Source: Asaccharospora irregularis DSM 2635 (GTDB lineage Bacteria; Bacillota; Clostridia; Peptostreptococcales; Peptostreptococcaceae). Taken from it: 64,000 nucleotides of DNA. The notes under the pieces are model-generated. The model searched no databases. It worked only from the letters and a program-made list of their open reading frames with translations, and was not told the origin of the DNA. How positions within the stretch are numbered: position 1 is the first letter of the stretch; each line of letters opens with the position of its first letter. The stretch lies in NCBI RefSeq assembly GCF_900129815.1, contig NZ_FQWX01000002.1, positions 1 through 64,000 on the forward strand, in the 5' to 3' direction. Positions 1 to 64,000 of the stretch are shown here, piece after piece. The translations under genes were made by a program, and so were the position numbers.

Positions 1-180
1 GGGGAAATTCAACCAGCTAAACATAGAACTATTACTGATGGAATGATACGCTATTTTTCGGGTATAGGATCTCTAAGATCACCCAGGGGGGATACATCTA
101 TCCTCTATTCAGTAAAGATTATACTATATTTGTCAAAGTTGAATCATCCATTAGGGAGAATTTTAATAGAAAACAATTAA
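1..180 (+). CDS. C-terminal fragment of an unidentified protein
   Basis: Frame 1 is open from the window edge to a TAA at 178-180, giving 59 residues of a protein that starts outside the window. I do not recognise the family. The fragment contains an Arg/Gly/Ser-rich stretch (RYFSGIGSLRSPRGDTS) followed by a hydrophobic segment. The other two forward frames close early. Codon use includes CGC, CCC and GGG, which are rare in the neighbouring genes, so this could be a gene of different composition, or not a real gene at all. The following 170 bases hold a weak hairpin (192-209) and no clear gene. Confidence 0.4.
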   Translation, partial: GEIQPAKHRTITDGMIRYFSGIGSLRSPRGDTSILYSVKIILYLSKLNHPLGRILIENN

Positions 181-348
181 AGAAATGAATTAAGATCCGA
201 TAGGATTTTATACAAATTTAAAAATTAAGAAAAGTTGTTAATGTTCGTTAGATTATTAGAAAGTTTTCTATCAAATGTTACAACTACATTATACAAGGGC
301 GGATTTTTATAATTTAATAGGAAACTTTTATTAATTACAGGAGGCAAT

Positions 349-1047
349 ATGAGAAAAATAGGAATAATAGGAGCTATGGATGAAGAGGTAGATATATTAG
401 TAGAGTTGATGCAAGTAAAAGAAACTCTTACAAAAGCAAGCCTAAAATTCTACCAAGGACAATTAGAGGGAAGAGAAGTAGTTTTAGTTAAGTGTGGAAT
501 AGGAAAAGTTAATTCAGCACTATGTGCTCAAATTTTAATAAGTGAATTTGGTGTTGATGCTGTAGTAAACACTGGTGTTGCAGGTGCGTTAAATGAAGAC
601 CTTGATGTTAATGATATCGTAATTTCAACAGATGCACTGCAGTACGATGTAGATGCTAGAGCTTTTGGATATGAAAAAGGTGTAATACCAAGAATGGAAA
701 CTTCAGTATTTAAGGCAGATGAAAGACTTATTGATGCAGCATATAAATCATCAGTCGAAGAAACTAAATCTCATAAAGTCTTAAAAGGGAGAGTAGTTAC
801 TGGAGACATATTTATAAGTTCCAAAGATCTAAAAGAAGAGTTAGTAAATGACTTTAAAGCTTATTGTGGAGAAATGGAAGGTGGAGCTATAGCACACGTA
901 TGTAATCTAAACAATGTTCCGTTTGTAATAATAAGGGCTATGTCAGATAAAGCAGACGGTAGTGCAGATGTTACATACGAGGAATTTGTAATAGAGGCAG
1001 CAAATAACTCTAAAGATATAGTACTAAAAATGTTAAAGGCAATATAG
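349..1047 (+). CDS. mtnN: 5'-methylthioadenosine/S-adenosylhomocysteine nucleosidase
   Basis: This cytoplasmic enzyme cleaves the adenine from methylthioadenosine and S-adenosylhomocysteine, feeding methionine salvage and the activated-methyl cycle. The 232-residue protein has the family length and opens with the canonical IGIIGAMDEEV motif, in which Glu12 matches the catalytic glutamate. The ribose-binding EMEGGA motif is at 175-180, and Asp200 in MSDKADG is the expected catalytic aspartate. An AGGAGG ribosome site lies 7 bases before the ATG. trpS follows after 15 bases with its own strong ribosome site, so the two are probably cotranscribed. No functional link between them is evident. Confidence 0.95.
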   Translation: MRKIGIIGAMDEEVDILVELMQVKETLTKASLKFYQGQLEGREVVLVKCGIGKVNSALCAQILISEFGVDAVVNTGVAGALNEDLDVNDIVISTDALQYDVDARAFGYEKGVIPRMETSVFKADERLIDAAYKSSVEETKSHKVLKGRVVTGDIFISSKDLKEELVNDFKAYCGEMEGGAIAHVCNLNNVPFVIIRAMSDKADGSADVTYEEFVIEAANNSKDIVLKMLKAI

Positions 1048-1062
1048 ACAGGAGGAGTTTAG

Positions 1063-2067
1063 ATGAGTGATAAAAAAATAATATTTAGTGGAGCTCAGCC
1101 ATCTGGAAAGATGACTTTAGGAAATTATTTAGGAGCTATAAAAAACTGGACAAAACTTCAAGATGAGTATGATTGTTATTATAGTGTTGTCAATCTACAT
1201 GCAATAACAGTACCTCAGGAAGCAAAAACATTAAGAGCAAATACTATGGAATTGCTTGCACAATATTTAGCATGTGGGCTAGATCCTGAAAAAAATACTA
1301 TATTTATACAATCTCATGTAAGTGCTCATGCAGAACTTATGTGGATATTAAATACAATGACTTATATGGGAGAATTAAGTAGGATGACTCAATTCAAGGA
1401 TAAGTCACAAAAAAGTGAGGCAAACTTAAATGCTGGATTATTTACTTATCCTGTACTTATGGCTGCAGATATACTCCTATATCAAACTGATTTGGTTCCA
1501 GTAGGAGAGGACCAAAAACAACATCTAGAGTTAGCTCGTGATTTAGCAAGTAGATTTAACAATAGATACTCTCCTACATTTGTAGTTCCTGAGGGGTATA
1601 TACCTAAGGAAGTAGGTAGGGTAATGAGTTTACAAGAACCTACCAAAAAAATGAGTAAGTCAGATAGCAATGAAAATGCATTTATATTGCTTGCAGATGA
1701 TTCAGATACAATAAGAAGAAAAGTAAAAAGAAGTGTTACAGATTCTTTAGGAATTGTAAGATACAGTGATGAACAACCTGGAATTAAGAATTTATTAGAA
1801 ATATACTCACAGTTAGATAATAAGACTGTAGAAGAAATAGTATCTATATATGAAGGAAAAGGGTATGGTGAATTTAAAGAAGATGTTGCCGAAGTAATAG
1901 TCGAGACATTGAGACCAATAAGAGAAAAGTATATAGACCTTCTTAACAACAAGGACTATTTAGAAAATGTTTATGCAATAGGTGCAGATAAGGCTGAAAA
2001 ACAGGCCAGAAAAACATTGAGAAAAGTGTACAAAAAAGTAGGTCTAATAGAAAGAAAGTTTTTATAG
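1063..2067 (+). CDS. trpS: tryptophanyl-tRNA synthetase
   Basis: Class Ic aminoacyl-tRNA synthetase that charges tRNA-Trp. The 334-residue protein carries the HIGH-equivalent signature PSGKMTLGNYLGA at 13-25 (the TxGN form is normal in Bacillus-type TrpRS), the VGEDQKQHLEL motif near 147-157, and KMSKS at 196-200. AGGAGG precedes the ATG at good spacing. Only 15 bases separate it from mtnN, so no T-box leader can precede this gene. A tryptophan-responsive leader, if there is one, would have to lie upstream of mtnN, where I see none. A strong terminator follows. Confidence 0.96.
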   Translation: MSDKKIIFSGAQPSGKMTLGNYLGAIKNWTKLQDEYDCYYSVVNLHAITVPQEAKTLRANTMELLAQYLACGLDPEKNTIFIQSHVSAHAELMWILNTMTYMGELSRMTQFKDKSQKSEANLNAGLFTYPVLMAADILLYQTDLVPVGEDQKQHLELARDLASRFNNRYSPTFVVPEGYIPKEVGRVMSLQEPTKKMSKSDSNENAFILLADDSDTIRRKVKRSVTDSLGIVRYSDEQPGIKNLLEIYSQLDNKTVEEIVSIYEGKGYGEFKEDVAEVIVETLRPIREKYIDLLNNKDYLENVYAIGADKAEKQARKTLRKVYKKVGLIERKFL

Positions 2068-2082
2068 ATTGCTCAAGTTCTG

Positions 2083-2128
2083 CCCCTAAGTGAACAATAT
2101 TATATTGATCTCTTAGGGGAATTTTTTA
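2083..2128 (+). terminator. intrinsic terminator after trpS
   Basis: Perfect 8-bp stem CCCCTAAG (2083-2090) and CTTAGGGG (2112-2119), followed by AATTTTTT. It ends the mtnN-trpS unit just before the ribosome site of the sensor kinase gene. Confidence 0.85.
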
Positions 2129-2141
2129 AAGGAGTGGTGTT

Positions 2142-3362
2142 GTGAGAGGTTCTATATTAATCAACCTGCTGGAAAAGGCTAGCTTGCTGGTAGTTCTGTT
2201 TTTATTAATAAGTAAGATGAAGATTTTCAAGAGGATTTTCCAAAAAGACGAGTATAATTTAAAAGATTTGATTATAATATCTTTAATATTTACATTTTTA
2301 GCTATTTTTTCTACCTATAATGGAATAGAGTATATGGGATCTATTGTAAACACAAGGGTTATTGCTATAGTTTCTAGTGGAATTTTATTTGGCCCCGTTG
2401 TCAGTATACCAGCTGGCTTTTTAGCGGGAGCACATAGGTACTTGATTGATATTGGAGGGATAACATCAATTCCATGTTTTTTATCAAGTATATTAGCAGG
2501 ACTACTGTCGGGATTTTTGTATGGGAAAATCCCAAAATCATATAAGTTGATATGTGGGATAATAGCTGGAATGGTTTGCGAGAGTTTCACTATTTTACTT
2601 ATATATCTAATATCTCAACCACATGATATTGCTATTGATATAATACGTGCTATATATACACCTATGATGTCTGGTCAGATTGCAATAGGTTTTGTAGTAT
2701 CTATTGTAGAGGGCATAGAAAGGGATAAAAGAGAAATAGAAGCTAGAAATAGAGCGGAAGTTAGAGCTTTGCAGAGACAAATTAATCCACATTTTTTATT
2801 TAATTCACTAAATACAATAGCATCTTTTATAAGATTTGATCCAAAGAAGGCTAAAAATCTTATAATAAGTCTATCTACATATTTAAGACATAATTTGGAG
2901 TTTAGTGAAAATCTAATAAGTATAGATAAGGAAATAGAGCAAGTTAAATCATATGTTGAAATAGAAAAAGCTAGGTTTGGAGAATTATTGAATGTAGAGT
3001 ATGATGTAGATAAGGTAGATGTGAAAATACCGAGTTTAATTATACAACCTTTGGTCGAAAATGCAATTATACATGGAATTCTAGAAGGTGGAGAAGAAGG
3101 ATGTGTAAAAATATCGGTAAAACAGCATAAAGATAGGGTAAGAATATCAGTAATTGATAATGGTATAGGTATAAGTCAGAAGGTGATAGATGATTTATAT
3201 AGCGATAATATGCCAAAAAATAAAATCGGTTTATACAATGTGCATTTAAGACTTAAGCTGTTTTATAGACACGGTCTAAAAATAAAAAGGCTTGATAAGG
3301 GAACAGTTATAGAATTTGACGTTAGGAGGGAAGATTATGAAGGCAATCATAGTAGAGGATGA
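2142..3362 (+). CDS. LytS/BtsS-type sensor histidine kinase lacking a GAF domain
   Basis: Membrane sensor kinase of the LytS family, 406 residues. The N-terminal 190 residues are hydrophobic and resemble the 5TM-5TMR_LYT receptor module (NTRVIAIVSSGILFGPVVS near 70-88). The His_kinase motif RQINPHFLFNSLNT follows directly, with His217 as the likely phosphorylation site. The ATPase N box (QPLVENAIIHG, near 300) and G box (DNGIGIS, near 340) are intact. LytS proteins are usually about 580 residues with a GAF domain between receptor and kinase, and none is seen here. The start is GTG, fixed by AAAGGAG at 2128-2134. It overlaps the response regulator gene by 26 bases, so the two are translationally coupled. 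The cstA-family gene follows, as in pyruvate-sensing BtsS/BtsR loci. Confidence 0.9.
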   Translation: MRGSILINLLEKASLLVVLFLLISKMKIFKRIFQKDEYNLKDLIIISLIFTFLAIFSTYNGIEYMGSIVNTRVIAIVSSGILFGPVVSIPAGFLAGAHRYLIDIGGITSIPCFLSSILAGLLSGFLYGKIPKSYKLICGIIAGMVCESFTILLIYLISQPHDIAIDIIRAIYTPMMSGQIAIGFVVSIVEGIERDKREIEARNRAEVRALQRQINPHFLFNSLNTIASFIRFDPKKAKNLIISLSTYLRHNLEFSENLISIDKEIEQVKSYVEIEKARFGELLNVEYDVDKVDVKIPSLIIQPLVENAIIHGILEGGEEGCVKISVKQHKDRVRISVIDNGIGISQKVIDDLYSDNMPKNKIGLYNVHLRLKLFYRHGLKIKRLDKGTVIEFDVRREDYEGNHSRG

Positions 3363-4059
3363 GTATCCTGCTAGAAAAGAGCTTAGATACTTTATAGAAA
3401 ACAATAGTAATATAGAAGTAATAAACGAATTTTCTAATGGATTAGATGTTCTTGAATTTATACAAGAGAACCTGGTAGACGTGATTTTTCTCGATATAAA
3501 TATACCGAAATTAGATGGAATGTTGTTAGCAAAAACTATAAATAAGTTTAGTAAAAAGCCTAAGATAGTGTTTATAACAGCTTATGAAAAATATGCGGTG
3601 GATGCATTTTCAGTAGAGGCATTTGACTATATACTAAAGCCATATTCAGAAGACAGAATAATAATGATGTTAAAAAAATTAGAGAATATAAAAGAAGATA
3701 CAAATAAAGAGGAAAGAATATCGGAAATAAAAAATAAAATAAGTCTATGGAAAAACAATAAAATATATGTAGTAGATGTAGAGGATATATATTATTGCCA
3801 GGCTCAAGAGCGGTATACTTATGTGTATACTGAGAAGGATCAATTTATTTTAAGAGAGAGTATATCGGAAGTAGAGAAAACTATAAATAGCAAATATTTT
3901 TTCAAGTCACATAGATCATATCTTGTAAATCTTACAAAAATAGAGGAGATAGTACCTTGGTTTAACAATACATATATTTTAAAGTTAAAAGGTGGAGAGT
4001 TTGAAGTTACAGTAAGTAGAAGTAAGATGAAAGAATTTAAGGAACTTATGAACCTATAA
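3337..4059 (+). CDS. LytTR-family response regulator
   Basis: DNA-binding response regulator and partner of the overlapping kinase. The receiver domain spans about 1-120, with the acidic pair at 7-8, the phosphoacceptor Asp53 in IFLDINIP, and the conserved Lys in YILKPYSED near 103. A LytTR DNA-binding domain fills about 140-240 (DIYYCQAQERYTYVYT, FFKSHRSYLVNL). I place the start at ATG 3337, 6 bases after AGGAGGG (3324-3330), giving 240 residues. A longer reading from 3316 would add residues with no ribosome site. The likely target is the cstA-family gene 173 bases downstream. I found only one match to the published LytTR half-site there (4159-4167), which is not enough to call an operator. 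Confidence 0.93.
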   Translation: MKAIIVEDEYPARKELRYFIENNSNIEVINEFSNGLDVLEFIQENLVDVIFLDINIPKLDGMLLAKTINKFSKKPKIVFITAYEKYAVDAFSVEAFDYILKPYSEDRIIMMLKKLENIKEDTNKEERISEIKNKISLWKNNKIYVVDVEDIYYCQAQERYTYVYTEKDQFILRESISEVEKTINSKYFFKSHRSYLVNLTKIEEIVPWFNNTYILKLKGGEFEVTVSRSKMKEFKELMNL

Positions 4060-4232
4060 ATGCATTTCATGTATTAAAAAATGCATTCTATTACAAAAAT
4101 GAACTTTTTTCCCCTAAAAAAAGTATTATATTATTAAGAGATGGGATAATGTTTTCACAAAGTTAATTAATAAGGCCATCTCGACAATAAATTGATACTG
4201 AAATTATACAATTAATTTTAGGAGGGGAAGAT
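4060..4232. other. leader region before the cstA-family gene
   Basis: AT-rich spacer. It contains two AATGCATT palindromes (near 4070 and 4080) and a 7-bp inverted repeat GAGATGG (4138-4144) / CCATCTC (4176-4182) that could form a long-loop leader hairpin. A TATTAT at 4124-4129 is a possible -10 with a poor -35. An AGGAGGGG ribosome site precedes the ATG at 4233. Confidence 0.35.
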
Positions 4233-5606
4233 ATGACAAGTTTTTTAAGCGCAATAGTAATACTTATAGTAGGTTATTTTATTTATGGTAAATTTGTTGA
4301 AAGAACGTTTGGAATAAATAATGAAAATCAAACGCCAGCATTAGCCTATAAAGATGGAGTAGACTATGTACCAATGAACTGGAAGAAAATATTTTTAATC
4401 CAATTCTTAAATATAGCGGGTCTTGGTCCTATATTCGGGGCAATACAAGGAGCGTTATTTGGTCCAGCAGCATTTTTATGGATAGTATTTGGGACAATAC
4501 TTGCAGGAGGAGTGCATGACTTCTTATCAGGGTATTTATCAATGAAAAACAAAGGTACTTCAGCATCTGAAATAGTAGGTATCTATTTAGGTGAAACTGC
4601 AAGACATATAATGAGAGTGTTTAGTGTTGTACTTTTAGTTTTAGTTGGGGTAGTGTTTATAACAGGACCAGCAGGACTTTTAAAAACTTTAACAGGAATA
4701 GGAACAAACGTATGGATAGGAATTATAATAGTTTACTATATTTTAGCTACTGTATTACCAGTAGATAAATTAATAGGGAAAATATATCCATTATTCGGAG
4801 CAGCTCTTATAATAATGGCTGTAGGAGTAGGTGGAGGACTTATAGTAAAAGGTTACGATATACCTAATGTAACTTTACAAAACTTCCATCCTAGTTCAAC
4901 ACCTATATTCCCATATTTATTTATAACAATAGCTTGTGGAGCGATATCAGGGTTCCATGCTACTCAATCACCTCTTATGGCTAGATGTGTAGAACATGAA
5001 GCAGAGGCTAGACCGATATTCTATGGTTCTATGGTTGCAGAGGGAATAATAGCTCTAGTATGGGCAGCAGCAGCTATGTCATATTTCGGAGGAATACCAC
5101 AACTTAATACTATATTCCAAGAAGGAGGGGCAGCAACAGTTGTAAATACAATATCAGTTGGTTTGATGGGTCCTATAGGTGGAGCACTAGCTATACTTGG
5201 TGTTGTATCATGTCCTATCACTTCTGGAGATACAGCATTTAGAAGTGCAAGACTTACAATAGCGGATGCATTTGGAATAAATCAAGATAAAATAAAAAAT
5301 AGATTTGTGATAGCTATACCTTTATTCGTAATAGGTATTGGACTTACATTCATAGATTTCTCTATAATATGGAAGTACTTCTCTTGGGCAAACCAAACAT
5401 TAGCTATGATAATGTTATGGGCAGGGGCAGCGTATCTATCTAAAAGTAAAAAGAATCACTATATAGCAACTATACCAGCTATATTTATGACTATAGTAAC
5501 TTTTAGTTATATAATGCAAGCTCCCGAAGGATTTAGATTACCAGCTAATATATCAAATATAGTAGGAGTGTTAGTAAGTATAGTACTTTATATACTATTC
5601 CTATAG
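4233..5606 (+). CDS. CstA/BtsT-family transporter, C-terminus altered by a 38-bp duplication
   Basis: Polytopic inner-membrane transporter of the carbon-starvation CstA family, whose members BtsT and CstA of E. coli import pyruvate and whose clostridial members may also move peptides. The 457 residues contain the family motifs GPIFGAIQGALFGPAAFLW, GGVHDFLSGY and CPITSGDTAFRSARL, and a run of hydrophobic helices. Its position after a LytS/LytT pair fits a BtsSR-BtsT-like pyruvate module (inference). An exact 38-bp tandem repeat (5567-5642) throws the frame and brings in a TAG at 5604-5606. With one copy the frame would continue for 11 more residues, ending LGQKKDKNEAK, to a TAA at 5675-5677. 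The present product therefore lacks its charged cytoplasmic tail but keeps all membrane segments. Confidence 0.9.
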   Translation: MTSFLSAIVILIVGYFIYGKFVERTFGINNENQTPALAYKDGVDYVPMNWKKIFLIQFLNIAGLGPIFGAIQGALFGPAAFLWIVFGTILAGGVHDFLSGYLSMKNKGTSASEIVGIYLGETARHIMRVFSVVLLVLVGVVFITGPAGLLKTLTGIGTNVWIGIIIVYYILATVLPVDKLIGKIYPLFGAALIIMAVGVGGGLIVKGYDIPNVTLQNFHPSSTPIFPYLFITIACGAISGFHATQSPLMARCVEHEAEARPIFYGSMVAEGIIALVWAAAAMSYFGGIPQLNTIFQEGGAATVVNTISVGLMGPIGGALAILGVVSCPITSGDTAFRSARLTIADAFGINQDKIKNRFVIAIPLFVIGIGLTFIDFSIIWKYFSWANQTLAMIMLWAGAAYLSKSKKNHYIATIPAIFMTIVTFSYIMQAPEGFRLPANISNIVGVLVSIVLYILFL

Positions 5607-5642
5607 TGTTAGTAAGTATAGTACTTTATATACTATTCCTAT
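5567..5642 (+). repeat. exact 38-bp tandem duplication at the end of the cstA-family gene
   Basis: Copy 1 is 5567-5604 and copy 2 is 5605-5642. They are identical and directly abutting. The unit begins AGTGTTAGTAAGTATAG and ends TATTCCTAT. Since 38 is not a multiple of 3, it shifts the frame and creates the early stop. The lack of divergence suggests a very recent event, or an assembly error. Confidence 0.95.
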
Positions 5643-5712
5643 TAGGACAAAAAAAAGATAAAAACGAAGCAAAGTAAATAAAAATAAATATAATAACTAA
5701 AATTAATAAATT

Positions 5713-5760
5713 AAATAAGGTGCATCAAAATTATTAAAATGATTTTGATGCACCTTATTT
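5713..5760 (+). terminator. intrinsic terminator after the cstA-family gene
   Basis: Perfect 19-bp inverted repeat: 5713-5731 (AAATAAGGTGCATCAAAAT) pairs with 5742-5760 across a 10-base loop, and T-rich sequence ends the right arm and follows it. Confidence 0.85.
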
Positions 5761-5870
5761 GATTTAAAATAAACTGAATTATTGTGGAAAACTTATATAA
5801 AATTTATTTGAATTTTTATATAAGTTTTTCACATACTATTAATATCAATTGAGTTTTTTCATAAAAGGGT

Positions 5871-6254
5871 GTGGTTGATATAAAGAACGATAGAAATACA
5901 AAAAAACAAGATATAGAAACTATAGATATGAAGGAACTCGATCAGATTATAAATGAGTTAAATTTAGAGGATTATGCAAAGGATTTAGGAATCATAAGAA
6001 AGTATTTGAAAAGACTTATATTGTTGATAGAGAAAAGTAGAATTAGAGACTATATGATGCTAACAGACAGCAAGAGACGTTTGTTTATAATCAATTTTGT
6101 AGCGGGAGTAGGAAGAGGATTTGGTCAGGCGATAGGTTTTACATTTCTTGCAGCTATTACATTTTACATACTAACTGCATGGATAGATTTACCAATAATA
6201 GGAAGATATATAGCAAAACTATTAGATATAGTTGATATTTATAGAAAGAAATAG
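5871..6254 (+). CDS. small membrane protein, DUF5665-like
   Basis: A 127-residue protein with a charged, probably cytoplasmic N-terminal half (IDMKELDQIINELNLEDYAKDLG) and a hydrophobic hairpin near 78-112 (FVAGVGRGFGQAIGFTFLAAITFYILTAW). This is the general build of the DUF5665 family of unknown function. The start is uncertain. GTG at 5871 lies only one base after AAAGGG, and an in-frame ATG at 5928 has no ribosome site. The next gene begins 10 bases downstream, suggesting a two-gene unit with the YteA-like protein. Confidence 0.7.
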   Translation: MVDIKNDRNTKKQDIETIDMKELDQIINELNLEDYAKDLGIIRKYLKRLILLIEKSRIRDYMMLTDSKRRLFIINFVAGVGRGFGQAIGFTFLAAITFYILTAWIDLPIIGRYIAKLLDIVDIYRKK

Positions 6255-6264
6255 AGGTGTGTAT

Positions 6265-6762
6265 ATGGATACAAAAAACTATAAAAAAGAACTAGAGAAT
6301 AAAAAAGAAAAGCTAGACAACTTAGTAACAAGTATGAAGGATAATACTCTTTTTGGTGACACTACAAAACATACCAGTGAAAAATATGCATCAGGGGAGT
6401 TATCGAGCTATGATAATCACATAGGGGACTTAGGAACAGATGTATTTATGCAGAATATGCAAAATAGTTTGACGATACATGAGGAGGGAATGCTTGAACA
6501 GGTGACAGAGGCCTTATCTAAAATAGAAGAAGGAACATACGGTATTTGCGAAATATGTAAAAAGCGTATAGGGACAGCCCGACTTGAACTTATGCCTGAG
6601 ACTACATTATGTGCTCAGTGTGCCAAGAAAAAGGATAGTTTGCCAGATGAGAACGAAAATCCAGATAGAAATATAATAAATGAAAAAGGACATTTTTATT
6701 CTGATTATTTAACAAACTTAACTGATTTAAATAAAATAGAACTTAAAAATCACGATGAATAG
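6265..6762 (+). CDS. DksA/TraR-type zinc finger protein, YteA family
   Basis: A 165-residue soluble protein with a charged helical N-terminal half and a C4 zinc finger of the DksA/TraR type (GICEICKKRIG ... LCAQCAKK, near 92-120). Family members in Firmicutes are called YteA. DksA itself modulates RNA polymerase with ppGpp, but whether YteA proteins do so is not established. I chose ATG 6265 because GAGGTG lies 5 bases upstream. Reading from 6232 would overlap the preceding gene without a ribosome site. A terminator follows 16 bases after the stop. Confidence 0.85.
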   Translation: MDTKNYKKELENKKEKLDNLVTSMKDNTLFGDTTKHTSEKYASGELSSYDNHIGDLGTDVFMQNMQNSLTIHEEGMLEQVTEALSKIEEGTYGICEICKKRIGTARLELMPETTLCAQCAKKKDSLPDENENPDRNIINEKGHFYSDYLTNLTDLNKIELKNHDE

Positions 6763-6778
6763 AAATATAAAAAATAAG

Positions 6779-6806
6779 AGACTTCCAATTAGGAAGTCTT
6801 TTTTTG
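6779..6806 (+). terminator. intrinsic terminator before lspA
   Basis: Stem AGACTTCC (6779-6786) / GGAAGTCT (6792-6799), 5-base loop, then a run of seven T. Confidence 0.88.
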
Positions 6807-6855
6807 TATAATAGAGGTTGTAGTAAAAAATAGTTTTTATTAGGAGGATAAAATA

Positions 6856-7299
6856 TTGTTATATGAATTTATAATAGTTTTGCTAATAGGTATAGATCAG
6901 GCCTCTAAATTGTGGGCAATCAGTTCTTTGAAAAATGTAAAAAGTATATCTGTTATAGAAAATGTATTTAATCTTACATATGTAGAAAATAGAGGGGCAG
7001 CATTTGGTATATTGCAAAACAATCAGTGGATATTTGTAATAGTTGCAGTATTAGCATCTGCGTATGGACTATACTATTTGCATAACAAAAAAGTAAATAT
7101 AGTAGGAAAATGTGGAATACTACTTATAATATCAGGGGCTTTAGGTAATTTAATAGATAGAGTTAGACTAGGCTATGTTGTAGACTTTTTTGACTTTACA
7201 ATAGTATGGGAATATGTATTTAATATTGCAGATGTATTTGTAGTAGTAGGGACAATATTGTTGTGTATATACATAATGTTTTTGGACAATAAGAAGTAG
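6856..7299 (+). CDS. lspA: lipoprotein signal peptidase (signal peptidase II)
   Basis: Aspartyl membrane protease that removes signal peptides from diacylated prolipoproteins. The 147 residues form four hydrophobic segments with the conserved motifs DQASK (Asp14), NRGAAFG (45-51), GNLIDR, and the C-terminal FNIADVFVVVG, which together hold the catalytic aspartate pair. The start is TTG at 6856, decided by AGGAGG at 6842-6847. No in-frame ATG keeps the first helix. Eight bases after its stop comes the pseudouridine synthase gene, the lspA-ylyB order known from B. subtilis. Confidence 0.95.
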   Translation: MLYEFIIVLLIGIDQASKLWAISSLKNVKSISVIENVFNLTYVENRGAAFGILQNNQWIFVIVAVLASAYGLYYLHNKKVNIVGKCGILLIISGALGNLIDRVRLGYVVDFFDFTIVWEYVFNIADVFVVVGTILLCIYIMFLDNKK

Positions 7300-7307
7300 G
7301 TGATAAA

Positions 7308-8219
7308 ATGGAAGAAATAAAAAAGTTTTTAGTTTCAGAAGAAGAAGAAGGAGATAGGTTAGATGTATACTTATCAAATCAATTAGGGGATATGTCTAGA
7401 AGCTATGTACAAAAAATAATTAAAGATCAAAAAGTAAAAATTAATAGTAAGGTAGAAAAATCTAAGTATTTGGTAAAAGAAAGTGATGAAATAGAAGTTG
7501 AGATACCAGCACCAAAGGTTTTAGAAGTAATACCTCAGGATATACCTATAGATATTGTTTATGAAGATAAAGATTTTTTGATTGTTAATAAGAAACAAGG
7601 AATGGTAGTTCATCCGGCACCAGGTAATTATGAAAATACTTTGGTGAATGCTGTATTATACCACTGCGAGGATAAACTATCATCTATAAATGGTATAATA
7701 AGGCCGGGAATAGTCCATAGAATAGATAAAGATACATCTGGACTTTTGATGATAGCCAAAAATAACAACTCCCATAATTTTTTGGCAGAGCAGCTAAAGG
7801 ACCATTCGATAACTAGGGAGTATGAGTTTATATGTCATGGTGTAGTCAAAGAAGATAAAATAACCGTAGATAAGCCTATAGGAAGAAATCCAAAAGATAG
7901 ATTAAAGATGGCTGTAGTAAAGGATGGTAAACGAGCTGTGACTCATTTTGAGGTTATAGAAAGATTTGAAAACTTTACACATGTCAGGGCAACATTAGAA
8001 ACTGGAAGAACACATCAGATAAGAGTTCACTCGCTTTATATAAACCACCCATTGTTAGGAGATCCGCTTTATGGGCCAAAAAACAGTAAATTTAAATTAG
8101 ATGGTCAGACTTTACATGCTAGGAAACTAGGATTTATACATCCTACAACAAAGGAATACGTTGAATTTAATTCAGAGTTACCTGATTATTTTCAGGATAT
8201 AATTGCTAAATTAAAATAA
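7308..8219 (+). CDS. RluD-family pseudouridine synthase (YlyB-like)
   Basis: RNA pseudouridine synthase of the RsuA/RluD superfamily. The 303 residues contain an N-terminal S4 RNA-binding domain (about 13-75: DRLDVYLSNQ ... SYVQKIIKDQKVKIN) and the catalytic core with HRIDKDTSGLL, whose aspartate is the nucleophile, near 140. The RTHQIRVH motif also marks the family. The exact RNA target cannot be read from the sequence; large-subunit rRNA is typical. ATG at 7308 is preceded by TAGGTG. The pyrR promoter begins four bases after the stop, so this gene probably ends the lspA transcript. Confidence 0.93.
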   Translation: MEEIKKFLVSEEEEGDRLDVYLSNQLGDMSRSYVQKIIKDQKVKINSKVEKSKYLVKESDEIEVEIPAPKVLEVIPQDIPIDIVYEDKDFLIVNKKQGMVVHPAPGNYENTLVNAVLYHCEDKLSSINGIIRPGIVHRIDKDTSGLLMIAKNNNSHNFLAEQLKDHSITREYEFICHGVVKEDKITVDKPIGRNPKDRLKMAVVKDGKRAVTHFEVIERFENFTHVRATLETGRTHQIRVHSLYINHPLLGDPLYGPKNSKFKLDGQTLHARKLGFIHPTTKEYVEFNSELPDYFQDIIAKLK

Positions 8220-8222
8220 GTC

Positions 8223-8251
8223 TTGCCAAAAAGTAGTTTAAAATATATAAT
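8223..8251 (+). promoter_or_regulatory. sigma-A promoter for pyrR
   Basis: TTGCCA (8223-8228), a 17-base spacer, then a perfect TATAAT (8246-8251). It sits directly downstream of the pseudouridine synthase stop codon and about 50 bases before the PyrR-binding hairpin. Confidence 0.8.
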
Positions 8252-8303
8252 TTAAATAATAAGTAATAAAGATAAACAGTAAATAAAAAATTTAAATATA
8301 ACA

Positions 8304-8402
8304 CCTTTAAGTGATACAGAGATATCATAAGGCATCTGAGAATAAGTATTTCCAGTTAAAAGTAAAAGCTTTCGTCTTATGATGTAAAGCTTTTTGTTTT
8401 AT
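8304..8402 (+). promoter_or_regulatory. PyrR attenuator upstream of pyrR
   Basis: The RNA can fold a PyrR-binding anti-antiterminator: CCTT 8304-8307 pairs with AAGG 8329-8332, GATA with TATC, and the terminal loop is CAGAGA (8317-8322), matching the CNGNGA loop of known PyrR sites. ATCATAAG (8324-8331) can instead pair with CTTATGAT (8376-8383) as an antiterminator. The latter invades the loop of the terminator hairpin AAAAGCTTT (8364-8372) / AAAGCTTTT (8386-8394), which is followed by a T-rich tail. UMP-bound PyrR would favour termination, as in the B. subtilis pyr operon. Confidence 0.85.
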
Positions 8403-8408
8403 ATTTAA

Positions 8409-8981
<573 letters not shown>

Positions 8982-8989
8982 TTTGTATA

Positions 8990-9063
8990 CCTTTTAATTC
9001 AGTACAGAGAGACTGGAAAAGGGAGAATAATTTCTCCCTAACAAAAAAATGGGAGGTTTTTTT
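8990..9063 (+). promoter_or_regulatory. second PyrR attenuator, overlapping the uraA ribosome site
   Basis: PyrR hairpin: CCTTTT (8990-8995) pairs with AAAAGG (9017-9022), CAGT (9000-9003) with ACTG (9012-9015), and the loop is CAGAGA (9005-9010). Antiterminator: GGGAGAA (9021-9027) with TTCTCCC (9032-9038). Terminator: CTCCC (9034-9038) with GGGAG (9051-9055), then seven T. The three structures are mutually exclusive. The right terminator arm is also the GGGAGG ribosome site of uraA, so folding could block translation as well as end transcription. Confidence 0.83.
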
Positions 9064-10320
9064 ATGAAGAAAACAATAATGTCTTTACAACATCTATTAG
9101 CTATGTTTGGTGCTACAGTATTAGTTCCTATATTAACAGGATTTAACCCTACAGTAGCAATATTTTCAGCAGGGTTAGGAACTTTAATATTCCACTTATG
9201 TACAAATGGAAAGGTACCAGCATTTCTAGGATCTAGCTTTGCATTTATACCAGTAATAATAATAGTAAAAGATATGTATAATGGTGACTTAGCCTATGCC
9301 CAAGGCGGAATTATGGCAGCAGGATTACTATACGTAATAATGTCTTTTGTTGTAAAAATGGTTGGTATAGAAAAAATACAAAGATATTTCCCAGCGCAGG
9401 TTACAGGAGCTATGATAGCTGTTATAGGTTTAAATCTAATACCTACAGCGATTGGAATGGCTTCGGCGAATATGATAGTAGCAGGATTAACATTATTGAT
9501 TGCGCTTTGTATAAACAAATTTGGAAAAGGGTTTATAAAGCAACTAAGTATACTTATCGCAGTATTTTCAGGTTATGCATTATGTTTGGTGATGAACTTA
9601 GTAGATACGAGTATTATCAAAGATGCGGCTATGTTTGCAGTACCAGAGTTTTCACTACCTAAATTTAGTTTAGAATCAATAGTTGTAATAGCACCAGTAG
9701 TTTTAGCGGTATTTATGGAGCATATAGGAGATATGACTACAAATGGAGCAGTTGTAGGAAAAGACTTTATAAAGAATCCGGGCTTAAATAGAACATTACT
9801 TGGAGATGGGTTGGCAACAATAGTGGCAGGTTTGTTGGGAGGACCAGCAAATACAACTTATGGAGAAAATACAGCAGTGCTTGCAATAACTAAAAACTAT
9901 GATCCATCAATACTTAGACGTACAGCAATACTTGCTATGCTTCTTGCATGCGTAGGTAAATTTGGTGGATTTTTACAAAGTATACCAGGTGCAGTTATGG
10001 GTGGAATAAGTATATTATTATTCTCAATGATAACTTTTGTAGGTTTTAAAACTATAAAAAATAGTGATTGTATAGAAAATAAAAATAATATTGTTGTAAT
10101 AGCGGCGATACTAGTAATAGGCCTAGGAACATCTTATCTAGAAAAACAGGGAATATCAATAGGTATACCTATAACAGAAAGTGTAAAAATAACTGGACTT
10201 AGTTTAGCTGCGATAGTAGGTATTGTACTAAATAGAGTTTTAAATAACTCAGAGTTCAAATCAGAAAATATCAAAAAAACTACTGTAGAAAAAATAAATC
10301 CAGAGACTACTACAGTATAA
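9064..10320 (+). CDS. uraA: uracil permease (NCS2 family)
   Basis: Membrane uracil:cation symporter of the nucleobase-ascorbate (NCS2) family, called PyrP in Bacillus and UraA in E. coli. The 418 residues are mostly transmembrane, with the family features QHLLAMFGATVLVP at the N-terminus, AFLGSSFAFIP, the conserved glutamate region FMEHIGDMT, and the GGPANTTYGENTA motif. I start at ATG 9064, 7 bases after GGGAGG. The ATG at 9049 overlaps that ribosome site and would need another. The PyrR attenuator just upstream ties uptake to pyrimidine status. A strong terminator follows. Confidence 0.94.
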   Translation: MKKTIMSLQHLLAMFGATVLVPILTGFNPTVAIFSAGLGTLIFHLCTNGKVPAFLGSSFAFIPVIIIVKDMYNGDLAYAQGGIMAAGLLYVIMSFVVKMVGIEKIQRYFPAQVTGAMIAVIGLNLIPTAIGMASANMIVAGLTLLIALCINKFGKGFIKQLSILIAVFSGYALCLVMNLVDTSIIKDAAMFAVPEFSLPKFSLESIVVIAPVVLAVFMEHIGDMTTNGAVVGKDFIKNPGLNRTLLGDGLATIVAGLLGGPANTTYGENTAVLAITKNYDPSILRRTAILAMLLACVGKFGGFLQSIPGAVMGGISILLFSMITFVGFKTIKNSDCIENKNNIVVIAAILVIGLGTSYLEKQGISIGIPITESVKITGLSLAAIVGIVLNRVLNNSEFKSENIKKTTVEKINPETTTV

Positions 10321-10368
10321 TTAAAATAAAGACTACGTTAGACTAGTTTGTGCTAAATATGAAATAAA

Positions 10369-10420
10369 AATAACCGTATATTAGTATTTTCAATGTTTTG
10401 AGTACTAATATACGGTTATT
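10369..10420. terminator. bidirectional terminator between uraA and the opposing gene
   Basis: Perfect 18-bp inverted repeat, 10369-10386 with 10403-10420, 16-base loop, A-rich on the left and T-rich on the right. It can serve uraA on the plus strand and the small membrane gene on the minus strand. Part of the right arm (TACGGTTATT) recurs at 10441-10450. Confidence 0.85.
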
Positions 10421-10445
10421 TATTTATAAATAATTCATAATACGG

Positions 10446-10736
10446 TTATTTGTGTTTTTTATCTCTAAGAAATATTGGTTTAAGTAATAATTTGGCTAAT
10501 ACGCTGAAAACTAATAGAGTTATAAAAAAAGGAAGTAATCCAGGCAATGCCCCAGGTAGTCTTATAAATACAGACTCCATTGACAATAGGACTCCAACAT
10601 AAGATATAACTAATCCTAAATAAGAAAGTAATCCATAAGTTTTTATATACTTTCCATATTTATAGTTTTTTATAAGTAAATAGACGCTAGGAATAAACAT
10701 TAATACCCCAATAAAAATAATAATTGTTAATAACAT
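10446..10736 (-). CDS. hypothetical small membrane protein, three or four segments
   Basis: A 96-residue protein of unknown family. Hydrophobic segments occupy about 1-22, 34-53 and 62-87, linked by basic stretches (KNYKYGKYIK) and ending in a lysine/histidine-rich tail (RDKKHK), so the C-terminus is probably cytoplasmic. A GGGGG ribosome site lies a few bases upstream of the ATG on the minus strand. It is convergent with uraA and lies downstream of rqcH, from which it is separated by a terminator. I see no motif that suggests a function. Confidence 0.65.
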   Translation of the reverse strand: MLLTIIIFIGVLMFIPSVYLLIKNYKYGKYIKTYGLLSYLGLVISYVGVLLSMESVFIRLPGALPGLLPFFITLLVFSVLAKLLLKPIFLRDKKHK

Positions 10737-10874
10737 TCTATATCCCCCTTTTTAATTTCATATTTTTATTATATGAAATTGTAAACTATGATTATATTAT
10801 ATAGTATTTTAGGCTAGTTTAATAACGGAATCTCCAATAGTAGCCTTATTTATAATTTTATTAAGTTATAAATA

Positions 10875-10930
10875 AAAAGTACCCTAAAGTGTAGACTTTT
10901 TTATTAATTGTCCACTCTATAGGGTATTTT
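10875..10930 (-). terminator. terminator downstream of rqcH
   Basis: On the minus strand, TACCCTATAGAGTGGAC (10926-10910) pairs imperfectly with GTCTACACTTTAGGGTA (10896-10880) and is followed by a T-rich run. Confidence 0.7.
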
Positions 10931-10986
10931 TAAAAATGTAGATTAAATCCTTTTTTATAAATTTTATATAGTTTAAAACTTAGACA

Positions 10987-12756
10987 CTAAATATCTTTAT
11001 TTTTTAGTTTAGCGACCAATTCTTCCTCAGGTGTAACGTAGATAGTACTGTTAGTTTCATAGATTACCATACCAGGTTTTGAGCCACTAGGCTTTTTAAC
11101 ATTTTTCTTTTTAGTGTAGTCAACGGGAACCTGAGATGACATTTTAGATTTACTAAAGAATGCTGCTAACATAGCACCTTCAAATATAGTACTATCTGGG
11201 ACATATTTACCAGCACATTTTATAATAACATGAGATCCTGGAATATTTTTAGTATGCATCCACAAATCGTCGTTATCAGCAAGTCTTAAAGTCAAATAAT
11301 CGTTTTGCTTGTTATTTTTACCTACAAGTATTTTGAATCCATCAGATGATATAAATTCATGAGGTTTTGTAGTAAGCTTAGTTTCTTTCTTGCTTTTACT
11401 TTGGGATTTTATGTACCCAACTTTACCAAGCTCTTCTTTTATATCTTGCAATTCTGCTAGATTCTCACAATTTTCTATAGCCAAAATAATATTTTCAAGA
11501 TAGTCTATTTCTTCTTTGTTTATGGCTATTTGATTTTTTATTTCTACCTTAGCATGCTTCATTTTTGTATATTTTTTAAAGTACTTTTGAGCGTTTTCAG
11601 AAGGAGTAAGGTTTTTATTTAATTCTATAAATACATTCTCACAATTAGGATCGTAGAAGTTTTGGACATTTATACCATCCATACCTTTTTTTATCATATA
11701 GATATAAGACGTTATTAATTCACCTTTTACCTTATATATATCTGCATTCTCAGACTCTAAGAGCTCTTCTTCTTGTTTCTTTAATTTGTTATAAAGTCTA
11801 TCAAGTTTAACTGATATACTCTTTTTTAGGTTTGAGGCACGCTGATTTATTCTATCCTTTATATCCTTTGTTCTATAAAAGTCTTCTAATACTTCAGACA
11901 TACTATCTTTATTTATAAAGGACAGTTCTTTAAATAGACTTAAGTTAATACAACTAAAATCAACAACCTTATCAAGTTTCTCATCTACTACGATTGATGG
12001 AGAAAATTTATTGTTTTTTATATCACTAAACAAATTGATAAATTCACTATATATAGAGTTAAGTTGCTCTGATGATAGATCTATGGTATTTGATTTATGA
12101 TCAACAGATGCTCTAAAACATATTTCTTTTGCTACTATGGGGCTTATTCCTAAGAACTTAGAGTATATAGCCTTAAAAATAGGGCCCTCAAAGGAATTTA
12201 AGGTACTTACAAACGTATCTATGGATATACTATCAATAGGGTTTAACTTATCTTGTTTAGGTGGCAAAGAGTAAGTATGTCCAGGGAGTATTTGACGCAC
12301 TCTACTAATGCTAGTTGGGATTCTTTTTATTGAATCTAAAATAGTCTGAGTGTTATTTACGAGTATTATATTGCTGTGTCTTCCCATAATTTCTATTATT
12401 ATATCTTTGCTAGTTTTTTCTTTTAGTTCATCAAAAGACTCAACTGTGATTTTTATAATTCTCTCAAATTCAATTTGACATACATTTGTTATACTACCAC
12501 CCTGTATATATTTTCTAAGCAACATACAAAACATTGGTGCGCTTATAGGGTTTTCTTTTTTATAGTTGCTAGTCAAATAAATCCTAGGATTAGAGGCGCT
12601 AGCACTAAGCACTAATTTGAAATTCTCTTTATTGTTTCTTATATGCAAAATTATTTCATCGTCTTCAGGTTGGTATATTTTATCTATTTTACCTCCTGTA
12701 AGTTTTGATGATAACTCATCTACTATAGAATGTATAACTAAACCATCTAAGGCCAT
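10987..12756 (-). CDS. rqcH: RqcH/FbpA, NFACT-family ribosome quality control factor
   Basis: Bacterial Rqc2/NEMF homologue, older name fibronectin-binding protein A. RqcH binds peptidyl-tRNA-obstructed 50S subunits and directs alanine tailing of stalled peptides. The 589 residues follow the family plan: NFACT-N domain with the EIMGRHSN motif (near 130), a central coiled-coil section (about 300-460), and a C-terminal NFACT-R domain with LWMHTKNIPGSHVII. The start at 12756 (MALDGLV) is 8 bases after AAAGGAG. The upstream ATG (12774) overlaps that ribosome site. The gene is divergent from dapF. Confidence 0.92.
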   Translation of the reverse strand: MALDGLVIHSIVDELSSKLTGGKIDKIYQPEDDEIILHIRNNKENFKLVLSASASNPRIYLTSNYKKENPISAPMFCMLLRKYIQGGSITNVCQIEFERIIKITVESFDELKEKTSKDIIIEIMGRHSNIILVNNTQTILDSIKRIPTSISRVRQILPGHTYSLPPKQDKLNPIDSISIDTFVSTLNSFEGPIFKAIYSKFLGISPIVAKEICFRASVDHKSNTIDLSSEQLNSIYSEFINLFSDIKNNKFSPSIVVDEKLDKVVDFSCINLSLFKELSFINKDSMSEVLEDFYRTKDIKDRINQRASNLKKSISVKLDRLYNKLKKQEEELLESENADIYKVKGELITSYIYMIKKGMDGINVQNFYDPNCENVFIELNKNLTPSENAQKYFKKYTKMKHAKVEIKNQIAINKEEIDYLENIILAIENCENLAELQDIKEELGKVGYIKSQSKSKKETKLTTKPHEFISSDGFKILVGKNNKQNDYLTLRLADNDDLWMHTKNIPGSHVIIKCAGKYVPDSTIFEGAMLAAFFSKSKMSSQVPVDYTKKKNVKKPSGSKPGMVIYETNSTIYVTPEEELVAKLKNKDI

Positions 12757-12816
12757 AAATATCTCTCCTTTCATAGACGAAAAAACACGTCAATAAACTA
12801 ATTATTACACATAACA

Positions 12817-12845
12817 TATTTATTGTGAATAGGATATTTTGTAAA
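12817..12845 (-). promoter_or_regulatory. candidate promoter for rqcH
   Basis: On the minus strand, TTTACA (12845-12840), a 17-base spacer, then TAAATA (12822-12817). It is about 60 bases before the start codon. Confidence 0.45.
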
Positions 12846-12894
12846 AAAAATAATAAATAGCTTGTATTCAATTTCTTTTCTGTTAGAAATATTG

Positions 12895-12900
12895 TATAAT
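12895..12900 (+). promoter_or_regulatory. -10 element for dapF
   Basis: A perfect TATAAT 38 bases before the dapF start. The -35 position (TTTCTT, 12872-12877) is a poor match, so this is a tentative call. Confidence 0.45.
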
Positions 12901-12937
12901 TATAAGTTAGTGACTAAAATTAAAAGGGGAGATACTT

Positions 12938-13768
12938 ATGAAATTTTGGAAGTTACATGGAGTAGGAAATGATTTTATTGCTATAGATGGTAGATTTGAT
13001 AAAATACTAGCATCAGATTACTCCGATTTAGCCCAAAGAGTATGTCACAGACGATTTTCGGTTGGAGCAGATGGACTGTTAGTTGTTAAGAACTCTGAAG
13101 AATGTGATGTAGAAATGGTCTATTATAACTCGGATGGTTCAAGAGCTGCTATGTGCGGAAATGGATTAAGATGTTTTTGTAAGTTTGTTTATGACAACAA
13201 TATAGTTAACAAAAAAGAATTTGACGTTTATACATTAGATGGAGTAAAAAAGATAAAACTTAATGTTATAGATAAAAAAATAGATTCTATAAAAGTAAAC
13301 ATGGGAAAGGGTAGTTTCTCAAAACAGGATATAGGCCTTAATTGGAATAAGGACAATTTTATAGAGGAAGAGATTGAGGTTTTAGATAAAAAATTCAAAA
13401 TGACTTCTATGCTTATGGGAGTTCCCCATACTGTAATAGTTGCAGATGATATAAGCTTTGAAGATGTGTGTAAATACGGCAAAGAAATAGAAAAAAATAA
13501 AATATTCTCTCAGGGAACAAATGTAAATTTCGTTAAGGTAGAAGATGAGAACAATATAATTGTACATACATGGGAAAGGGGTTGTGGATATACCCTAGGA
13601 TGTGGGACAGGTATGACTGCATCTGCTATAGTATGCAATCATCTAAAAAAGGTTTGTAAAAGTGTCAACGTTACATCTGAGGGAGGCAAGGTTAAAATAG
13701 ATATAGAGGATTTTGTTTATATGACAGGACCGGCAGTGAAAATATGTGAAGGTACTATGGAGGTTTAA
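12938..13768 (+). CDS. dapF: diaminopimelate epimerase
   Basis: Converts LL- to meso-diaminopimelate for lysine and peptidoglycan synthesis. The 276 residues contain both active-site cysteines in their motifs: Cys73 in MCGNGLRC and Cys222 in LGCGTGMTAS. The N-terminal KLHGVGNDFI is also typical. An AGGGGAG ribosome site precedes the ATG. The next gene (yicC) starts one base after the stop, so the two are tightly linked although functionally unrelated. Confidence 0.96.
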   Translation: MKFWKLHGVGNDFIAIDGRFDKILASDYSDLAQRVCHRRFSVGADGLLVVKNSEECDVEMVYYNSDGSRAAMCGNGLRCFCKFVYDNNIVNKKEFDVYTLDGVKKIKLNVIDKKIDSIKVNMGKGSFSKQDIGLNWNKDNFIEEEIEVLDKKFKMTSMLMGVPHTVIVADDISFEDVCKYGKEIEKNKIFSQGTNVNFVKVEDENNIIVHTWERGCGYTLGCGTGMTASAIVCNHLKKVCKSVNVTSEGGKVKIDIEDFVYMTGPAVKICEGTMEV

Positions 13769-13769
13769 T

Positions 13770-14651
13770 ATGGCTATTAGTATGACAGGCTTTGGAAGAG
13801 GAGAATATAAAGATGATAACTACTATTTTTTAGTAGAATGTAAGACTATAAATCATAAATATTCAGATATAAATATACGTCTTCCTAGGAAAATTTCCTT
13901 TTTAGAGGATAAAGCAAGAAATTTAGTAAAAGACTATGTTAAAAGAGGAAGAGCTGACTTATATATAAAATTTGATTTATTAGGAAGCGAAGATGTAAGT
14001 CTTAAATTTGACGAAGGCTTAGCAATTCAGTACGTAGAGATACTAAATAATATAAAAAACAAATTTGGCTTAATGGATGATATAAGCGTGATGAACATAG
14101 CCAAGTTTCCAGAAATAATAAAAACAGAAGAAAAAGAAGAGGATGAAGATTTAGTTTGGTCTATGCTTAAAGGAGCATTAGAAGAAGCTTTAATAAATCT
14201 AAAAGATATGAGAACTGAAGAAGGTCAAAAATTAGCAGAGGATATTAAGATGAGATGTGATCTTCTGAATAATTATATTGAAGAAATAGAGAAATATTCA
14301 TATAATGTTGTTATTGACTACAAGGAAAAATTAACAAATAGGATAAGTGAGATATTAGAAAATCCTAGTATAATAGATGAAAACAGATTAGCACAAGAAG
14401 TAGCAATATACGCAGATAAAAGCAGTATAACAGAGGAAATAGTTAGGTTTAAAAGTCATATAATTCAACTTAAAAATACTGTATCAAAACAAGAATCTAT
14501 TGGTAGAAAGATAGACTTCTTAATTCAAGAAATGAACAGAGAAACTAATACTATAGGGTCTAAATCTTCTGATTTAAATATAACTAATTTAGTGGTTGAG
14601 TTAAAAAGTGAATTGGAAAAGATAAGAGAACAAATACAAAACATAGAATAA
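13770..14651 (+). CDS. yicC: YicC/YloC-family endoribonuclease
   Basis: Member of the YicC family; B. subtilis YloC and E. coli YicC are reported to be endoribonucleases that degrade RNA. The 293 residues open with the signature MAISMTGFGRGE and show ECKTINHKYSDINIRLPR and the C-terminal GRKIDFLIQEMNRE. I chose ATG 13770, 6 bases after TGGAGG (13758-13763), which lies inside the end of dapF. In B. subtilis remA lies between this gene and gmk. Here only 29 bases separate them and no RemA reading frame is present. Confidence 0.92.
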   Translation: MAISMTGFGRGEYKDDNYYFLVECKTINHKYSDINIRLPRKISFLEDKARNLVKDYVKRGRADLYIKFDLLGSEDVSLKFDEGLAIQYVEILNNIKNKFGLMDDISVMNIAKFPEIIKTEEKEEDEDLVWSMLKGALEEALINLKDMRTEEGQKLAEDIKMRCDLLNNYIEEIEKYSYNVVIDYKEKLTNRISEILENPSIIDENRLAQEVAIYADKSSITEEIVRFKSHIIQLKNTVSKQESIGRKIDFLIQEMNRETNTIGSKSSDLNITNLVVELKSELEKIREQIQNIE

Positions 14652-14680
14652 TACATAAAAATGGAAAGGAAGTAACTATA

Positions 14681-15298
14681 ATGCTTAAGAGAAAAGGAAT
14701 ACTACTAGTTGTATCTGGACCATCTGGAGCAGGAAAAGGGACCATATGCAAGGAATTATTAAAATCAAATGATAAAATAAAGCTTTCAGTTTCAGCAACA
14801 ACTAGGAGCCCAAGGACAGGTGAGGTTGAAGGAGTAAATTATTTCTTTATATCTAAGGAAAAATTTAAGTCTATGATAGACAATGGAGAATTTTTGGAAC
14901 ATGCTCAAATATATGATAATTTTTATGGGACTCCAAAGGCATCAATAATTGAAACTTTAGATAAAGGTCAAGATGTCTTACTTGAAATAGAGATGCAAGG
15001 TGCTAAGCAAATAAAAGATGTTTATCCAGAAGGGGTATTTATATTTGTACTTCCTCCATCTCTTGAAGAGCTAAAAAACAGAATAGTTGGAAGAGGAACG
15101 GAAACACAGGAAGAAATAGAAAAAAGATTTAGCTGTGCATACAAAGAAATCAATTTAATAAGCGATTATGACTATTTTATATTTAATGAGGATGTAGATA
15201 CTTCAGTTAAAGAAGTAGAATGTATAATATCATCAGAGAAAAATAAAGTTAGTAGATATAAAAACAATATAATAGAGAAATTTAAGGAGGAATTATAA
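14681..15298 (+). CDS. gmk: guanylate kinase
   Basis: Phosphorylates GMP to GDP with ATP. The 205 residues have the Walker A motif GPSGAGKGT at 11-19 and the GMP-binding region STRSPRTGEVEGVNYFF in the form ATTRSPR, as in standard bacterial enzymes. It is preceded by GGAAAGGAAG at workable spacing and followed two bases later by rpoZ, the conserved gmk-rpoZ pair. Confidence 0.96.
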   Translation: MLKRKGILLVVSGPSGAGKGTICKELLKSNDKIKLSVSATTRSPRTGEVEGVNYFFISKEKFKSMIDNGEFLEHAQIYDNFYGTPKASIIETLDKGQDVLLEIEMQGAKQIKDVYPEGVFIFVLPPSLEELKNRIVGRGTETQEEIEKRFSCAYKEINLISDYDYFIFNEDVDTSVKEVECIISSEKNKVSRYKNNIIEKFKEEL

Positions 15299-15300
15299 TT

Positions 15301-15567
15301 ATGTTAAAACCATCAATTAATGAGGTATTATCAAAGATAGACAACAGATACTACCTAGTAGGGACTGTTGCAAAAAGAGCTAGGGAAATAGTAGATGGAT
15401 CAGAGCCAATGGTTGCAAATAAATGTAAAGAAAACAAGCCAGTTTGTATAGCTACTCAAGAAGTTTCAGAAGAAAAAATAACTTACAGATTACTAACAGA
15501 GGAAGAAATAGAAATAGAAGAAGCTAAACACCAATTAGAACAAGCAAGCCAAATAAAAGAGGACTAA
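15301..15567 (+). CDS. rpoZ: RNA polymerase omega subunit
   Basis: Small subunit that stabilises beta-prime in RNA polymerase. The 88 residues begin MLKPSINEVLSKIDNRYYLV and contain the conserved AKRAREIVDG segment. The acidic, glutamate-rich C-terminal tail (EEIEIEEAKHQLEQ) is variable in the family. The ribosome site AGGAGG lies in the end of gmk, and coaBC starts 3 bases after the stop. Confidence 0.95.
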   Translation: MLKPSINEVLSKIDNRYYLVGTVAKRAREIVDGSEPMVANKCKENKPVCIATQEVSEEKITYRLLTEEEIEIEEAKHQLEQASQIKED

Positions 15568-15570
15568 TAA

Positions 15571-16770
15571 ATGTTAAAAAACAAAACTATTGTACTCGGT
15601 GTAAGTGGAGGAATAGCTGCATACAAAGCTTGTGATGTTGTCAGTAAGTTAAAAAAACTAGGAGCCAATGTACATGTAATAATGACTAAGTCGTCTGTTG
15701 AGTTTGTCTCACCATTGACATTTCAATCATTGAGTCAAAACTATGTAGTTTCTGATATGTTTGAGGAGCCTAGAACATGGGAAGTAGAACATATATCTTT
15801 GGCAAAAAAAGCAGACCTATTTTTAATAGTTCCTGCAACTGCTAATGTAATAGGAAAAATAGCAAATGGTATATCAGATGACATGCTTACTACTACAGTT
15901 ATGGCGACAAAAGCACCAATTCTAATAGCTCCAGCTATGAATACTAATATGTATGAAAATCCTATAGTTCAGAGAAATATAGAGAACCTAAAAGGTTTAG
16001 GATATAGGTTTATTGAACCAGATAGCGGAAGGCTTGCATGTGGTGATACAGGTAAGGGTAAGCTTAGTACCCCAGAAGTAATAGTGGATGAGGTAGTGAG
16101 TTTACTTACAAAAAATCAAGACTTAAAGGGAAAAAATATAATAATAACAGCAGGGCCAACTTTGGAAAAGATTGATCCGGTAAGATATTTGACAAATAGA
16201 TCATCTGGAAAAATGGGTTATGCTATAGCAGGAGAGGCCGTAAAAAGAGGTGCAAATGTAACATTGGTATCAGGACCTACAAAATTAAACCCACCTCAAA
16301 ACCTTAAAAAGTTTATACAAATAGAATCTGCTCAGGAAATGTATGAAGCTGTTGTAAGAAATCTAGAAGAAAACCAAGTTATAATAAAGAGTGCGGCAGT
16401 AGCGGATTATAAGCCTAAAGACTATAGTGACAAAAAAATCAAAAAAAGTGATGATGATTTAGTTATAAGATTAGATAGAAACAAGGATATTGCATATGAA
16501 ATAGGAAAACTTAAAGAGAATAGAATATTAGTTGGATTTGCAGCAGAGACCAATGACCTTATAGAAAATGCCAAGGGTAAGATTAAACGTAAAAACTTAG
16601 ATTTTATCGTGGCGAATGATCTAACTCAAGAAGGTGCAGGATTTGGTGTAGATACTAATATTATAAAAACTATAGATGCACAAGGTAATATAACAGAATA
16701 TCCTAAAATGAAAAAAGAAGAAGTAGCCAATGTTATATTAGATAAAATTAAAGTACTACTAGATAAATAA
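15571..16770 (+). CDS. coaBC: bifunctional phosphopantothenoylcysteine decarboxylase / phosphopantothenate-cysteine ligase
   Basis: Performs two steps of coenzyme A synthesis. The N-terminal flavoprotein decarboxylase (about 1-185) shows GVSGGIAAYKACDV, the catalytic-His context EVEHISLAKKAD and the PAMNTNMYENP motif. The C-terminal ligase (about 186-399) shows ITAGPTLEKIDPVRYLTNRSSGKMG and the AAVADY lysine region. Length 399 is normal. It sits in the conserved rpoZ-coaBC-priA order. A short hairpin with a T-rich tail follows. Confidence 0.95.
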   Translation: MLKNKTIVLGVSGGIAAYKACDVVSKLKKLGANVHVIMTKSSVEFVSPLTFQSLSQNYVVSDMFEEPRTWEVEHISLAKKADLFLIVPATANVIGKIANGISDDMLTTTVMATKAPILIAPAMNTNMYENPIVQRNIENLKGLGYRFIEPDSGRLACGDTGKGKLSTPEVIVDEVVSLLTKNQDLKGKNIIITAGPTLEKIDPVRYLTNRSSGKMGYAIAGEAVKRGANVTLVSGPTKLNPPQNLKKFIQIESAQEMYEAVVRNLEENQVIIKSAAVADYKPKDYSDKKIKKSDDDLVIRLDRNKDIAYEIGKLKENRILVGFAAETNDLIENAKGKIKRKNLDFIVANDLTQEGAGFGVDTNIIKTIDAQGNITEYPKMKKEEVANVILDKIKVLLDK

Positions 16771-16801
16771 GCATCTATATTAATAGATGCTTATATTTTT
16801 A
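16770..16801 (+). terminator. weak terminator-like hairpin after coaBC
   Basis: AGCATCTAT (16770-16778) pairs with ATAGATGCT (16783-16791), 4-base loop, then TATATTTTT. Partial read-through into priA is likely given the short stem and interrupted T run. Confidence 0.55.
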
Positions 16802-16829
16802 AATGAAGCAATTTTAAAGAGGTTATAAT

Positions 16830-19322
16830 ATGGAAAAATATGCACAGTTGGTAGTAAGGAGTAAGTCTGTAAGTATAGATGATTTGTTTACATACAAAAT
16901 TCCTGAGTTTTTATTGTGTGATTTAAAAGTAGGGCATAGAGTTTTAGTCCCCTTTGGTCAAGGAAATAAACCCACAGAAGGTTTTGTATTTGAGATAAAT
17001 GACAAATCCAAATTAGAGGATGGAAAACTAAAACAAATTATAGATATACTAGATGAAAATCCTATGCTTAGAGTTGAAGATTTAGAGTTAATAAATTGGA
17101 TGAGAAATAGATATTTGTGCACTTATATGGATTGTATAAATCTAATGTATCCTAAGGGGTACAAATTAAATAGTTATAGAATAATAAATTTAGGCGATAG
17201 TTTAAGAAGTTTAAGTGACACAGATTTGTATATAGAATTAGAAAAACTAAATAATTCTCAAAAAGAAGTAGTAGAAAAAGTTATAAATAGTAAAGGTAGA
17301 CTTAAGGTTGATAATTTAGAATCTATATGTAAAAACACTAATGAGATATACAAGATGAATAAGGAAAAACTTATTGATTTAAGTTGGGCTTATGAAAGCA
17401 AAAAAAATGAAAAAAAGATATGTTATGTATCATTAAGTATGAGTAAAGAAAAAATTGATGATTATATAGTAGAAAATAAAATAAGAGTTACAGAGCTTCA
17501 GAGAAACATACTAAACTTTTTAGAAAATAATGATGATGTTGAGATAAATGATTTATTGGATTTATTAAGTGTTCACAGACAAAGTATAACATCACTTCAA
17601 AAGAAAAAATTGGTTACACTAGAATTTAAAGATTACTATAGACAGCCAGAACATATTTTTACACAACAAAGCAAAAAAGTTAAATTAAATGAAGAACAGA
17701 TTAGTGCAGTGCAAAAAATAACGTCAGAAATGTTCAATGACGATAAGAAACCCTATATGATAAATGGAGTAACTGGAAGTGGTAAGACGGAAGTTTATAT
17801 GGAAATAATAGAATATGCTCTAGAACAGGGTTTGGATAGTATATTTTTGGTTCCTGAAATATCACTTACCCCTCAGGTAATAGATAGATTAAAAAATAGA
17901 TTTGGAAGTATTGTAGGTGTATTCCATAGTAAACTTTCTGAAGGTCAAAGACACGATGTATATAGAGCTGTTAGAGAAGGAAGAGTAAGGATACTAATAG
18001 GTCCTAGATCAGCACTGTTTGCACCTTTTAACTCATTGGGAGTAATAATAATAGATGAGTTTCATGAGGGATCTTATAAATCAGAACAAAATCCTAAGTT
18101 TAGCACCATAGAAGTTGCTAAGTTTATTGGGTTAAAAAACAAAGTATCTGTAGTATTGGGATCTGCAACACCATCAGTAGACGAATATTACAGGGCTAAA
18201 TCAGGGCAGTACAACCTTATAAATATAAGGCAGAGGGCAAATAAAAAGCCGCTTCCTAAAATAGAAGTTGTTGACATGAAAAAAGAACTGACTAATGGGA
18301 ATAAAAGTATATTTAGTTTTAGACTTCAAGAAGAAATTAAGAGAACTGTAGAAAGTGGTAATCAGGTTATTTTATTTTTAAATAGAAGAGGTTATGCAAA
18401 CTTTGTATCATGTAGAAGCTGTGGTTTTTTATTTCAATGTGAAAATTGCGATATATCTTTGACTTATCACAAGGAAAGCAACACAGGTAGATGTCATTAC
18501 TGCGGATATGAAGTGAAAATTCCTAAAAAATGTCCGGAATGTGATAGTGAATACCTAAAACCTTTTGGAGTAGGAACTCAAAAAATAGAAGAAGAGCTAC
18601 AAGGGATATTCCCAAATGTTAATATTTTAAGAGTAGACAAAGATAATACATCTAAAAAAGGATCATTGGAAGAAATTCTAAATAAATTTGAGAGTGGAGA
18701 GGCTCAGATTTTAATAGGAACTCAAATGATTAGCAAGGGACTTGATTTTGCTAATGTTACGTTGGTAGGGATTTTATCAGCTGATATGATGTTAAACTTT
18801 CCGGATTTTAAAAGTTTTGAAAGTACATTTCAATTAGTCACACAGGTTTCAGGAAGGGCTGGAAGAGCTGAAAAAGAAGGAAATGTCATACTTCAGACCT
18901 ATGATACAAACCATTATGCAATCAGGCGAGCTATAAACTATGATTTTGATGGGTTTTATGAAGATGAGATAAAAATAAGAAAAGCATTTGGATATACCCC
19001 ATTTAACAATATGTTGAGTGTTGTTATAAGTGGAAAAAACGAGAAAACAGTCATAGAATCTGCAAAAAATATGTACAATTCAATTGTTTATTTATTAGAA
19101 AATAGAGGTATAAATAACTTTGACTTTATACTAGGACCAAACCCATGTTCAATATCAAAAATAGATAAAAACTACAGATGGCAGCTTTTGTTTAAGGATG
19201 ATAATATTGAAATTAATTTATTAAAGGGTATAATAAAATATATATGTATAACGAAAAGAGAAGTTGTATTTAGAAAGGGAGTTAATATATCTATTGATAT
19301 TAACCCAAACAGTGTATTATAA
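16830..19322 (+). CDS. priA: primosomal protein N' (PriA helicase)
   Basis: Superfamily 2 3'-5' helicase that restarts stalled replication forks. The 830 residues comprise an N-terminal DNA-binding region, Walker [13 protein letters not shown] (near 315), a DExH box in the form [14 protein letters not shown], the zinc-binding insertion with eight cysteines in CxxC pairs (CRSCGF ... CENCD ... CHYCG ... CPECD), and helicase motif [12 protein letters not shown]. The N-terminal 280 residues are long for the family and poorly conserved. It lies in the conserved coaBC-priA-def-fmt order. Confidence 0.94.
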
Positions 19323-19339
19323 ATTTAGGAGGAAATAAA

Positions 19340-19780
19340 ATGGCGTTAAGACAAATAGTCCAAATAGGAGAACCTGTATTAAGAAAAAAATCAAAAAAGG
19401 TCGAAAAAATAGATAAAAAAATAATACAATTATTAGACGATATGGCAGATACAATGTATGATGCTGATGGAGTTGGACTTGCTGCACCTCAAGTTGGAAT
19501 ATTAAAGAGAGTAGTAGTAATAGATATAGGAGAGGGTCTTATAGAACTTATAAACCCAGAAATAATAGAAACCTCTGGAGAACAAACAGATTCAGAAGGG
19601 TGCTTAAGTGTAGTAGGTAGATCTGGTGAAGTAACAAGACCATATCTAGTAAAGGTGAGAGCGTTAAATAGAGAAGGTCAGGTTATAGAAATAGAAGGTG
19701 AAGATCTTTTAGCTAGAGCATTTTGTCATGAAATAGATCATTTAGAAGGCATACTGTTTGTGGACAAAATTGAAGATTAA
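19340..19780 (+). CDS. def: peptide deformylase
   Basis: Metalloenzyme removing the formyl group from nascent peptides. The three motifs are present: GVGLAAPQ (44-51), EGCLS with Cys88, and HEIDH with His130, Glu131 and His134. At 146 residues it is the short, type I-like form common in clostridia. AGGAGG precedes the ATG. fmt follows after 14 bases, pairing formylation and deformylation. Confidence 0.96.
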
Positions 19781-19794
19781 TAGGAGTTGATTAA

Positions 19795-20724
19795 ATGAAG
19801 ATAGTATTTATGGGAACTCCAGATATAGCTGTTCCATGCTTACAAAAGATAATAGATGAGGGGCATGAGGTTATAGGAGTTGTAACTCAACCTGATAAAC
19901 CAAAAGGGAGAGGAAAAAAATTAGGTATGTCACCTGTAAAAGAGCTTGCTCTAAAGTACGATATACCTGTTTATCAACCAATAAGAGCTAGGGATGATGA
20001 ATTTGTACAAACTTTAAAACATCTAAATCCGGAGTTGATAGTTGTGGTTGCATTTGGGCAGATACTTCCAAAAGCAATACTTGATATACCGAAGCTAGGG
20101 TGCATAAATGTGCATGTTTCATTGCTTCCTAAGTATAGAGGTGCCGCCCCTATAAACTGGGTCATAATAAATGGAGAACAAAAAACTGGAGTAACTACTA
20201 TGTATATGGATGAAGGTCTAGATACTGGAGATATGATTTTAAAATCAGAGGTTGATCTTGATGATAATATAACGGCTGGAGAACTGCATGATAAAATGAT
20301 GGAAATAGGAGCAGATACTTTAAAACAAACAATGGATTTGATAGAAAAAGGGTGTGCACCAAGAGAGCCTCAAAATCATGATGAGTTTTCATATGCACCG
20401 ATAATGAATAAATCTTTGGGGAATATAAAATGGAATAATAGTGCAAAAGAAATACACAACCTAGTTAGAGGTGTAAATCCATGGCCAAGTGCTTATACTA
20501 TATATAATGGAGATACAATGAAGATTTGGAAAACTGAAGTATTAGGTGAAAGAAGTGATAAGACACCGGGAACTATACTTAAGGTTGACAAAGATGGTAT
20601 AAGAATAAGTACTGAGGACAACATTATACTAGTCAAAGAGATACAAATGCCAGGTAAAAAGAGGGTATTAGTATCTGAATATATAAAAGGAAACACTATA
20701 GAATCCGGTGCGATTTTAGGATAA
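19795..20724 (+). CDS. fmt: methionyl-tRNA formyltransferase
   Basis: Formylates initiator Met-tRNA using 10-formyl-tetrahydrofolate. The 309 residues include the substrate loop KPKGRGKKL, the catalytic NVHVSLLPKYRGAAPI (Asn105, His107) and Asp143 in GLDTGDM, then a C-terminal OB-like tRNA-binding domain (about 205-309). It follows def directly, and the DUF116 gene starts two bases after its stop. Confidence 0.96.
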   Translation: MKIVFMGTPDIAVPCLQKIIDEGHEVIGVVTQPDKPKGRGKKLGMSPVKELALKYDIPVYQPIRARDDEFVQTLKHLNPELIVVVAFGQILPKAILDIPKLGCINVHVSLLPKYRGAAPINWVIINGEQKTGVTTMYMDEGLDTGDMILKSEVDLDDNITAGELHDKMMEIGADTLKQTMDLIEKGCAPREPQNHDEFSYAPIMNKSLGNIKWNNSAKEIHNLVRGVNPWPSAYTIYNGDTMKIWKTEVLGERSDKTPGTILKVDKDGIRISTEDNIILVKEIQMPGKKRVLVSEYIKGNTIESGAILG

Positions 20725-20726
20725 AT

Positions 20727-21461
20727 ATGATAGATATAAAAAAGTATCTTAGTGTAGTGGCTATTTTACTAGTCACAATTATACTAGGGGTATTTGCTAC
20801 TAACATATTTATAACTAGCTTGACGCAATTATTTTCACTATTAATAAACATTTTAGCAGAACTATTAATAACTATAATAATATTTTCAACTATAATTACC
20901 TACAATGTAGTTGTAGATAAAAAAGTTAATAAAAGCTTGATGAAGGTAAACTTTAAAATAGTAAACTTCATGTTTCCTATTATAATAGCGATATCATCCT
21001 TGGTAAATATACCTCGTGATGGAATAAGAAGAATATATATAAAATTAAATAATATATATATATACAACAATAAATATAACTTAGACCCAGAGGATATACT
21101 AATTCTTATACCGCACTGCATACAAAAAAGTAACTGTAAGTTCAGAGTAACTAGCAATATAGATAATTGCGCAAGGTGTGGATTATGCAACATATGTGAA
21201 TTAGTAGGGTTAAAAGAAAAAAGAGGGGTAAATGTATTTGTAGCAACGGGAGGTACATTGGCGAGAAAAATTATAATAGACAATAGGCCAAAAGCAGTGA
21301 TTGCAATAGCATGCGAGAGAGATTTGACATCTGGAGTTCAGGAAGTAAGCAATATCCCTGTTTTAGGTGTATTTAACAAAAGACCCAATGGACCTTGCGT
21401 AGACACAAATCTAGATATAAACGAAGTTGAGGATGCAATAAATTTCTTCACATCAAAATAA
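20727..21461 (+). CDS. DUF116 domain membrane-anchored cysteine-rich protein
   Basis: A 244-residue protein with two or three N-terminal membrane segments (about 8-90) and a cytoplasmic DUF116 domain. The domain holds conserved cysteines: IPHCIQKSNCKFR, NCARCGLCNICEL (a CxxCxxCxxC-like cluster near 148-157), AIACERDL, and a late NGPCVD. Such a cluster suggests metal or Fe-S binding, but no function is established for the family. The start is 8 bases after AGGA inside the end of fmt. The gene neighbourhood (translation and deformylation genes) is conserved in clostridia as I recall it. Confidence 0.85.
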   Translation: MIDIKKYLSVVAILLVTIILGVFATNIFITSLTQLFSLLINILAELLITIIIFSTIITYNVVVDKKVNKSLMKVNFKIVNFMFPIIIAISSLVNIPRDGIRRIYIKLNNIYIYNNKYNLDPEDILILIPHCIQKSNCKFRVTSNIDNCARCGLCNICELVGLKEKRGVNVFVATGGTLARKIIIDNRPKAVIAIACERDLTSGVQEVSNIPVLGVFNKRPNGPCVDTNLDINEVEDAINFFTSK

Positions 21462-21561
21462 GTTTACAAGGCTAGTCTCAAGTAAAGATAATGTTACACT
21501 GAAGTGGATGAGTGAACATTGATTTAACAATTGAAACGAATTTTAAGAGGAGGCTTTTAAT

Positions 21562-22260
21562 ATGTATCCATATAATCCTTATTGGGGATTTGATCCCACA
21601 ATGTATATACTTCTACCAGCAATAATTTTTGCGATGTATGCTCAGTTTAAAGTGAGCTCTACAACAAATAGATATTTAAGAGTAAATACCAGTAGAGGCT
21701 ATACTGGAGAGAGAACAGCTAGAACAATATTAGATTCAAATGGACTTTATGATGTTCGTATAGGAGTGGTTAGAGGACATCTAACAGATCACTATGATCC
21801 TAGAAACAAGACACTTAGATTATCAGAGGATGTGTACTACGGCACGTCAGTTACATCTGTTGCTGTAGCAGCACATGAGTGTGGCCACGCAATACAACAT
21901 GCAAGAGGGTACGCTCCTCTTAGCATAAGAAACAATATGGTTCCAGTAGTGAACTTTGCATCTAATATTTCATGGATATTTATATTGATGGGATTTATTA
22001 TGACAGGTCCATTTTTGAAGTTAGGAATAATACTGTTTTCAGCATCTGTATTATTTCAGATAATAACCTTGCCAGTTGAGTTTAATGCATCTAGAAGGGC
22101 ATTGGTACAACTTGGTGATTTAGGAATAGTAGATGGAATGGAAGTTCGTAAGAGCAGAAAAGTACTTATAGCAGCAGCTCTTACTTATGTTGCAGCTGCA
22201 TTAAGTTCAATACTTCAATTAGTTAGATTAGTATTAATATCAAATAGACGTAACGATTAG
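21562..22260 (+). CDS. membrane zinc metallopeptidase (YugP-like)
   Basis: Integral membrane protein with a neutral zinc metallopeptidase domain (Zn_peptidase_2, YugP type). The 232 residues have an N-terminal helix (about 12-28), the zinc motif HECGH at 105-109 within AAHECGHAIQHA, and two further hydrophobic regions near 125-170 and 192-225. A glutamate at FNASRRA/PVEFN (near 173) could be the third ligand. Substrate unknown. AGAGGAGG precedes the ATG, and a hairpin follows the stop. Confidence 0.88.
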   Translation: MYPYNPYWGFDPTMYILLPAIIFAMYAQFKVSSTTNRYLRVNTSRGYTGERTARTILDSNGLYDVRIGVVRGHLTDHYDPRNKTLRLSEDVYYGTSVTSVAVAAHECGHAIQHARGYAPLSIRNNMVPVVNFASNISWIFILMGFIMTGPFLKLGIILFSASVLFQIITLPVEFNASRRALVQLGDLGIVDGMEVRKSRKVLIAAALTYVAAALSSILQLVRLVLISNRRND

Positions 22261-22267
22261 AGGAAGT

Positions 22268-22300
22268 GTCCTAGTATTTCTAGGACTATTTCTGTTTAAT
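22268..22300 (+). terminator. terminator-like hairpin before rsmB
   Basis: GTCCTAG (22268-22274) / CTAGGAC (22280-22286), 5-base loop, then TATTTCTGTTT. The T run is interrupted, so efficiency is doubtful. Confidence 0.55.
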
Positions 22301-22331
22301 TAACTATATAGTAAAAATAAGGAGAACATAT

Positions 22332-23657
22332 ATGAGAGCTAGAGAAATAGGATTTAAGGTACTGTATGACATAGAAAAAAACAATAATTACTCTAATATA
22401 TCTATAAATAAGCATTTTAAAGATTTAGACATCAAAGATATAGATAGGGGACTTGCAACAGAACTGATATATGGGGTAATAGAAAATAAATATTATTTAG
22501 ATTATATTATAAATAAACTTTCTAAAATAAAGACAAAAAAGATGTCTGCATATGTTAAAATTCTCTTAAGAATGGGTATTTACCAAATCCTATTTTTAGA
22601 CAGTGTTTCAGATTATGCAGCAGTAAACGAGACTGTAAATTTAGTCAAAAAATACGACAAGAGGTCATCAGGGTTTGTAAACGCTATTCTTAGAAATGTA
22701 ATAAGAGGAAAAGACAACATAAAAACTATAGAAGAAAAGGACAAGCTAAAATATCTATCTATAAAATACTCGTATAATCCTTGGATAATAAAAAACTGCA
22801 TTGAGAAATTTGGTATAGAATTTACAGAGGATTTATTAGAGGCAAATAGCGAAAAACCGAGTATTTATATAAGAGTAAACACACTAAAAATCGATAGAGA
22901 TACTCTTATGAAACAATTAGAAGATCTAGATGTAAAATGTTATAAGGTGTCTGGTATAGAAGAAGCTATAAGGGTTGAAAACCTAAAAAATATAGAAAAT
23001 AACAAGCTATTCAAGGAAGGATTATTTACTATTCAAGATATAAGTTCTATGTTAGTAGGAAAGGTAATTAATCCAAGTGAAAATTCTAAAGTTATAGATG
23101 TATGCAGTGCTCCAGGAGGGAAAAGCACGCATATAGCGACTTTAATGAAGAATACAGGGAATGTAGTATCTAGAGATATATTTGAACATAAATTAAAGCT
23201 TATAAAGTCTAGTGTGGATAGACTTGGTTTAAAAAATATTGAAGTTGAAAAATTTGATGCAACTAGATTAGACAATAACAGTATAGAAAAATTTGACTAT
23301 GTACTAGCAGATGTTCCTTGTTCTGGGATGGGTATAATTAGAAGAAAACCGGAAATAAAATACAAAGAAGAAAAAGAAATAAAAGATATAACAATTATAC
23401 AGAAAAAAATCTTAGACAATGCATCTAGATATGTTAAAATAGGGGGAATAATAGTATATAGTACATGTACTATTTTCGACACTGAGAATATAGATATAGT
23501 TAAAAAATTTATTGAAGAAAACGAAAATTTTGAACTTGTAAAAATAGACGAGGTTAATGTAGATTTAGAAAATCAGGAAAAAGGATATTTAAAAATATAC
23601 CCAAATATCCATGGGATGGACGGTTTCTTTATAGCAAAATTAAAAAGAATAAGGTAG
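22332..23657 (+). CDS. rsmB: 16S rRNA m5C967 methyltransferase
   Basis: Methylates C967 (E. coli numbering) of 16S rRNA with S-adenosylmethionine. The 441 residues have an N-terminal NusB-like RNA-binding domain (about 1-130) and a Rossmann methyltransferase domain with DVCSAPGGKSTHIA, the first cysteine in ADVPCSGMGIIRRKPE, and the second in YSTCT, the Cys pair used for m5C catalysis. It is followed 7 bases later by rlmN, the conserved fmt-rsmB-rlmN-prpC-prkC order. Confidence 0.95.
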   Translation: MRAREIGFKVLYDIEKNNNYSNISINKHFKDLDIKDIDRGLATELIYGVIENKYYLDYIINKLSKIKTKKMSAYVKILLRMGIYQILFLDSVSDYAAVNETVNLVKKYDKRSSGFVNAILRNVIRGKDNIKTIEEKDKLKYLSIKYSYNPWIIKNCIEKFGIEFTEDLLEANSEKPSIYIRVNTLKIDRDTLMKQLEDLDVKCYKVSGIEEAIRVENLKNIENNKLFKEGLFTIQDISSMLVGKVINPSENSKVIDVCSAPGGKSTHIATLMKNTGNVVSRDIFEHKLKLIKSSVDRLGLKNIEVEKFDATRLDNNSIEKFDYVLADVPCSGMGIIRRKPEIKYKEEKEIKDITIIQKKILDNASRYVKIGGIIVYSTCTIFDTENIDIVKKFIEENENFELVKIDEVNVDLENQEKGYLKIYPNIHGMDGFFIAKLKRIR

Positions 23658-23664
23658 TGATAAT

Positions 23665-24696
23665 ATGGAGACTAAAAAAGTAGCATTAAAAAACTTTACA
23701 GAAGAGCAATTAAAAGAGTTTATGAAGACTATAGGGGAAAAATCTTTTAGGGGAAGTCAAGTTTTCACGTGGATATATAAGGGAGCAAAAAGTTTTGACG
23801 ATATGAACAATATTCCCAAGAGTTTAAGAGAAAAATTAGAAAAAGTATCCTACATAGGAAATATTGATATAGAATTAAAATTGGAGTCTAAGGTAGATGG
23901 TACAAAAAAATATTTGTTTTTATTAAACGATGGAAATATAATAGAAACTGTAATGATGAATTATGATAGCAGAGTTACGGTATGTGTTTCAAATCAAGTG
24001 GGTTGTAGAATGGGATGTAAATTTTGTGCATCTACAATAGATGGACTGCTTAGAAACCTGGAACCATGGGAAATTCTAGATCAGGTTATTAAAATTCAAG
24101 AAGATACTGGTAAAAGGGTGTCGAATATTGTTTTAATGGGTAGTGGTGAGCCTCTAGATAATTTTGAGAATACTAAACAGTTCTTGAAAATTATAAACGA
24201 AAAAAATGGTCTAAATATAGGGTATAGACATATAACTTTATCGACATGTGGTATAGTACCTAAAATATATGAGTTGGCAGACTTAGAAATACCTATAAAC
24301 TTAGCACTATCCCTTCACTCACCTTATGATGAAGGAAGAAAAGAGATAATGCCGGTTGCAAATGCATATTCAATAAAAGATATATTGGATGCATGTAGAT
24401 ATTATATAAAAAAGACTAACAGAAGGGTAACATTTGAGTATTCCCTAATAAAAGGGGTAAATGACTCAGAAAATGAAGCGGCCTCATTAGCTAAATTATT
24501 AAAGGGAATGTTATGCCATGTAAATTTAATACCTATAAATGCAGTAGAAGAGCGAGAATATGAAAAGCCAGATAAATCTTTTATCTATAAATTTAGAGAT
24601 AGTTTAGAGAAAAATAATATACCTGCAACAGTAAGAATATCTATGGGTTCTGATATTAGTGGAGCTTGTGGACAGTTAAGAAGAAAATATAAGTAA
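23665..24696 (+). CDS. rlmN: dual-specificity 23S rRNA/tRNA adenine-C2 methyltransferase
   Basis: Radical SAM enzyme making m2A2503 in 23S rRNA and m2A37 in tRNA. The 343 residues carry the CxxxCxxC cluster (Cys114, Cys118, Cys121), the GSGEPLDN motif and the C-terminal SGACGQL with the methyl-carrying Cys335. Length and arrangement are standard. Nothing suggests a Cfr-type variant. The prpC gene begins 18 bases after the stop. Confidence 0.96.
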   Translation: METKKVALKNFTEEQLKEFMKTIGEKSFRGSQVFTWIYKGAKSFDDMNNIPKSLREKLEKVSYIGNIDIELKLESKVDGTKKYLFLLNDGNIIETVMMNYDSRVTVCVSNQVGCRMGCKFCASTIDGLLRNLEPWEILDQVIKIQEDTGKRVSNIVLMGSGEPLDNFENTKQFLKIINEKNGLNIGYRHITLSTCGIVPKIYELADLEIPINLALSLHSPYDEGRKEIMPVANAYSIKDILDACRYYIKKTNRRVTFEYSLIKGVNDSENEAASLAKLLKGMLCHVNLIPINAVEEREYEKPDKSFIYKFRDSLEKNNIPATVRISMGSDISGACGQLRRKYK

Positions 24697-24714
24697 TGTT
24701 AAGGGGGAAGTCGT

Positions 24715-25461
24715 ATGATTTATAGTTGTGCCTCCCATATAGGAAAAATAAGAAAGAATAATGAAGATTACTGCAAAGGAGAAGTTATAGAGCTAGAAAC
24801 CGGTTCTATAGGTATATTTGCTATTGCAGATGGAATGGGTGGTCATAAAAAAGGTGAAGTAGCAAGTAAGCTATCAGTTGAGAATATAATATGTTTTTTG
24901 AAAGAGAATTTATTGCAAAATAATAGCATAAAGATAGATTATATAGATGATATACTAAAACAAGCTTATAATAATGTTAATTCTATTGTTTACAATAAAT
25001 CCCTGGATAGTGAAGAATTTGAGGGAATGGGAACAACATTAACTACGGCTATAGTCTACAAAGACAATTTATACGTGGCTAATGTTGGGGACAGCAGGTG
25101 CTATTTATTGGATAACGATAGATTTGACAAAATAACTATAGATCATTCTCTTGTTGAAGAACTTGTAAGAGCGAATGTAATAACAGAAGAGGAAGCAAGA
25201 ATTCATCCCCGTAGAAATCATATAACTAGAGCTATGGGAACGGAAGAAATGGTTTTAGTAGATATATTCAAGTGCAAGTTAAAAAAAGAAGATACGATAC
25301 TTCTCGCGACAGATGGATTGACAGGATTTGTTGAAGATAAACAAATAAAAGATATAATATTAAATGGTGAGGATATAGACACTATAAGCAAAAACTTAAT
25401 AAATATAGCCAATGACATTTCTGGGAAGGATAATGTTTCGGTTATACTAATAAAAGCATAA
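24715..25461 (+). CDS. prpC: PP2C-family serine/threonine phosphatase (PrpC/Stp)
   Basis: Mn-dependent phosphatase that reverses PrkC phosphorylation. The 248 residues have the metal-binding motifs NNEDYC, ADGMGGHKKGE, MGTTLTTA, VGDSRCYLL, ATDGLTGFVED and the terminal GKDNVSVILI. It is soluble, with no membrane segment. It precedes prkC by 16 bases, the standard phosphatase-kinase pair controlling cell-wall and translation targets. Confidence 0.95.
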   Translation: MIYSCASHIGKIRKNNEDYCKGEVIELETGSIGIFAIADGMGGHKKGEVASKLSVENIICFLKENLLQNNSIKIDYIDDILKQAYNNVNSIVYNKSLDSEEFEGMGTTLTTAIVYKDNLYVANVGDSRCYLLDNDRFDKITIDHSLVEELVRANVITEEEARIHPRRNHITRAMGTEEMVLVDIFKCKLKKEDTILLATDGLTGFVEDKQIKDIILNGEDIDTISKNLINIANDISGKDNVSVILIKA

Positions 25462-25477
25462 CTAGGATGGTGGTAAA

Positions 25478-27340
25478 GTGGGAGATACAATTTTAGGAAA
25501 TAGATATGAGATCATCAATAAAGTTGGTGATGGAGGGATGGCCTTTGTCTATAAGGCTAAAGATAGATTATTAAATAGGACTGTTGCTGTAAAAGTGCTT
25601 AGACCAGAGTTTGTTGATGATGAAGAATTTCTAATGAAGTTTAAGAGAGAAGCCGAAGCAGTAGCAAGTCTTTCACATCCTAACATAGTTAATGTATACG
25701 ACGTTGGGGAAGATGGAAAAGTCCATTATATAGTAATGGAATATATAGACGGACAAAATTTAAAAGAAATAATAAATGATGAAGGTACGTTGGATGAATA
25801 TACTGCTCTTGATATAACCAAGCAGATAGCAAGAGCTCTTGGGGCTGCCCATAAAAAGGGTATTATACATAGGGATATAAAGCCTCATAATATACTTATA
25901 TCAAATGAGGGAAGAGCAGTAAAGGTAGCGGATTTCGGGATAGCTAAAGCAGTCTCAAATTCTACAATGACTAGCATTGGCAGTATAATTGGTTCTGTTC
26001 ACTATTTTTCTCCAGAACAGGCCAAGGGGAAATTTGTCTCCAGCAATGCAGATCTTTATTCTTTAGGTATAGTTTTATATGAAATGCTTATAGGCAAGGT
26101 TCCTTTTAGAGGAGATAGCCCTATATCTATAGCATTACAACACATTAATGATCCTATAGAATTTACCTCAGAAGAAAAGGTAAATATACCTCAAAGTGTT
26201 AGAACTATAATAAAAAAACTAACAGAAAAGTCTAGTCCTGATAGATATCAAAATGCTGATGAGCTAATTGAGGATATAGAATATATAGAAAAAAATATAG
26301 ATTTAGATTTTATAAAAGAGTATGATAATTTTGCTACTAAAAAGGTGGATGAAAATAAAATAAATAAGGCAATAAGGCCAACACCAATAGCAGATTTAGA
26401 TGATGAGGATGAATTTATGGATCAACGAAGAGAAACCAAACCTAAGAAAAAACAGAACAAAGCTAAAAAGAATTCAAAAAAACAAGATAATCCTAAAACA
26501 AGAAGAAGGCTAAAGATTGCAGCTTTAGTATTGATTATGATTTTAGCTGCCCAAGTATTTGTTTTCTATAAGCTGTTTTCTTCAAATGGACTGTTCTCTA
26601 AGAACAAAGGGGTATTCCAGGCACCTAATATAGTGAACATGAGTTTAGATGATGCTCAAGAAGAACTAGAGAAATATGGATTGACACTCAAGGTAAGAAG
26701 GGAAGAGTACGATAGCAGTGTAGAAAGAGATCATATAATATCACAAACACCGGTAGAAGGAACAGAGGTTGAGGAAGGCGATATTATAACTGTAGTAGTG
26801 AGCAAGGGTGGAAATACTACTCATGTACCTAATGTAATAGGAGTGTCTTTAAGTGAGGCAAAGAGGATGTTATCAGATAACAATCTTAAAGTAGGAGATA
26901 CAAAGTATGAATACAATGCTGTATACAAAGAAGGTGTAGTGTTAAGTCAAAGCCCTACTCCAGGGGCATCTAATATTCAGGAAGGTGAAAAAATAAATCT
27001 TGTTGTAAGCAAAGGTCCAGAACAAGTTAAATCGCCAGAAAATATTGATACTGAAAGACCGAATACTGAAGAACCTAACAGCACTACAAAACCAGGAAGT
27101 GGAACAAATACAGGTAGTGGATCGAACTCTGGCAACACAACTAATCCAGGAGGAACAAACTCAGGGGGAGGAACAAAACCAGGAAGTGGAACAAAACCAG
27201 GAAGTGGAACAAAACCAGGTGGCGGAACTAACTCAGGAGGAGGATCAAGCTCCGGAGGTGGAAATAATGATTCAGAAGGAAACAATTCTGGCGGAAATAC
27301 AGGGGAACCTACAACTCCTGAAGTAGAACCTGAAGATTAA
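25478..27340 (+). CDS. prkC: PASTA-domain serine/threonine kinase with Ser/Gly/Asn-rich tail
   Basis: Hanks-type membrane kinase sensing peptidoglycan. The 620 residues comprise the kinase domain (about 10-275) with GDGGMAFVYKA, Lys39, IIHRDIKPHN and DFG, then a lysine-rich juxtamembrane stretch, a single membrane helix (about 345-366), and two PASTA repeats (about 376-442 and 443-512) instead of the three seen in B. subtilis. The last 100 residues are a Thr/Lys/Pro/Gly/Ser/Asn-rich low-complexity tail ending in acidic residues. The C. difficile PrkC is described with the same two-PASTA plus SGN-rich plan. The start is GTG at 25478, after AGGATGG. A terminator follows. Confidence 0.95.
   Translation: MGDTILGNRYEIINKVGDGGMAFVYKAKDRLLNRTVAVKVLRPEFVDDEEFLMKFKREAEAVASLSHPNIVNVYDVGEDGKVHYIVMEYIDGQNLKEIINDEGTLDEYTALDITKQIARALGAAHKKGIIHRDIKPHNILISNEGRAVKVADFGIAKAVSNSTMTSIGSIIGSVHYFSPEQAKGKFVSSNADLYSLGIVLYEMLIGKVPFRGDSPISIALQHINDPIEFTSEEKVNIPQSVRTIIKKLTEKSSPDRYQNADELIEDIEYIEKNIDLDFIKEYDNFATKKVDENKINKAIRPTPIADLDDEDEFMDQRRETKPKKKQNKAKKNSKKQDNPKTRRRLKIAALVLIMILAAQVFVFYKLFSSNGLFSKNKGVFQAPNIVNMSLDDAQEELEKYGLTLKVRREEYDSSVERDHIISQTPVEGTEVEEGDIITVVVSKGGNTTHVPNVIGVSLSEAKRMLSDNNLKVGDTKYEYNAVYKEGVVLSQSPTPGASNIQEGEKINLVVSKGPEQVKSPENIDTERPNTEEPNSTTKPGSGTNTGSGSNSGNTTNPGGTNSGGGTKPGSGTKPGSGTKPGGGTNSGGGSSSGGGNNDSEGNNSGGNTGEPTTPEVEPED
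27170..27223 (+). repeat. 18-bp in-frame tandem repeats in prkC
   Basis: Units at 27170-27187 and 27188-27205 are identical (GGAACAAAACCAGGAAGT). The third, 27206-27223, differs in its last four positions. Each encodes Gly-Thr-Lys-Pro-Gly-Ser or a variant. Being a multiple of 3, copy change would alter tail length without a frameshift. Confidence 0.85.
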
Positions 27341-27412
27341 TATTTTTAGTATTAGATGAATAGACAAGTGAATAAAAAGCATAGTTATTAGAAAATAATA
27401 TATGTTATAATT

Positions 27413-27462
27413 GAAGCTATCTCAAAATAAAAATTGATTTTTTAATAGAGATAGCTTCTTTT
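27413..27462 (+). terminator. intrinsic terminator after prkC
   Basis: Perfect 11-bp stem GAAGCTATCTC (27413-27423) / GAGATAGCTTC (27448-27458), 24-base AT-rich loop, then TTTT. Confidence 0.75.
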
Positions 27463-27491
27463 AGGTAAACAATTTGTAAAAATATAGATTC

Positions 27492-27521
27492 TTGGATTAA
27501 AAGATGTTACATTTTTATAAA
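27492..27521 (+). promoter_or_regulatory. candidate promoter for rsgA
   Basis: TTGGAT (27492-27497), 18-base spacer, TATAAA (27516-27521), lying between the prkC terminator and the rsgA ribosome site. Confidence 0.5.
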
Positions 27522-27567
27522 ATAGGATAAAATAATAATGCTATTTTTAGCATTAAGGAGGAAATAA

Positions 27568-28449
27568 ATGGTAGACGGAAAGATTATAAAAGGAATAGGT
27601 GGATTTTATTATGTAGATACAGATTCTGAAATCTACGAGTGTAGGGCTAGGGGAATATTTAGAAAGCAAAAAATAACGCCGTTGGTCGGAGATTTAGTTA
27701 GTATTAGTGTGGTCGATGAGGAAAATAAAAAGGGCGTGGTAGAGGAAATACATGATAGAAAAACAGAACTTATAAGACCACCTATAGCAAACGTAGATAA
27801 AGTTTTGATTGTATTTGCTATAAAAAATCCCAAGCTTCATTTATCCCTTTTAGATAGATTTATTGTACTTGCTGAAAAAGAGAATTTAGAAATAGTAATT
27901 GTGCTTACAAAGGCTGATTTAGATGATGAGAATAGCTTAGAAAAGATAAAGGGCATATATGAAAGTAGTGGATATAAGGTAATACCTGTAAGTAATAAAA
28001 CGAAATTAAACATAGACAAAATAAAAGAAGAGTTAAAAAATAACGTAGTAGTTTTTGCAGGTCCGTCAGGAGTAGGCAAATCTAGCTTGCTAAATGAAAT
28101 AGATGAAAACTTTAAGCTTCAAATTGGAGAAGTAAGTGATAAAATAAAAAGAGGAAAACACACAACTCGTCATGCTGAACTTTTAAAATTAGAATGTGGT
28201 GGTGTCGTGGCAGATACCCCTGGATTTAGTTCACTTACATTAGATGATGTAGAAGAAAGTGAACTTAAGGATTATTTTATAGAGTTTGAGAATTTTGATG
28301 GATGTAGATTTGGTTCTAAATGTGTACATGAAAATGAACCGAATTGTAGTGTTAAAGAGGCTGTAGAAAAAGGTGAAATATCTAAGGAAAGATATGAAAG
28401 CTATATACAGTTATTAAATGAAGTTAGACAAAATAATAGGAGGTACTAA
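27568..28449 (+). CDS. rsgA: ribosome small subunit-dependent GTPase A
   Basis: Circularly permuted GTPase that matures the 30S subunit. The 293 residues show an N-terminal OB fold (about 1-65), the G4 motif TKADLD before G1 (GPSGVGKSSLLN) and G3 (DTPGF), and the C-terminal zinc finger C-x5-C-x-H-x5-C in CRFGSKCVHENEPNC. AAGGAGG precedes the ATG. rpe starts two bases after the stop, as in many Firmicutes. Confidence 0.95.
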   Translation: MVDGKIIKGIGGFYYVDTDSEIYECRARGIFRKQKITPLVGDLVSISVVDEENKKGVVEEIHDRKTELIRPPIANVDKVLIVFAIKNPKLHLSLLDRFIVLAEKENLEIVIVLTKADLDDENSLEKIKGIYESSGYKVIPVSNKTKLNIDKIKEELKNNVVVFAGPSGVGKSSLLNEIDENFKLQIGEVSDKIKRGKHTTRHAELLKLECGGVVADTPGFSSLTLDDVEESELKDYFIEFENFDGCRFGSKCVHENEPNCSVKEAVEKGEISKERYESYIQLLNEVRQNNRRY

Positions 28450-28451
28450 AA

Positions 28452-29111
28452 ATGATGAAATTAGCCCCATCGATATTATCGGCGGATTTCGCTAGATTGT
28501 TAGAGGATGTAAGGAAGGTAGAAAAGGCAGGATGTGAATACTTGCACATAGATGTAATGGATGGTCATTTTGTTCCTAATATAACTATAGGCCCATTAGT
28601 AGTTAAAAATTTAAAAAAAGAAAATATCAATATGGTGTTTGACGCTCATCTTATGATAGAAAATCCAGATAGCTATATACCTGCATTTGCAGAAGCTGGA
28701 TGCGATATAATAACTGTACACCAAGAAGCGTGTACACACTTACATAGAACTATACAAAATATAAAATCACACAATATGAAAGCTGGTGTAGTACTAAACC
28801 CGGCGACACCCGTTGAAACTTTAAAGTATATAATACAAGATTTGGATATGGTTCTTATAATGTCCGTTAACCCTGGATTTGGTGGACAAAGTTTTATAGA
28901 ACCTATGATAGAAAAAATAAAGGAAGTTAAGCAATTAATAGATAGTAGAAACTTAAAGGTAGATATACAAGTTGATGGAGGAATAAATCCTAAAAACGTG
29001 GCCAAAGTAGTACAAGCCGGTGCAAACATAGTAGTGGCAGGGTCTGCAATATTCAATAGTGATAATATAGAAGAAACAGTAGCCTTATTTAGAAAGAACG
29101 CCTATTTATAA
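28452..29111 (+). CDS. rpe: ribulose-phosphate 3-epimerase
   Basis: Pentose phosphate pathway enzyme that interconverts ribulose 5-phosphate and xylulose 5-phosphate. TIM-barrel of 219 residues with the signatures LAPSILSADFARL, HIDVMDGHFVPN, DAHLMIENP, VNPGFGGQ and VDGGINP. The start is ATG 28452 or the adjacent 28455; AGGAGG lies at 28439-28444. It lies between rsgA and thiN. Confidence 0.96.
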   Translation: MMKLAPSILSADFARLLEDVRKVEKAGCEYLHIDVMDGHFVPNITIGPLVVKNLKKENINMVFDAHLMIENPDSYIPAFAEAGCDIITVHQEACTHLHRTIQNIKSHNMKAGVVLNPATPVETLKYIIQDLDMVLIMSVNPGFGGQSFIEPMIEKIKEVKQLIDSRNLKVDIQVDGGINPKNVAKVVQAGANIVVAGSAIFNSDNIEETVALFRKNAYL

Positions 29112-29123
29112 CGCTTGATTGAT

Positions 29124-29765
29124 ATGAAGATATGCATAGTTTTAAATGGTGAAGTAGAAAATTATACTAAAATAAGAGATTTTATCACTAAAGAAGATTA
29201 CGATTATATAATATGTGCAGATGGAGGGGCCAATCATACATATTATATGGAGATAACACCGGACTATATAATAGGAGATTTGGACTCAGTTGATGAAAAA
29301 CTAGTATCATATTATAAAAATACAGGCGTTAAATTTGAAAAATTTCCTGCTAAAAAGGATGAAACAGACACAGAATTATGTATTTACTTAGCTAGAGACT
29401 TAAAGGCGACTAGAATCGATTTTATAGCGGCTCTGGGAGGTAGAATAGACCATACTATCACAAATATTAATTTACTTTACTATCTAAAGGAAATGGATAT
29501 AATACCGAGAATAATCTCTGAAAAAGAAGAGATGTATATAGCCGTAAATGAGGAGATTACTATATCAGGAAATGTAGGGGATATTGTTTCTGTTATAGCT
29601 ATAAATGGTGATGCAGATGGAGTAACTCTTAAAAATTTAGAGTATCCTCTAGATAATTACTACATGAAATACGGTGTTCCTATAGGTATGTCAAATGTAA
29701 TGTTATCTAATGAGTGCAAAGTAAAAGTAAAAAAAGGGAATTTAATAATAATCAAGAATATATAA
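29124..29765 (+). CDS. thiN: thiamine pyrophosphokinase
   Basis: Transfers pyrophosphate from ATP to thiamine to make thiamine diphosphate. The ~213 residues show ICADGGANHTYYM, PDYIIGDLDSV, FPAKKDETDTELCI and GGRIDHTITNINLL, all family motifs, with a C-terminal beta domain. The start is uncertain: ATG 29124 gives the usual N-terminus (MKICIVLNG), while TTG 29115 is also open. Neither has a clear ribosome site, so coupling to the end of rpe (29111) is likely. Confidence 0.92.
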   Translation: MKICIVLNGEVENYTKIRDFITKEDYDYIICADGGANHTYYMEITPDYIIGDLDSVDEKLVSYYKNTGVKFEKFPAKKDETDTELCIYLARDLKATRIDFIAALGGRIDHTITNINLLYYLKEMDIIPRIISEKEEMYIAVNEEITISGNVGDIVSVIAINGDADGVTLKNLEYPLDNYYMKYGVPIGMSNVMLSNECKVKVKKGNLIIIKNI

Positions 29766-29794
29766 AAGGAAGAGTATAAAATATGAAAGCGACA

Positions 29795-29818
29795 AAAGAT
29801 GGTATATGCCATCTTTTT
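29795..29818 (+). terminator. terminator-like hairpin after thiN
   Basis: AAAGATGG (29795-29802) / CCATCTTT (29809-29816), 6-base loop, running into a short T stretch. Confidence 0.6.
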
Positions 29819-29858
29819 GTCATACACGGGTAATATATATTTGAAGGGGAAGGTTAAC

Positions 29859-30398
29859 ATGAATAATAAAAATAAGCAAGTAGCTGTTATATATAAGAGT
29901 AAATACGGCAGTACTAAGCGATATGCGGGATGGATAGCAATTAAACTAGATGCTGACTTATATGAAGTGTCAGATATAAGAGATAAAGATTTAAAATCGT
30001 ACAAAACAATAATATACGGCGGGCCATTGTGTGCAGGCAAAATAAAAGGAATAAATATTATAAACAAAAACTACGATAAAATAAAAAATAAAAAAATTAT
30101 AATTTTTGCAGTTGGGTTGGCATCAGAAAAGAAAGAAGTTATAGAGAAAATACTAGAAAATAATTTTAGTGAAGAAATAAGACAAAATGTACAACTGTTT
30201 TATCTAAGGGGGGCATTTAATTATGACGAATTAGGTTTGGTAGATAAGGTTATGATGAATATGATGAAGAAAGTATTTCTCAATAAAAAGGAAGAGGAAT
30301 TAGATGATGATGCCAGGGGAATGTTAGATGCATTTAAAAATCCAGTTGACTTTACAGAAAAGAGTCTAGTTAGCGATATAGTGGATGCTGCTTACTAA
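29859..30398 (+). CDS. flavodoxin-like protein
   Basis: A 179-residue protein of the flavodoxin_5/HemG-like class. The N-terminal VAVIYKSKYGSTKRYAGWIA matches the FMN phosphate-binding loop (T/S-x-x-G-x-T/S), and IIYGGPLCAGKIKGI matches the second flavin loop. Related proteins include menaquinone-dependent protoporphyrinogen oxidase, but a heme role is not implied here. I chose ATG 29859, preceded by GGGGAAGG. A longer reading from 29799 would run through the preceding hairpin. It sits between thiN and the spoVM region, where B. subtilis has no such gene. Confidence 0.82.
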   Translation: MNNKNKQVAVIYKSKYGSTKRYAGWIAIKLDADLYEVSDIRDKDLKSYKTIIYGGPLCAGKIKGINIINKNYDKIKNKKIIIFAVGLASEKKEVIEKILENNFSEEIRQNVQLFYLRGAFNYDELGLVDKVMMNMMKKVFLNKKEEELDDDARGMLDAFKNPVDFTEKSLVSDIVDAAY

Positions 30399-30521
30399 AG
30401 ATAATATAAAAAAATTTGTAAAAAATATTTAGGACAGGTCTAAATATATATTATTTTGCATAAATTTAAAGTGTATAGAGGGTACCGAGAGGTTATATTC
30501 ATATACAGTAGGGGGTGTTTT

Positions 30522-30668
30522 ATGCGAAACCAATCACAAGTATTATTAGGGGTACTATGTGTAGCAAGCGGAATAGCGCTTATCTTGTCTATAGTATTGC
30601 CTAATTGGATTTGGTCGAGTTTAATAGCACTACTTCTTATTGGTTGTGGGGTATTATTATTTTTATAA
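30522..30668 (+). CDS. 48-residue two-helix membrane protein upstream of spoVM
   Basis: A short protein of unknown family, MRNQSQVLLGVLCVASG at the start, with two hydrophobic segments (about 8-27 and 30-48) around a WIW turn, so probably a membrane hairpin. AGGGGG lies 7 bases before the ATG. A reading from 30456 adds 22 residues with no ribosome site. It is 48 bases upstream of spoVM and in the same direction, so it may be co-expressed during sporulation (inference). Confidence 0.6.
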   Translation: MRNQSQVLLGVLCVASGIALILSIVLPNWIWSSLIALLLIGCGVLLFL

Positions 30669-30716
30669 GAAATATATAAAAATGCAATCACTAGTAAGCT
30701 ATTGGGGGGATGAATT

Positions 30717-30791
30717 ATGAAGATGGTAACAATAAAATTACCAAAGTGGGTTTCTAACATAGTTTTACGTTTTATGAGAAAAAACAAATGA
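30717..30791 (+). CDS. spoVM: SpoVM, spore coat anchoring micro-peptide
   Basis: A 24-codon gene encoding an amphipathic peptide that begins MKMVTIKLPKWVSNIV. It matches B. subtilis SpoVM (26 residues, MKFYTIKLPKFLGGIV) at Lys2, Thr5-Ile-Lys-Leu-Pro-Lys10 and the Ile-Val further on. Pro9, needed for recognising the convex forespore membrane, is kept. The C-terminus is basic (RFMRKNK). GGGGGG lies 6-7 bases before the ATG. The position between thiN and rpmB is that of B. subtilis spoVM. SpoVM recruits SpoIVA to start the coat. Confidence 0.9.
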   Translation: MKMVTIKLPKWVSNIVLRFMRKNK

Positions 30792-30804
30792 TATCTCAAA
30801 GAAT

Positions 30805-30834
30805 AAAAGCCTACTTTCGGAAGTAGGCTTTTAA
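30805..30834. terminator. bidirectional terminator between spoVM and rpmB
   Basis: Stem AAAAGCCTACTTT / GGAAGTAGGCTTTT region: 11 perfect pairs 30805-30815 with 30822-30832, extended by T-A pairs around a TCGG loop. It serves both convergent genes. Confidence 0.9.
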
Positions 30835-30851
30835 AAAATAATATTTAACTA

Positions 30852-31040
30852 TTATGCTCTTTCAACTTTTCCAGAACGTAAACATCTTGTACAAACTTTT
30901 ACTCTCTTAGGAGTTCCATCTATTATAGCTCTAACGCTTCTTAAGTTCGCTGACCATGTTCTTCTACTGTGTCTATTTGAGTGTGATACTTGGTTTCCAG
31001 AAACCTTGCCTTTACCACATACGCTACATACTTTTGCCAT
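30852..31040 (-). CDS. rpmB: 50S ribosomal protein L28
   Basis: Ribosomal protein of 62 residues with the zinc-type cysteine pairs CSVCGKG (Cys5, Cys8) and CTRCLRSG. The rest is basic and standard (SHSNRHSRRTW). AGGAGG precedes the ATG on the minus strand. It is transcribed divergently from the Asp23 gene, as in B. subtilis (rpmB and yloU). Confidence 0.97.
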   Translation of the reverse strand: MAKVCSVCGKGKVSGNQVSHSNRHSRRTWSANLRSVRAIIDGTPKRVKVCTRCLRSGKVERA

Positions 31041-31424
31041 TTACGTACACCTCCTTAAAATGATAAGTATTAAAGACTAAAAACATATTTATATTAACAT
31101 AAATATTAAAAATTTGCAATAGAAATATATATTTGCCTTACATGTATTGAACAAATTCTTGTTATCATATAGAATTATATATATAATTTTATATAAAGTA
31201 AATATTAAAAATAAATCTTGTTGTTTATTTTATTTAAATTTTTCATTAAAACCCTTAATCTAGCTATAATTTCATCCATATTATAAAAATATATACAATT
31301 ATTTTTTACAAAAATAATATAGATATAGAAATTATATTTATGGGTAATAAAAAGTAATAGGATTTACATAACCTATATATACAAGGTTCTTAGACAATAA
31401 AAACAAGGAAAGTTTTGCTGTATT
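31041..31424. other. 384-bp AT-rich divergent intergenic region
   Basis: No gene seen. It carries the rpmB promoter (31091-31119, minus strand). On the plus side a TTTCAT (31241) / TATAAT (31265-31270) pair and TTGAAC (31147) / TAGAAT (31170-31175) are weak promoter candidates. A hairpin TTTTGCT (31413-31419) / AGCAAAA (31428-31434) lies just before the Asp23 gene. Confidence 0.6.
31091..31119 (-). promoter_or_regulatory. promoter for rpmB
   Basis: On the minus strand, TTGCAA (31119-31114), 17-base spacer, TAATAT (31096-31091), about 50 bases before the start codon. Confidence 0.65.
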
Positions 31425-31472
31425 TTGAGCAAAATAGAAATAGAAAATAAAATGAATTTAAGGGGGTCAAAC

Positions 31473-31823
31473 ATGAGTGCAAAGGTAACTAACAAATATG
31501 GAAATATAGAAATAGATAAAGAAGTAATAGCACAAATAGTATATAGAGCTGCTATGGAAAGTTATGGACTAGTAGGTTTAGCATTTAAATCTAAGGGTAT
31601 AGTAGAATTATTAAAAGGTGAAAATGCTACAAAAGGTGTTAGAGTAGAAGAATTAGAAGATGATACCATAGCAATAGAACTGTATGTTATAATACAGTAC
31701 GGAACAAATATATCTACAGTTGCAAATAATATCATAGATAGGGTAAAATATACAGTTGAAAACATGACGGCAGTAAAGGTAAGTAAGATAGATATCAATG
31801 TACAAGGAATTAGAGTTAAGTAA
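31473..31823 (+). CDS. Asp23/Gls24-family protein (YloU-like)
   Basis: A 116-residue alpha/beta protein of the Asp23 envelope-stress family. The family features are the N-terminal YGNIEIDKEVIAQIVYRAAMES, YVIIQYGTNISTVANNIIDRV and the closing VNVQGI-like INVQGIRVK. I start at ATG 31473, 6 bases after AGGGGG, not at an upstream TTG. In B. subtilis the YloU gene precedes yloV as here, with a possible role in fatty acid or envelope metabolism through the downstream kinase. A second Asp23 protein is encoded at 62287. Confidence 0.9.
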   Translation: MSAKVTNKYGNIEIDKEVIAQIVYRAAMESYGLVGLAFKSKGIVELLKGENATKGVRVEELEDDTIAIELYVIIQYGTNISTVANNIIDRVKYTVENMTAVKVSKIDINVQGIRVK

Positions 31824-31838
31824 TATAGGAGGACAAAT

Positions 31839-33467
31839 ATGATTCAGTATATAGATGGGAAAAAACTAAGGGAGATGTTTGTATCAGGAGCAAACAATCT
31901 TCAAAACCACCAGGATTTAGTAGATAAGTTAAATGTATTCCCAGTTCCAGATGGAGACACAGGTACTAATATGTCATTAACTATATCATATGCAATAAAG
32001 GAATTATTAAAAGTAAATGATGATAATATAACAGATATAGGCAAGGCATTATCTAAGGGTTCACTGATGGGAGCTAGAGGGAACTCTGGGGTTATACTTT
32101 CACAAATAATTAGGGGTATAGCAAAGTCTGTAGAAGGTAAAGACAAGCTTTCTTCTGAGGATTTAGCAGAGGCCTTCAAAAACGGCGCAGATACGGCTTA
32201 TAAAGCTGTAATAAAACCAATAGAAGGTACTATACTTACTGTAGTTAGAGAAAGTGGAGACTATGCAATAAAGATATCCAAAAAAGAAAAAGATTTATTG
32301 AAATTCTTAGAGTTATTTATAAAAGAAGCCAATGAATCATTAGAGAGAACTCCAGATCTTTTAAAGAACTTAAAGGATGCAGGAGTTGTTGACTCAGGAG
32401 GAAAAGGTCTAGTTCTTATATATGAAGGTATGCACAAAGCATTACAAGGTTCCCCTGTAGTTTTAAGAGATTCTAGTTCAAGCAATGTAGGTAATATAGA
32501 AATATCTAAAAATAGTGTTTCTTCTGAAGATATAAAATATGGTTACTGCACGGAATTTATATTGGAAAGTGACAAAATAGATGACTCTGCTATAAGGGAC
32601 ATAATGATGCCTTATGGAGATAGTTTAGCTGTAGTTGGAGATGAGGGAGTAATAAAAGTTCATGTTCATACTAATGACCCAGGAAATGCGATACAAGAAG
32701 CTTTAAAATACGGTCAATTATTAACTATAAAAATAGAAAATATGAGAGTTCAACATGAGAATACATTGTTAGAAGTGCCAGATGATAGTGCTATATCTCA
32801 AGAAGAAGAAAAGGAATATGGATTTATAGCGACTTCTATGGGTGAAGGTTTAGCTAAAATCTTTAAGGATTTTGGAGTTGACCATATAATAGAGGGCGGT
32901 CAAACTATGAATCCAAGTACAGAAGATTTCATGAGAGCTATAGAAAATATAAATGCTAAAAACATATTTATATTCCCTAATAATAGCAATATAATAATGG
33001 CTGCAAATCAAGCAAAAGAGTTAAGTGATAAGAATATAATAGTTATTCCTACTAAAAATACTCCACAAGGATTTACTGCATTAGTAAACTTTGACTCAAG
33101 CTTAAGTGAGGAAGAAAATGAAGAGGCTATGATTGATTCTTTAGGATTGGTTAAGTCTGGTCAAGTAACTTTTGCTGTGAGAGACACAGTTATGAACGAT
33201 ATTGAAGTTAAGGAAGGAAATATAATAGGTATAGCAGAGGGGAAATTGCTGGCTTCTGGTGAAAATGTAGATAAAATAACTACAGACCTTATTGATAAAT
33301 TAGTTGATGAAGATACTGCAATAATAACTCTATTCTATGGGGAAGATGTAACTGAGGATCAGGCAAATACACTTCGTGACAAATTAGAGGAAAAATTTGA
33401 AGATATAGATGTAGAGTTATATTATGGAGGACAGCCTCTTTACTATTACTTAATTTCAGTTGAATAA
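31839..33467 (+). CDS. DhaL-domain kinase, FakA/YloV family
   Basis: Predicted fatty acid kinase subunit A. FakA phosphorylates exogenous fatty acids carried by FakB proteins before PlsX/PlsY-dependent phospholipid synthesis. The 542 residues have the N-terminal DhaL ATP-binding domain (about 10-200, NVFPVPDGDTGTNMSLT, GARGNSGVILSQ), a middle domain, and a C-terminal DegV-like domain (about 310-540, GGQTMNPSTEDF, NNSNIIMAANQ). AGGAGG precedes the ATG. A terminator follows. No fakB (DegV) gene lies in the window. Confidence 0.9.
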   Translation: MIQYIDGKKLREMFVSGANNLQNHQDLVDKLNVFPVPDGDTGTNMSLTISYAIKELLKVNDDNITDIGKALSKGSLMGARGNSGVILSQIIRGIAKSVEGKDKLSSEDLAEAFKNGADTAYKAVIKPIEGTILTVVRESGDYAIKISKKEKDLLKFLELFIKEANESLERTPDLLKNLKDAGVVDSGGKGLVLIYEGMHKALQGSPVVLRDSSSSNVGNIEISKNSVSSEDIKYGYCTEFILESDKIDDSAIRDIMMPYGDSLAVVGDEGVIKVHVHTNDPGNAIQEALKYGQLLTIKIENMRVQHENTLLEVPDDSAISQEEEKEYGFIATSMGEGLAKIFKDFGVDHIIEGGQTMNPSTEDFMRAIENINAKNIFIFPNNSNIIMAANQAKELSDKNIIVIPTKNTPQGFTALVNFDSSLSEEENEEAMIDSLGLVKSGQVTFAVRDTVMNDIEVKEGNIIGIAEGKLLASGENVDKITTDLIDKLVDEDTAIITLFYGEDVTEDQANTLRDKLEEKFEDIDVELYYGGQPLYYYLISVE

Positions 33468-33476
33468 TAATTTTGA

Positions 33477-33523
33477 AGTCCTGTGTAATCTCTACTTTAT
33501 AAAGTGATTATACAGGGCTTTTT
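33477..33523 (+). terminator. intrinsic terminator before recG
   Basis: 14-bp stem with wobble pairs (33477-33490 with 33506-33519), an inner ACTTTATAAAGT palindrome and a T tail. Confidence 0.82.
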
Positions 33524-33609
33524 ATTTACTCTAAACAATATATCAAGCTTATAAATCAAAGTTTGGATATATAGGCGAGGCGAAATTTCTATTTAGTAGG
33601 TGGTTAAGC

Positions 33610-35670
33610 GTGGAAGAATTAAATAAGGATGTTCAGTATGTAAAGGGAATTGGACCTAAGAGAGCATATAAGTTAAATAAATTAGGAATATTTACATTGA
33701 AGGACTTAATATACTATTTCCCAAGACAGTTTGAAGATAGAAATAACTTAAAGAAAATAGCACAGTTGGATAATGATGAAAAGGCCACTATAAAGGCAGT
33801 CATAACTGGTATAGAGACATCATCTCCTAAGAAAGGAATGACGTTGACAAAGGTTTGTGTAAAAGATGAGACAAGTTCTGCTAAGTTAGTGTTTTTCAAT
33901 CAACCTCATATAAAAAATGCATTTAGGGTAGGAGACATGGTGTTAGTTTTTGGTAAAGTAAAAAAAAGCTACAAGAATGTAGAATTGACATCTTGTGAAA
34001 TAGAATTCTTCACTAAATCCCCTAAGAATACTTGCAAGGTTATGCCTATATACCCATTGACATATGGTGTAACTAATAAAGAAATTATGAGCATAATGAA
34101 GACTGTTTTAGACAGTGAAGAGCTTAAAATAAAGGAGTATCTGCCTATAAATATAATTAAAAAATACAATTTATGTAGTATAGACTATGCTATTAAAAAT
34201 ATACATAGTCCACAGAGCAAAGATTCTTTAAAAGTTGCATTATACAGAATTATATTTGAGGAATTCTTAATTTTACAGATGGGATTATTTCTATTTAAGA
34301 GTGGGATAAATGACTGTAAAGGTATAAAATTTAATAAAAATGAAAACTTAGATAATATAAGAAGCTCACTACCATTCAAATTAACAAAAGCCCAATCTAG
34401 AGCTTTAAATGAAATAATAGACGATATGGCCTCAGATAAAATTATGAATAGGTTGGTACAAGGAGACGTGGGGAGCGGTAAAACTGTTGTTGCCCTACTT
34501 TCACTAGCTAACTGCGTTTTAAATGGATATCAGGGTGCACTGATGGCTCCTACAGAAATTTTAGCAGAACAGCACTATGCATATTTATCAGATACTTTAG
34601 AAGAATTTAATATAAATGTAGAACTTTTAGTAGGCAGCTGTACTAAAAAGCAAAAAGAAAATATTTTAAAGAGAGTAAAAAACAATGAGATTGATATATT
34701 AATAGGAACACATGCACTTATAGAAGATACTGTAGAGTTTAGTAATATAGGGCTTGTAATAACTGATGAACAGCATAGATTTGGAGTTAGACAAAGAAGT
34801 AGGTTATCAGATAAAGGTAAGAATCCGGATATAATAGTAATGACTGCAACACCTATACCAAGGACTTTAGCACTTATTTTATATGGTGACTTAGATATTT
34901 CTATTATCGATGAACTTCCACCTGGAAGACAGCCAATAGAAACTATTGCAATTGATAAGAAAAAAAGAGAAAGAGTGTATAATAACTTGGTTAGAGATGA
35001 GGTACAAAAGGGAAGACAGGTTTATATTGTTTGTCCATTAGTAGAAGAGAGTGAGGCTATAGAAGCTAAAGCTGCAACGGAATTAGTAGAAGAATTAAAA
35101 TCACAATATTTTAGTGACTTAAGAGTTGGACTTTTACATGGTAAGATGAAATCTAGTGAGAAAGATAATATAATGAAAATGTTTAAAAACAAGGAAATAG
35201 ATATACTGGTTTCTACTACAGTTATAGAAGTAGGTGTAAATGTTCCAAATGCTACTCTTATGATAATAGAAAACTCAGAAAGATTTGGACTGGCCCAACT
35301 TCACCAACTTAGAGGAAGAGTTGGAAGAGGTGTTCACAAGTCGTATTGTATTTTAATATATGCATCAAAATCAGAAGTATGTAGACAAAGGATGTCTATA
35401 ATGGAAGAAACAAATGATGGATTCAAAATATCAGAAAAAGACTTAGAGATAAGAGGTCCAGGAGAATTTTTTGGTACAAGACAACACGGAATTCCGGAGT
35501 TAAAGGTAGCCAATATATTTAAACATATGAAAATATTAAAATTGGCTCAACAAGAGGCTAGATATATACTAGGAGAAGACAAAAATCTCAATTTTGAGGA
35601 AAATAAATTGCTAAAAAATGAAATTTTTGATAAATTTAAGTATACATTAGAAGAAATCTCATTAAATTAA
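33610..35670 (+). CDS. recG: ATP-dependent DNA helicase RecG
   Basis: Branched-DNA helicase for fork regression and recombination. The 686 residues show the N-terminal wedge (OB-fold) domain (about 50-160), Walker A GDVGSGKTVVA, a DEQH box in VITDEQHRFGV, MTATPIPRTLAL, and the motif QLRGRVGRG. GTG start at 33610, preceded by TAGGTGG. It follows yloV as in B. subtilis. Confidence 0.96.
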   Translation: MEELNKDVQYVKGIGPKRAYKLNKLGIFTLKDLIYYFPRQFEDRNNLKKIAQLDNDEKATIKAVITGIETSSPKKGMTLTKVCVKDETSSAKLVFFNQPHIKNAFRVGDMVLVFGKVKKSYKNVELTSCEIEFFTKSPKNTCKVMPIYPLTYGVTNKEIMSIMKTVLDSEELKIKEYLPINIIKKYNLCSIDYAIKNIHSPQSKDSLKVALYRIIFEEFLILQMGLFLFKSGINDCKGIKFNKNENLDNIRSSLPFKLTKAQSRALNEIIDDMASDKIMNRLVQGDVGSGKTVVALLSLANCVLNGYQGALMAPTEILAEQHYAYLSDTLEEFNINVELLVGSCTKKQKENILKRVKNNEIDILIGTHALIEDTVEFSNIGLVITDEQHRFGVRQRSRLSDKGKNPDIIVMTATPIPRTLALILYGDLDISIIDELPPGRQPIETIAIDKKKRERVYNNLVRDEVQKGRQVYIVCPLVEESEAIEAKAATELVEELKSQYFSDLRVGLLHGKMKSSEKDNIMKMFKNKEIDILVSTTVIEVGVNVPNATLMIIENSERFGLAQLHQLRGRVGRGVHKSYCILIYASKSEVCRQRMSIMEETNDGFKISEKDLEIRGPGEFFGTRQHGIPELKVANIFKHMKILKLAQQEARYILGEDKNLNFEENKLLKNEIFDKFKYTLEEISLN

Positions 35671-35709
35671 ATTAGAGTTATGGTAAAATAGACTGAGAGG
35701 AGAATAACA

Positions 35710-36264
35710 TTGAGAGTAATATCAGGAAAAGTACGAGGGTTAAAGTTAAATACTCCCAAAAATGAAGATGTAAGACCGACTACTGACAGGGTAAAAGAGT
35801 CTTTATTTAATATAATAAGTTCATATGTAATGGAAAGTAATGTTTTAGATTTATTTGCTGGGACAGGTTCATTAGGAATAGAATGCCTATCTAGAGGAGC
35901 AAATAAGTGTGTTTTTGTAGATAACAGCAAAGAAAGCATAGAAATAGTTAAATCTAATATAAAAAAAGCAAGATTCGAAGAGAGCAGTATAATCATAAAC
36001 TCAGATTTTAAGGATGCAACAAATAAACTTTATGTACAAAAAAATAAATTTGATATAATTTTTATGGATCCTCCATACTATAAGAATATGTTCATAGAAG
36101 CTATTGACCGAATTAATGGCTTAGAGTTATTAGCAGAAGAAGGAATTTTGGTAATAGAACATGATATAAAAGATGAATTTCCAGAAAAAATAGGGAAACT
36201 AGAGAAGAGTAGACATAAAAAGTATGGGAATACTGCGTTGACTTTTTATAAGATGGAGGAATAA
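35710..36264 (+). CDS. rsmD: 16S rRNA m2G966 methyltransferase
   Basis: SAM-dependent methyltransferase of 184 residues, modifying G966 (E. coli numbering). The motifs are RVISGKVRGLKL, RPTTDRVKESLFN, VLDLFAGTGSLGIE and the catalytic DPPYYKN. The start is TTG at 35710, set by AGAGGAG upstream. coaD begins two bases after the stop, the conserved rsmD-coaD pair (ylbH-ylbI). Confidence 0.95.
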   Translation: MRVISGKVRGLKLNTPKNEDVRPTTDRVKESLFNIISSYVMESNVLDLFAGTGSLGIECLSRGANKCVFVDNSKESIEIVKSNIKKARFEESSIIINSDFKDATNKLYVQKNKFDIIFMDPPYYKNMFIEAIDRINGLELLAEEGILVIEHDIKDEFPEKIGKLEKSRHKKYGNTALTFYKMEE

Positions 36265-36265
36265 G

Positions 36266-36763
36266 ATGAAGACGAAAATCAAAAAAGCTATGTTCGCAGG
36301 AAGTTTTGATCCAATAACAAATGGACATTTAGATATAATAACAAGATCATCAAAAATATTTGATGAGTTACAAATAGGAGTACTAAATAATCCAAATAAA
36401 AAATGTTTATTTACTTTTGAAGAAAGAGTAAATTTAATTAAAGCATCAACAAGTCATATAGACAACGTAAAGGTTGTAAGTTTTGATGGATTACTAGTTA
36501 GGTATTGTGAGGAAAATGGAATAGATACTCTTGTAAGAGGTGTAAGAAGTGGAGCTGATGTTGAATATGAACTTCAAATGGCTCATATGAATAGAGAGTT
36601 AAATCCTAATATTGAAACAATCATTTTACCTACAAATACGATTTATTCTTTTATAAGTTCCTCTTTAATAAAGGAAGTTTTGAGTTTTGATGCAGACATA
36701 AAAAGATTAGTTCCAGAGGTAGTTCTTAAGGAGTTAAAAAGAAAAACTAACAGGGGGAAATAA
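36266..36763 (+). CDS. coaD: phosphopantetheine adenylyltransferase
   Basis: Penultimate step of coenzyme A synthesis. Nucleotidyltransferase fold of 165 residues with the HxGH-type motif GSFDPITNGHLDII and the second signature YSFISSSLIKEV (the ISSS-x-(I/V)RE region). A GGAGGAATAAG ribosome site lies within the end of rsmD. The following coiled-coil gene starts two bases after the stop. Confidence 0.96.
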   Translation: MKTKIKKAMFAGSFDPITNGHLDIITRSSKIFDELQIGVLNNPNKKCLFTFEERVNLIKASTSHIDNVKVVSFDGLLVRYCEENGIDTLVRGVRSGADVEYELQMAHMNRELNPNIETIILPTNTIYSFISSSLIKEVLSFDADIKRLVPEVVLKELKRKTNRGK

Positions 36764-36765
36764 AG

Positions 36766-37290
36766 ATGAAGGTAGATTTAGAAATGATGGATTTATTTGA
36801 AGAATTAGAAGAAACTGTGAAGAATGCTTCTACAAACCCATTTTCTCATAAGTGTAGTATAGATAAGCAGTATGTTTTGCAGTTATTAGCAGATATAAGA
36901 TCATTGATACCAGAGGAAGTTACACAAGCTGTATGGGTAAACAAGGAAAGACATAAAATAATTAATAAGGCCAAGCAAGAGGCAGAGGAAATAATTGAAC
37001 AAGCAAATAAAGAAGCTAGTAGAATTGAAGAAGAGTGCAACAATAACATGGAACTAATAAAGAAAAATTCTGAGGAAGCACTTAAAGCATATGTTGAATC
37101 GAGCGAGCCTGTGACAAAAGCTGATGAAAGAGCAAAGGAAATATTAGAAAAAGCTGAAAGTGTAGCCAAAGAAATAAGATTAGGGGCCATAGAGTATGCA
37201 GAGGATGTTCTTACTAGTGTTGAATATAACTTAAAGGGAATTTTAGAAGAAGTTGAAAGAGATAGAAGAGAGCTAAATCCAAAAAAATAA
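36766..37290 (+). CDS. coiled-coil protein of unknown function (ATPase-stalk-like)
   Basis: A 174-residue protein. After a short N-terminal helix-rich region, about 60-165 is a charged heptad-like helix rich in Glu/Lys/Ala (KQEAEEIIEQANKEASRIEE, ADERAKEILEKAESVAKEI) resembling the stalk subunit of rotary ATPases. No membrane anchor is seen, so it is not an F0 b subunit. It probably makes a dimeric rod. Similar proteins downstream of coaD in clostridia are annotated only as ATPase or hypothetical. Its role is unknown. Confidence 0.72.
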   Translation: MKVDLEMMDLFEELEETVKNASTNPFSHKCSIDKQYVLQLLADIRSLIPEEVTQAVWVNKERHKIINKAKQEAEEIIEQANKEASRIEEECNNNMELIKKNSEEALKAYVESSEPVTKADERAKEILEKAESVAKEIRLGAIEYAEDVLTSVEYNLKGILEEVERDRRELNPKK

Positions 37291-37320
37291 AAATTAATTT
37301 AGATGCTAGATAAAAATAAA

Positions 37321-37366
37321 AAAGGTCAGCTACCTTAATTGAGATATAGGTAGTTGACCTTTTTGA
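37321..37366. terminator. bidirectional terminator before ylbJ
   Basis: 15-bp stem with one G-T pair: 37321-37335 (AAAGGTCAGCTACCT) with 37348-37362, then TTTTT. It separates convergent genes. Confidence 0.85.
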
Positions 37367-37426
37367 TGTGTGTTTTAGATATAAAACATGTGTATATTAT
37401 GAAACATATGTATATAAAATATTTGA

Positions 37427-38620
37427 TTATATTACTGTAAATTTCTTTTTGGCTATAAATATAGATGAAATAATATATATTATAATAATCATTGAAGCGA
37501 TTATATTATAATTACTTATATAAAAATTCCAAATAAAATTGTTAAAGAGATTGTCATATCCAATATTAAAGTTAGAAACAACTACTGATGATTTTAATAA
37601 TGGGTAGAACAAAAAAGTGAATATAGAAGCAAAAATACCATGTAGAAATTTACTAAATATGTAGACATTTAAATTTATGTTTGCTTTAGCTAGAAAGCTA
37701 CAACATTGTGCTAGTATAGACAAACCACTAAAACCAATTAAGAAACTGCATAAACAAGCTCTAAGAGCCTCAGATACATATGACACACTAGAAACTTTAC
37801 TACATCCGAGTGTGATTTCAAATAAACCACTAATAAAGGATTCACACAGTTCTTTAGGTACTCCAAAAATAGATAGAGGTAAGTACATAACATTTGATAT
37901 TATAGAAATAATATTAAATATAGATAAGATTTTAAATACGACGAAAAAGACTATTACAAACCCACCTACATTAAGAAGCGTGTTTACTCCACTAAATACA
38001 GCATTTCCAAACAGTATAAAGAATCCATTGTTGTTAGAATTCCTAGAGTCAATAATATTAGCTAAACTATCCTTTAGTTTGTAATTAGATCTAGGTAATA
38101 TTTCATTACCGTAGTTTCTAAAAAGCAAACCTACTAATATAGATCCTAGATAATGACAAATAATCATTAAATAGCCAAGAGATGAACTGCCAAACATTCC
38201 TACAGATACGGAGCCTATTATAAATAGAGGACCTGATGTAGAACAAAATGAGACTAATCTTTGGGCTTCATGTTTAGATATTTGATTAGTTTCTCTAAGC
38301 TGAGATGCTAACTTTGCGCCAATAGGATACCCAGATACTGTAGATATTGCAAAAACTAGTGCACTTTTTCCAGAAACATTGAAAATAATCCTAGTTATAG
38401 GGTTTATTATTAGTCCAATTATATCTATAACCTTTAAATCGACAATTAAGTTTGCGCCGATTATAAAAGGTAATAAAGACGGGACAAGTATATTAGACCA
38501 TATACCAAAACCTTCTTTAGCTGCAAGTATAGATTCATTTGGAAAAAGAATTATACCAAAGACTAATAACATAACTATAAACATCGGAATGAAGAAAATG
38601 ATAACTTTACTTTTTTTCAT
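37427..38620 (-). CDS. ylbJ: sporulation integral membrane protein YlbJ
   Basis: Polytopic membrane protein of 397 residues with the nucleoside-recognition GATE fold (WSNILVPSLLPFIIGANLIVD near 42-62, VSGYPIGAKLASQL near 94-107). In B. subtilis ylbJ is a sigma-E gene needed for spore resistance and is located near coaD (ylbI) as here. Eight to ten hydrophobic segments are visible. The ATG is preceded by AAGGTG. It lies downstream of tmcAL on the minus strand, with a terminator between, so it likely has its own sporulation promoter, which I could not fix. Confidence 0.9.
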   Translation of the reverse strand: MKKSKVIIFFIPMFIVMLLVFGIILFPNESILAAKEGFGIWSNILVPSLLPFIIGANLIVDLKVIDIIGLIINPITRIIFNVSGKSALVFAISTVSGYPIGAKLASQLRETNQISKHEAQRLVSFCSTSGPLFIIGSVSVGMFGSSSLGYLMIICHYLGSILVGLLFRNYGNEILPRSNYKLKDSLANIIDSRNSNNNGFFILFGNAVFSGVNTLLNVGGFVIVFFVVFKILSIFNIISIISNVMYLPLSIFGVPKELCESFISGLFEITLGCSKVSSVSYVSEALRACLCSFLIGFSGLSILAQCCSFLAKANINLNVYIFSKFLHGIFASIFTFLFYPLLKSSVVVSNFNIGYDNLFNNFIWNFYISNYNIIASMIIIIYIISSIFIAKKKFTVI

Positions 38621-38680
38621 AACATCACCTTATTAAATAATATAAAATATTATATTATTTGAACTAGATATATATGAATA

Positions 38681-38712
38681 ATAAAAAACCTAAAGGTATC
38701 TTCCTTTAGGCT
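38681..38712 (-). terminator. terminator after tmcAL
   Basis: On the minus strand, CCTAAAGG (38710-38703) pairs with CCTTTAGG (38696-38689), 6-base loop, followed by TTTTTTATT. Confidence 0.78.
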
Positions 38713-38732
38713 GTATCAATCATTACGATATA

Positions 38733-40004
38733 TTATTTTATATATACAGGAGAAGTATAAAAATCCATAGGACCTTTAACTAAATTTTTATTGTTTTTAT
38801 AATAAATAAGATTATAGATGTTAGTAGACTTTATATCATAATCTATTAGTGTATTAAAGATATCATTTGTATTTGAGTGTGATATATTTGAAAACTTATT
38901 TATTATATTAATATCAGAATTATTTTTTATGTTTTTTAGTATTTCGCGGCCCTTATCATTAAAAGCGAGTACTCTAATATACGGCATATATGAAATATCT
39001 TTTACAAGATTAATATCATCTTTTGTTATTCCAAGCAAGATATTATTAAGAGTACGCTTTATTTTTGTCAGAGTATATCTTTTGGACTTTATGGAAAATT
39101 GAAGCTCATCTGTAGAAGAAGAGGTAAAAATATTTTGGTATATTTTATTTTCAATTCCCTCGTTTACTTCGAAGTATTTTTTAAGGTTATTTTTGTCTCT
39201 AATCACAATTGAGGACAAATTATCAAAAAATAAATCTTCGAACACAGGTCTAAATTTGTTATTTAATTTGTCTACTAGATTATCAAAAGTAGGTTTTGGA
39301 ACTACAGATTGAATTTGAGATATATCGCTACTTTCTTTTAGTAATTTCCTTATTGCCGTAGCAGAACATATACTACCATCTATAGTATCTGAATTATATT
39401 GTGATTGAATTCTAGTAATTGTATAAGGTTTTATAGGACTTTTCAATTTTATTAGGCTTTTTAGGTATTCTAGACCTAATATGTTATTTGAGGAGTTTAA
39501 AATATCAAAAAGCCTATCACTAGATATATTGTTTATTAAATTATTATTTTCAATATATGAATACAAGGCCTGTCCTCTTGCAACAGGAAACAGCATGCCA
39601 TCATCTAGAAAATTCTTAAGATACAGTTTAAATTCTTCTGGTTCTTCAACTAGTATTTTTGCTAAGGTATAGAGAATATCTGTATCTCCCTCTTCACTGC
39701 CAAAGCAAATAGAGTTTACACAATTTAAAGAATTTAGAAGAGTAACTGCTCCTTGGGCAAATATTTCTGCACTTTGGCATGCAAATAGTGTTGGAAGTTC
39801 AACAACCAAATCAACTCCATTTTCAACGGCCATCTTTGCCCTTGTATATTTATCGAATAAAGCAGGTTCACCCCTTTGCAAAAAGTTTCCGCTCATAATA
39901 GCGATAGTATGTGTGGCATTAGTTATTTGTTTGGATTTATGTAAATGGTATAAATGACCATTGTGAAAGGGATTATACTCAACAATAAGTCCTGTTAAAT
40001 TCAT
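38733..40004 (-). CDS. tmcAL: tRNA-Met cytidine acetate ligase TmcAL
   Basis: YlbM/TmcAL uses acetate and ATP to make N4-acetylcytidine at the wobble position of elongator tRNA-Met. The 423 residues start with the nucleotidyltransferase motif [15 protein letters not shown] (HxGH) and show [22 protein letters not shown] and GADLVVELP-like [18 protein letters not shown]. The C-terminal half is typical of the family. AAGGAGGG precedes the ATG. It is divergent from ackA, whose product supplies or uses acetate, which fits loosely with the acetate-dependent reaction. Confidence 0.92.
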
Positions 40005-40331
40005 AAAAACCCTCCTTTTTAATCAAAATTTAAAAAATAAAAGACAATATAGCTATTAGGTATTATAAAAATACAAAAAAAGTAATATAATAGTATATAT
40101 TGGATAATATAAAAATTAAGCAATTATATTATATTATTATAGCAAATCGATAAAAATAATCTATGTAAATTATTGTACAAACACTATATACTTTTATAAA
40201 AAAAAGTGGTATATTATTTATGTTCAATGTATACAAATTAAAGATATTGTAAAAAATTAAGTTTTTAGCTGATTTTTTGGAGTTTAAGAGCTTATTACAT
40301 ATTATTGATAAAAATTTAAGGAGGTATACTA
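40005..40331. other. 327-bp divergent intergenic region, tmcAL and ackA
   Basis: AT-rich, no gene supported. It contains a candidate ackA promoter, TTGTAC (40173-40178), 16 bases, TATAAA (40195-40200), leaving a leader of about 125 bases with no clear hairpin or riboswitch. Confidence 0.5.
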
Positions 40332-41528
40332 ATGAAAATATTAGTATTAAACTGTGGTAGTTCTTCATTAAAATATCAATTAATCGATATGAACAATGAA
40401 GAAGTTTTATGTATAGGATTAGTTGAAAGAATAGGTATAGATGGATCTATATTAAAACAAGAAAAAGATGGAGTAGAAGGTAAATTAATAAAAGAAGAAC
40501 CTATGAAAAACCATCAAGATGCTATCAAATTAGTATTAGAAGCTGTTTTACACCCAGAGTTCGGTGGAGTTAAAGAAATGAGTGAAATAGAAGCTGTAGG
40601 ACACAGAGTTGTTCACGGTGGAGAAAAATTCGCTTCATCAGTATTAATAACTGAAGAAGTTGAAAAAGCTATAAAAGAATGTGTAGATTTAGCACCACTT
40701 CATAACCCAGCTAACATAATGGGAATAGACGCTTGTAAAGCTATACTTCCAAATGTTCCTATGGTTGCAGTGTTTGATACAGCTTTCCATCAAACAATGC
40801 CTAAATCTTCTTATTTATATGGATTACCTCATGAATTATACACTAAATACGGTGTAAGAAGATACGGATTCCATGGAACTTCTCACAAATATGTATCTCA
40901 AAGAGCAGCTGAGATGTTAGGAAAAGATATAAAAGACTTAAAAATAATAACTTGTCACTTAGGAAACGGTGCTTCAATAGCAGCTGTAGATGGTGGTAAA
41001 TGTATAGATACTTCAATGGGATTCACTCCATTAGAAGGTTTAATAATGGGAACTAGATGTGGAGATATAGACTCTGCTATATTACCATTTTTAATGCAAA
41101 AAGAAGGTCTAGATGCAGATGGATTAAGTAACCTAATGAACAAACAATCTGGAGTATACGGTATGACTGGAATATCAAGTGACTTCAGAGATATAGAAGG
41201 AGCAGCTGAAAAAGGTGATGAAAAAGCACAAGTAGCTTTAGATGCTTACGTTAAAAAAGTTCAAAAATACATAGGTTCATATGCTGCTGAAATGAACGGA
41301 GTAGATGTTGTAGTATTTACTGCAGGTGTTGGAGAAAATGGTATAGACCTAAGAGGAAGAATAGCTTCTAACATGGAATTCTTAGGAATGAAGTTAGATG
41401 AAGAATCTAACAAGGTTAGAGGAAAAGAAAGAGTAATATCTACAACAGACTCTAAAGTTAAGATGTTATTAATACCAACTAACGAAGAGTTAATGATAGC
41501 TAGAGACACTTTAAATTTAGTAAAATAG
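40332..41528 (+). CDS. ackA: acetate kinase
   Basis: Interconverts acetyl phosphate plus ADP with acetate plus ATP, the main ATP-yielding step of acetogenic fermentation. The 398 residues have [55 protein letters not shown] and FTAGVGENG. Codon use is more biased than in neighbours (many GGA, CAC, GCT), consistent with high expression. No pta gene is adjacent. AGGAGG precedes the ATG and a terminator follows. Confidence 0.97.
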
Positions 41529-41550
41529 TCTTAATTGGACATAATATATT

Positions 41551-41583
41551 TTAAGGTAGGGTAACACCTACCTTAAGTTTTTT
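41551..41583 (+). terminator. intrinsic terminator after ackA
   Basis: Perfect 10-bp stem TTAAGGTAGG (41551-41560) / CCTACCTTAA (41567-41576), 6-base loop, G, then six T. Confidence 0.9.
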
Positions 41584-41626
41584 AAAGGTATTTCAATTTA
41601 CCGCTATATCTATCAAGTAAAAATAC

Positions 41627-41655
41627 TTGACAAACAAATGCTAGATTTGTATAAT
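41627..41655 (+). promoter_or_regulatory. consensus sigma-A promoter for yceD-rpmF
   Basis: Perfect TTGACA (41627-41632), 17-base spacer, perfect TATAAT (41650-41655), 30 bases before the yceD start. Confidence 0.92.
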
Positions 41656-41684
41656 AAATTTGGTGATATATTGAGGTGAAATTA

Positions 41685-42215
41685 ATGAAAGTTAGTCTAG
41701 ATAAACTAATTAGAAGAGAAACCGATAAAATAGACTTGAGTTTTTTTGAGAAAATTGATACTATTAGTTATTGTGATAAGATTTATGAATTAGCTTCACC
41801 TGTAAATATAAAAGGTAAAATAGCAAATACAAATAAAGGTTTATACCTTAAAGTAGATGTTGATTTTACAATTCTTGACCATTGTGCAAGATGTTTAGAT
41901 CAGGTAGAAGTACCATTAGAATATTCTATCGAAGGTTTTTTAGTAAAAGAAGATAATTATGACGAAGATGAGTTCGAAGACTTTGATGCATTTATAATCG
42001 ATGACCAAGAGGTCGATTTGATTGAAATAATAGGACAAACACTAGAATTTAATGCACCAAGTGCAGTTACATGTAGTCAAGAATGTAAAGGTCTTTGTCA
42101 AGGATGCGGAGCCAACTTAAATATAGAAGGATGCTCATGCAATGAACATACGAACGACGAGGAGAATATAGATCCCCGTTTTGCTAAATTAAAAGATTTG
42201 TTTAAAACTGACTAA
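41685..42215 (+). CDS. yceD: DUF177 protein (YceD/YlbN)
   Basis: A 176-residue soluble protein of the DUF177 family, linked in bacteria and plastids to 23S rRNA accumulation. It has an acidic middle (EDNYDEDEFEDFDAFIID) and cysteine pairs CARCLDQ near 67-70 and a C-terminal CSQECKGLCQGCGANL cluster that probably binds zinc. I chose ATG 41685, 6 bases after GAGGTG, rather than the GTG at 41676 within that site. It precedes rpmF by 13 bases, a widespread pairing. Confidence 0.9.
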   Translation: MKVSLDKLIRRETDKIDLSFFEKIDTISYCDKIYELASPVNIKGKIANTNKGLYLKVDVDFTILDHCARCLDQVEVPLEYSIEGFLVKEDNYDEDEFEDFDAFIIDDQEVDLIEIIGQTLEFNAPSAVTCSQECKGLCQGCGANLNIEGCSCNEHTNDEENIDPRFAKLKDLFKTD

Positions 42216-42228
42216 GGAGGTGGCGTAA

Positions 42229-42405
42229 ATGGCAGTACCAAAGCGTAAAACGTCTAAATCAAAAACTAAAATGAGAAGAGCAGCTAACTCAAAGATGGTA
42301 GCAACAGGATTTGTAAGTTGCCCACAATGTCATGAGCCAGTATTACCACATAGAGTATGTCCAGACTGTGGATATTATAAAGGTAAAGAAGTTGTATCTA
42401 AGTAA
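42229..42405 (+). CDS. rpmF: 50S ribosomal protein L32
   Basis: A 58-residue ribosomal protein starting [20 protein letters not shown], with a zinc-type cysteine set, CPQC (Cys31, Cys34) and CPDC (Cys44, Cys47). AAGGAGG precedes the ATG by 8 bases. It is the zinc-binding paralogue type. Cotranscribed with yceD from the promoter at 41627. Confidence 0.97.
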
Positions 42406-42413
42406 TAACTTTT

Positions 42414-42446
42414 AAAAACATGTAGAATACTCTACATGTTTTTTTT
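42414..42446 (+). terminator. intrinsic terminator after rpmF
   Basis: Perfect 13-bp stem, AAAAACATGTAGA (42414-42426) with 42431-42443, 4-base loop, and a run of eight T. Confidence 0.9.
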
Positions 42447-42577
42447 GTATATATATCTTTATGTATACAAATTAATATATACACTAGATATTAGGGTATA
42501 AAGGATTTTACAGAAGCAAAGGATATAGATATAAAGCCTGTATTATATAAAAATATAAAAAATAAATAATATAGGTA

Positions 42578-42606
42578 TTGAAAAAAAATAATTCGTATTA
42601 TATACT
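42578..42606 (+). promoter_or_regulatory. sigma-A promoter for the fapR-fab operon
   Basis: TTGAAA (42578-42583), 17-base spacer, TATACT (42601-42606). The expected start site falls inside the FapR operator. Confidence 0.82.
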
Positions 42607-42609
42607 ACT

Positions 42610-42628
42610 ATTAGTAGCTGGTACTAAT
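42610..42628 (+). promoter_or_regulatory. FapR operator
   Basis: Palindrome ATTAGTAGCTGGTACTAAT, arms ATTAGTA and TACTAAT around GCTGG, very close to the B. subtilis FapR box. It overlaps the transcription start, so bound FapR should block initiation until malonyl-CoA releases it. Confidence 0.88.
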
Positions 42629-42654
42629 TACAGCTATAAATTTTTGGAGGGAAC

Positions 42655-43212
42655 ATGAAAAAGAAAAGCAGAGCCCAAAGACAGAAGGAACTTATTGATA
42701 TGTTAAAAACAGATCCTTTTTACACAGATGAGGAGTTGGCAAATTTGTTTGGTGTTAGTATTCAAACTATAAGGCTCGATAGAATGAGTTTGAATATACC
42801 TGAGTTAAGAGAAAGGGTAAAACTAATAGCAGAAACAGAGACATCAAAGGTAAAAACTCTGGGTGTAAAGGAGATTACAGGAGAAATAATTGATTTATCA
42901 GTAGGTAGCTTAGGAATATCTATGTTAGAGATTACTGAGGACATGATTTATTCTAAGACTAATACTCTGAGAGATACTTATATATTTTCTTTAGCTAATT
43001 CATTAGCAATGGCAACAATAGATGCACCTAAAGTTATAATGAGGGTTGCCAACATAAAGTGCTTAAAGTTAATAGAGCAAAAAGATAGACTAATAGCTAA
43101 GGCAGAGGTCTATAGAAAAGTAGACAGAAAGCACTATGTAAAAGTTATTGTAAATAACAAGTCTCAAGAGCAGATATTTAGAGGAAAATTTATATTTGAG
43201 GAATTAGATTAG
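42655..43212 (+). CDS. fapR: FapR, malonyl-CoA-responsive repressor of lipid synthesis
   Basis: A 185-residue repressor with an N-terminal helix-turn-helix (about 8-55: RAQRQKELIDMLKTDPFYTDEELANLF) and a C-terminal hot-dog fold effector domain (about 75-185) that binds malonyl-CoA. A FapR box lies at its own promoter, indicating autoregulation and control of the whole downstream operon. TGGAGGG precedes the ATG. plsX follows after 11 bases, as in B. subtilis. Confidence 0.95.
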   Translation: MKKKSRAQRQKELIDMLKTDPFYTDEELANLFGVSIQTIRLDRMSLNIPELRERVKLIAETETSKVKTLGVKEITGEIIDLSVGSLGISMLEITEDMIYSKTNTLRDTYIFSLANSLAMATIDAPKVIMRVANIKCLKLIEQKDRLIAKAEVYRKVDRKHYVKVIVNNKSQEQIFRGKFIFEELD

Positions 43213-43223
43213 GAGGAAATGTC

Positions 43224-44252
43224 ATGAGAATAGTAATAGATGGAATGGGTGGAGATAATGCACCAAAGTCTAATGTAGAGGGTGTAGTAAATGCTATAAA
43301 GGAATACAATGTTGATTTAATAATAACTGGAGATAAAAAACTATTAGAGGAAGAATTTTCAAAATATGAATTTGATAGAAGTAAATTGGAAATAGTGAAT
43401 ACTACAGAGATAATAGAAAATGAAGATAAGCCAGTAAAGGCAATAAGATCTAAAAAAGATTCATCTATGGTTGTTGCACTAAATCTTGTGAAAGAAGGTA
43501 GAGCAGATGCAGTGATATCTGCTGGAAATACAGGAGCATTACTTGCTGGAGGACTATTTATCGTAGGTAGAATAAAGGGAATTGACAGACCTTGTCTATG
43601 CCCTGCAATACCAAATGTAAAACGTGGTATGACAATAATAGCAGATGGTGGAGCAAATGCAGACTGCAAACCTAAGAACTTAGTGGAATTTGCAGCCATG
43701 AGTGATATTTATGCTAGAAAAGTACTAGGTCATAAAAATCCTAAGTTAGCACTTGCAAATGTAGGTATAGAAGAAGGAAAAGGAAATGACTTAGTTAAAA
43801 AGTCTTATGAAGAACTTAAGAAATTAGATTTAAATTTTATAGGAAATATCGAAGCTAGAGATGTTATCAATGCTTATACAGATATAATTGTATGTGATGG
43901 ATTTACAGGAAATATATTATTAAAGTCTGCCGAAGGTGTGGCCATGTCAGTTATGGGACTTTTAAAAGAAACATTCATGTCTAGTACGAAAGGAAAGATG
44001 GGAGCATTACTTTTAAAAGAAGATTTGAAAAAATTAAAGAGTTTTATGGATTACTCAGAGTATGGAGGTGCACCGCTTTTAGGAGTTAATGGAGGTGTCA
44101 TAAAAGCTCATGGCAGTTCTAACTCATTAGCTATAAAGAATGCCATAAGACAAGGTATAAGATTTTCAGAGGGCAATGTCATTGAGTCTATAAAAGAATT
44201 TATAGAAAGTTATGGCAAAGAAAATGATGACAATAAAAATGATAAAGAATAA
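43224..44252 (+). CDS. plsX: phosphate acyltransferase PlsX
   Basis: Converts acyl-ACP to acyl-phosphate for PlsY in phospholipid synthesis. The 342 residues start IVIDGMGGDNAPK and show SAGNTGALLA, GANADCKP and the NVGIEEGKGN motif. It is peripheral, without membrane segments. AGGAGG precedes the ATG. A 75-base gap to fabH contains a TTAGTA half-site at 44272 but no proper FapR palindrome. Confidence 0.95.
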   Translation: MRIVIDGMGGDNAPKSNVEGVVNAIKEYNVDLIITGDKKLLEEEFSKYEFDRSKLEIVNTTEIIENEDKPVKAIRSKKDSSMVVALNLVKEGRADAVISAGNTGALLAGGLFIVGRIKGIDRPCLCPAIPNVKRGMTIIADGGANADCKPKNLVEFAAMSDIYARKVLGHKNPKLALANVGIEEGKGNDLVKKSYEELKKLDLNFIGNIEARDVINAYTDIIVCDGFTGNILLKSAEGVAMSVMGLLKETFMSSTKGKMGALLLKEDLKKLKSFMDYSEYGGAPLLGVNGGVIKAHGSSNSLAIKNAIRQGIRFSEGNVIESIKEFIESYGKENDDNKNDKE

Positions 44253-44327
44253 TAATTAGATTAGTATAAGCATATTTGATTGATATTACTCACTCTTTAG
44301 ATATATTCCTTTTGGAGGGTTATATAT

Positions 44328-45314
44328 ATGAACACAAAAGCTGGTATATTAGGTGTTGGAAGTTATCTGCCAGACAAGATACTAGATAATTTCCATCTTG
44401 AAAAAATTATGGACACATCAGATAAGTGGATAAGAGAAAGAACAGGTATAAGAGAAAGAAGAATAGCAGATGACAGTCAGGCAACTTCCGATTTAGCAAC
44501 TGAGGCCGCAAGAAAGGCTATTGAATGTGCTAAATTAAACCCAAAAGACATTGAACTTATAATAGTGGCATCAGCTACACCAGATATGTTTTTTCCGTCA
44601 ACAGCTTGTCTGGTACAAGAAAATCTAAAGGCATCAAATGCAGTTGCTTTTGATATATCAGCGGCATGCTCAGGATTTATATATGCACTAACAATAGCTA
44701 AGCAATTTGTTGATAACAATACATATAACAATGTACTGGTAATTGGTGCAGAGACCCTTTCAAGGGCTTTAGACTATAGTGACAGAACAACATCAATACT
44801 ATTTGGCGATGGTGCAGGAGCAGCTATAATAGGAAGGGTTAAAGAAGGAGGAATATTATCTACCTACCTGGGATCAGATGGAAGTGGCAAGGACTTCTTG
44901 GGGATACCAGGAGGAGGTTCTAGAAATCCGGCTACCCACGAAAGTGTAGACAAAAAACTACACACGATAAAGATGTCTGGAAGCGATGTATACAAATTTG
45001 CAGTTAGAATAATGGGAGAGGCCTCTTTAAGGGCACTTGAAAAGGCAAATATGACTACAGATGATATAGACTGCCTTATTCCTCATCAAGCTAATATAAG
45101 GATAATAGAGGCTTCAGCCAAGAGGCTTAAGTTAGACTTAGACAAGGTATACATAAACCTAGACAAATACGGTAATGTATCAGCGGCATCTGTACCAATC
45201 GCTCTAGATGAAGCATATAGAAGTGGAAAAATCAAAAAAGGTGACAATATAGTTCTAGTAGGCTTTGGAGGAGGATTAACCTGGGGTTCCTCTGTTGTTA
45301 ATTGGAGTTTATAA
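44328..45314 (+). CDS. fabH: 3-oxoacyl-ACP synthase III
   Basis: Condenses acetyl-CoA (or branched acyl-CoA) with malonyl-ACP to start fatty acid synthesis. The 328 residues keep the catalytic triad Cys114 (SAACSGF), His253 (IPHQANIR) and Asn283 (YGNVSAAS), with the GFGGGLTWGS ending. TGGAGGG precedes the ATG. fabK follows after 10 bases. Confidence 0.96.
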   Translation: MNTKAGILGVGSYLPDKILDNFHLEKIMDTSDKWIRERTGIRERRIADDSQATSDLATEAARKAIECAKLNPKDIELIIVASATPDMFFPSTACLVQENLKASNAVAFDISAACSGFIYALTIAKQFVDNNTYNNVLVIGAETLSRALDYSDRTTSILFGDGAGAAIIGRVKEGGILSTYLGSDGSGKDFLGIPGGGSRNPATHESVDKKLHTIKMSGSDVYKFAVRIMGEASLRALEKANMTTDDIDCLIPHQANIRIIEASAKRLKLDLDKVYINLDKYGNVSAASVPIALDEAYRSGKIKKGDNIVLVGFGGGLTWGSSVVNWSL

Positions 45315-45324
45315 GGAGGAGAGT

Positions 45325-46254
45325 ATGAATCAAATTTGTAAATTACTAAATATAAAATATCCTATAATTCAAGGTGGAATGGCATGGGTAGCAAATGCTT
45401 CTTTAGCTAGTGCTGTATCGAATGCTGGAGGGTTAGGAATAATAGCTGCTGGAAATGCACCAAAGGATATTATAAAAAGTGAAATAAATAAATGTAAGAA
45501 GTTAACAGATAAACCTTTTGGGGTCAATGTAATGTTGATGTCTCCATTTGTTGAAGAAATAATCGATTTGGTAATAGAAGAAAAAATAGAGGTAATAACT
45601 ACTGGAGCGGGAAACCCTGCAAAGTATATAGAAAAACTTAAAGGCGCTGGAGTAAAAATAATACCAGTAGTTCCAACTATATCACTTGCAAAAAGAATGG
45701 AAAAGTTAGGAGCAGATGCCATAATAGCAGAGGGAACAGAAGCTGGAGGACATATAGGTGATTTAACTACAATGGTATTGGTACCTCAGATTGTAGATGA
45801 AGTTGGTATACCTGTAATTGCGGCCGGAGGAGTAGCCGATGGAAGAGGTATAGTAGCATCATTTGCACTAGGGGCTAGTGCTGTACAAATTGGAACTAGA
45901 TTTATATGTAGTGAAGAATGTAGTGTGCATGAAAACTATAAAAATTTAGTTATAAAGGCTAAGGATAGAGATGCTGTAGTTACAGGAAGAAGTACAGGTC
46001 ATCCTGTAAGAACACTAAAAAATAAACTATCAAAAGAATTTTTAAAGATGGAAAAAGAAGGAGCTTCTATTGAGGAGTTAGATAAAAAAGGAAGTGGAGC
46101 ACTTAGACTTGCAACTGTGGATGGAGATCTTGAAAGAGGGTCATTTATGGCTGGTCAAATAGCTTCAATTATAAAAGATATAAAACCATGCAAAGAAATT
46201 ATAGAAGATATGGTAAGTCAAGCCAAGGCTATTATGCCTAACATAGAGTTATAA
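45325..46254 (+). CDS. fabK: enoyl-ACP reductase II (FMN-dependent)
   Basis: Last reduction of the elongation cycle, NAD(P)H- and FMN-dependent, triclosan-insensitive. The 309-residue TIM barrel of the nitronate monooxygenase-like family shows YPIIQGGMAWVA, ANAGGLGIIAAGN in the form SNAGGLGIIAAGN, GTEAGGHIGD and the phosphate-binding AAGGVADGRG. I start at ATG 45325 after AAGGAGG; an upstream start would overlap fabH. No fabI is in the operon. Confidence 0.94.
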   Translation: MNQICKLLNIKYPIIQGGMAWVANASLASAVSNAGGLGIIAAGNAPKDIIKSEINKCKKLTDKPFGVNVMLMSPFVEEIIDLVIEEKIEVITTGAGNPAKYIEKLKGAGVKIIPVVPTISLAKRMEKLGADAIIAEGTEAGGHIGDLTTMVLVPQIVDEVGIPVIAAGGVADGRGIVASFALGASAVQIGTRFICSEECSVHENYKNLVIKAKDRDAVVTGRSTGHPVRTLKNKLSKEFLKMEKEGASIEELDKKGSGALRLATVDGDLERGSFMAGQIASIIKDIKPCKEIIEDMVSQAKAIMPNIEL

Positions 46255-46269
46255 TTCAGGAGGTAAGCA

Positions 46270-47226
46270 ATGGGAAAATTAGCATTAGTATTTCCTGGGC
46301 AAGGAGCTCAATATGTGGGCATGGCTAAGGATTTATATGAAAAAAATAGTATATCAAAAAAAGTTATAGATGACGCCTGTGAATCTCTAGGAGTAGATTT
46401 AAGGAATATTATGTTTGAAGGCAGTGATGAAGAGTTAAGCAAAACAGAGAATACCCAACCAGCCATACTTACACACAGTATAGCTGCATTAGAAGCATTA
46501 AAGGCAGAGGTAGATTTTAAGTTTGATGGGTGTTTAGGTTTGTCTTTAGGAGAGTATAGTGCATTAGTAGCCGCAGGAAGCATAGATTTTTTGGAGGCTG
46601 TAAAACTAGTTAAAAAAAGAGGAAAGTTTATGCAAGATGCAGTTCCTTTAGGAAAAGGCGCTATGGCAGCTATATTAGGGCTAGATAGAGAAATATTACA
46701 AGGAATTATAAATAATATAGATGATGGAATTATAGAAGTAGCAAATTACAATTCACCAGGTCAAATAGTAATATCTGGTGAAACTATGTTAATAGATGAC
46801 GCAATTATAAAGTGTAAAGAAAGAGGAGCCAAAAGAGCAGTCAAGCTAAAAGTAAGTGGAGCTTTTCACTCATCCATGCTAAAAGATGCAGGAGTTAGGT
46901 TATCCAAAGAATTAGATAAGATAGATATATCAAAACCTAAAATAGATGTAGTAGCAAACGTAAATGCAGATTATTATCAAGAAGAAGTTAGAGATTTACT
47001 TATAAAGCAGGTGAGTTCATCTGTACTTTGGGAGAATTCTATAGAAAAGTTATTAGAAGAAGGATATGACAATTTTGTGGAAATAGGACCAGGAAAAACA
47101 TTGAAATCTTTTATTAAAAAAATAGCTTCTAATAAAAATGTAGATGTAAATATTTTCAACATAGATAGTTTAAACTCTTTAAACGAGTTTATAGAAATTT
47201 ATAGAAATGGGGAAATAAAATGTTAG
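46270..47226 (+). CDS. fabD: malonyl-CoA:ACP transacylase
   Basis: Loads malonyl onto acyl carrier protein. The 318 residues have VFPGQGAQ, the nucleophile Ser92 in GLSLGEYSAL, and the catalytic His in VSGAFHSSML (near 201). It overlaps fabG by 7 bases, implying translational coupling. Confidence 0.96.
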   Translation: MGKLALVFPGQGAQYVGMAKDLYEKNSISKKVIDDACESLGVDLRNIMFEGSDEELSKTENTQPAILTHSIAALEALKAEVDFKFDGCLGLSLGEYSALVAAGSIDFLEAVKLVKKRGKFMQDAVPLGKGAMAAILGLDREILQGIINNIDDGIIEVANYNSPGQIVISGETMLIDDAIIKCKERGAKRAVKLKVSGAFHSSMLKDAGVRLSKELDKIDISKPKIDVVANVNADYYQEEVRDLLIKQVSSSVLWENSIEKLLEEGYDNFVEIGPGKTLKSFIKKIASNKNVDVNIFNIDSLNSLNEFIEIYRNGEIKC

Positions 47227-47966
47227 ATATTAAAGGAAAAGTAGCTTTAGTAACTGGAGGATCTAGAGGAATAGGAAAAGAAGTAGCAAAAAAACTAGCA
47301 TCTTTTGGAGCAAACCTTATAATAAACTACACATCTAGAGAGGAATCTGCACTAGAAACAAAAAAAGAAATAGAAGATTTTGGTGTGAAATGCATGGTTG
47401 TAAAATGTGATGTATCAAAGTCAGAAGAAGTTAACTTGATGGTAGATGATGTAATAAAGGAATTTGGCCAAATAGATATACTGGTAAACAATGCTGGTAT
47501 AACAAGAGATGGGCTTCTTATGAGGATGAAAGAAGAGGATTTCGACAAGGTAATAGATATAAATCTTAAAGGAGTCTTTAATTGTACAAAGGCTGTATCT
47601 AAGCCTATGATGAAAAAGAAGTTTGGAAAAATAATTAATATGTCATCTGTAGTTGGTATAGTAGGAAACCCAGGTCAGGCTAATTACTGTGCATCAAAGG
47701 CAGGAGTTATAGGTTTTACTAAGGCTACGGCAAAAGAACTAGCATCAAGAAATATAAATATAAATGCTATTGCACCAGGATTTATAGATACTGATATGAC
47801 AAATGTATTAAGTGATGATTTAAAAAATACTATGTTAAAAAGTATTCCTAAAAATGAATTTGGTAAACCAGAAGATGTTGCAAATGTAGTGGCATTTTTA
47901 GCGAGTTCAATGTCTAGGTATGTAACAGGTCAAGTTATAAATGTAGATGGTGGAATGGTTATGTAA
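47220..47966 (+). CDS. fabG: 3-oxoacyl-ACP reductase
   Basis: NADPH-dependent short-chain dehydrogenase. The 248 residues have TGGSRGIG, NNAG, the catalytic Ser143 region, Tyr156 and Lys160 in YCASK, and the C-terminal GQVINVDGGMVM. Its ATG lies inside the last codons of fabD, with GGGGAA as ribosome site. Confidence 0.96.
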   Translation: MLDIKGKVALVTGGSRGIGKEVAKKLASFGANLIINYTSREESALETKKEIEDFGVKCMVVKCDVSKSEEVNLMVDDVIKEFGQIDILVNNAGITRDGLLMRMKEEDFDKVIDINLKGVFNCTKAVSKPMMKKKFGKIINMSSVVGIVGNPGQANYCASKAGVIGFTKATAKELASRNININAIAPGFIDTDMTNVLSDDLKNTMLKSIPKNEFGKPEDVANVVAFLASSMSRYVTGQVINVDGGMVM

Positions 47967-48011
47967 TAAAAATATTAATATAAGTTATTAAAAAAATCAG
48001 GAGGTAATTGT

Positions 48012-48236
48012 ATGTTTAATAAAGTTGTAGAAATAATAAAGGATCAATTAGGAGTTGAAGATAAAGAAATAACTATGGAAACTTCTTTAATGAAAGATTT
48101 AGAGGCAGACTCATTAGATGCAGTAGAAATAATAATGGCCTTAGAAGATGAATTTGATATAGAAATACCTGATACAGAGGCTGAAAAATTTAAGTCTATA
48201 GGTGATATAGTTAAATATATAGAAGCTAATAAATAG
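48012..48236 (+). CDS. acpP: acyl carrier protein
   Basis: A 74-residue acidic helical carrier with the phosphopantetheine site Ser34 in [14 protein letters not shown] precedes the ATG. It sits between fabG and fabF, 13 bases before the latter. Confidence 0.97.
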
Positions 48237-48249
48237 TGGAGGTATCTCT

Positions 48250-49488
48250 ATGAAAAAGAGAGTAGTTATAACTGGATTAGGATGTGTAACTCCTGTTGGG
48301 ATAGGAAAACAAGAGTTCTGGAACAATATAAAATCAGGAGTATGTGGTATTGAAAAGATTACTAGATTTGATGCTAGCACTTTCCAAACTCAGATAGCAG
48401 CAGAAGTTAAAGATTTTAATGGAGAAGAATATATAAGTAAAAAAGAATTAAAAAGATTAGATAGATTTGCTCAATATGCAATAGCTGCCTCTAAAATGGC
48501 GGTAGAGGATGCAGATTTAGATCTAGATAAGGTAGATAAAAATAATATGGGAGTTATCGTTGGTTCTGGTATAGGTGGAGTTGGGACTATGGAAGAACAA
48601 CATGAAGTACTTATGAAAAAAGGAAATAAAAGGGTAACTCCGTTTCTTGTACCTATGATGATAGGAAATATGGCTGCAGGTCAAGTTTCAATATTTCTGG
48701 GTGCAAAAGGACCAAACACAAATGTATGTACAGCTTGTGCATCAGGTACTCATTCAATAGGAGATGCTTTTAAAATTGTTCAAAGAGGAGATGCTACTAT
48801 AATGGTAGCGGGAGGCTCTGAAGCAGGAATAACACCACTTTCATTTGCAGGATTTTGTAATATGAAGGCTATGTCAGTTAGAAATGATGATCCTAAAACT
48901 GCTTCTCGTCCTTTTGACAAAGATAGAGATGGTTTTGTAATGGGAGAAGGTGCGGGTATAGTTATACTAGAAGAACTTGAACATGCTTTAAAAAGAGGAG
49001 CTAAGATATATGCTGAGGTTGTAGGATATGGTTTGACAGCAGATGCTTACCACATGACTACTCCAGCAGAAGATGGTGAAGGTGCAACAAGGGCTATGGA
49101 AATGGCACTGAGAGATGGGGATGTATCTATTGATGAAGTAGATTATATAAATGCCCACGGTACTTCAACACCGTATAATGATAGATTAGAAACATTGGCA
49201 ATAAAAAATGTGTTCAAAGAAAAAGCATATGATTTGTGCGTATCTTCAACAAAATCTATGACAGGTCATTTACTTGGAGCGTCAGGTGCAGTAGAGGCTA
49301 TTATTTGTGCTATGAGTGTAAAGGATGGATTTGTTCCCCCTACTATAAATGTACAAAACTTAGATGAAGAGTTAGACTTAGATTATGTATTAGATAATGG
49401 AAGAGATAGAGAGATTAGATATGCAATGTCAAATTCTTTAGGATTTGGTGGTCATAATGCTACTATAATATTAAAAAAATATGTATAA
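48250..49488 (+). CDS. fabF: 3-oxoacyl-ACP synthase II
   Basis: Elongating condensing enzyme of 412 residues. Catalytic Cys163 (CTACASGT) and the two histidines in [11 protein letters not shown] and [10 protein letters not shown] are present. It is the last gene of the operon. The operon lacks fabZ and the acc genes, which must be elsewhere. A strong terminator follows. Confidence 0.96.
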
Positions 49489-49508
49489 AAGATAATATGT
49501 AGTTAAAA

Positions 49509-49566
49509 AATATTAAAAGGAGTAAGATTTCCTACAAAAATGGGAGGTTTTACTCCTTTTAATATT
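49509..49566 (+). terminator. terminator of the fab operon
   Basis: Perfect 17-bp inverted repeat, 49509-49525 (AATATTAAAAGGAGTAA) with 49550-49566, with a T-rich right arm. A GGGAGG in the loop is not followed by a gene. Confidence 0.8.
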
Positions 49567-49726
49567 ACCTGTATTTAGGCAATTAATCATATTATGCAAA
49601 TATAGCTTAAATACTTGAAAAATGAACCAAATATGTGATAAACTTTCTTTAAAATAGATTAAAATTTAAAATAAATTGGCAATTTAAGTACCTTATTATT
49701 TCTAAGACTTAAGGGGGAAATAGTCT

Positions 49727-51640
49727 GTGAGTAAAAAACTGTTAATAGTGATGGCTAGCATATCTGTAATTATAGGTTCTATTGCTATATTTATTAAATA
49801 CAATCCGAATAACTCAGATCCACGAATTACATTAGACAAAATTTATCAAACATACCTTAGAGAAAATAAACTCGACAGTAAAGACTTAAAAAAATTAAAT
49901 GAGACTATCCGACATATGAGTGATGGAGTGGACAAAGAATTTTTAGTTGGATTTAGTAATTATGCAAATGGAAATAACAAAGAGGCAAAAAAGTATTTTA
50001 AATTAGTCAGTAAAGAGTTCAGTAGAAGTACAGACCCTTTGATAAAAATATATACAGGTAAATTTTTAGCACAAATAAACATTGAAGAAGGAAATGATAA
50101 AGAGGCTATTAATGTGGTGAAAAATACATTTGACTCAATACCAAAAGGCAGTTATGAAGAACTATTAGAACATATATGGGGGTTACTTTATCCGATTGGG
50201 TATTTAGAGGGCGGTTATGATTTAATAATATATGCCTTAAATGATATTATGAGCATAGATCGTAATCTAGGAAAAGAGCAGCAATTATATATATATGAAC
50301 GATTGTCTTCTGTACATAGGTTAAAGAGAAATTATTCTCAAGCGGTATATTTGACTGCAAAGGCTATTGCACTAGCCAAAGATCAGGGTGATGACTTTAA
50401 AGAATCTGTTTTAAAAATAGATTTGGCATCTATGATATTTCAATTCGATGAATATGCCCGTGCAGAAAAGCTTATCAAAGAAGCACTACAAGTCAATATT
50501 GAGGGTGTAGGAGCTAATGCAGAATCTAAGGTATATGCAATATCGAGTTTGATGGAGGCATATGTAAAATTAGAACAATATGATGATGTACTAAAGTATG
50601 GAAAACAATTACCCCAGTACGAAGATGATGTAGACTGGGATATATACAATGATATATCTATACTCGGAAATATTTTTATGGCACAATCTTATATGCATAA
50701 GGGGGACCTTAATAGAGCTAAGCAATGCTTAGATGAGGTAGAGGAGATTTTCAAAACAGATGAATATATATTTTTCTGGGATAAAGAGATATATTACTAC
50801 GAGGCATTAGGTCAGTACGATGAAGCAATTGGAAATTATGAAAATGCAATAAAAAATTATGAAAAGGCGCTAAAAGAGAGCAATGAAAAAGAAGTTAGCA
50901 TAAAGAAATTAGATGTGCTTGAGCGTTTATTTTCACTATATGACAAACAAGGCGACAGAGAACAAGAAGATAAATATCAGAAGCTTTTAATCGCAGAATA
51001 CAAAAATAATAAAAATACAAGAAATGAAGAAAATGTTTCTTATATTTTAGAGAAGGTAGATAGTGAAGAGAAAATGCTAGAAAGGGCTAAAAAAGAGTTG
51101 GCATTTTATAAAGTAGCTTCGATAATTGTTTTTCTTGCTACACTAATATTTGTATTTTTAGGTATGCAACTGAGAAAATCCCAAAAACAAAGCTGTATAG
51201 ATGGTTTAACGGGTGTTTATAATAGACATTATTTTGATATAATTTATAATAAATACATAGAGAGAAAAGAAAAGTTTTCTGTTATGATGGTAGATATTGA
51301 TAATTTTAAGGCCATCAACGATACCTATGGTCATGAGTTTGGCGATACTGTAATAAAAGGGATAACTGAGACTATAGGAAATCTATTAGATGAAGAGGAT
51401 AAGGAATTTAGGTATGGTGGAGAAGAATTTATTATATTAATAAAAGACAAACCTATAGAGCAGGTATTTAAGATAGCAGAAAAAATAAGAAGTGCAGTTG
51501 AATCTAAAGTGTGGAAAGAGGACATCGTTGTGACTATAAGTCTAGGGGTAGCAGAATTTAAAGGAGATAAAAACGTAGTAGAGATAGCAGACAAAAATTT
51601 ATATATGGCTAAAAAAATTGGAAAAAATAAAGTTGTATAA
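49727..51640 (+). CDS. TPR-containing membrane diguanylate cyclase
   Basis: A 637-residue signalling protein. It has an N-terminal membrane segment (about 4-24), an extracytoplasmic helical region with tetratricopeptide-like repeats (about 60-430, e.g. AIGNYENAIKNYEKALKES), a second membrane helix (about 463-483) and a cytoplasmic GGDEF domain (about 495-637). The catalytic motif reads YGGEEFII, an active variant, and DxxxFKxxND is intact (DIDNFKAINDTYGH), so c-di-GMP synthesis is likely. No RxxD inhibitory site is obvious. GTG start after GGGGG. It stands alone between the fab operon and the hydrogenase-like pair. Confidence 0.88.
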   Translation: MSKKLLIVMASISVIIGSIAIFIKYNPNNSDPRITLDKIYQTYLRENKLDSKDLKKLNETIRHMSDGVDKEFLVGFSNYANGNNKEAKKYFKLVSKEFSRSTDPLIKIYTGKFLAQINIEEGNDKEAINVVKNTFDSIPKGSYEELLEHIWGLLYPIGYLEGGYDLIIYALNDIMSIDRNLGKEQQLYIYERLSSVHRLKRNYSQAVYLTAKAIALAKDQGDDFKESVLKIDLASMIFQFDEYARAEKLIKEALQVNIEGVGANAESKVYAISSLMEAYVKLEQYDDVLKYGKQLPQYEDDVDWDIYNDISILGNIFMAQSYMHKGDLNRAKQCLDEVEEIFKTDEYIFFWDKEIYYYEALGQYDEAIGNYENAIKNYEKALKESNEKEVSIKKLDVLERLFSLYDKQGDREQEDKYQKLLIAEYKNNKNTRNEENVSYILEKVDSEEKMLERAKKELAFYKVASIIVFLATLIFVFLGMQLRKSQKQSCIDGLTGVYNRHYFDIIYNKYIERKEKFSVMMVDIDNFKAINDTYGHEFGDTVIKGITETIGNLLDEEDKEFRYGGEEFIILIKDKPIEQVFKIAEKIRSAVESKVWKEDIVVTISLGVAEFKGDKNVVEIADKNLYMAKKIGKNKVV

Positions 51641-51783
51641 AAATGATATAAAAGTTATATAAAATTATGTAAAAAGGATATATAGGATTTTTAGATTTAT
51701 TAAGTTCAGCATATTATAAATTTTAATTTAAGTTTATACTGTGGTGGACTTTTTATAATCTTACTTCTAAGGGGGATAAGATA

Positions 51784-53514
51784 ATGTGGTTTATGAATTT
51801 AAAGAAGACAACTTGCAAGAATTGTTATGCATGTATAAGATCCTGCCCAATTCATGCTATAGAAGTTAAAAATGAACAGGCACAGATAATGCGAGATAGA
51901 TGCATATTATGCGGGAGATGTTCTAAGGCATGTCCTCAAGGGATAAAGATAATAAGGTCTGAACTTAGGCTTGTTAAGAGGTATTTGGAAAATAAGGATA
52001 CAGTAGTTGCGTCTGTATCACCTAGCTTTCCTGCAGTTTTTGGGAAAAACAGCGATAAGCTTCCAAGAGTTCTTAAAATGCTAGGATTTGACTATTTCGA
52101 GGAGACTTTGGCTGGAATAGATCCTATTATAGATGAATATGAGAATTATGCTAACAAAGATGATGAGGATACATATATAACTAGTTTTTGTCCATCTGTA
52201 AACTTACTTGTTCAAAAGCATTACCCTGATTTAATTAAAAACTTAGTACCAGTAGTATCTCCTGCTGTTTATCATGGAAGGGTTCTTAAAGAAAAGTATG
52301 GGGAAAATGTTAAAGTTGTTTTCATAGGGCCTTGTATATCCAAAAAAACTGAGTGCCAAGAGGAATATTCTATTGATGCAGTGATTACCTTTAAAGAATT
52401 GATTAGATGGATAAGAGAGGAAAATATAGAACTGGATAGTTTAGACGAAGAACCATTTGGATATTTTAGTGAGGATAAAAGAGTATTTCCTATATTAGGT
52501 GGATTAGGGCAGTCAATATCACATAGAAATCCTAAAAAAGATGTTATAGAAGTAGACGGACTAGAGGAATGTATGGAGGTATTAAAATCTATTCAAAAAG
52601 GAAGACTAAAAAATACTTTTATTGATATGAGCTGTTGCAGACATAGTTGCCTGGGCGGATTTGGTATGCCGAGGGATAATGTAAGCTGCTATGAGAGAGA
52701 ACAAAGGATTAGAAAATATTCTAGTAGTCAGGTCAATATACCAAAAAAACTAGATGATAAGTCTAAGAGATTGTTAAAAGAGGATTGCAATATAGATACT
52801 TACAAATTGTTTACATCGCTAAATATACCTCTTAAAATACCAACTGATATAGAAATAAAAAAAATCCTAAACACAATGGGCAAATATACACTTAAAGATG
52901 AACTAAATTGTGGGAGTTGTGGGTATCATACTTGCAAGGAAAAAGCCATAGCTGTGTATAACAATATGGCGGAGGTAAATATGTGCCTTCCTTTTATGAG
53001 AGAGAAAGCGGAAAATTTAGCTAATATAATTTTTGAGACAACTCCCAATATGATTGTTATTTTAAACAAGGAACTTGATATTTTACAGCTAAATCCATCT
53101 GCTAGAGAATTTTTAGGAATAGAAGAGGGAATAGAAAAAGGTATGCCTATAGTAATGTTTTTAGATGACAAAATTTTCAGTAAAGTAAGGATGACTAGAA
53201 AAAACATATTTAGAGAAAAGGTTGTCATTAAGAATAAGATGGCAACGGTTATCCAAAGTGTAATATGGTTAGAAAAAGAGCAGCTTATGTTGTGGATAGC
53301 AGATGATATTACGGAAAATGAAAAAAAGGAGAAGAAAGTTCAAAAAATGAAAATAGATGCAATGGATATGGCACAGCATGTTATAAATAAGCAGATGACT
53401 GTTGCACAAGAAATTGCAAGTCTTCTAGGTGAAACGACTGCCGAAACAAAAGTAACATTAACTAATCTTAAAAAACTTATTTTAGAGGAAGAAGAGGAAC
53501 AGGTGGATGAATAG
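51784..53514 (+). CDS. sensory [FeFe]-hydrogenase-like protein with FeS and PAS domains
   Basis: A 576-residue multidomain protein resembling group C (HydS-type) sensory [FeFe] hydrogenases. In order: two 4Fe-4S ferredoxin clusters (Cys11, 14, 17, 21 and 40, 43, 46, 50), a hydrogenase large-subunit domain (about 75-310), a 4Fe-4S FeS domain (Cys376, 379, 384, 401), a PAS domain (about 410-520) and a C-terminal helix. The H-cluster ligand cysteines appear conserved (Cys136 in TSFCP, Cys184 in IGPCISKK, Cys285 and Cys289 in CCRHSC), but the proton-relay cysteine of catalytic enzymes is Phe135. It is therefore probably a sensor of H2 or redox state, not a bulk catalyst. GGGGG precedes the ATG. 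It overlaps the phosphatase gene by 8 bases. Confidence 0.85.
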   Translation: MWFMNLKKTTCKNCYACIRSCPIHAIEVKNEQAQIMRDRCILCGRCSKACPQGIKIIRSELRLVKRYLENKDTVVASVSPSFPAVFGKNSDKLPRVLKMLGFDYFEETLAGIDPIIDEYENYANKDDEDTYITSFCPSVNLLVQKHYPDLIKNLVPVVSPAVYHGRVLKEKYGENVKVVFIGPCISKKTECQEEYSIDAVITFKELIRWIREENIELDSLDEEPFGYFSEDKRVFPILGGLGQSISHRNPKKDVIEVDGLEECMEVLKSIQKGRLKNTFIDMSCCRHSCLGGFGMPRDNVSCYEREQRIRKYSSSQVNIPKKLDDKSKRLLKEDCNIDTYKLFTSLNIPLKIPTDIEIKKILNTMGKYTLKDELNCGSCGYHTCKEKAIAVYNNMAEVNMCLPFMREKAENLANIIFETTPNMIVILNKELDILQLNPSAREFLGIEEGIEKGMPIVMFLDDKIFSKVRMTRKNIFREKVVIKNKMATVIQSVIWLEKEQLMLWIADDITENEKKEKKVQKMKIDAMDMAQHVINKQMTVAQEIASLLGETTAETKVTLTNLKKLILEEEEEQVDE

Positions 53515-54673
53515 TGGAATTTTTGTCGACTTTGCAAGTGGTAGTTTAAATAAATATACAGAAGAATTATGTGGTGACAAAGTAGAATTTTATAACAAAG
53601 ATGGCGATTTTATTGTCGTACTGTCTGATGGATTAGGTAGTGGTGTAAAAGCAAATATTCTAGCCACTCTAACGGCTAAGATAGCTGTAACAATGCTGAG
53701 AGATGGACTATTAATTGAAGAAGTAGTGGACACAATATTAAAAACTCTTCCAGTGTGTTCTATAAGAAATGTAGCTTATTCAACCTTTACAATTATAAAA
53801 ATAGCAAAGGATGGAATGGCATATATAGCAGAGTTTGATAATCCGAGTGTATTTTTTATGAGAAATAATGCAATAAAAAAATTAGACTGGATTTATAAAG
53901 AGATTAATGGACAAAAAATAAGAGAAACTAATTTTAAATTACAGGAAAAAGACATAATAGTATCTGTGAGTGATGGAGCTATTTATGCGGGAACAGGACC
54001 CACATTAAATTTAGATTGGAGATGGGATGATATTGCAAGGTATTTAAAGAGATTTACCAATAATGATATGTCGGCAAGGTCAGTGGCCAACGAGTTATTA
54101 GGTGTGTGTGATCAGCTTTATATGCAAAAACCACAAGATGATACTACAGTAGCTGTTATAAAAATTACTAAATCACAAAAGGCCGTTTTATTTTCAGGGC
54201 CACCTATAGATAAGGATATGGATAAGTTAATAGTTGAGAAAATAATGAACACTAAAGGTAAAAAAATAGTTTGTGGAGGATCTGCAGGAAATATTGTAGC
54301 TAGAGAGTTAGGAAGAGATATAAAAACAAATTTTAGAATAGTAGATAAAGAAGTACCTCCTATGGGGTATCTAGAAGGAATAGACTTATTGACAGAGGGA
54401 GTATTGACAATAAGAAAGGCGACAGAAAAATTAAAAATGTTAAAATCATCTACGGATTTAAAAATATTAGATGGTGAGGATGGGGCATCTAGATTGGCTA
54501 AAATGTTGTACGAAGATTGTACTCATATAAAAATGTTGGTTGGTAGAGCTATAAATCCTGCTCACCAAAACCCAGATTTTCCTAGAGAGTTAAATATAAA
54601 GGTGTATGTATTAAATTCACTAAAAGATGTTCTTGTTGATTTAGGAAAAATTGTTGAAATAGAGTACTATTAG
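53507..54673 (+). CDS. SpoIIE-type PP2C phosphatase with an extra C-terminal domain
   Basis: A 388-residue soluble protein. About 1-225 is a SpoIIE/PP2C domain with metal-binding VVLSDGLGSGVKA, VSVSDGAIYAG and PQDDTTVAVIKI. About 226-388 is a separate domain I do not recognise, beginning LFSGPPIDKDMD with a Rossmann-like KKIVCGGSAGNIVARELG. It has no membrane segments, so it is not sporulation SpoIIE itself. Its ATG lies within the last codons of the hydrogenase-like gene, so the two are coupled. The pair resembles the HydS-phosphatase arrangement reported for clostridia. It probably turns the sensor state into dephosphorylation of an unknown partner. Confidence 0.85.
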   Translation: MNSGIFVDFASGSLNKYTEELCGDKVEFYNKDGDFIVVLSDGLGSGVKANILATLTAKIAVTMLRDGLLIEEVVDTILKTLPVCSIRNVAYSTFTIIKIAKDGMAYIAEFDNPSVFFMRNNAIKKLDWIYKEINGQKIRETNFKLQEKDIIVSVSDGAIYAGTGPTLNLDWRWDDIARYLKRFTNNDMSARSVANELLGVCDQLYMQKPQDDTTVAVIKITKSQKAVLFSGPPIDKDMDKLIVEKIMNTKGKKIVCGGSAGNIVARELGRDIKTNFRIVDKEVPPMGYLEGIDLLTEGVLTIRKATEKLKMLKSSTDLKILDGEDGASRLAKMLYEDCTHIKMLVGRAINPAHQNPDFPRELNIKVYVLNSLKDVLVDLGKIVEIEYY

Positions 54674-54722
54674 ATATAGTAGCATTCAATAAAGTAGTAT
54701 TAGAGTACATACAAGTTTATTG

Positions 54723-54731
54723 TGTTATAAT
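54723..54731 (+). promoter_or_regulatory. candidate extended -10 promoter for fbp
   Basis: TGTTATAAT with an extended TGn element. No good -35 is seen. A second TATAAT lies at 54793-54798. Confidence 0.4.
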
Positions 54732-54837
54732 ATATGATTGTATCTTCATTAGATAAAGCCCTTTAATGTAAAAAATAACATTTCAAGTGTGGTATAATTG
54801 TACTTGAGATTAGAAATATAGATTTGGAGGAACAGTT

Positions 54838-56826
54838 ATGAAGAATCTATCTAAAGTATCAGATGGATATTTAGAAAATAAAATTAAATATTTAAAATTA
54901 CTCGCAAAACAGTATCCTAGCATATCAAAGGCAAGTACTGAAATTATAAATTTAGAGGCAATACTAAATCTTCCAAAGGGAACAGAGCATTTTATAACAG
55001 ATATACATGGGGAGTACGAACCATTTGTTCATGTGCTTAAAAATGGATCTGGTGTAATAAAAAGAAAGATAGAAGAATTATTTTCAGACACATTAGATGA
55101 AAGTGAAAAGAAAATGTTGGCTACCCTTGTTTATTATCCAGAAGAAAAAATAGAGTTAATTACTAAACAAGAAGATAATATAGAGGATTTTTATAGAAAA
55201 AATATATATAGGCTTATAGAGCTTTGTAGGTATGCATCTAGTAAGTATACAAGATCTAAGGTAAGAAAGCTTTTACCGGATGATTTTAAGTATATAATAG
55301 AAGAGCTACTACACGAGCATATGAACAGCCAACACAAAAAAGAGTACTACAAAAGCATTGTAGAAACAATAATACAAATAGATAGAGCAAAAGAATTTAT
55401 AATAGCTATATCCACAGCGATACAGAAACTAGTTGTAGATAAGCTTCACATTATTGGAGATATTTATGATAGAGGACCGAGACCAGATATAATAGTAGAT
55501 AAATTAATAGAACACCACTGTGTAGATATACAATGGGGAAACCATGATATATTATGGATGGGTGCTGCTTCTGGAGAAAAAACTTGTATAGCAAATGCAC
55601 TTAGGATATCAGCTAGATACGCAAATTTAGATATAATAGAGGATATTTATGGAATAAACTTACTTCCGCTTGCTACATTTGCAATGGATATGTACAAAGA
55701 CGATCCTTGCAAGGATTTTATGCCGAAAACTAATGACCAGAGCTTTACAAGTAGAGAAAAATCATTAATAGCTAAGATGCATAAGGCAATAAGTATAATT
55801 CAGTTTAAATTAGAAGGGGAAGTAATAAATAGAAGACCTGAATTTGAGATGGATCATAGACTTCTTTTAAATAATATAAACTACGATAATGGAACAATAA
55901 ATATAAAGGGAAAAGAGTATAAATTAAAGGATACGTATTTCCCTACTATAGATAAAAACAATCCATATAAACTCACAAATGAAGAAAAAAATATAATTGA
56001 TAAGCTGGTAATTTCATTTAAGAGAAGTGAGAAGCTACAAAAGCATGTTTCATTTTTATTTTCAAAAGGAAGTATATACTTAAAAGCCAATTCAAATCTT
56101 TTAATACACGGCTGTATCCCACTAAATGAAGATGGAAGCTTTATGTCCATGAAAATAAAAGGAAAAGAATACAGTGGAAAAGCCTTGATGGATAAGATGG
56201 AAGCCTTATCTAGAGAGGGGTATTTCTTTGAAAGTAAATCTAATCAAAAACAATATGGAATGGATATTATGTGGTATTTATGGACTGGGAAATGTTCATC
56301 TCTGTTTGGAAAAGACGATATGACAACATTTGAAAGATATTTTATAAATGAAAAAGAAACACACAAGGAAAATAAGAATCCATATTTTAAATTTAGAGAA
56401 GACGAGAGTATATGTGAAAAGATATTCGAGGAATTTGGACTTGAGGTAGAGGGTTCTCATATAATAAATGGGCACGTTCCAGTTGAAAGTAAAAAGGGAG
56501 AAAGCCCTATAAAGGCAAATGGTAAAATACTTGTAATCGACGGAGGATTCTCTAGGGCTTATCAAAATAAGACGGGGATAGCAGGGTATACTCTGATATA
56601 TAATTCTTATAGTTTGCAATTAGTGTCGCATGAACCGTTTAATTGTGCAGAGGAAGCTATTGTAAATGAGAGTGATATTTTATCTACGACAGTAGTAGTT
56701 GAACATAAAGCTGAGAGAAAAAGAGTAAGAGATACAGATAATGGAATAAAAATTCAAGAAGAAATAGATGACTTAAAATTACTTTTAATGGCTTACAAAA
56801 AAGGTCTGATAAAGGAATTGCAATAG
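54838..56826 (+). CDS. fbp: class III fructose-1,6-bisphosphatase
   Basis: Gluconeogenic phosphatase of the Firmicutes-specific class III (metallophosphoesterase fold, PEP-activated in B. subtilis). The 662 residues have [45 protein letters not shown] and the late HIINGHVPV, which carry the metal ligands. Length matches the family. TGGAGG precedes the ATG. It is a single-gene unit with its own promoter and a strong terminator. Confidence 0.96.
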
Positions 56827-56852
56827 TTATAAAGTAATAATATCAAAAAAAT

Positions 56853-56895
56853 AAAATGCCTACTATTTACAGATTAAATAGTAGGCATTTTTTGT
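56853..56895 (+). terminator. intrinsic terminator after fbp
   Basis: Perfect 16-bp stem, 56853-56868 (AAAATGCCTACTATTT) with 56876-56891, 7-base loop, T run. Confidence 0.92.
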
Positions 56896-56964
56896 GCAAA
56901 AAAATATGTAATATTTTATAAATTATTTAAATAAGCTTATATAAACAAGAGAGGAGGACAGGGT

Positions 56965-57933
56965 ATGAATAAACTTTGTGATGAAGTATTAAATTCTCTT
57001 AGTGTAAATATAAGGGAAAGAGTAAAAAGAATTTCTGATGAACATACAAATATAGAAGAAATAAGAATAAGATCAGAAAAGCCATTGATAATAAATGCAG
57101 GAAATAGAGATTACTTTTATAATGAGAGTTTGGATAAATTGGACTTAAAAATAGACAACCCATATATAGTGTCACGAGAAGATGTAGAACAGACATTTCA
57201 AATAATATGTAAGTACTCAATACACTCATTTATGGACGATATAAAAAAGGGATTTATAACTTTAAGAGGCGGTCATAGAGTGGGATTAGTTGGAAAGGTT
57301 ATAGCAGAAGATGAGCAAATAAAAAATATAAAAAATATATCATCTTTAAATATTAGGATTTCAAGACAAATAATTGGATGTTCAGATAAAATTTTAAGAC
57401 ATATATTAGGAGAGAATAATCAGGTAAACAACACATTAATAATTTCTCCTCCACAATGCGGAAAGACTACTTTAATTAGGGATATAGTTAGAAATTTGAG
57501 CAATGGAAATAGAAATTATAAGTTTAGAGGAATAAAGGTAGGATTAATAGATGAACGTAATGAAATAGCAGGATCATACCTAGGAGTTCCGCAAATGGAT
57601 GTTGGAATAAAAACGGATATAATAGAGACTTGCCCAAAAGATTTAGGTATTATGATGCTTCTAAGATCTATGTCTCCGAATGTAATAGTAACCGATGAGA
57701 TAGGCAAAGAGAGTGAGGTAAAGGCTCTATACACTGCTTTAAATGGGGGAGTAAATTTAATAACCACAGTTCATGGAAATTCTATAGAAGATATAAAAAA
57801 TAGAAAGGAACTCAGTTCTTTGGTGGATAGAGCTTTGTTTAAAAAAGTAATAATATTGTCTGCAAAAAAAGGACCTGGAACAATAGAAAAAATATACGAT
57901 TTAGAAGAAAAGAGATGGTATTTTGCAAATTAA
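56965..57933 (+). CDS. spoIIIAA: SpoIIIAA, AAA+ ATPase of the sporulation feeding tube
   Basis: Secretion-type ATPase of 322 residues that powers the SpoIIIA-SpoIIQ channel between mother cell and forespore. Walker A ISPPQCGKTTLIRD (near 152) and the Walker B-like VIVTDEIGKESE are intact. AGAGGAGG precedes the ATG. It is the first gene of the eight-gene spoIIIA operon, in B. subtilis a sigma-E operon. I could not fix a sigma-E promoter in the 70 bases upstream. Confidence 0.95.
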   Translation: MNKLCDEVLNSLSVNIRERVKRISDEHTNIEEIRIRSEKPLIINAGNRDYFYNESLDKLDLKIDNPYIVSREDVEQTFQIICKYSIHSFMDDIKKGFITLRGGHRVGLVGKVIAEDEQIKNIKNISSLNIRISRQIIGCSDKILRHILGENNQVNNTLIISPPQCGKTTLIRDIVRNLSNGNRNYKFRGIKVGLIDERNEIAGSYLGVPQMDVGIKTDIIETCPKDLGIMMLLRSMSPNVIVTDEIGKESEVKALYTALNGGVNLITTVHGNSIEDIKNRKELSSLVDRALFKKVIILSAKKGPGTIEKIYDLEEKRWYFAN

Positions 57934-58444
57934 AATATTTCTAATAGGGATTTTAGTTGGGTGCAGTTATCTGATAGGAGAGTATATCTATAAATCTTAC
58001 ATAAATAGAAACAGACAAATAAATGATCTTATAAGAGTTTTAGAAATAATGAGAATGGATTTATCTTTTGGATTATATACATTGGAGGAAATATTTAGCA
58101 GGATAGGTGAGAAAAAAGAATTTCAATTTTATAGATTTTTTAAAAGTATGGAGTATGAATTAAAGAATTATCCGGGAAAAACTTTAGAGGACATATTAGA
58201 GTCAAGCTCAGAAACTCTTCATAAATATACTTATTTACAAAAGAAGGAGGTAGATGAAGTAAAAAAACTAATACTCACTTTAGGAAAGAGCGATATAACA
58301 TCACAACAAAGAATAATTGACCTATCTGTAGAGAATCTAAAAAAGCTAACAAGCGAAACTACTGAGGATATAAATAAAAAGGGAATATTATACAAAAAAC
58401 TTATAACATTTATAGGTATAGGACTAGGGATTATATTAATTTAG
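57923..58444 (+). CDS. spoIIIAB: SpoIIIAB
   Basis: A 173-residue GspF-like sporulation membrane protein with one N-terminal membrane segment (about 3-18), a cytoplasmic helical region, and a C-terminal hydrophobic segment (about 160-173). The start is TTG at 57923 inside the end of spoIIIAA, with GAGATGG as ribosome site. No ATG preserves the first helix. The C-terminus ends abruptly at GIGLGIILI, usual for this protein. Confidence 0.9.
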   Translation: MQIKIFLIGILVGCSYLIGEYIYKSYINRNRQINDLIRVLEIMRMDLSFGLYTLEEIFSRIGEKKEFQFYRFFKSMEYELKNYPGKTLEDILESSSETLHKYTYLQKKEVDEVKKLILTLGKSDITSQQRIIDLSVENLKKLTSETTEDINKKGILYKKLITFIGIGLGIILI

Positions 58445-58455
58445 GGGGGTTGAGT

Positions 58456-58653
58456 ATGGATATAACACTGATACTAAAGGTTGCTGGTATAGGGTTATTA
58501 ATATCGGTACTAAATATGATTTTAGAAAAGACAGATAGAAAAGATTGGGCAACTTTTACGACATTAGCAGGAGTAGTAATAGTTTTGGGACTTGTATTAA
58601 CAGAAATAAGTGATTTATTTAATACAGTTAGAACAATGTTTCAACTTTACTAA
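58456..58653 (+). CDS. spoIIIAC: SpoIIIAC
   Basis: A 65-residue protein with two membrane helices (about 5-22 and 33-60). I start at ATG 58456, 6 bases after GGGGGG; the TTG at 58450 abuts that site. Length agrees with the family (65-68). Confidence 0.93.
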   Translation: MDITLILKVAGIGLLISVLNMILEKTDRKDWATFTTLAGVVIVLGLVLTEISDLFNTVRTMFQLY

Positions 58654-58668
58654 AGAGGAGGAGATATC

Positions 58669-59055
58669 TTGGAGGTAATGCAATTAGTAGGTATTGCAAT
58701 AATTTCAACTACACTTTGTTTAGTAATAAAAAAGGATAGGCCTGAAATGGCAAATTTCATAGCTATAATTACTGGTATTGTAATACTACTTTCTGTAATT
58801 TCTAAACTTAATTTCATAATAGAAAGTGTACAAAATTTAGCAGATAAAGCAAATATACCTACCATGTATATATCATTGATAATTAAGCTAATTGGAATAG
58901 CCTACATAATGGAATTTGCAATACAACTCTGTAAGGACTGTGGGGAAGGAAATATAGCTTCAAAACTTGAGTTTGGAGGAAAAATAATAGTAATGACAAT
59001 GTCATTCCCTATACTTTTATCTATTGTAGAGATGATATTAAATATAATGCCATAG
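58669..59055 (+). CDS. spoIIIAD: SpoIIIAD
   Basis: A 128-residue membrane protein related to SpoIIIAC, with helices at about 3-19, 28-46, 65-82 and 104-125. The TTG start at 58669 gives the family N-terminus MEVMQLVGI and has GAGGAGG at 58656-58662. The ATG at 58678 would be too close to a ribosome site. Confidence 0.92.
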   Translation: MEVMQLVGIAIISTTLCLVIKKDRPEMANFIAIITGIVILLSVISKLNFIIESVQNLADKANIPTMYISLIIKLIGIAYIMEFAIQLCKDCGEGNIASKLEFGGKIIVMTMSFPILLSIVEMILNIMP

Positions 59056-59069
59056 GAGAATGAACACTT

Positions 59070-60308
59070 ATGAAAAAAATATTTTGGATTATGATTACAA
59101 CGATGTTGTTATTATCAGGTAGTCAATCTATTTGTTATTCTGATAATACAGGGCTAGATAATAAAGGCGTAGAAAATCAAGTAGAAAAACAAAAGGAAGT
59201 TATGACAAGCGATGATTACGATGAGACAAAGAGCAGCATTGACAAATATATCGATGGTCAATTAGATAAGGTAGATTTGGATGGTGTACAAAATTATATA
59301 GATGAAGAGGGAAGTGTAAAAGGTTTAGATTTAAAAGTATTTATAAAAGACCTGATTCAAGGTAAAAAAAATATACTAGATTTATTTGATAAGGATCAGA
59401 TTAAATTGATAATGTTTAAAGAGTTAAAATCGAGCCTAAAAGTTGCTACAGTAATATTGGTTCTAGCACTTTTCTCTTCAATTCTAAAAAGTTTGGACAA
59501 TTCTTTTTCAACGGGAGCTATAAGTAAAATAACCACCTATATAGTATTTATAACAATGGTTTCTGTGGTTTTGATAGGGTTTAAGGATGTATTAGAGATA
59601 TCTTATAAGACGATAGACAGCACCATAGGGCTTATGCAGGTGATTATGCCTATACTTATGACACTTTTAATATTAATAGGTCTACCAATAACATCTACAG
59701 CTTTAAATCCAATTTTTATAGGTGGTGTAACTCTTATAAATATTGTTTTTAAAAAGTTCATGTTTTTATCGATTACATTAGCATTTGGAATATTAATAAT
59801 AAATAATTTATCTACAAACATAAAGCTCAAGAAGTTATCATCATTTATAAAACAGGTAAATATAGCATCTATTGGAGCTATATTTACTGTATATCTAGGA
59901 CTTGTATCAATACAGGGGTTATATGTAACTAGTTTTGATAAGTTTAGTATAAAAACTGCCAAATTTGCAATAGGAAACTTTATACCTGTTGTGGGAGGTT
60001 TTGTATCAGACTCTGTAGACATATTAATATCATCATCACAACTCATAAAAAATGTATTCGGAGGAGTTGGTCTAGTAATACTAGTTGGGATCTGTCTTAT
60101 TCCTATAATAAAAATAGTTTCTATAATAGTAGTCTATAAACTAGCTGCTATTGCTGTAGAGCCAGTTGGAGAAGAAGGGATTTCAACTTTTCTAAACGAA
60201 GTAGCAAACTTAATGATAGTAATGCTTGCTTGTATAATTGCAATAATGATAATGTTCTTTGTAACAATAGCTATACTGACATCATTAAGTGTGGTTACTC
60301 AAGGCTAG
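59070..60308 (+). CDS. spoIIIAE: SpoIIIAE
   Basis: A 412-residue membrane protein with a signal peptide (about 1-24), an extracytoplasmic charged region (about 25-125) and seven to eight membrane helices. It is the largest membrane subunit of the channel. GGAG precedes the ATG. The order and length are standard. Confidence 0.94.
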   Translation: MKKIFWIMITTMLLLSGSQSICYSDNTGLDNKGVENQVEKQKEVMTSDDYDETKSSIDKYIDGQLDKVDLDGVQNYIDEEGSVKGLDLKVFIKDLIQGKKNILDLFDKDQIKLIMFKELKSSLKVATVILVLALFSSILKSLDNSFSTGAISKITTYIVFITMVSVVLIGFKDVLEISYKTIDSTIGLMQVIMPILMTLLILIGLPITSTALNPIFIGGVTLINIVFKKFMFLSITLAFGILIINNLSTNIKLKKLSSFIKQVNIASIGAIFTVYLGLVSIQGLYVTSFDKFSIKTAKFAIGNFIPVVGGFVSDSVDILISSSQLIKNVFGGVGLVILVGICLIPIIKIVSIIVVYKLAAIAVEPVGEEGISTFLNEVANLMIVMLACIIAIMIMFFVTIAILTSLSVVTQG

Positions 60309-60318
60309 GAGGAAGTAT

Positions 60319-60891
60319 ATGTTAAATAGTATAAAAATGTGGATAGTAAGTATAATGATCGGAGCATTCATAGTAAATATAGTAGAAATGATATTACCTG
60401 AGTCTAAGATAAAACCGTATATAAATGTAGTCCTGAACTTTATATTTGTGTTTATTGTGATAACTCCAATAATAGGTCTATTTTCTAATGGTATGAGCTT
60501 AGAGGATAGAATATTAAAATCTATTGAAAAATACAATAGAGAGTATGTAGATAGTACTAACAAATTAGCAGATAAGACAGGAAATCACAGCTTAGAAAGA
60601 GGATATGAAGATGGATTAAAAGAGGTATTGGCACTAAAACTAGATGATTATGGCTATGAATTAGAAGATATAGACTTAGACGGATCTGATATTAATAATA
60701 TAAAAATAAAAGAAAAAAGTAGTAATAACAAGGACAAAAAAGACATAGAATCTAGTAAAAGTGAAAATTCTAAACAGGTATTTAAGGATAAAAATAGTCA
60801 ACACGAGTTAGATCTAAAGAGGGAAAAACTAAAAGATGACCTAGTGAAGATACTTGATGTCTCAGTTGAAACCATAGAAATTAACAAATAG
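60319..60891 (+). CDS. spoIIIAF: SpoIIIAF
   Basis: A 190-residue protein with two N-terminal membrane helices (about 5-22 and 34-52) and a soluble domain facing the intermembrane space. I chose ATG 60319 after AGGAGG; an earlier frame start (60289) lies within spoIIIAE. A lysine/serine-rich linker (about 130-165) is variable. Confidence 0.93.
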   Translation: MLNSIKMWIVSIMIGAFIVNIVEMILPESKIKPYINVVLNFIFVFIVITPIIGLFSNGMSLEDRILKSIEKYNREYVDSTNKLADKTGNHSLERGYEDGLKEVLALKLDDYGYELEDIDLDGSDINNIKIKEKSSNNKDKKDIESSKSENSKQVFKDKNSQHELDLKREKLKDDLVKILDVSVETIEINK

Positions 60892-60902
60892 GGGTTGAGT
60901 AA

Positions 60903-61451
60903 ATGTTAAAAAACTTAAATGAAAAGGATAAAAAGAAGATATTATCACTATTGTCTTTAGCAGTTGTATGCGTTATAGCATTAGGAATGTTATCTTGGCT
61001 ACAACCAGGTAACAAAACAAAGGATAAAGTGGAAGCTAAAAAAAGTGACAAGAGTGATGTATCAGAAAGTACAGAGGAACATAGCTTAGAGCAGAAGCTA
61101 AAAAAGATTCTATCCCAGATTGATGGGGCAGGAGAAGTAGATGTAATGATTACCTTTGAGTCAAGTGAAGAAATTCAACCAGCGTTCAATTCTAACCAGA
61201 CAACAGAAAAAACAGAGGAAAAGGATGCTCAGGGAGGGGAAAGAACAGTTACGACATCAAGTGAAAATAAGACTATGATAACTTCAGGGTCAAGTAATCC
61301 TGTAGTAATAAAAACTACAGAACCAAAAATAAAGGGAGTAATAGTTGTAGCAAGTGGTGCGAGTGATCCATCAGTAAAGGAAACTCTTTATAGTGCAGTA
61401 CAAACATCATTGCAAGTGGCAGGACATCAAGTTGAGGTATATTATAAATAA
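60903..61451 (+). CDS. spoIIIAG: SpoIIIAG
   Basis: A 182-residue single-pass protein (helix about 14-33) with a ring-building motif domain that forms the large SpoIIIAG ring in the intermembrane space. The domain is interrupted by a polar insertion (about 98-140, ENKTMITSGSSNPVV), as expected for the beta-triangle region. Confidence 0.93.
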   Translation: MLKNLNEKDKKKILSLLSLAVVCVIALGMLSWLQPGNKTKDKVEAKKSDKSDVSESTEEHSLEQKLKKILSQIDGAGEVDVMITFESSEEIQPAFNSNQTTEKTEEKDAQGGERTVTTSSENKTMITSGSSNPVVIKTTEPKIKGVIVVASGASDPSVKETLYSAVQTSLQVAGHQVEVYYK

Positions 61452-61483
61452 AATAAATTTTACATATAACCGGGGGGATAAAA

Positions 61484-62128
61484 ATGAAATTTAATTATAG
61501 GGGAAGAGGATTTGTAATAGTAGTATTAACAGCGATGTTAGTAGTAGTAGGAACTGTAAATTATCAGTTGAGTAAGAAATCTTTGTTAGAAACGTCAAAG
61601 GAATTTAAAGCATATGAAGAGGCTCAATTAGAAAAAAACTCAGATAACAATGCAAAAAAAGATTCTAAGAGTGAGAAGGTAGAAGTTGTAGATAGTAAAG
61701 CAAGTAAAGTAGAAGAAAAGGTAACTGAAACTAGCAAAAAGATAGAAAAACAGCTCACATCTGAAAAAAATATGAAGAAAACGTCTTATGTGATAGATAT
61801 GAAAATGACTAGGGAAAAACAAAGAAATGAGCTAGTACAAGAGTTAAATGAAATGATCAACAATCCATCTACAGCAGAAGAGTCTAGAAAAGAGGCGTCT
61901 AATATGAAGTTGGGTATAGTTAAGAACCAGGAGATGGAACTACAAATAGAAAATATTTTAAGTACTAAGGGATTTGAAAACTCTCTTGTATATATAAGTG
62001 ATAAGGGAATAAATGTAGTGGTAAACAAAGAGTCGCTGGATAAAAAAGATGCAGCAAAGATTTTTGATTTAGTGGCTCAACAATCTGGAGCAAAATATGA
62101 AAATATAAAATTAACTAATAACAAATAA
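61484..62128 (+). CDS. spoIIIAH: SpoIIIAH
   Basis: A 214-residue single-pass protein (helix about 9-27) whose C-terminal ring-building (YscJ-like) domain (about 115-210) binds SpoIIQ from the forespore. A lysine/glutamate-rich linker spans 40-100. It ends the operon. A terminator follows. spoIIQ is not in the window. Confidence 0.93.
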   Translation: MKFNYRGRGFVIVVLTAMLVVVGTVNYQLSKKSLLETSKEFKAYEEAQLEKNSDNNAKKDSKSEKVEVVDSKASKVEEKVTETSKKIEKQLTSEKNMKKTSYVIDMKMTREKQRNELVQELNEMINNPSTAEESRKEASNMKLGIVKNQEMELQIENILSTKGFENSLVYISDKGINVVVNKESLDKKDAAKIFDLVAQQSGAKYENIKLTNNK

Positions 62129-62183
62129 ACTCTTTGTGTGTAAAAAATATTATACTGGATAAAATAGTAGTATACTATTTAAA

Positions 62184-62217
62184 AAAATAACCTTAGTATT
62201 AACTAAGGTTATTTTCT
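62184..62217 (+). terminator. terminator of the spoIIIA operon
   Basis: Perfect 13-bp stem AAAATAACCTTAG (62184-62196) with 62203-62215, short loop, T-rich right arm. Confidence 0.85.
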
Positions 62218-62286
62218 TGCAAAGTGGAGCTGCATTTGGTATTATAGTTATAAAAATAGTTCCTTAAATAGGGGGTAGTATTTATC

Positions 62287-62661
62287 ATGGAAAATAATAA
62301 CTTTGGACAAGTGAAGATATCTAATGATGTAATAGCTACTATAGCTGGACTTGCAGCTTTAGAAGTTGAAGGCATAGAAACGACAACAACATTAACAGAT
62401 AAATTACTTAAAAATAACGGTGTAAAAATACAAATAGAAGAAGAGGAAGTTAACTTAGATGTAATGGTTATGATAAAGTATGGAATATCTATACCAGATA
62501 CTGCTTTTAAAGTACAAGAAAATGTAAAAAATACTGTTGAAACAATGACAGGATTGAAAGTTTCTCAAGTGAATATACATATTCAAGGAATCAGCTTTAA
62601 GAAAGAAAAAGCTGAAAAAGAAGAAACTAAGCAGACTAAACAACAATCTAAAAAAAGTTAA
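62287..62661 (+). CDS. Asp23/Gls24-family protein (YqhY-like)
   Basis: A 124-residue Asp23-family protein with the motifs IATIAGLAALEVEGIE, VMVMIKYGISIPDTAFKVQENVK and VNIHIQGISF, and a Lys/Glu/Gln-rich tail (about 102-124). B. subtilis YqhY lies between the acc genes and nusB and influences acetyl-CoA carboxylase. Here it sits directly between spoIIIAH and nusB, with no accB or accC. A weak ribosome site (AGGGGG, 62270-62275) lies upstream. A terminator follows. Confidence 0.9.
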   Translation: MENNNFGQVKISNDVIATIAGLAALEVEGIETTTTLTDKLLKNNGVKIQIEEEEVNLDVMVMIKYGISIPDTAFKVQENVKNTVETMTGLKVSQVNIHIQGISFKKEKAEKEETKQTKQQSKKS

Positions 62662-62667
62662 TATAAG

Positions 62668-62693
62668 CCCTCTGAAAACTCAGAGGGTTTTTT
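62668..62693 (+). terminator. intrinsic terminator before nusB
   Basis: Perfect 8-bp GC-rich stem CCCTCTGA (62668-62675) / TCAGAGGG (62680-62687), 4-base loop, six T. Confidence 0.92.
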
Positions 62694-62734
62694 GTGTTAA
62701 CACTGACATAACAAACTAAGGAGGATTACAGCTA

Positions 62735-63244
62735 ATGAAAAATGATAAAGCCAAAAAAGTTACTACGAGAGAATTTATGATGAAATTAATCTATCAAGTA
62801 GATATAAACAAAGAAGGGATGGAAAGTTTAGAAGGTATGATAGAGAGTTTTTTAGAAGACAATTTAGAATACATTCAAGCTAGATATCAAGAATTAAGAC
62901 TACAATACTCTAATAATCCAAACATAAAATTAGATAGCTTAACTTTAGAGGATATAGTAGATAAAGAATATATGAAAAAGATAAGTTCTTATCTAAAAGA
63001 CAATAGTGAAGAGGTGGATGGATTAATAGACAAATACGCAAAAAATTGGTCGGTAAGTAGAATGCCAAGAGTAGACATATCTATACTAAGACTATCTTTG
63101 TGCGAGATGTTATGCTTGGAAGATATCCCTAAAAGAGTTTCTGTAAATGAGGCTGTAGAATTAGCAAAAATATATTGTGATGATAAGGCTCCTAAGTTTA
63201 TAAATGGAATACTAGGAAGTGTTATTGATGAGATCGGAGAATAA
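62735..63244 (+). CDS. nusB: transcription antitermination factor NusB
   Basis: All-helical RNA-binding protein (with NusE/S10 it binds boxA in rRNA transcripts). At 169 residues it is about 30 longer than E. coli NusB because of an insertion near 45-85 ([21 protein letters not shown]). The conserved core [44 protein letters not shown] is intact. AGGAGG precedes the ATG. The Kae1-like gene starts within its last codons. Confidence 0.93.
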
Positions 63245-64000
63245 TATAATAATTGGAATAGATACTAGCTGCTATACTACTTCTATAGCAGCTATATCTT
63301 TAGATGAAAAAGTCTTGTTTAATGAAAGAATAGTTTTAGATGTAAAAGAGAACTCCAAAGGTCTAAGACAGAGTGAGGCAGTTTTTCAACATATAAATAA
63401 CATAAGCAAGATAAGTGAGAAAATAGAAAAGCTAATAGAAAATTATAACATTAAGGGTATATGTGCATCAAAAAGACCTAGGCCGGTAGAAGGGTCTTAT
63501 ATGCCAGTATTTAATGTAGGCTATAATGTCGGCAAATTAATGTCGACTATTTCAAAATGTCCTTTTTATGAAACGAGCCACCAGGAAAATCATATTGAGG
63601 CAAGTTTATTTGAACATAAATTAAAAGATAAAAATAAGTTTTTGTCAGTTCATATGTCGGGAGGGACAATGGAGGTTCTTTTGGTATCAAAGGATATAAA
63701 TGCTTACAATATAGATATAGTTGGAGGAAGTCGTGATATAAGCTTTGGACAACTTATAGATAGGGTTGGAGTAAGCATGGGATATAAGTTTCCTGCTGGA
63801 AGATATATAGATGAAAACGCTTTAAATTGCACTGAAAAAATACTTCAAGGGCTAAAAACTTCCGTAAAAGATGGATATATGAATCTCTCAGGTCTTGAAA
63901 ATCAAGTCAATAGAATAATAGATAAAAATACAAAGGAATATATATCTAAATTAGTTTTAGACTCAGTTGTTAGAAATATGTTTAAAGTACTAGTGTATTT
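63228..64000 (+). CDS. Kae1/TsaD-like domain protein, truncated by the window end
   Basis: Open from ATG 63228 to the window edge (257 codons so far). It begins [20 protein letters not shown], as in the Kae1/TsaD (ASKHA ATPase) family, and has the metal-binding HxExH in [11 protein letters not shown] and a later [14 protein letters not shown] in place of the classical DDAxGExFDK. Kae1/TsaD makes t6A in tRNA, but the second motif differs, so this may be a paralogue of unknown role rather than TsaD itself. AGGAAG lies 8 bases upstream. It overlaps nusB by 17 bases. Confidence 0.8.

Follow-up and report, generated by a model that had tools for sequence, protein, structure and literature searches.

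Introduction

Members of [FeFe] hydrogenase group C3 are entered in HydDB as 'Phosphatase-linked (putative)' and, according to that source, possibly sense H2 and exert regulation through serine/threonine phosphatases (PMC5037454). In Thermoanaerobacterium, hfsABCD is described as a single operon encoding, among others, a hydrogenase-like sensor with a PAS domain and a serine phosphatase; deletion of hfsA or hfsB is reported to raise ethanol yield and adhE expression, with hfsC and hfsD being needed (PMC5707799, PMC11837493). The sensory hydrogenase of Ruminococcus albus, described with an H-cluster domain, a PAS domain and a putative Ser/Thr phosphatase, lies in a cluster that also contains adhE and a hydrogenase of group A1, and its H2-linked regulation is presented there as a deduction (PMC6776011). 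TmHydS and TamHydS, the latter devoid of a PAS domain, have Ala in place of the relay Cys and replacements at M353 and M497, and are reported to be active with a functional H-cluster (PMC10055695, PMC8163306). For groups C and D, the literature describes the relay Cys as not conserved, with Ala in most cases. On the phosphatase side, RsbP/RsbQ, RsbU/RsbT and RsbZ are described as acting through a sensor input and a coiled-coil linker on the alpha1/alpha2 switch of a PP2C domain (PMC12143880).

A sensor and phosphatase gene pair in Asaccharospora irregularis

The window, a stretch of 64,000 nucleotides of A. irregularis DSM 2635 (contig NZ_FQWX01000002.1), carries on the forward strand a gene for a HydS/HfsB-like sensor of 576 aa (51784..53514), followed by a gene for an HfsC-like SpoIIE/PP2C phosphatase of 388 aa (53507..54673), both recognized from the ORF list and Pfam. 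The ORF coordinates overlap by 8 bases (53507..53514), as the first-pass annotation had noted in proposing that a hydrogenase-like sensor is linked to a SpoIIE-type phosphatase. The pair belongs to a known kind, HydDB group C3 and HfsB-HfsC, which agrees with the earlier remark that group C hydrogenases paired with phosphatases are known in outline; the likeness to C3 is by group definition rather than by classifier.

The sensor begins with a 2x[4Fe-4S] ferredoxin domain (residues 5-53, 51796..51942, +; Pfam Fer4_10 over 5-51, and Fer4), whose cluster cysteines are invariant in 16 family rows. The [FeFe]-hydrogenase H-domain (residues 73-292, 52000..52659, +; Fe_hyd_lg_C PF02906, E 1.3e-52) also matches hydrogenases in Foldseek. 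The additional FeS and PAS domains proposed earlier are both matched by Pfam, the former as a motif at residues 374-403 (52903..52992, +; PF04060), in which C376, C379, C384 and C401 form a Cx2Cx4Cx16C pattern invariant in the 16 rows, and the latter as a PAS core at residues 416-461 (53029..53166, +; PAS_8 PF13188, over cut-off). This domain set and the adjoining Ser/Thr phosphatase gene are those of the C3 and HfsB-HfsC module. Beyond the PAS domain, column conservation and predicted helices mark a likely output helix at about residues 526-565 (53359..53478, +; core VINKQMTVAQEIASLLGETTAETKVTLT), with a mean column identity of 63% (alignment A5) against 52% for the whole sensor (alignment A3). 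The structure model places helices at 510-548 and 552-574, with a block pLDDT of only 45-73 from residue 521 on.

In the phosphatase, the PP2C/PPM domain (residues 5-222, 53519..54172, +; Pfam SpoIIE 32-220, E 1.1e-11) has the PP2C fold, and D41, G42, D156, G157, D211 and D212 are invariant in 42 rows; we take the conserved Asp residues to be the metal site of SpoIIE/PPM enzymes. The alpha1 helix (residues 46-65, 53642..53701, +) has a mean conservation of 0.83 over 99 rows, the highest of five parts measured, the PP2C domain averaging 0.63; it is taken, by its position in the fold, as the counterpart of the RsbU/SpoIIE regulatory switch helix. The structure model of the phosphatase begins at the first PP2C strand and includes no linker ahead of it.

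After the PP2C domain comes a further domain, roughly 160 aa at the C terminus, that the earlier annotation did not mention. This alpha/beta domain (residues 225-388, 54179..54670, +) is marked by GPP, CGG, PP, DLxTEG and NPAHQ motifs. Its window copy had no match in Pfam and other members had only scattered weak ones; a PDB profile search gave phosphoheptose isomerase as the best match (E 0.04) and one weaker match, and structure searches with the whole phosphatase were filled by the PP2C domain, so the fold may yet prove to be a known one. In the class sample the domain occurs in phosphatase-size frames or in shorter copies (L058, whose frame goes out of register, was left out of its alignment). 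It is a clear structural target.

Of 71 family genomes, 28, among them that of the window, have a full-length sensor ortholog (E <= 2e-100). Among kin loci, a phosphatase lies 3' of HydS in 103 of 108; four of the other five end no more than 120 nt from HydS, and the fifth (L028) is a tandem copy. The window has four terminator-like sites against 1.3 expected, none of which separates HydS from the phosphatase; promoter-like sites are no commoner in it than in shuffles, and Rfam gave no match there. The ten main neighbouring ORFs (45.3-60.3 kb) belong to fatty-acid synthesis, TPR-GGDEF, fructose-bisphosphatase and SpoIIIA families, with no kinase, STAS or anti-sigma family among them, consistent with the earlier observation that no kinase or anti-sigma partner lies nearby. 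The neighbourhood differs from that of R. albus and, although the window pair shares with hfsABCD the PAS-containing hydrogenase-like sensor and the phosphatase, no small 2Fe-2S protein lies upstream and no catalytic hydrogenase downstream of it, as hfsA-like and hfsD-like neighbours would. The only match to the 2Fe-2S protein in the genome falls within a 631-aa frame, a NuoF-like subunit. Such an upstream protein occurs at 71 of 108 loci by a looser regular expression; from its position we infer that it is HfsA, the Hfs proteins being known here by description.

The first-pass annotation had made the presence of hydEFG a check of its reading. The genes are present, hydE, hydF and hydG forming one cluster with a TM1266-like regulator on another contig. 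As a test of H2 function, however, this is uninformative, because the genome holds two other [FeFe] hydrogenases and hydF is near-universal with or without the sensor (27 of 28 and 41 of 43 family genomes, respectively; 68 of 71 overall).

Co-occurrence of the sensor tail and the phosphatase C-terminal domain

In a class-wide sample of 391 genomes, the sensor C-terminal helix and the phosphatase C-terminal domain were each found in 112, and both occurred in 108 genomes, where chance alone would give 32 (naive P 7e-86, with phylogeny ignored). The two are also adjacent, as 105 of 114 matches to the phosphatase domain sit 637-740 nt downstream of a tail, and in four genomes (G133, G213, G231 and G310) a divergent tail accompanies a divergent phosphatase. 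The coupling proposed earlier is thereby backed at genome scale. By analogy, this adjacency and co-occurrence suggest a sensor that probably provides, in trans, the coiled-coil present in cis in RsbU and RsbP; in this case the sensor is a protein separate from the phosphatase, which, unlike those of the Rsb systems, has an extra C-terminal domain.

Relay residue and [2Fe] pocket in phosphatase-linked HydS

Residues were mapped to CpI through the genome's own group A hydrogenase, which we take to be numbered CpI+3 at five anchors. The mapping agrees with the earlier note that four presumed H-cluster cysteines (C136, C184, C285 and C289) are kept and that Phe135 (codon 52186..52188, +) occupies the position of the relay C299. 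Where group A enzymes have C299, M353 and M497, the window sensor has F135, G182 and S283. Gly and Ser at the last two positions are shared with TmHydS, as described for that protein; at the relay, TmHydS and TamHydS differ from the window.

The cubane cysteines are kept in all 116 HydS rows compared (L028, identical to L134a, was removed before the relay and pocket counts). The relay position is Cys in 76, Ala in 12 and Ser in 4, with bulky residues in two lineages, bulky1 (21 rows, including the window) and bulky2 (3 rows). Loss of the relay Cys is therefore not general in the phosphatase-linked kind, which qualifies what has been published for groups C and D; Phe is the mark of a sub-lineage. 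The HydS tree was a quick one without bootstraps, made after removal of L024 (contig sequence the same as L042), and carries a long-branch warning that extends to L037-L039 and L028. We considered whether the bulky residue had arisen through loss of the upstream 2Fe-2S protein and rejected this, since 10 bulky rows have the protein (9 F, 1 Y) and 14 do not, as counted before duplicate removal with a regular expression that missed L059.

The bulky lineages have also changed at positions that are otherwise near-invariant. A230, P324, E361 and G422 are invariant in the 92 HydS with Cys, Ala or Ser at the relay, and Met occurs at 325 in 91 of them. Among the 21 bulky1 rows, A230 is retained in 19, P324 in 16, E361 in 12, G422 in 6 and Met325 in 1; the window sensor itself retains G422, E361 and P324. 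When near-invariant H-domain positions were defined on the other 92 rows, 8 of 30 were lost in bulky1 and 13 of 30 in bulky2, against 7 of 250 in eight control clades taken together (Fisher P 3e-5 and 8e-10, uncorrected for shared descent). Three of 12 pre-named pocket positions were lost in bulky1, four in bulky2 and none in all eight controls; the remaining losses fall elsewhere in the H-domain. The summed volume of nine pocket side chains, which we chose as presumably lining the pocket, is 918 cubic angstrom in the reference against 1057 and 1150 in the bulky lineages. All 21 bulky1 rows retain K358, a residue that we take to contact [2Fe], and 20 of them retain P231.

A general relaxation of the H-domain in the window's clade was rejected, as overall identity to the reference is ordinary (0.355, against 0.36-0.41 in controls and 0.305 in bulky2, whose Fer4 domain is also lower) and the changes are at otherwise near-invariant positions. 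In bulky1, losses in the H-domain do not significantly exceed those in the other domains (8/30 vs 3/35, P 0.09). The C-terminal tail lost none of its seven near-invariant positions in either clade, so these genes are not in decay. Changed H-domain positions along with retained cubane cysteines suggest, at the level of sequence, an altered or lost [2Fe] site in the bulky lineages. Among the papers found, judged by title and abstract opening and with most subscription journals outside the coverage, none dealt with a bulky relay residue in HydS or with loss of its [2Fe] site; the bulky lineages with their changed positions and the tail/phosphatase-domain co-occurrence are new here.

Signal input and target of the phosphatase

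Our preferred reading, to which we give a probability of about 0.5, is a split sensor-phosphatase of the HfsB-HfsC (C3-like) type, coupled in trans and reading redox poise rather than H2. HydS would receive electrons via its [4Fe-4S] clusters, and the signal would pass from the clusters to the PAS domain and on to the conserved C-terminal helix, which would bind the alpha1/alpha2 switch of the separate PP2C domain and set its activity, following the coiled-coil logic of RsbU and RsbP in trans. In the window's lineage the [2Fe] pocket would be filled and altered with the cubane ligands kept, so that H2 would most likely no longer be sensed and redox poise would be read instead. The phosphatase would then dephosphorylate a target protein, perhaps not a STAS protein. 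The first-pass annotation had left the input as either H2 or redox state; the second is the likelier, since Phe marks a sub-lineage with a remodelled pocket, a feature that also separates the window from C3 as described.

A true H2 sensor, in which the H-cluster is complete, Phe135 merely slows proton exchange and phosphatase activity depends on the H2 level, the mode proposed for HfsB and R. albus HydS, seems to us rather unlikely. The retained cubane cysteines, K358 and P231 fit it, as do hydEFG in the genome and the upstream 2Fe-2S protein, kept despite Phe in six of the family neighbourhoods nearest the window. TmHydS and TamHydS are reported to assemble an H-cluster without the relay Cys (PMC10055695, PMC8163306), and the R. 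albus cluster is reported to respond to lower H2 in co-culture (PMC6776011). Nevertheless, the other relay replacements are Ala or Ser and never bulky, the bulky lineages are altered at positions near-invariant elsewhere, and the window has neither hfsA-like nor hfsD-like neighbours. That another small ligand, such as CO or formaldehyde, is sensed at the remodelled cluster is quite improbable; the pocket changes are lineage-consistent and not random, but a filled pocket argues against ligand access.

As to the target, STAS substrates are known from published descriptions of SpoIIE-type phosphatases, and the genome has two STAS proteins, one in SpoIIAA-AB-SigF and one in an RsbW/SigB-like cluster adjoining gyrA on contig C46, which ends just beyond the cluster. 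Partner switching, with the window's phosphatase acting on the latter STAS protein, is doubtful. In its favour, the phosphatase of genome G166 adjoins DRTGG and HATPase_c_2 genes, and 5 of the 28 family genomes that carry the sensor, but none of the 43 that lack it, show a third HATPase_c_2 match. However, phosphatases are at hand for both STAS modules, one SpoIIE-sized (C52) and one with a GAF domain resembling RsbZ (C51). Of the sensor genomes, 21 of 28 have two HATPase_c_2 kinases, as do 30 of 43 without the sensor, and just one such kinase is present in 9 of the 20 named genomes that carry the pair; a dedicated RsbW-type kinase partner was not found as a rule.

More broadly, we tentatively consider it possible that an H2-sensing [FeFe] hydrogenase has turned at least two times into an H2-independent Fe-S redox sensor, with the pocket filled by bulky residues, the cubane and the trans phosphatase output kept, and the signal passed to a phosphatase whose C-terminal domain is novel and whose target is not a STAS protein. 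Cys-type and Phe-type HydS are paired proteins for asking what the [2Fe] site adds to signalling. Now that the QEIASLLGETTAETK helix is put forward as the likely output element of HydS, and a surface on its partner as a candidate, H2- or redox-dependent phosphatase control becomes directly testable, and such control, going by the published Hfs descriptions, bears on ethanol yield in biofuel bacteria.

A hydrogenase-like sensor paired with a phosphatase and its neighbourhood

The forward-strand ORFs at 51784-53514 (HydS, 576 aa; Fer4, [FeFe]-hydrogenase H-domain, FeS, and PAS domains) and 53507-54673 (388 aa; SpoIIE/PP2C domain) overlap by 8 bases, as the first-pass annotation had stated, and its proposal of a hydrogenase-like sensor coupled to a SpoIIE-type phosphatase is borne out; the pair is real and of a known kind. 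The literature cited here agrees with its statement that group C hydrogenases paired with phosphatases are known in outline: HydDB group C3 comprises putative phosphatase-linked sensors (PMC5037454), R. albus has a sensory hydrogenase-phosphatase pair (PMC6776011), and HfsB and HfsC of Thermoanaerobacterium hfsABCD form the same kind of pair as the window's, deletion of hfsA or hfsB giving higher ethanol yield and adhE transcript, an effect that requires hfsC and hfsD (PMC5707799, PMC11837493).

Across 80 named loci, the common order is a small 2Fe-2S protein, HydS, phosphatase, and hydrogenase: the 2Fe-2S protein is upstream of HydS in 62/80, the hydrogenase is the next ORF past the phosphatase in 38 of the 72 loci with a called phosphatase (six of which end at that point), and AdhE is present in 20/80. 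Over named and family loci together, the 2Fe-2S protein lies ≤1.5 kb upstream of HydS in 71 of 108, the 37 loci lacking a match including two with less than 60 nt and three with less than 1.1 kb of upstream sequence. The ORFs adjacent to the window pair encode neither a small 2Fe-2S protein nor a hydrogenase, and the sole match to the 2Fe-2S protein in the host genome is part of a NuoF-like frame of 631 aa. Matches for the ten main ORFs around the pair are to families of fatty-acid synthesis, TPR-GGDEF, fructose-bisphosphatase, and SpoIIIA. Fatty-acid synthesis genes (45295-49488) lie upstream and a Firmicute fructose-1,6-bisphosphatase (54838-56826) downstream; short-chain dehydrogenase excepted, these flanking ORFs have no counterparts in 17 clustered family neighbourhoods. 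A TPR-GGDEF protein (637 aa, 49727-51640) is encoded by the gene that immediately precedes HydS, in the same orientation and with a gap of 143 bp, and no GGDEF gene holds this place among the 17 family neighbourhoods examined. Elsewhere, two loci (L134 and L135, genomes G013 and G014) carry tandem HydS copies, of which the first copy has no phosphatase directly behind it. HydS with Ala at the relay position (CpI C299) occurs in L076, L103, L118, and L048, from records labelled Bacteroidales/Bacteroidetes and Calditrichales, which suggests that HydS has spread beyond Bacillota.

Coupling of the sensor to the phosphatase

The C-terminal helix (about residues 526-565), the likely output element, is the most conserved stretch of HydS, with a mean column identity of 63% vs 52% for the entire protein. 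When 391 class genomes were searched with two profiles, one built on this helix and the other on the C-terminal domain of the phosphatase, each matched 112 genomes, and 108 were common to both vs 32 expected by chance (an expectation that ignores shared descent); 105 of the 114 domain matches lie 637-740 nt downstream of a helix on the same strand. The other nine comprise three on contigs lacking a partner, one split by a record end, two stop-containing fragments, and three exceptions. In one exception (G133), HydS adjoins the phosphatase with a helix that has diverged too far to be scored; G213, G231, and G310 likewise have a divergent helix next to a divergent phosphatase. In another (L194, G191), HydS is gone, a small 2Fe-2S protein (PF01257) abuts the phosphatase, and EELSGD replaces EELCGD in the latter. 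In the third (L197, G166), the HydS and phosphatase genes lie 17 kb apart, and downstream of the phosphatase come DRTGG, HATPase_c_2, and a second protein with H-domain and FeS but no PAS, neighbours that hint at a possible kinase partner in this lineage. Four genomes are helix-only: the phosphatase starts within the last 300 nt of the contig in G132, the helix is at a contig end in G127, and the matches in G106 and G327 are weak (E 7e-4 and 3e-3).

The phosphatase C-terminal domain (residues 225-388), identified by none of the sequence libraries searched, is modelled mostly confidently as an alpha/beta fold and carries the conserved motifs GPP, CGG, PP, DLxTEG, and NPAHQ. In the class sample, every occurrence is in a phosphatase-size frame (mostly 373-432 aa), a shorter copy, or a fragment, with no other architecture seen. 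The phosphatase frame of Thermosediminibacter litoriperuensis (L058) is out of register in this domain, indicative of a frameshift or sequencing error.

In RsbU, the signal passes via an N-terminal coiled-coil linker to the PP2C alpha1/alpha2 switch, and the cited paper proposes the same transmission for RsbP and RsbZ (PMC12143880). The window phosphatase begins, in the structure model, at the first PP2C strand and so has no RsbU-type linker of its own; the C-terminus of HydS is predicted to form two long helices (510-548 and 552-574; low confidence from residue 521 on), and conservation of phosphatase alpha1 is 0.83 vs a domain average of 0.63. The simplest reading, in which we infer HydS-phosphatase contact, is that HydS would supply the coiled-coil linker in trans to the phosphatase switch.

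The relay residue and the [2Fe] pocket

When HydS is aligned with the group A hydrogenase of the same genome, Phe135 stands in place of the relay Cys, as observed earlier. The numbering of that hydrogenase is offset from CpI by a constant 3 at five anchor positions, and we therefore regard the residue mapping as firm; the residues named as lining the [2Fe] pocket are presumed ones. The window HydS has Ser at 230, Ala at 325, Tyr at 327, and Asp at 495 (CpI numbering), and retains P324, E361, and G422. At CpI M353 and M497, it has Gly and Ser, as TmHydS is reported to do (PMC10055695, PMC8163306).

Among 116 HydS rows (duplicates L024 and L028 dropped), 76 have Cys at the relay position, 16 have Ala or Ser, and 24 have a bulky residue; the bulky rows comprise a 21-row clade that includes the window HydS (F, L, M, or Y) and a distinct 3-row clade (Y). 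According to the published view, groups C and D do not conserve the relay Cys and mostly have Ala there. Throughout the 92 rows with Cys, Ala, or Ser, A230, P231, P324, E361, and G422 never vary and Met325 is kept in 91, vs 19, 20, 16, 12, 6, and 1, respectively, of the 21. K358 is retained in the 21-row clade and is Arg in the 3-row clade. At nine presumed pocket positions, the summed side-chain volume gain is about 140 cubic angstrom in the 21-row and 230 in the 3-row clade. The four cubane Cys are retained in all 116 rows.

Among positions with ≥97% conservation across the reference rows, and counting as lost those kept in <75% of a clade, 8/30 H-domain positions are lost in the 21-row and 13/30 in the 3-row clade vs 7/250 pooled over eight control clades, a low pool that includes a clade (divergent4) with a longer stem branch (1.67) than the bulky clades. 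Of 12 pre-named pocket positions, the 21-row clade has lost three and the 3-row clade four, the controls have lost none, and the helix has lost no positions in either bulky clade. In the 21-row clade, H-domain losses exceed those of other domains at only P 0.09 and overall H-domain identity is ordinary; in the 3-row clade, identity is lower across all of Fer4, H-domain, and FeS. The tree was built quickly and carries long-branch warnings, and because the bulky lineages represent two events, not 24, P values overstate the case. The conservation pattern indicates that the [2Fe] pocket came under different selective demands; absence of [2Fe] would be the most economical reading.

Host genome and phosphatase target

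The host genome (2.62-Mb draft, completeness 98.9%) encodes three H-domain proteins, assigned by motif to group A (contig C56) and group B (C75), and the window HydS (C48). The maturase genes hydE, hydF, and hydG, which the sensor proposal presupposed, are clustered on C37 with a TM1266-like regulator, all above curated cut-offs. A full-length HydS ortholog (E ≤ 2e-100) is found in 28 of 71 family genomes and hydF in 68; both occur together in 27 of the 28, the exception (G069) being a draft with 94% completeness and 7% contamination.

The two STAS matches of the genome and its two small anti-sigma kinases that score above cut-off fall into SpoIIAA-AB-SigF (C33) and an RsbW/SigB-like group next to gyrA (C46). 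The SpoIIE-type phosphatases are the window's, a SpoIIE-sized one (C52), and a 587-aa GAF-containing one (C51) resembling C. difficile RsbZ as described (PMC12143880), so both STAS proteins have likelier phosphatases than the window's. Two anti-sigma kinases occur in 21/28 family genomes with the sensor vs 30/43 without, a third in 5/28 vs 0/43, and a single such kinase is present in 9/20 named genomes that carry the pair, so the pair does not as a rule come with a dedicated kinase. We provisionally favour a non-STAS target. In essence, the window HydS is a variant, not found described in the largely non-subscription literature searched, that keeps the cubane and the phosphatase link but whose hydrogen-binding pocket looks rebuilt.
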